Of a stretch of 11,347 nucleotides of DNA, positions 1-11,347 are shown piece by piece (position 1 is the first letter of the stretch; the number at the start of each line of letters is the position of its first letter). The notes under the pieces are model-generated. The model saw only the letters and a program-made list of their open reading frames with translations, did not search any database and was not told the origin of the DNA. This DNA is from Rhodocyclaceae bacterium (GTDB lineage Bacteria; Pseudomonadota; Gammaproteobacteria; Burkholderiales; Rhodocyclaceae): positions 1 through 11,347 of the forward strand of contig PNJM01000057.1 of NCBI GenBank assembly GCA_013821865.1. Direction: 5' to 3'. A program made the position numbers and the translations under genes.

Positions 1-26
1 TTGCATCGAGACTCCCCAGCTCCGTC

Positions 27-90
27 CCGTCAGCTCTCCTTGAACTACATGGACTCTCCCGGAAATCAAGGGGCTGACGGTTTGGTTTTT
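27..90 (+). terminator. Inverted repeat with T-rich tail, possible terminator
   Basis: The 8-base arms at 27-34 (CCGTCAGC) and 73-80 (GCTGACGG) are exact inverted complements. A second pair, CCTTGA at 38-43 and TCAAGG at 66-71, continues the stem after a small 3-by-1 internal loop. The apical loop is about 22 nt, which is large for an intrinsic terminator. On the plus strand the stem is followed at 81-90 by TTTGGTTTTT, so it would work best on transcripts entering from the left edge, that is, from a convergent neighbour outside the window. For the minus-strand operon the hairpin lies about 29 nt beyond the stop of the indolepyruvate oxidoreductase gene. It has no U-tract in that direction, so there it could protect the mRNA 3' end rather than stop transcription. 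Function is inferred from structure only. Confidence 0.45.
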
Positions 91-108
91 CTGTTCGTTA
101 GCCCGGGA

Positions 109-3100
109 TTAAGCCGCTTTGGCCGCCACGCTGACAGGGTGATCGAGCGCGGCCATGAGTTCCTGCTGCCTGGCCTGCGCCTGGGCGATCGAGCGTTCCT
201 TCACCGGGCCGTAGCCGCGGATGGTTTCCGGGATGCGGGCGAGCGATACGGCCGTATCGAGGTTGGCGCGGTCGAGCTTTTTCAGGATGTCCGCGATGGT
301 GCGCTCGTAGTCGGCGATGAGCTGGCGCTCCTGCTTGCGTTCGGCGAGATGGCCGAAGGGGTTGAACACCGTGCCGCGCAGGAACTTGAAGCTGGCGAGC
401 AGTTTCATGGCGGGCAGCAGCCACGGGCCGTAGGCTGTTTTCTTCGGTTCCGCACCGGGTTCGGCGCCGCGGCTCCACGGCATGGCGATATGGAAATGCA
501 GCTTGTAGTCGCCCTCGAAACTGGCATCGAGCGAGCGCTGGAACTCCGCATCGGCGAACAGCCGTGCCACTTCGTATTCATCCTTGTAGGCAAGCAGCTT
601 GAAGTGGTTGCGCGCCACGCTTTCCGAGAGCCGCGTGTCGCCCAAACCGAGCGAGGCTTCTTTCTGCCGCACCTGCTCGACCAGGTCGGCATAGCGGCGG
701 GCGTAGGTAGCGTTCTGGTAGGCGATGAGGTAGTCGCGACGGCGGCCGACGGTTTCGTCCAGGCTGGTCGAGAGCTTGTGCGTCGGCAGCACGGTTTCCG
801 AACCGCGCGCGCGCGCCTCGATGCCGGCCGGATCGTGCGCCGCGCGGCGGCCCCAGGAGAAGGCGCGCTGGTTGTCGGCTACCGCTGCCCCGTTCAGTTC
901 GATGGCGCGCAGCAGCGCTTCCGCGGAAAGCGGAATGAACCCTTTCTGGAAGGCGTAGCCGAGCATGAAGATGTTGGTGGCGATGGAGTGGCCCATGAGG
1001 AGCGAGGCAAGCCGCGTCGCATCGAGGAAAACCGTGCCTGCGGGACCGACCGCGTCCAGCACCGATTGCTCCATGGCGCCGACGGGGAAGGGGTGGTCCG
1101 GGTTGCGCACGAAGTCGCCGGTGATGGCCTGGCCGGTGTTCACGATGGCTTGGGTGACGCCGGCCGTCGTCTTGGCCAGGGCGTCGTCGCTCACCGTGAC
1201 GACGATGTCGCAGCCGAGAATGAGGTTGGCTTCGCCCGTGGCGATGCGCGTCGAATACAGCTTGTCCTGGCGATCGGCAAGGCGCACATGCGACATCACG
1301 GCGCCGCCCTTTTGCGCCAGGCCGGTCATGTCGAGCACGGTGACGCCCTTGCCTTCGAGGTGCGCGGCCATGCCGATCAGCGCACCGATGGTCACCACCC
1401 CGGTACCGCCGACGCCGGCGACGAGGATGCCGTAGGGAACGGATAGATCGGCGAAAGCCGGCTCCGGCAGGTCGGCGAATTCAGCAGGGGTGGTATCGAT
1501 GGCGCGGCCGCGCCGTACTTCGCCGCCGTGCACCGTGACGATGCTCGGGCAGAAGCCGGCGACGCAGGAGTAATCCTTGTTGCAGGTAAATTGGTCGATG
1601 GCGCGCTTGCGGCCGAACTCGGTCTCGACCGGCACGACGGCGAGGCAGTTGGACTTCACGCTGCAATCGCCGCAGCCTTCGCACACCAGTTCATTGATGA
1701 AGACGCGCACGGCGGGGTCGGGAAACTTGCCGCGCTTGCGCCGGCGGCGCTTCTCGGCGGCGCAGGTCTGGTCGTAGATGAGGGCGCTGACGCCCGGCGT
1801 TTCGCGCAGTTCGCGCTGCACCGCTTCCAGGTCGTCGCGGTGGCGGATGTCGATGCCGGGCGCGAAATCAGTCACGCCCCGGTACTTTTCCGGTTCGTCG
1901 GACATGACGACGATGCGCTTGACGTCTTCGGCGGCGAGCTGGCGCGTGATCTGCGGCACCGTCAGCGTGCCGTCCACCGGCTGGCCGCCGGTCATGGCGA
2001 CCGCGTCGTTGAAGAGGATCTTGTAGGTGATGTTGACCCCGCCGCCGGGCCGCCCCAAGGCGGGGCTGCCATTTTGCCCGGAGCGAAGCGAACTGCCGTC
2101 ACCCCCTTCCTCGGGAAGGGGGGCGGGGGGACGGCTCAACTGATCAGCGGCGACGGCGGCGCGGATGGCGATCAGGCCGGAATGGAAGTAGGTGCCGTCG
2201 CCCATGTTGGCGAAAACATGCCGCGTGCCGCTGTGTGCGGCGACGCCCAGCCAGGACGCGCCTTCGCCGCCCATCTGCGAAATGGTGACGGTGTCGCGGC
2301 CCATCCAGACGGCCATCAGATGACAGCCGACACCGCCCAGGGCGCAACTGCCCTCGGGCACCTTGGTGGACTGGTTGTGCGGGCAGCCGGGGCAGAAATA
2401 AGGCGTGCGCAGCAGCGCCAGGCGCGGCTTGGCCAGGGCCTTGGCCTTGTCCTCGAGGAAAGCGAGGCGCGCCTTGATGCGGTCCGAGGTGTAGAAGCGG
2501 GCAATGCGCGCCGTGATGGCCCGCGCGACGATGGCCGGTGTCAGTTCGGAAGTGGGCGGCAGCAGCCACTGGTTGTGCGGCACCGGCCACTCGCCGGCTT
2601 CGTCGAACTTGCCGACGACGCGGGGGCGTACGTCCTCGCGCCAGTTGTAGAGCATTTCCTTCAACTGGTACTCGATGATCTGGCGCTTCTCCTCGACGAC
2701 GAGGATTTCTTCCAGCCCTTGCGCGAACTGGCGCACGGAATCGGCTTCCAGCGGCCAGGGCATGCCGACCTTGAACAGGCGCAGGCCGATTTCCGCCGCG
2801 TGCCCCTCGTCGATGCCGAGATCGTCGAGCGCCTGGCGCACGTCGAGCCAGGCCTTGCCGCAGGCGATGATGCCCAGCCGCGGCTTCGGGCTGTCGATGA
2901 CGATGTGGTTGAGCCGATTGGTGCGGGCGTAGGCGATGGCGGCATAGACCTTGGACTCGTGCATGCGGTGCTCCTGCACGAGCTGCGGATCGGGCCAGCG
3001 GATGTTGAGCCCGTCCTGCGGCACGAGGAAGTCGCCGGGCAGGGCGATCTGAACGCGTCTGGAGTCGACCTCGACGGTGGCCGAACTCTCGACCGTGTCG

Positions 3101-3708
3101 GAGGTGACTTTCATCGCCACCCAGCAGCCCGAGTAGCGCGACATGGCCCAGCCGTGCAGGCCGAAGTCGAGGTATTCCTGGATGCCGGCCGGGGCGAGCA
3201 CCGGGATGCCGCAGGCCGAGAACATGTGCTCGCTCTGGTGCGCCACGGCGGAGGAGCGCGCCGAATGGTCGTCTCCGGCGATGAGCAGGACGCCGCCGTG
3301 CTTCGAACTGCCGGCGTAGTTGCCGTGCTTGAAAACGTCGCCGCAGCGGTCGACGCCCGGCCCCTTGCCGTACCACATGGCAAAGACGCCGTCGTACTTC
3401 GGCTGCGGGAAGAAATGCAGTTGCTGCGTGCCCCAGATGGCGGTGGCGGCGATGTCTTCATTTACGCCCGGCTGGAAGGTGATGTCGTGCGCCTTGAGGA
3501 AGCGCCCGGCAGCATGCAGTGCGGTGTCCAGCCCGCCCAGCGGCGAACCGCGGTAGCCGGAGATGTAGCCGGCCGTATGCAGGCCGGCGGCACGGTCGCT
3601 CTCGTGCTGCAGCATGGGCAGGCGCGCCAGTGCCTGCACGCCCGTGAGGAATACCCGGCCGTGGTCGAGCCGGTACTTGTCGTCGAGCGAGACCTGAGCG
3701 AGCGTCAT
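109..3708 (-). CDS. iorAB: Fused indolepyruvate:ferredoxin oxidoreductase (IorA-IorB type)
   Basis: This thiamine-diphosphate and Fe-S enzyme oxidatively decarboxylates arylpyruvates, classically indolepyruvate, to arylacetyl-CoA and reduces ferredoxin; it is cytoplasmic. The 1199 residues show the single-chain proteobacterial architecture. The N-terminal 2-oxoacid domain includes GYISGYRGSPLGG (47-59) and Glu84. It is followed by CPGCPHN (439-445) and the ThDP/Mg motif starting at GDG (503-505). The Fe-S segment has Cys 676, 679, 682, 688, 709, 715 and 720. An IorB-like gamma domain starts at GVGGTG (765-770) and contains the AQKGG signature (798-802), and a C-terminal extension follows from about 930. 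The ATG at 3706-3708 is preceded by GAGAGG and gives the family's usual N-terminus. Residues 522-556 are an in-frame insertion derived from repeat-like DNA (separate entry). No stop or frameshift is seen. It is the last gene of the row, 117 nt after the binding-protein gene. In this context it would convert tryptophan-derived indolepyruvate to indoleacetyl-CoA; phenylpyruvate is also a possible substrate. Activity of this allele is uncertain because of the insertion. Confidence 0.93.
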   Translation of the reverse strand: MTLAQVSLDDKYRLDHGRVFLTGVQALARLPMLQHESDRAAGLHTAGYISGYRGSPLGGLDTALHAAGRFLKAHDITFQPGVNEDIAATAIWGTQQLHFFPQPKYDGVFAMWYGKGPGVDRCGDVFKHGNYAGSSKHGGVLLIAGDDHSARSSAVAHQSEHMFSACGIPVLAPAGIQEYLDFGLHGWAMSRYSGCWVAMKVTSDTVESSATVEVDSRRVQIALPGDFLVPQDGLNIRWPDPQLVQEHRMHESKVYAAIAYARTNRLNHIVIDSPKPRLGIIACGKAWLDVRQALDDLGIDEGHAAEIGLRLFKVGMPWPLEADSVRQFAQGLEEILVVEEKRQIIEYQLKEMLYNWREDVRPRVVGKFDEAGEWPVPHNQWLLPPTSELTPAIVARAITARIARFYTSDRIKARLAFLEDKAKALAKPRLALLRTPYFCPGCPHNQSTKVPEGSCALGGVGCHLMAVWMGRDTVTISQMGGEGASWLGVAAHSGTRHVFANMGDGTYFHSGLIAIRAAVAADQLSRPPAPLPEEGGDGSSLRSGQNGSPALGRPGGGVNITYKILFNDAVAMTGGQPVDGTLTVPQITRQLAAEDVKRIVVMSDEPEKYRGVTDFAPGIDIRHRDDLEAVQRELRETPGVSALIYDQTCAAEKRRRRKRGKFPDPAVRVFINELVCEGCGDCSVKSNCLAVVPVETEFGRKRAIDQFTCNKDYSCVAGFCPSIVTVHGGEVRRGRAIDTTPAEFADLPEPAFADLSVPYGILVAGVGGTGVVTIGALIGMAAHLEGKGVTVLDMTGLAQKGGAVMSHVRLADRQDKLYSTRIATGEANLILGCDIVVTVSDDALAKTTAGVTQAIVNTGQAITGDFVRNPDHPFPVGAMEQSVLDAVGPAGTVFLDATRLASLLMGHSIATNIFMLGYAFQKGFIPLSAEALLRAIELNGAAVADNQRAFSWGRRAAHDPAGIEARARGSETVLPTHKLSTSLDETVGRRRDYLIAYQNATYARRYADLVEQVRQKEASLGLGDTRLSESVARNHFKLLAYKDEYEVARLFADAEFQRSLDASFEGDYKLHFHIAMPWSRGAEPGAEPKKTAYGPWLLPAMKLLASFKFLRGTVFNPFGHLAERKQERQLIADYERTIADILKKLDRANLDTAVSLARIPETIRGYGPVKERSIAQAQARQQELMAALDHPVSVAAKAA
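2041..2145. repeat. Repeat-like hairpin element inserted in frame in iorAB
   Basis: This 105-nt stretch encodes 35 residues (522-556 of the oxidoreductase) rich in Gly, Pro and Ser, between AAVAA and GVNITYKI, which are contiguous in ordinary members of the family. It contains a perfect hairpin with 9-base arms (2102-2110 CCCCCTTCC, loop TCG, 2114-2122 GGAAGGGGG). A smaller GC hairpin lies at 2050-2063 (CCGCC, 4-nt loop, GGCGG). Removing it restores GDG-X26-N spacing. The CCCCCTT/AAGGGGG arms recur in the intergenic element at 3742-3815, which suggests a dispersed palindromic repeat family. The edges are placed by comparison with the family's usual sequence from memory and could shift by a few codons. 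No convincing target-site duplication was found. Confidence 0.7.
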
Positions 3709-3741
3709 GGCAACCTCTCAATCGGTGCCGCGTGCGTGCCT

Positions 3742-3815
3742 CCCCCTTTGCAAAAGGGGGATCGAGGGGGATTTGGCGGCCGTGAAATCCCCCTGCCCCC
3801 CTTCGTCGAAGGGGG
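3742..3815. repeat. Intergenic three-hairpin palindromic element
   Basis: Three consecutive inverted repeats fill most of the 117-nt gap between the binding-protein gene and iorAB. The first is CCCCCTTT (3742-3749) with AAAGGGGG (3753-3760). The second is GGGGGATTT (3766-3774) with AAATCCCCC (3785-3793). The third is CCCCCTTC (3797-3804) with GAAGGGGG (3808-3815). The first and third share their arms with the element inside iorAB. There is no T-rich tail in the minus direction, so it does not look like a simple intrinsic terminator. Known intergenic elements of this kind can stabilise upstream mRNA or uncouple expression of neighbouring operon genes. Here that could lower iorAB expression relative to the upstream genes, but this is inference. 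Confidence 0.65.
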
Positions 3816-3825
3816 TGTTCTGGGC

Positions 3826-4977
3826 TCAGTCCTTCACCAGCGCGAACTTGCCGTCCTTGACGGTGACCAGGACGCGGCCGCGATGGTCGTAGCCGGAGTG
3901 GTCCTGCGCCGTCATGGTGACCACGCCCTGGGAGGTAACCATCTCCTTGGTGCCCTCCAGCGCGTCGCGCAGCGCGGTGCGGAACTCCTGCGTGCCCGGT
4001 TTGCCCTTCCTGGCGGCTTCCGGGATGGCGCGCATCAGCAGCAGGCCGGCGTCGTAGGTGCCGGCGCCGAAGATGGGCGGCTTGGAACCGAACTGCTTCT
4101 CGTAGTTGCCGACGTAGTCGACCGCGATCTTCTTGGTCGGGACGCTGTCGGCGATCTCGTCCAGTACCAGCAGCAGCGGACCGACCACCAGCGCGCCTTC
4201 CACCTTCTTGCCGCCGATCTGGATGAAGGCGCCGGAAGCGGAGCCGTGGGTGTGGTAGATGGCGCCCTTGTAGCCGGCATCGACGAGTTGTGTGTGCGGC
4301 AGGGCGGCGCCGGCGGCGACGCCGGCGACGAGGACCGCATCCGGCTTGGCGGAGATCAGCTTCGCCACCTGTCCGGTGACGCTGGTGTCCTGGCGGCTGT
4401 AGCGCTCGTTGGCGACCATCTGGATGCCGGCTTTCTGCGCCATCGGCGCGAAGGTCTTGTACCAGCTCTCGCCGTAGGGGTCGTTATAGCCGATGAAGCC
4501 GACGGTCTTGACGCCGCGCTTGGCCATGGCGGCGATGAGGCCGTCGCTGATCACGTCGTCGTTGGGGTGGGTCTTGAACACCCAGCGCTTCTTGTCGTCC
4601 ATCGGCACGACGACCGCCGCCGTGCCGACCGGCGCCAGCATCGGCGTCTGCGACTCGGCCATGAATTGCAGCACACCCATGGCGTTGGGCGATCCCGACG
4701 GACCGATCAATGCATCGATCTTGTACTCGGTGAGCAGCTTCTTGGTGAGCTGCACGCTCTGCGTGGAGTCGCTGGCGTCGTCGTAGGAAATGTATTCGAT
4801 GGTCAGGTCGCCGGCCTTCTTCGGCAGCAGCGCCACCGAGTTCTTCTGCGGGATGCCGACGAACGCCGTCGGGCCGGTGGCCGACGTGATGACGCCGATC
4901 TTCACCTGCGCCTGGGCCGACAGGGATGCGGACAGGGCCAGCGCAGACAGGGCCAGCACTACTCTTTTCGTTTTCAT
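3826..4977 (-). CDS. ABC transporter periplasmic substrate-binding protein (LivK/HAAT type)
   Basis: This 383-residue type I periplasmic binding protein belongs to the branched-chain amino acid/hydrophobic substrate family, which also carries many aromatic acids. A Sec signal is visible: MKTKR, then the hydrophobic stretch VVLALSALALSASLS, then a likely cleavage after AQA (residue 23). The mature chain starts VKIGVITSATGPTAFVG, and IGPSGSPNAMGVLQF and GYNDPYGESWYKTF follow as expected for the Peripla_BP_6 fold. The start at 4975-4977 is chosen over an in-frame ATG 18 codons upstream for two reasons: it puts the signal at the N-terminus, and AGGAGG (4985-4990) sits 7 nt upstream. The longer form would overlap the preceding stop. 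No permease or ATPase gene lies in the window, so the transporter partners must be elsewhere. Context suggests uptake of indoleacetate or a related arylacetate. The ligand cannot be read from the sequence, and a branched-chain amino acid remains possible. Confidence 0.9.
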   Translation of the reverse strand: MKTKRVVLALSALALSASLSAQAQVKIGVITSATGPTAFVGIPQKNSVALLPKKAGDLTIEYISYDDASDSTQSVQLTKKLLTEYKIDALIGPSGSPNAMGVLQFMAESQTPMLAPVGTAAVVVPMDDKKRWVFKTHPNDDVISDGLIAAMAKRGVKTVGFIGYNDPYGESWYKTFAPMAQKAGIQMVANERYSRQDTSVTGQVAKLISAKPDAVLVAGVAAGAALPHTQLVDAGYKGAIYHTHGSASGAFIQIGGKKVEGALVVGPLLLVLDEIADSVPTKKIAVDYVGNYEKQFGSKPPIFGAGTYDAGLLLMRAIPEAARKGKPGTQEFRTALRDALEGTKEMVTSQGVVTMTAQDHSGYDHRGRVLVTVKDGKFALVKD

Positions 4978-4984
4978 TTTGTTT

Positions 4985-4990
4985 CCTCCT
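4985..4990 (-). promoter_or_regulatory. Strong ribosome binding site deciding the binding-protein start
   Basis: The minus strand reads AGGAGG, 7 nt before the ATG at 4975-4977. This near-perfect Shine-Dalgarno sequence supports the 383-residue form rather than the 401-residue form starting at 5031. It is among the strongest ribosome binding sites in the window, as expected for an abundant periplasmic binding protein. Confidence 0.75.
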
Positions 4991-5020
4991 CTTCGATGTG
5001 GGTGAAACCCCGCTTGCCTG

Positions 5021-5848
5021 CTACATGACAAAACCGCCGCTCGCCAGCACGACCTCGCCGCTAATGTAATCCGATTCCGGGATGCACATGAGGTACACCG
5101 CGCCGGCGGCCTCCTCGGGCGTGCCGCCGCGGCCGAGCGGGATCATCTTGTTCATGAAATCGATGAACTCCGGCTGGATGCCCATCTTCACTTCGCGCTC
5201 GCCGATTTTCGCGACGGCATCGCCCGAACCGACCGGCTGCGTCATGCGCGTCTGGATCAGGCCGAAGGCGACGCAGTTCACGTTGACGTTGTAGCGGCCC
5301 CATTCCTTGGATAGGGTCTTGGTCATGCCGATGATGGCGGCCTTGCCGGCGGAGTAGCCCATCTGGCCGGCGTTGCCGTAGAGGCCGGCGATGGAGGAGA
5401 TGTTCACCACCTTGCGCATGACGCGGCGGCCTTCTTCCTTCTCCTTCTTGGCGGCGTTGCGCAGGTAGTCGGCGGCGGCGCGCAGGATGCGGAAGGGCGC
5501 CGTGGCGTGCACGTCGAGCATGGCGTACCACTGCTCGTCGGTCATTTTCTGCACCACGCCGTCCCAGGCATAGCCGGCGTTGTTCACGATGATGTCGATG
5601 GCGCCGAACTTCTCCAGCGCCATGCTGACGATGCGCGTGCCGAAATCCGGCGCGGTGACGTCGCCCAGGCAGGCCACGGCATCGCTGCCGAGTGCCTTGA
5701 TTTTGGCAATGGTCTCGCCGGCCGGGCCGGCGTCGAGATCGTTCACTACGAGTTTCGCGCCCTCGCTTGCCAGCTTGAGGGCGATGGCCTGGCCGATGCC
5801 GCGGCCGGAGCCGGTGACGATGGCGGTTTTTCCTTCCAGTTTCTTCAT
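5021..5848 (-). CDS. Short-chain dehydrogenase, likely 3-hydroxyacyl-CoA dehydrogenase
   Basis: This 275-residue classical SDR has a Rossmann nucleotide site TGSGRGIG (12-19), an acidic residue at the end of the second strand (Asp37 in VVNDLD, which favours NAD over NADP), NNAG (89-92), and the catalytic set Ser152, Tyr165 and Lys169 (YSAGK). After the active site, the usual APG turn reads AFG (Phe195). A Lys/Glu/Arg-rich stretch lies at about 134-146, ahead of the strand carrying the catalytic serine. The start has GAGGAAA 6-10 nt upstream. The gene follows the CoA-transferase by 26 nt and precedes the binding protein by 43 nt, so co-transcription is very likely. In the indoleacetate route it could oxidise 3-hydroxy-3-(2-aminophenyl)propionyl-CoA to the 3-oxo compound. 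That role is inferred from context; the sequence alone supports only a FabG-like NAD-dependent alcohol dehydrogenase. Confidence 0.88.
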   Translation of the reverse strand: MKKLEGKTAIVTGSGRGIGQAIALKLASEGAKLVVNDLDAGPAGETIAKIKALGSDAVACLGDVTAPDFGTRIVSMALEKFGAIDIIVNNAGYAWDGVVQKMTDEQWYAMLDVHATAPFRILRAAADYLRNAAKKEKEEGRRVMRKVVNISSIAGLYGNAGQMGYSAGKAAIIGMTKTLSKEWGRYNVNVNCVAFGLIQTRMTQPVGSGDAVAKIGEREVKMGIQPEFIDFMNKMIPLGRGGTPEEAAGAVYLMCIPESDYISGEVVLASGGFVM

Positions 5849-5874
5849 TGCATTTCCTCTTTATGCAAAACCAG

Positions 5875-7065
5875 TTAAGCGACGATGCCCTGCTTTGCCA
5901 GCGCGGCGCAATCGGCTTCGCCGAGTCCCGCCTCCCGCAGGACGGCCATGGTGTCCTGCCCGTACTTGGGGGGAAAGCGCAGTTCGGCGGGTGTTCCCGG
6001 GACGTCCACCGCCATCGGCTGCATGTGCACCGTCTTTCCGCCGGGCATGCGCGTGGTGGTGAGCCGGCTCTTCACGGCCGCCATCTCGCGCACCGCCGGG
6101 ATGTCGTGGATGGGGGCGTGCGGGATGGTCGCCTTGCGGAAATCCTCGGCGATTTCCGCCGTGGCGTATTGCCGGGTCGCCGCCGCCATGTCGCGGTGGA
6201 TCGCTTCGCGCTCCTTGTGCCGGCCCTCGTTGGTGACGCGCACCGCATTGCCGACCTGGGCGAACCTGGGGATCTCGGTCAGGCGCTTCCATTGCACGTC
6301 GCTGCCGATGGCCATGTAGATGAAGCCGTCCGCTGTCGGATAGACGTTGGTCGGGATGAACTTGCGGTGCTCGTTGCCGCAGCGGGTGATCTCGGACGGC
6401 TGGCAGTCGAAGTCGAGCAGGGGCAGGGTGGTGATGAGCCAGGAGGCCGCCGCCTGCAGCATGGAGACGTCGATGCGCTTGCCCCTGCCCGTCTCGGCGC
6501 GTTCGGCCAGCGCCAGCATGACGTTGGCGTATACCTCGTCGCCCGCCTTGAGGTCTACGAGGGGCACGCCGGAAAGCGTCGGCGGGCCGTCGGCCGGCCC
6601 GGTCAGCTCCATGTAGCCGGCCATGGCCTGGATGACCGGGTCGTAGCCGGGGGCGTCGGGATACTCCGGCCCCATGGCGGAAATGCCGGCCCAGATCAGG
6701 TCGGGCTTGGCGGCGCCGAGCGTCTCGTAATCGATGCCGAGCTGCCTGTAGCGGCGCGGCACGGTGTTGCAGCAGAAGACGTCGACGTCGAGGCCCACGA
6801 TCAGCTTGCGCAGCAGTTCCCGGCCCTTCGGGTCCTTCAGGTTGAGCGCGATGGCTTCCTTGCCGACGTTGGGCGCGATGAAGTAGGTGCGCCGGTCGTC
6901 GTCCACCACCTTGCCGCCGATATAGCGGTTGGGGTCGCCGGGCAGGCCTTCGCCCGCCGGAGTCGACTCGATGCGGATGACCCGCCAGCCGAGCTGCGCG
7001 AAGCGCAGCGTGGCGTAGGGCAGGGACAGCGCCTGCTCCATGGAGAGGACGGTGCGGCGCTTCAT
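5875..7065 (-). CDS. iaaL: Class III (CaiB/BaiF family) CoA-transferase, probable arylsuccinyl-CoA transferase
   Basis: This 396-residue family III CoA-transferase transfers CoA between acids through an enzyme-bound aspartyl anhydride/thioester. Visible signatures are the N-terminal fold [13 protein letters not shown] (21-33), [19 protein letters not shown] (61-79), and [18 protein letters not shown] (140-157). The catalytic Asp171 is in VPLVDLKAG, and [15 protein letters not shown] follows it. The length is normal for the family. Within the indoleacetate cluster, IaaL of Aromatoleum is a characterised family III transferase acting on phenylsuccinate, and placement beside the Mo hydroxylase and mutase fits this. 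It would then form (2-aminophenyl)succinyl-CoA, the mutase substrate. Oxalate/formate- or benzylsuccinate-type transferases share these motifs, so the substrate assignment is by context. The start is preceded only by a weak GAGGG and by an upstream 29-codon ORF whose stop overlaps this ATG, so translation may be coupled. Confidence 0.87.
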
Positions 7066-7151
7066 ACGCTCGCGCCCTCGGCGCGCCGCAAGTTTCCCTC
7101 GCCCTCGACGGGAAAGGGTCTGGGGGAGAGGATGAAATCGTTCAAGCTCAT
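7062..7151 (-). CDS. Possible 29-codon linking ORF of unknown function
   Basis: The ATG (7149-7151) overlaps the TGA of the Mo subunit gene in the form ATGA. Its own TGA (7062-7064) overlaps the ATG of the CoA-transferase gene in the same way. The peptide begins MSLNDFIL and then runs into sequence encoded by a repeat-like hairpin, so its body is unlikely to be a conserved protein. It may be a remnant of the original intergenic or N-terminal sequence opened by repeat insertion, or it may simply carry ribosomes from one gene to the next. A GGAAG lies about 6 nt before its start. Existence as a real protein is doubtful; no family is recognised. Confidence 0.25.
7093..7130. repeat. Repeat-like hairpin between Mo subunit and CoA-transferase genes
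   Basis: TTTCCC (7093-7098) pairs with GGGAAA (7110-7115) across an 11-nt loop, and a purine-rich GGGGGAGAGG follows (7122-7131). The pyrimidine/purine style resembles short dispersed repeats common in GC-rich proteobacterial genomes. It differs from the C5TT/AAG5 elements at 2041-2145 and 3742-3815, so it may be a different family. It accounts for most of the unusual 82-nt gap in an otherwise tightly packed set of genes. Repeat status is judged by appearance only, since no second copy lies in the window. Confidence 0.4.
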
Positions 7152-9559
7152 TCCGGCTTCCACGGCTTCCAGTATGGTTTTTCGGCCTTGCCGTGCAGGG
7201 CGCGGTAAACGCGCTCCGGCGTGAACGGCAGGCCGTAGATGCGCACGCCGGTGGCGTTGTAGATGGCGTTGGCGGTCGCCGCGGCGATGCAGATGGCGGG
7301 CGCTTCTCCCACCCCCTTGGCGCCCTGAGGGCCTTCGCCGTCCATCGACTCGATGAAGGAGATGTCCATCTCGGGTATCTCCGGCGCCGTGACCAGCTTG
7401 TAGTCGCGGAAGTTGGGGTTGCGCATGACGCCGTTTTCGATCGTCAGGTCTTCCGTCAGTGCGTAGCCCTGGCCCATGACCACGCCGCCTTCGATCTGGC
7501 CTTCGATGCCCAGCCGGTTCAGCACCCGGCCGACGTCGTGCGCGCCGGTGACCCTGGTCATCCTGACGATGCCGGTCTCGGTATCCACCTCGACTTCCAC
7601 CACCTGGGTCGCCCAGGCGTAGGCGGCGGAGACGTCGCCCTTGAAGCCCTTGTCCTGATGCTTGCTGGGCGGCTCGTAGTAGAAGGTGGTCATGACCAGT
7701 TCCGCCTTCTCGGTGAAATGCAGGTTGCGCATCAGCCGGGCCAGGTCGATCAGCGGCTCGCCGCTGGCGGCCTTGATGATGAAGCCGCCGCGCAGATCGA
7801 GGTCGGCCTCCGGGCACTCGAATTTCTTCGCCGCCGCGGCAAGAATCTTGGCCTTCGCCTTCTTCGCCGCGCCGATGGCCGAGTTGCCGGCGATGAAGGT
7901 GGTGCGCGAGGCATGCACGCCGACATCCCAAGGGGTGATGTCGGTGTCGTTGTTCACCACCGTGACGGCCGAGATGGGCAGGCCCAGTTCCTCGCACACC
8001 AGTTGCGAGAGAACGGTTTCCGAGCCCTGGCCGATCTCCGAGGCGCCGGTGATCAGCGTCACGTGGGCGAAGTCGTCGAGCTTGAGGATGGTGCCGCAGC
8101 CGTCGGAGGGATAGATCTTGGCGCCGCCGCCGACGTGCAGCATGGAGGCGATGCCGATGCCGCGCTTGACCGGATCAGGCGTGTTGCGGTTCCTGATGTT
8201 TTCCCTGTGCTTGCGCCGGAAATCGCTGCGACTGGCGGCGGTGGTCAGGCATTCCTTGAAGCCGCAGCTCTTGAAGCTCATGCCCTGGCCGGTGACTTCA
8301 CCTTTTTCCTGGGCATTCTTCAGGCGGAAATCGAGCGGATCCATGCCGATGGCCTCGGCCAGCTTGTCCATGTGCGCTTCGATGGCGAAAGTGGCCTGCA
8401 GGTTGCCATAGCCGCGGAAGGAGCCGGCGTAGGGGTTGTTCGTGTAGACCGCGGTGGTGTGGTAGTCGCAGTGCGGCACGCGGTAAAGCGAGGAGAAGGT
8501 CTGCATCATGACGAACGGCGTCGTCGCGCCCCAGGAAGTGTAGGCGCCGTTGTCGTGCAGCGTATGCACCTGGCGGAAGGTGAGGGTGCCGTCCTTCCTG
8601 CAGCCCGAGCGCAGCGTCAGCAGCACCGGCTGGCGGGTGGGCGAGGCAAGGAATTCTTCTTCGCGGCTGAATACCATCTTCACCGGCCGCTTCGCCGCGC
8701 GGGCGAGGAAGACGCAGATGACCTCGAAGGGGTAGATGTCGAGCTTGGAGCCGAAGCCGCCGCCGATGGGCGGCTGGATGATGCGGATGCGGCTCGGGTC
8801 CATGTTGAGGTATTCGGCGAACTCGCGCTTGTGCAGGAAGGGCACCTGCGTGTTCGAGTACATGAGCAGGTTTCCCGAGGCGTCGAACTCGGCGATGATG
8901 CCGGAGACGCCCATGCAGCAGTGGGTGACATAGTGCAGCTTGAAGGTGTCCTCGATCACCACGTCCGACTCGGCCTCGCCCTGCGCGACGTCGCCGTGGC
9001 CATAGTCGAAGCGCATGGCGATGTTGTCCGGCTTGCCGGCGTAGGCGACGGGCATGCCCTGCTTGAGGTGCTCGTGGCTGCCGTCGGCGCCGTGCGGCTC
9101 CGGGTGGATCAGCGGCGCGCCCGGCTTGATGGCCTCGGTGGGGTCGGAGATGATCGGAAGGTCTTCGTACTCGACCTTGATCAGCTTGAGGGCCTGCAGG
9201 GCGATCTCTTCGGACTCGGCTGCCACGGCGGCGATCTCGTCGCGCTGGCTGCGCACCCGGTCGCGCTTGAGCGGCAGGTGGTCCTTGGCCACGCCGATGG
9301 GACGCTGGTCGGGGATGTCGGCGGCGGTGATCACGACGTGCACGCCGGGCAGTGCCCTCGCCGCCGAGGTGTCGATGCTCCTGATGCGCGCATGCACCCG
9401 CGCCGAGCGCAGGATCTTGCCGTGCAATTGCCCAGGCAGATCGATGTCGTGGATGTAGCGGGTCTTGCCGCTCGCTTTCTCGGGCGCATCCATTTTCGGG
9501 ATGCGCTTGCCGATGAGGGAGTCGGGCTGGATGGTCTTGGTTTTCTCTGCGACGTTCAT
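7148..9559 (-). CDS. Molybdopterin-binding large subunit of xanthine dehydrogenase-family hydroxylase
   Basis: This 803-residue catalytic subunit binds the Mo-molybdopterin cofactor and hydroxylates carbon with water as the oxygen source. The N-terminal ald_Xan_dh_C hammerhead domain covers roughly residues 17-135 and starts [20 protein letters not shown]. The Mo domains then include GGGFGSK (266-272), [11 protein letters not shown] (378-388), [12 protein letters not shown], a MGQG-type segment, and GVGEAP with the catalytic base Glu752 (equivalent to bovine Glu1261). The usual substrate-orienting HxxxE motif reads HCCMG (213-217), so the glutamate seen in purine oxidases is absent. The start has AAAGGAG 7 nt upstream and lies 12 nt after the Fe-S subunit stop. 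With the two preceding genes it makes an alpha-beta-gamma enzyme. In this context it would oxidise indoleacetate to 2-oxoindole-3-acetate. Purine oxidation is unlikely, and another N-heterocycle or aldehyde cannot be ruled out. Confidence 0.93.
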
Positions 9560-9571
9560 GGCGGGGCTCCT

Positions 9572-10045
9572 TTACTTCGCTGTTTCGCCCACCGAGGCGA
9601 TGGCATCGACAATCTTCTTGTAGCCCGTGCAGCGGCACAGATTGCCTTCGATGCCGCGCTTGATGGTGTCCGCGTCGGCGTCGGGATGGCAGGCGAGGAG
9701 GTGGCTCGCCTGCATCATCATGCCCGGCGTGCAGAAGCCGCACTGCACGGCGCCGTGCAGGACGAAGGCATCCCGCAGGGCATCGGCCTTCGCGTCGGAG
9801 GCAAGGCCCTCGATGGTCGTCACGTTGCGGCCGTGGCAATCCACTGCGAACATCAGGCATGAGTTGAGCGAGGCGCCGTCGACCACGATGGTGCAGGCGC
9901 CGCATTCCCCTTCGCCGCAGCCGTACTTGGTACCGCTGAGGCCGATCACGTCGCGCAGCATATCCAGGGTGGTCATGCCGACGCCCACCGTGGCGCGTCT
10001 TTTCACCCCGTTCAGGGTGAATTCGATGTCATGCTTGAGCGACAT
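9572..10045 (-). CDS. [2Fe-2S] subunit of xanthine dehydrogenase-family hydroxylase
   Basis: This 157-residue small subunit carries two [2Fe-2S] clusters that pass electrons from the Mo site to FAD. The N-terminal plant-ferredoxin-type cluster uses Cys43, Cys48, Cys51 and Cys63 (GCGEGECGACT). The C-terminal helical cluster uses Cys102, Cys105, Cys137 and Cys139 (QCGFCTPG and CRCTGY). All eight ligands are present and the length is typical. There is no signal peptide, so the complex is cytoplasmic, unlike periplasmic aldehyde oxidoreductases. Its start overlaps the end of the FAD subunit gene by 17 nt, with AAAGGAT 8 nt upstream, which indicates translational coupling in the order FAD, Fe-S, Mo subunit. 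Confidence 0.95.
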   Translation of the reverse strand: MSLKHDIEFTLNGVKRRATVGVGMTTLDMLRDVIGLSGTKYGCGEGECGACTIVVDGASLNSCLMFAVDCHGRNVTTIEGLASDAKADALRDAFVLHGAVQCGFCTPGMMMQASHLLACHPDADADTIKRGIEGNLCRCTGYKKIVDAIASVGETAK

Positions 10046-10898
10046 GGTCGAGCATCCTTTTGGTCATGTTGTGGATCATTTCCTTGCGGTACCAGGCCGT
10101 GGCGCGGATGTCATCGATCGGCTTGACCTCGTCGCGGGCAACGTTGGCAACCGATTCGATGGTCGCAGCGTCGAGCCGCTTGCCCTCGAGGGCTTCTTCG
10201 GTGTGCAGTGCGCGTACCGGGGTCGGCGCCACCGCGCCGAAGGCGACGCGCACATTCGTCATGACCCCTTGATTCAGGATGCCGGCGATGCCGATGGAGA
10301 TGGCGGAGATATCCAGGGCGGGGCGCGTGCCGAACTTGAAGAAGCGGGCGACATGGCCGGCCGGCGGCAGCGGGATGCGCACGCCGGTGAGCAGCTCGGC
10401 CGGCGCGCGCCGGGTCTTGCCCGGCCCGACGAAATACTCGGCCAGCGGCATGGTGCGCTGGTAAACCTTGCCGTCCGGCTTGGAGGCCAGTTCGACTTCG
10501 GCATCCAGCACGATCAGGGGCACCAGCGTGTCGCCGGCGGGCGAGGCATTGCAGATATTACCGCCCAGCGTGCCGGCATTGCGGATCTGGTCGCTGGCGA
10601 AATGGTCGCAGGCCTCGGCGAGCACCGGCAGGTGCTTCTTCACCAGATCGTTCCGCATGATCTCGCTGATGGTGGTGAGCGCGCCGATGCGGATTACATC
10701 GCCGTCGAGCGCGATGCCTTTCAGCTCCGGGATGCGGCGGATGTTCATCAGCGTGCGCTTGATCTTCAGCCGGCCGGCCTGGCTCTGCGGCATGAGGTCG
10801 GTGCCGCCGGCGAGGATGGTGACCTCGCCCAGCTGCTGCAGGCACTCGACCGCCTGCTCCAGGCTGGCGGGGACGACGTAACGTTCGATTCCTGTCAT
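10029..10898 (-). CDS. FAD-binding subunit of xanthine dehydrogenase-family hydroxylase
   Basis: This 289-residue medium subunit (CoxM/HcrB type) passes electrons from the [2Fe-2S] clusters through FAD to an external acceptor. FAD-binding motifs are AGGTDL (30-35) and IRNAGTLGGNICNASPAGD (105-123), followed by a CO-dehydrogenase-flavoprotein-like C-terminal domain from about 170. It has no cysteine-rich insertion, so it lacks the additional [4Fe-4S] cluster that marks 4-hydroxybenzoyl-CoA reductase. This points to a hydroxylase rather than a ferredoxin-driven reductase. The start at 10896-10898 is chosen because GAGGA (10906-10910) lies 7 nt upstream. The in-frame ATG at 10902-10904 would leave almost no spacer, and one further upstream at 10940 lies inside the mutase gene. 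The gene begins 10 nt after the mutase stop, and its ribosome site overlaps that stop. Confidence 0.92.
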   Translation of the reverse strand: MTGIERYVVPASLEQAVECLQQLGEVTILAGGTDLMPQSQAGRLKIKRTLMNIRRIPELKGIALDGDVIRIGALTTISEIMRNDLVKKHLPVLAEACDHFASDQIRNAGTLGGNICNASPAGDTLVPLIVLDAEVELASKPDGKVYQRTMPLAEYFVGPGKTRRAPAELLTGVRIPLPPAGHVARFFKFGTRPALDISAISIGIAGILNQGVMTNVRVAFGAVAPTPVRALHTEEALEGKRLDAATIESVANVARDEVKPIDDIRATAWYRKEMIHNMTKRMLDHVAQA

Positions 10899-10908
10899 AT
10901 GCATTTCC

Positions 10909-11347
10909 TCAGAAGCGGATCGGTTCCTGGTAGCGCCCATACACTTTCACCAGTTCCTTCGTGATCTCGCCGACGCTGGCGTAGGCTTTCACCGCCTCGA
11001 CGATGGCCGGCATGACGTTTGCGCCGGAGCGGGCGTCGGCGCCCACGCGTGCCAGCGCCTGCGCCACCCGCGCGCCGTCCCGCTCGGCGCGGACCTTGTT
11101 CAGGCCGTCTACCTGTACCCGGGCGTCCTCTTCCTTGTAGGGATGGAACTGCACCGGATGCTCTTCCTCCTGGTCGTTGCGGTAGCGATTGACGCCGACT
11201 TTCGGGAACCTGCCGGATTCGAGGTCGCGCTGCATCCGGTAGGCCTGGGCGGAAACCTTCGCCTGGATGATGCCCTCGGAGACCAGCTTGACGATGCCGC
11301 CCCGGGCGTCCGTCTCGGCCATGATCTCTTCCATCTTTTCGCGCATC
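10909..11347 (-). CDS. B12-dependent acyl-CoA mutase large subunit, C-terminal part (5' end outside window)
   Basis: About 146 residues of the C-terminal part of a methylmalonyl-CoA-mutase-type catalytic subunit are visible, and the reading frame is open through the right edge. Family signatures are GGIVKLVSEGIIQAKVSAQAYRMQRDLESG, VGVNRYRN, and a terminal segment RAERDGARVAQALARV, then ANVMPAIVEAVKAYASVGEITKELVKVYGRY. The protein ends straight after this last helix of the TIM-barrel domain. There is no fused DxHxxG B12-binding domain, so it should work with a separate small cobalamin-binding subunit, as in isobutyryl-, 2-hydroxyisobutyryl- and ethylmalonyl-type split mutases. In the indoleacetate route the reaction would be (2-aminophenyl)succinyl-CoA to (2-aminobenzyl)malonyl-CoA. 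The substrate-binding half is off the window, so specificity rests on gene context. Confidence 0.88.
   Translation of the reverse strand, partial: MREKMEEIMAETDARGGIVKLVSEGIIQAKVSAQAYRMQRDLESGRFPKVGVNRYRNDQEEEHPVQFHPYKEEDARVQVDGLNKVRAERDGARVAQALARVGADARSGANVMPAIVEAVKAYASVGEITKELVKVYGRYQEPIRF

Follow-up and report, generated by a model that had tools for sequence, protein, structure and literature searches.

The IOR gene and its insert

The window, a stretch of 11,347 nt from a Rhodocyclaceae genome (G000, a MAG of 548 contigs and 82% completeness), contains a gene for a fused indolepyruvate ferredoxin oxidoreductase (IOR) with an in-frame insert within its ThDP motif. The following features are found at the locus:

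109..3708, minus strand: fused IOR ORF of 1199 aa, above the NF009588/NF009589 cut-offs, with POR and DUF6537 domains
2194..2202, minus strand: GDG of the ThDP/Mg motif, residues 503-505, invariant in 72 rows
2005..2010, minus strand: N567-D568, far end of the ThDP motif, invariant in 72 rows
2041..2145, minus strand: 105-nt in-frame insert, residues 522-556, absent from 80 named loci and 11 same-genus loci (L028-L038)
2037..2138, minus strand: extent of the repeat element in the alignment with other genomic copies, ~102 nt (43 own-genome segments; 68-copy alignment)
2102..2122, minus strand: hairpin 1, perfect 9-bp stem (2102-2110 / 2114-2122), 3-nt loop, both-side changes in 3 of 9 pairs
2037..2065, minus strand: hairpin 3, stem 2037-2043 / 2059-2065, conserved 15-nt loop, both-side changes in 7 of 9 pairs

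Both the GDG...N ThDP motif and the family profile identify the window ORF as an IOR. Its match to NF009588 reaches 1743 bits (cut-off 952) in two stretches, the best spanning residues 556-1194. The 72 rows are those of an IOR alignment made from the window and 71 of 120 listed homologues. A solved homologue was sought by sequence and none was found; the best Foldseek matches of the predicted model are pyruvate:ferredoxin oxidoreductases, with TM-scores of 0.32-0.34 that are low and refer to the whole chain. With the insert left out, comparison of the window IOR with L028 gives a dN of 0.11 and a dS of 0.49, and the ratios against six others are similar. The same genome has a second IOR-type gene, cut by a contig end (G000:C268) and without the insert, so the copy with the insert could be dispensable.

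The HSG-to-TYK spacing is 49 residues in the window IOR and exactly 14 in all 80 named IOR loci, the best 80 of 592 confirmed. This agrees with the 35 extra residues between GDG and N567 given in the preliminary description, and the extra DNA can be read directly in the ORF as 105 nt, in frame and stop-free, with the perfect 9-bp hairpin that was also reported. Same-genus orthologues read AIRAAVAAGVNITYK or near it, and the window IOR reads AIRAAVAADQLSRPPAPLPEEGGDGSSLRSGQNGSPALGRPGGGVNITYK. As to an unrelated loop of similar length in homologues, the best 80 named loci are all without an extra loop; longer loops lacking the repeat motif exist (L025, L026, P0036, a few possibly eroded) and are not routine in the sets examined. 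The element ends are ambiguous by a few bases within IOR. An imperfect inverted repeat links the bases to the left of the insert, 2128-2145 (GATCAGTTGA), with the native flank on the right, 2031-2039 (TCAACATC).

AlphaFold2 prediction of IOR from the 72-row alignment gives a mean pLDDT of 79 and values below 50 at residues 526-556. A disordered loop is predicted between helix 504-524 and strand 560-565, the position between a helix and the next strand that had been proposed for the insert. Residues 568-581 and parts of 436-471 are likewise predicted with low confidence, which leaves the model of the fold around the loop uncertain. Translation of the insert would give a Pro/Gly-rich, disordered loop joining a helix of the ThDP domain to the next strand, and GDG and N567-D568 would still meet in the fold, the loop notwithstanding.

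A palindromic repeat at 3742-3815 had been taken for an element of the same kind as the insert. That assignment does not hold: this repeat is absent from the 43 segments matched by the inserted one and belongs to a different family with three genomic segments, itself included.

A dispersed hairpin element in Rhodocyclaceae

Used as a DNA query, the insert matches 43 segments of its own genome at E<=1, itself included, some of which are two pieces of one copy; 31 lie at E<0.001. The 105-nt unit, described beforehand as repeat-derived, thus has other genomic copies. The closest has 81% identity across 100 nt (E=4e-21), which excludes a chance match. When 60 genomes were searched with at most 14 candidates scored per genome, the repeat was matched in 23 at E<=0.001, own genome included: 15 of the 16 genus genomes, 8 of 20 other family genomes and 0 of 24 genomes of the order's other families. 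The only genus member without a match at this threshold is G009.

Alignment of 68 copies from the own and related genomes gives a consensus of ~100 nt with three hairpins: one that is C-rich, a variable one in the middle, and a third in which the stem letters vary and the loop TTGGGGCGGCCCGGC is conserved. Covariation was evaluated in 29 copies (25 of the 31 from the complete genome G002, the window and 3 others). Across hairpins 1 and 3, 95.5% of the cells are paired and both-side changes occur in 10 of 18 pairs (70 cells); 0 of 500 shuffles scored as high, and slid pairings pair only 56-60%. The window copy folded alone is no more stable than shuffles (z of -1.2 as DNA and -1.1 as RNA), and support for the hairpins therefore comes from covariation rather than from folding of a single copy. 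This covariation is strong and argues for two hairpins.

Rfam returned no match at gathering score; six weak matches fall in five sources, none of them on the window's element. A length divisible by three was considered as a property of the element and rejected, with 51 of 68 partly selected copies having such a length and G002 copies ranging from 99 to 113 nt. At L204:3504-3781 (G013:C27), four tandem short repeat units ~72 nt apart lie near the beginning of an open frame of 677 aa.

Placement between genes

The usual location of the element was examined in G002. Of 31 near-full copies, 16 have one end no more than 8 nt from a stop codon and the opposite end no more than 10 nt from a start codon of the same strand, as against 1.3% of 2000 random placements; example copies are L234:1500-1605, L245:1500-1598 and L253:1500-1609. 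Neighbouring genes, callable by codon score for 24 of the 31 copies, are co-directional in 22 cases, convergent in 2 and divergent in 0. By eye, the right arm of sense copies often has GGAGG just before an ATG, and antisense copies have GGAAGG at the left end, also before an ATG. The placement, the neighbours and the end motifs together make the element look like an inter-cistron spacer that could supply a Shine-Dalgarno-like end in both orientations.

Other genes carrying the repeat

In-frame hosts were called by coding-frame tests on both flanks, with thresholds set by ourselves, together with family profiles. Copies within other ORFs are present, both in the own genome and in relatives. In G000 the host is a PduO-type cobalamin adenosyltransferase (contig C22), and in G010 and G008 it is an HrpA helicase. 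G002 has in-frame copies in an AMP-binding acyl-CoA ligase and, with the element antisense, in a NodI-like ABC ATPase, and a 35-nt piece of the element lies in frame in MoeA. A 50-nt piece, 90% identical, is found in SMC of G016 (L203) within the hinge match; this gene fell short of the threshold for coding on both flanks, and the call is based on reading of the region and the profile. A membrane transporter of G011, weakly matched to its family, carries an in-frame copy that uses another frame. An antisense copy in G010 lies in a methyltransferase-like ORF, named by eye only.

Filled and empty sites can be compared for two of these hosts. The pduO insert (108 nt, +36 codons) occurs in G000 and G006, and the site is empty in 24 of 26 genomes matched. 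The hrpA insert (105 nt, +35 codons) is carried by G010 and G008, and G013 has a +34 version that is eroded; the site is empty in 10 of 13 loci read, that of the own genome (G000:C147) among them. The hrpA inserts also have extra left-flank bases, which contain an out-of-frame TGA. Insert-bearing IOR, hrpA and pduO rows that span the insert have 0 stops inside it, in a search that reads through stops. Hairpin 3 keeps at least 8 uninterrupted pairs, G-U included, in 9 of 11 intragenic copies examined, a count from which two rows representing other copies at their loci are excluded.

Differences between shared inserts are 8 amino-acid-changing against 1 synonymous for hrpA (G010/G008) and 6 against 3 for pduO (G000/G006), and per site, synonymous differences are fewer in both inserts than in the flanks. 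Constraint on the nucleic acid, conversion by other copies or small numbers would fit this low synonymous change. Compensatory change after insertion in hrpA was considered, and no claim is made.

Forty of the regions examined were picked by hand, mostly for long open frames, so that in-frame copies are over-represented among them. A less selected set is that of G002 (42 matches, with 40 of 73 candidates scored), where 3 of 47 distinct hit segments are in frame and open through both coding flanks. A shortage of the element in genes remains an impression, since this test sees in-frame copies only and does not include coding density.

Recurrence in the IOR loop

The loop is longer than 14 residues in 34 of the 120 listed IOR homologues, and 27 of these 34 pass a fuzzy repeat motif. 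Since the order of the 120 proteins follows their similarity to the stretch with the insert, they are silent on how frequent the insert is. The loops of P0002 and P0011 each hold two tandem repeat units, and that of P0032 holds four partial ones; in P0030, P0033 and L350 the loop is reduced to short repeat remnants. In a search of 297 family genomes with at most 19 candidates scored per genome, 45 have a match to the IOR loop region at E<=1e-8. In ten rows the alignment covers the whole insert-bearing query; among these, the G167 insert does not match the element as DNA, and the G156 insert is much altered; the partial rows G229, G312, G141 and G224 stand outside these ten.

A loop-free IOR tree of 107 rows was made by quick maximum likelihood from the 36 best-listed proteins, 17 of 84 others and 54 loci, of which 30 are from the genome search and 24 from the 80 named. 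On this tree the long-loop label needs at least 18 changes. With 8 rows dropped, the long-branched P0009, P0016, P0017 and L047 among them, the repeat label also changes 18 times. Both counts mix gains, losses and exchange.

This patchwork could in principle descend from one old insertion, through many precise losses or the exchange of short pieces between species. Several relationships fit such a history. The inserts of the window and G154 are 89.7% identical over 116 nt with the flank included, and their common left-flank letters suggest that these two may share an origin; P0005 (Sulfuritalea sp.) has the same loop as G154, and G016, which has the same genus code as G154, nonetheless has an empty IOR site. 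The inserts of L023, L340 and L341 are 88-89% identical mutually and 85-88% to non-IOR copies, and the short remnants mentioned above show that erosion occurs. Against it, a single clade of repeat-bearing IORs is rejected (p-AU 2.3e-14, 26 rows against 73), for a group named after the first tree had been seen. The G031 insert resembles a non-IOR copy (83%) more closely than it does any IOR insert (74%), and junction classes differ among IOR inserts, L023, L340 and L341 forming a separate one. A single insertion would also require many lineages to have gone back to precisely 14 residues. Identity beside the loop is not raised in a way that would mark an exchanged piece, and no gene-conversion or recombination tract was found in 90-nt blocks. 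We consider one old insertion rather unlikely, though it is the most serious competitor. The nearest non-IOR copy of the window insert is in G004 (91.5% over 93 nt). Taken together, the comparisons suggest three or more insertions into the IOR loop, with tandem growth, vertical inheritance, erosion and perhaps exchange.

Interpretation and alternatives

Very probably, the insert is a copy of the ~100-nt dispersed Rhodocyclaceae hairpin element that is tolerated as a loop of IOR. The central proposal of the preliminary description, that a palindromic repeat of intergenic type became coding sequence within the ThDP motif, is thus upheld by the genomic copies and by the empty sites of the named homologues. 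The element would lie mostly between genes and its copies would occasionally land in genes, where they would be found if they leave the reading frame open and the site tolerates a loop. The family, the hairpins, the frame, the empty sites, the other host genes and the other IORs are read from sequence; from these we infer that the IOR is made with the loop and tolerates it with its activity intact. A wider reading, for which we see the chances as evenly balanced, is that an active inter-cistron spacer with Shine-Dalgarno-like ends has repeatedly invaded the ThDP loop of IOR and other loops of core enzymes while keeping the frame open.

Recruitment of the loop for a function, such as an oxidoreductase docking or regulatory segment, would account for the same place, orientation and frame in many IORs and for the tandem units in P0002, P0011 and P0032. 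However, the peptide is merely the open frame of the element and is also found in HrpA, PduO, SMC and the ligase, and the loop varies widely in length and sequence, with some copies eroding. Recruitment therefore appears improbable to us. More doubtful still, and very improbable in our judgement, is that the segment is skipped by ribosome bypassing or RNA removal. The strong hairpins would suit this, as would the low synonymous change in the shared hrpA and pduO inserts, and bypassed palindromic elements of yeast mitochondria are mentioned in the part of PMC6649704 consulted. Yet the inserts read are multiples of three and stop-free, and partial losses also keep the frame, as seen in protein lists that are biased towards open frames. 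This counts against skipping, because a skipped segment would not need it. An assembly artefact, which repeat DNA within a fragmented MAG might raise, has next to no credibility: the same insert was read in the sequence that represents the 90% cluster P0001 (6 members on 12 contigs) and is 94% identical to the window over the queried stretch, which makes misassembly unlikely, and the IOR insert of G031 sits in a 595-kb contig. The preferred reading thus remains a tolerated copy of the dispersed element.

Comparison with known systems

No description of the element was found among the open-licence papers listed for palindromic or repeat elements of Sulfuritalea, Rhodocyclales and betaproteobacteria or for in-frame palindromes in general. 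REP elements with their RAYT transposases are likewise dispersed hairpins lying mostly between genes, whereas the element described here is ~100 nt long with two or three hairpins and not 20-40 bp. Y1_Tnp (PF01797) is found in 7 of 10 chosen genomes and was not found in the repeat carriers G000, G001 and G021; G001 and G021 are listed as 99% and 98% complete, G000 as only 82%. A RAYT-driven REP has no clear support.

MITE-type repeats are also small, have open frames and sometimes form in-frame fusions, outside Rickettsiales too. In-frame gene fusions are reported for enterobacterial (ERIC/RU-1, RU-2, RU-3), Coxiella (QMITE) and archaeal repeats in the parts of PMC2229807 and PMC5896051 consulted. 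In contrast to these, several hosts here are hit in interior stretches of conserved enzymes. By eye, the consensus has no end-to-end (terminal) inverted repeat, and comparison of filled with empty sites in pduO and hrpA reveals no clear target-site duplication, several flank bases being changed.

The closest likeness is to the palindromic elements of Rickettsia (RPE) and Wolbachia. According to the sections consulted of PMC2229807, PMC3767692 and PMC10969869, these are dispersed and palindromic, of ~100-150 bp, lie both between genes and in frame within conserved protein genes, and share insertion sites among orthologues, all of which is seen here as well. A palindromic repeat of 100-150 bp that is both intergenic and in frame within ORFs is what we find, and the similarity in principle suggested beforehand therefore stands in size, palindromes and placement. 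An RPE-bearing guanylate kinase is reported in the same sections to be active with changed substrate affinity. RPEs lose their repeat identity over time, as stated in the portion consulted of PMC6649704, but hairpin 3 is kept here in most intragenic copies. Further differences are the host, as our element belongs to the G+C-rich DNA of Rhodocyclaceae and was compared by description and not letter by letter; the repeated hits on one enzyme loop in many lineages, with tandem growth; and the intergenic copies, which fill stop/start junctions.

As far as the cited parts of this literature go, protein invasion by in-frame palindromic DNA is most fully documented for Rickettsiales, and scattered cases are reported from enterobacteria, Coxiella and archaea. 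In Rhodocyclaceae, alleles with and without the insert coexist for the same conserved genes across many related genomes of 2-5 megabases. Side by side, they allow tests of how selfish DNA turns into protein sequence, and also of which loops tolerate inserts and how inserts grow or decay. If the wider reading is true, the element would be a free-living counterpart of the protein-invading palindromes of Rickettsia, with a true insertion hotspot. The best reading at present is that it works like the Rickettsia palindromic elements, by analogy and not as a classified member of them.
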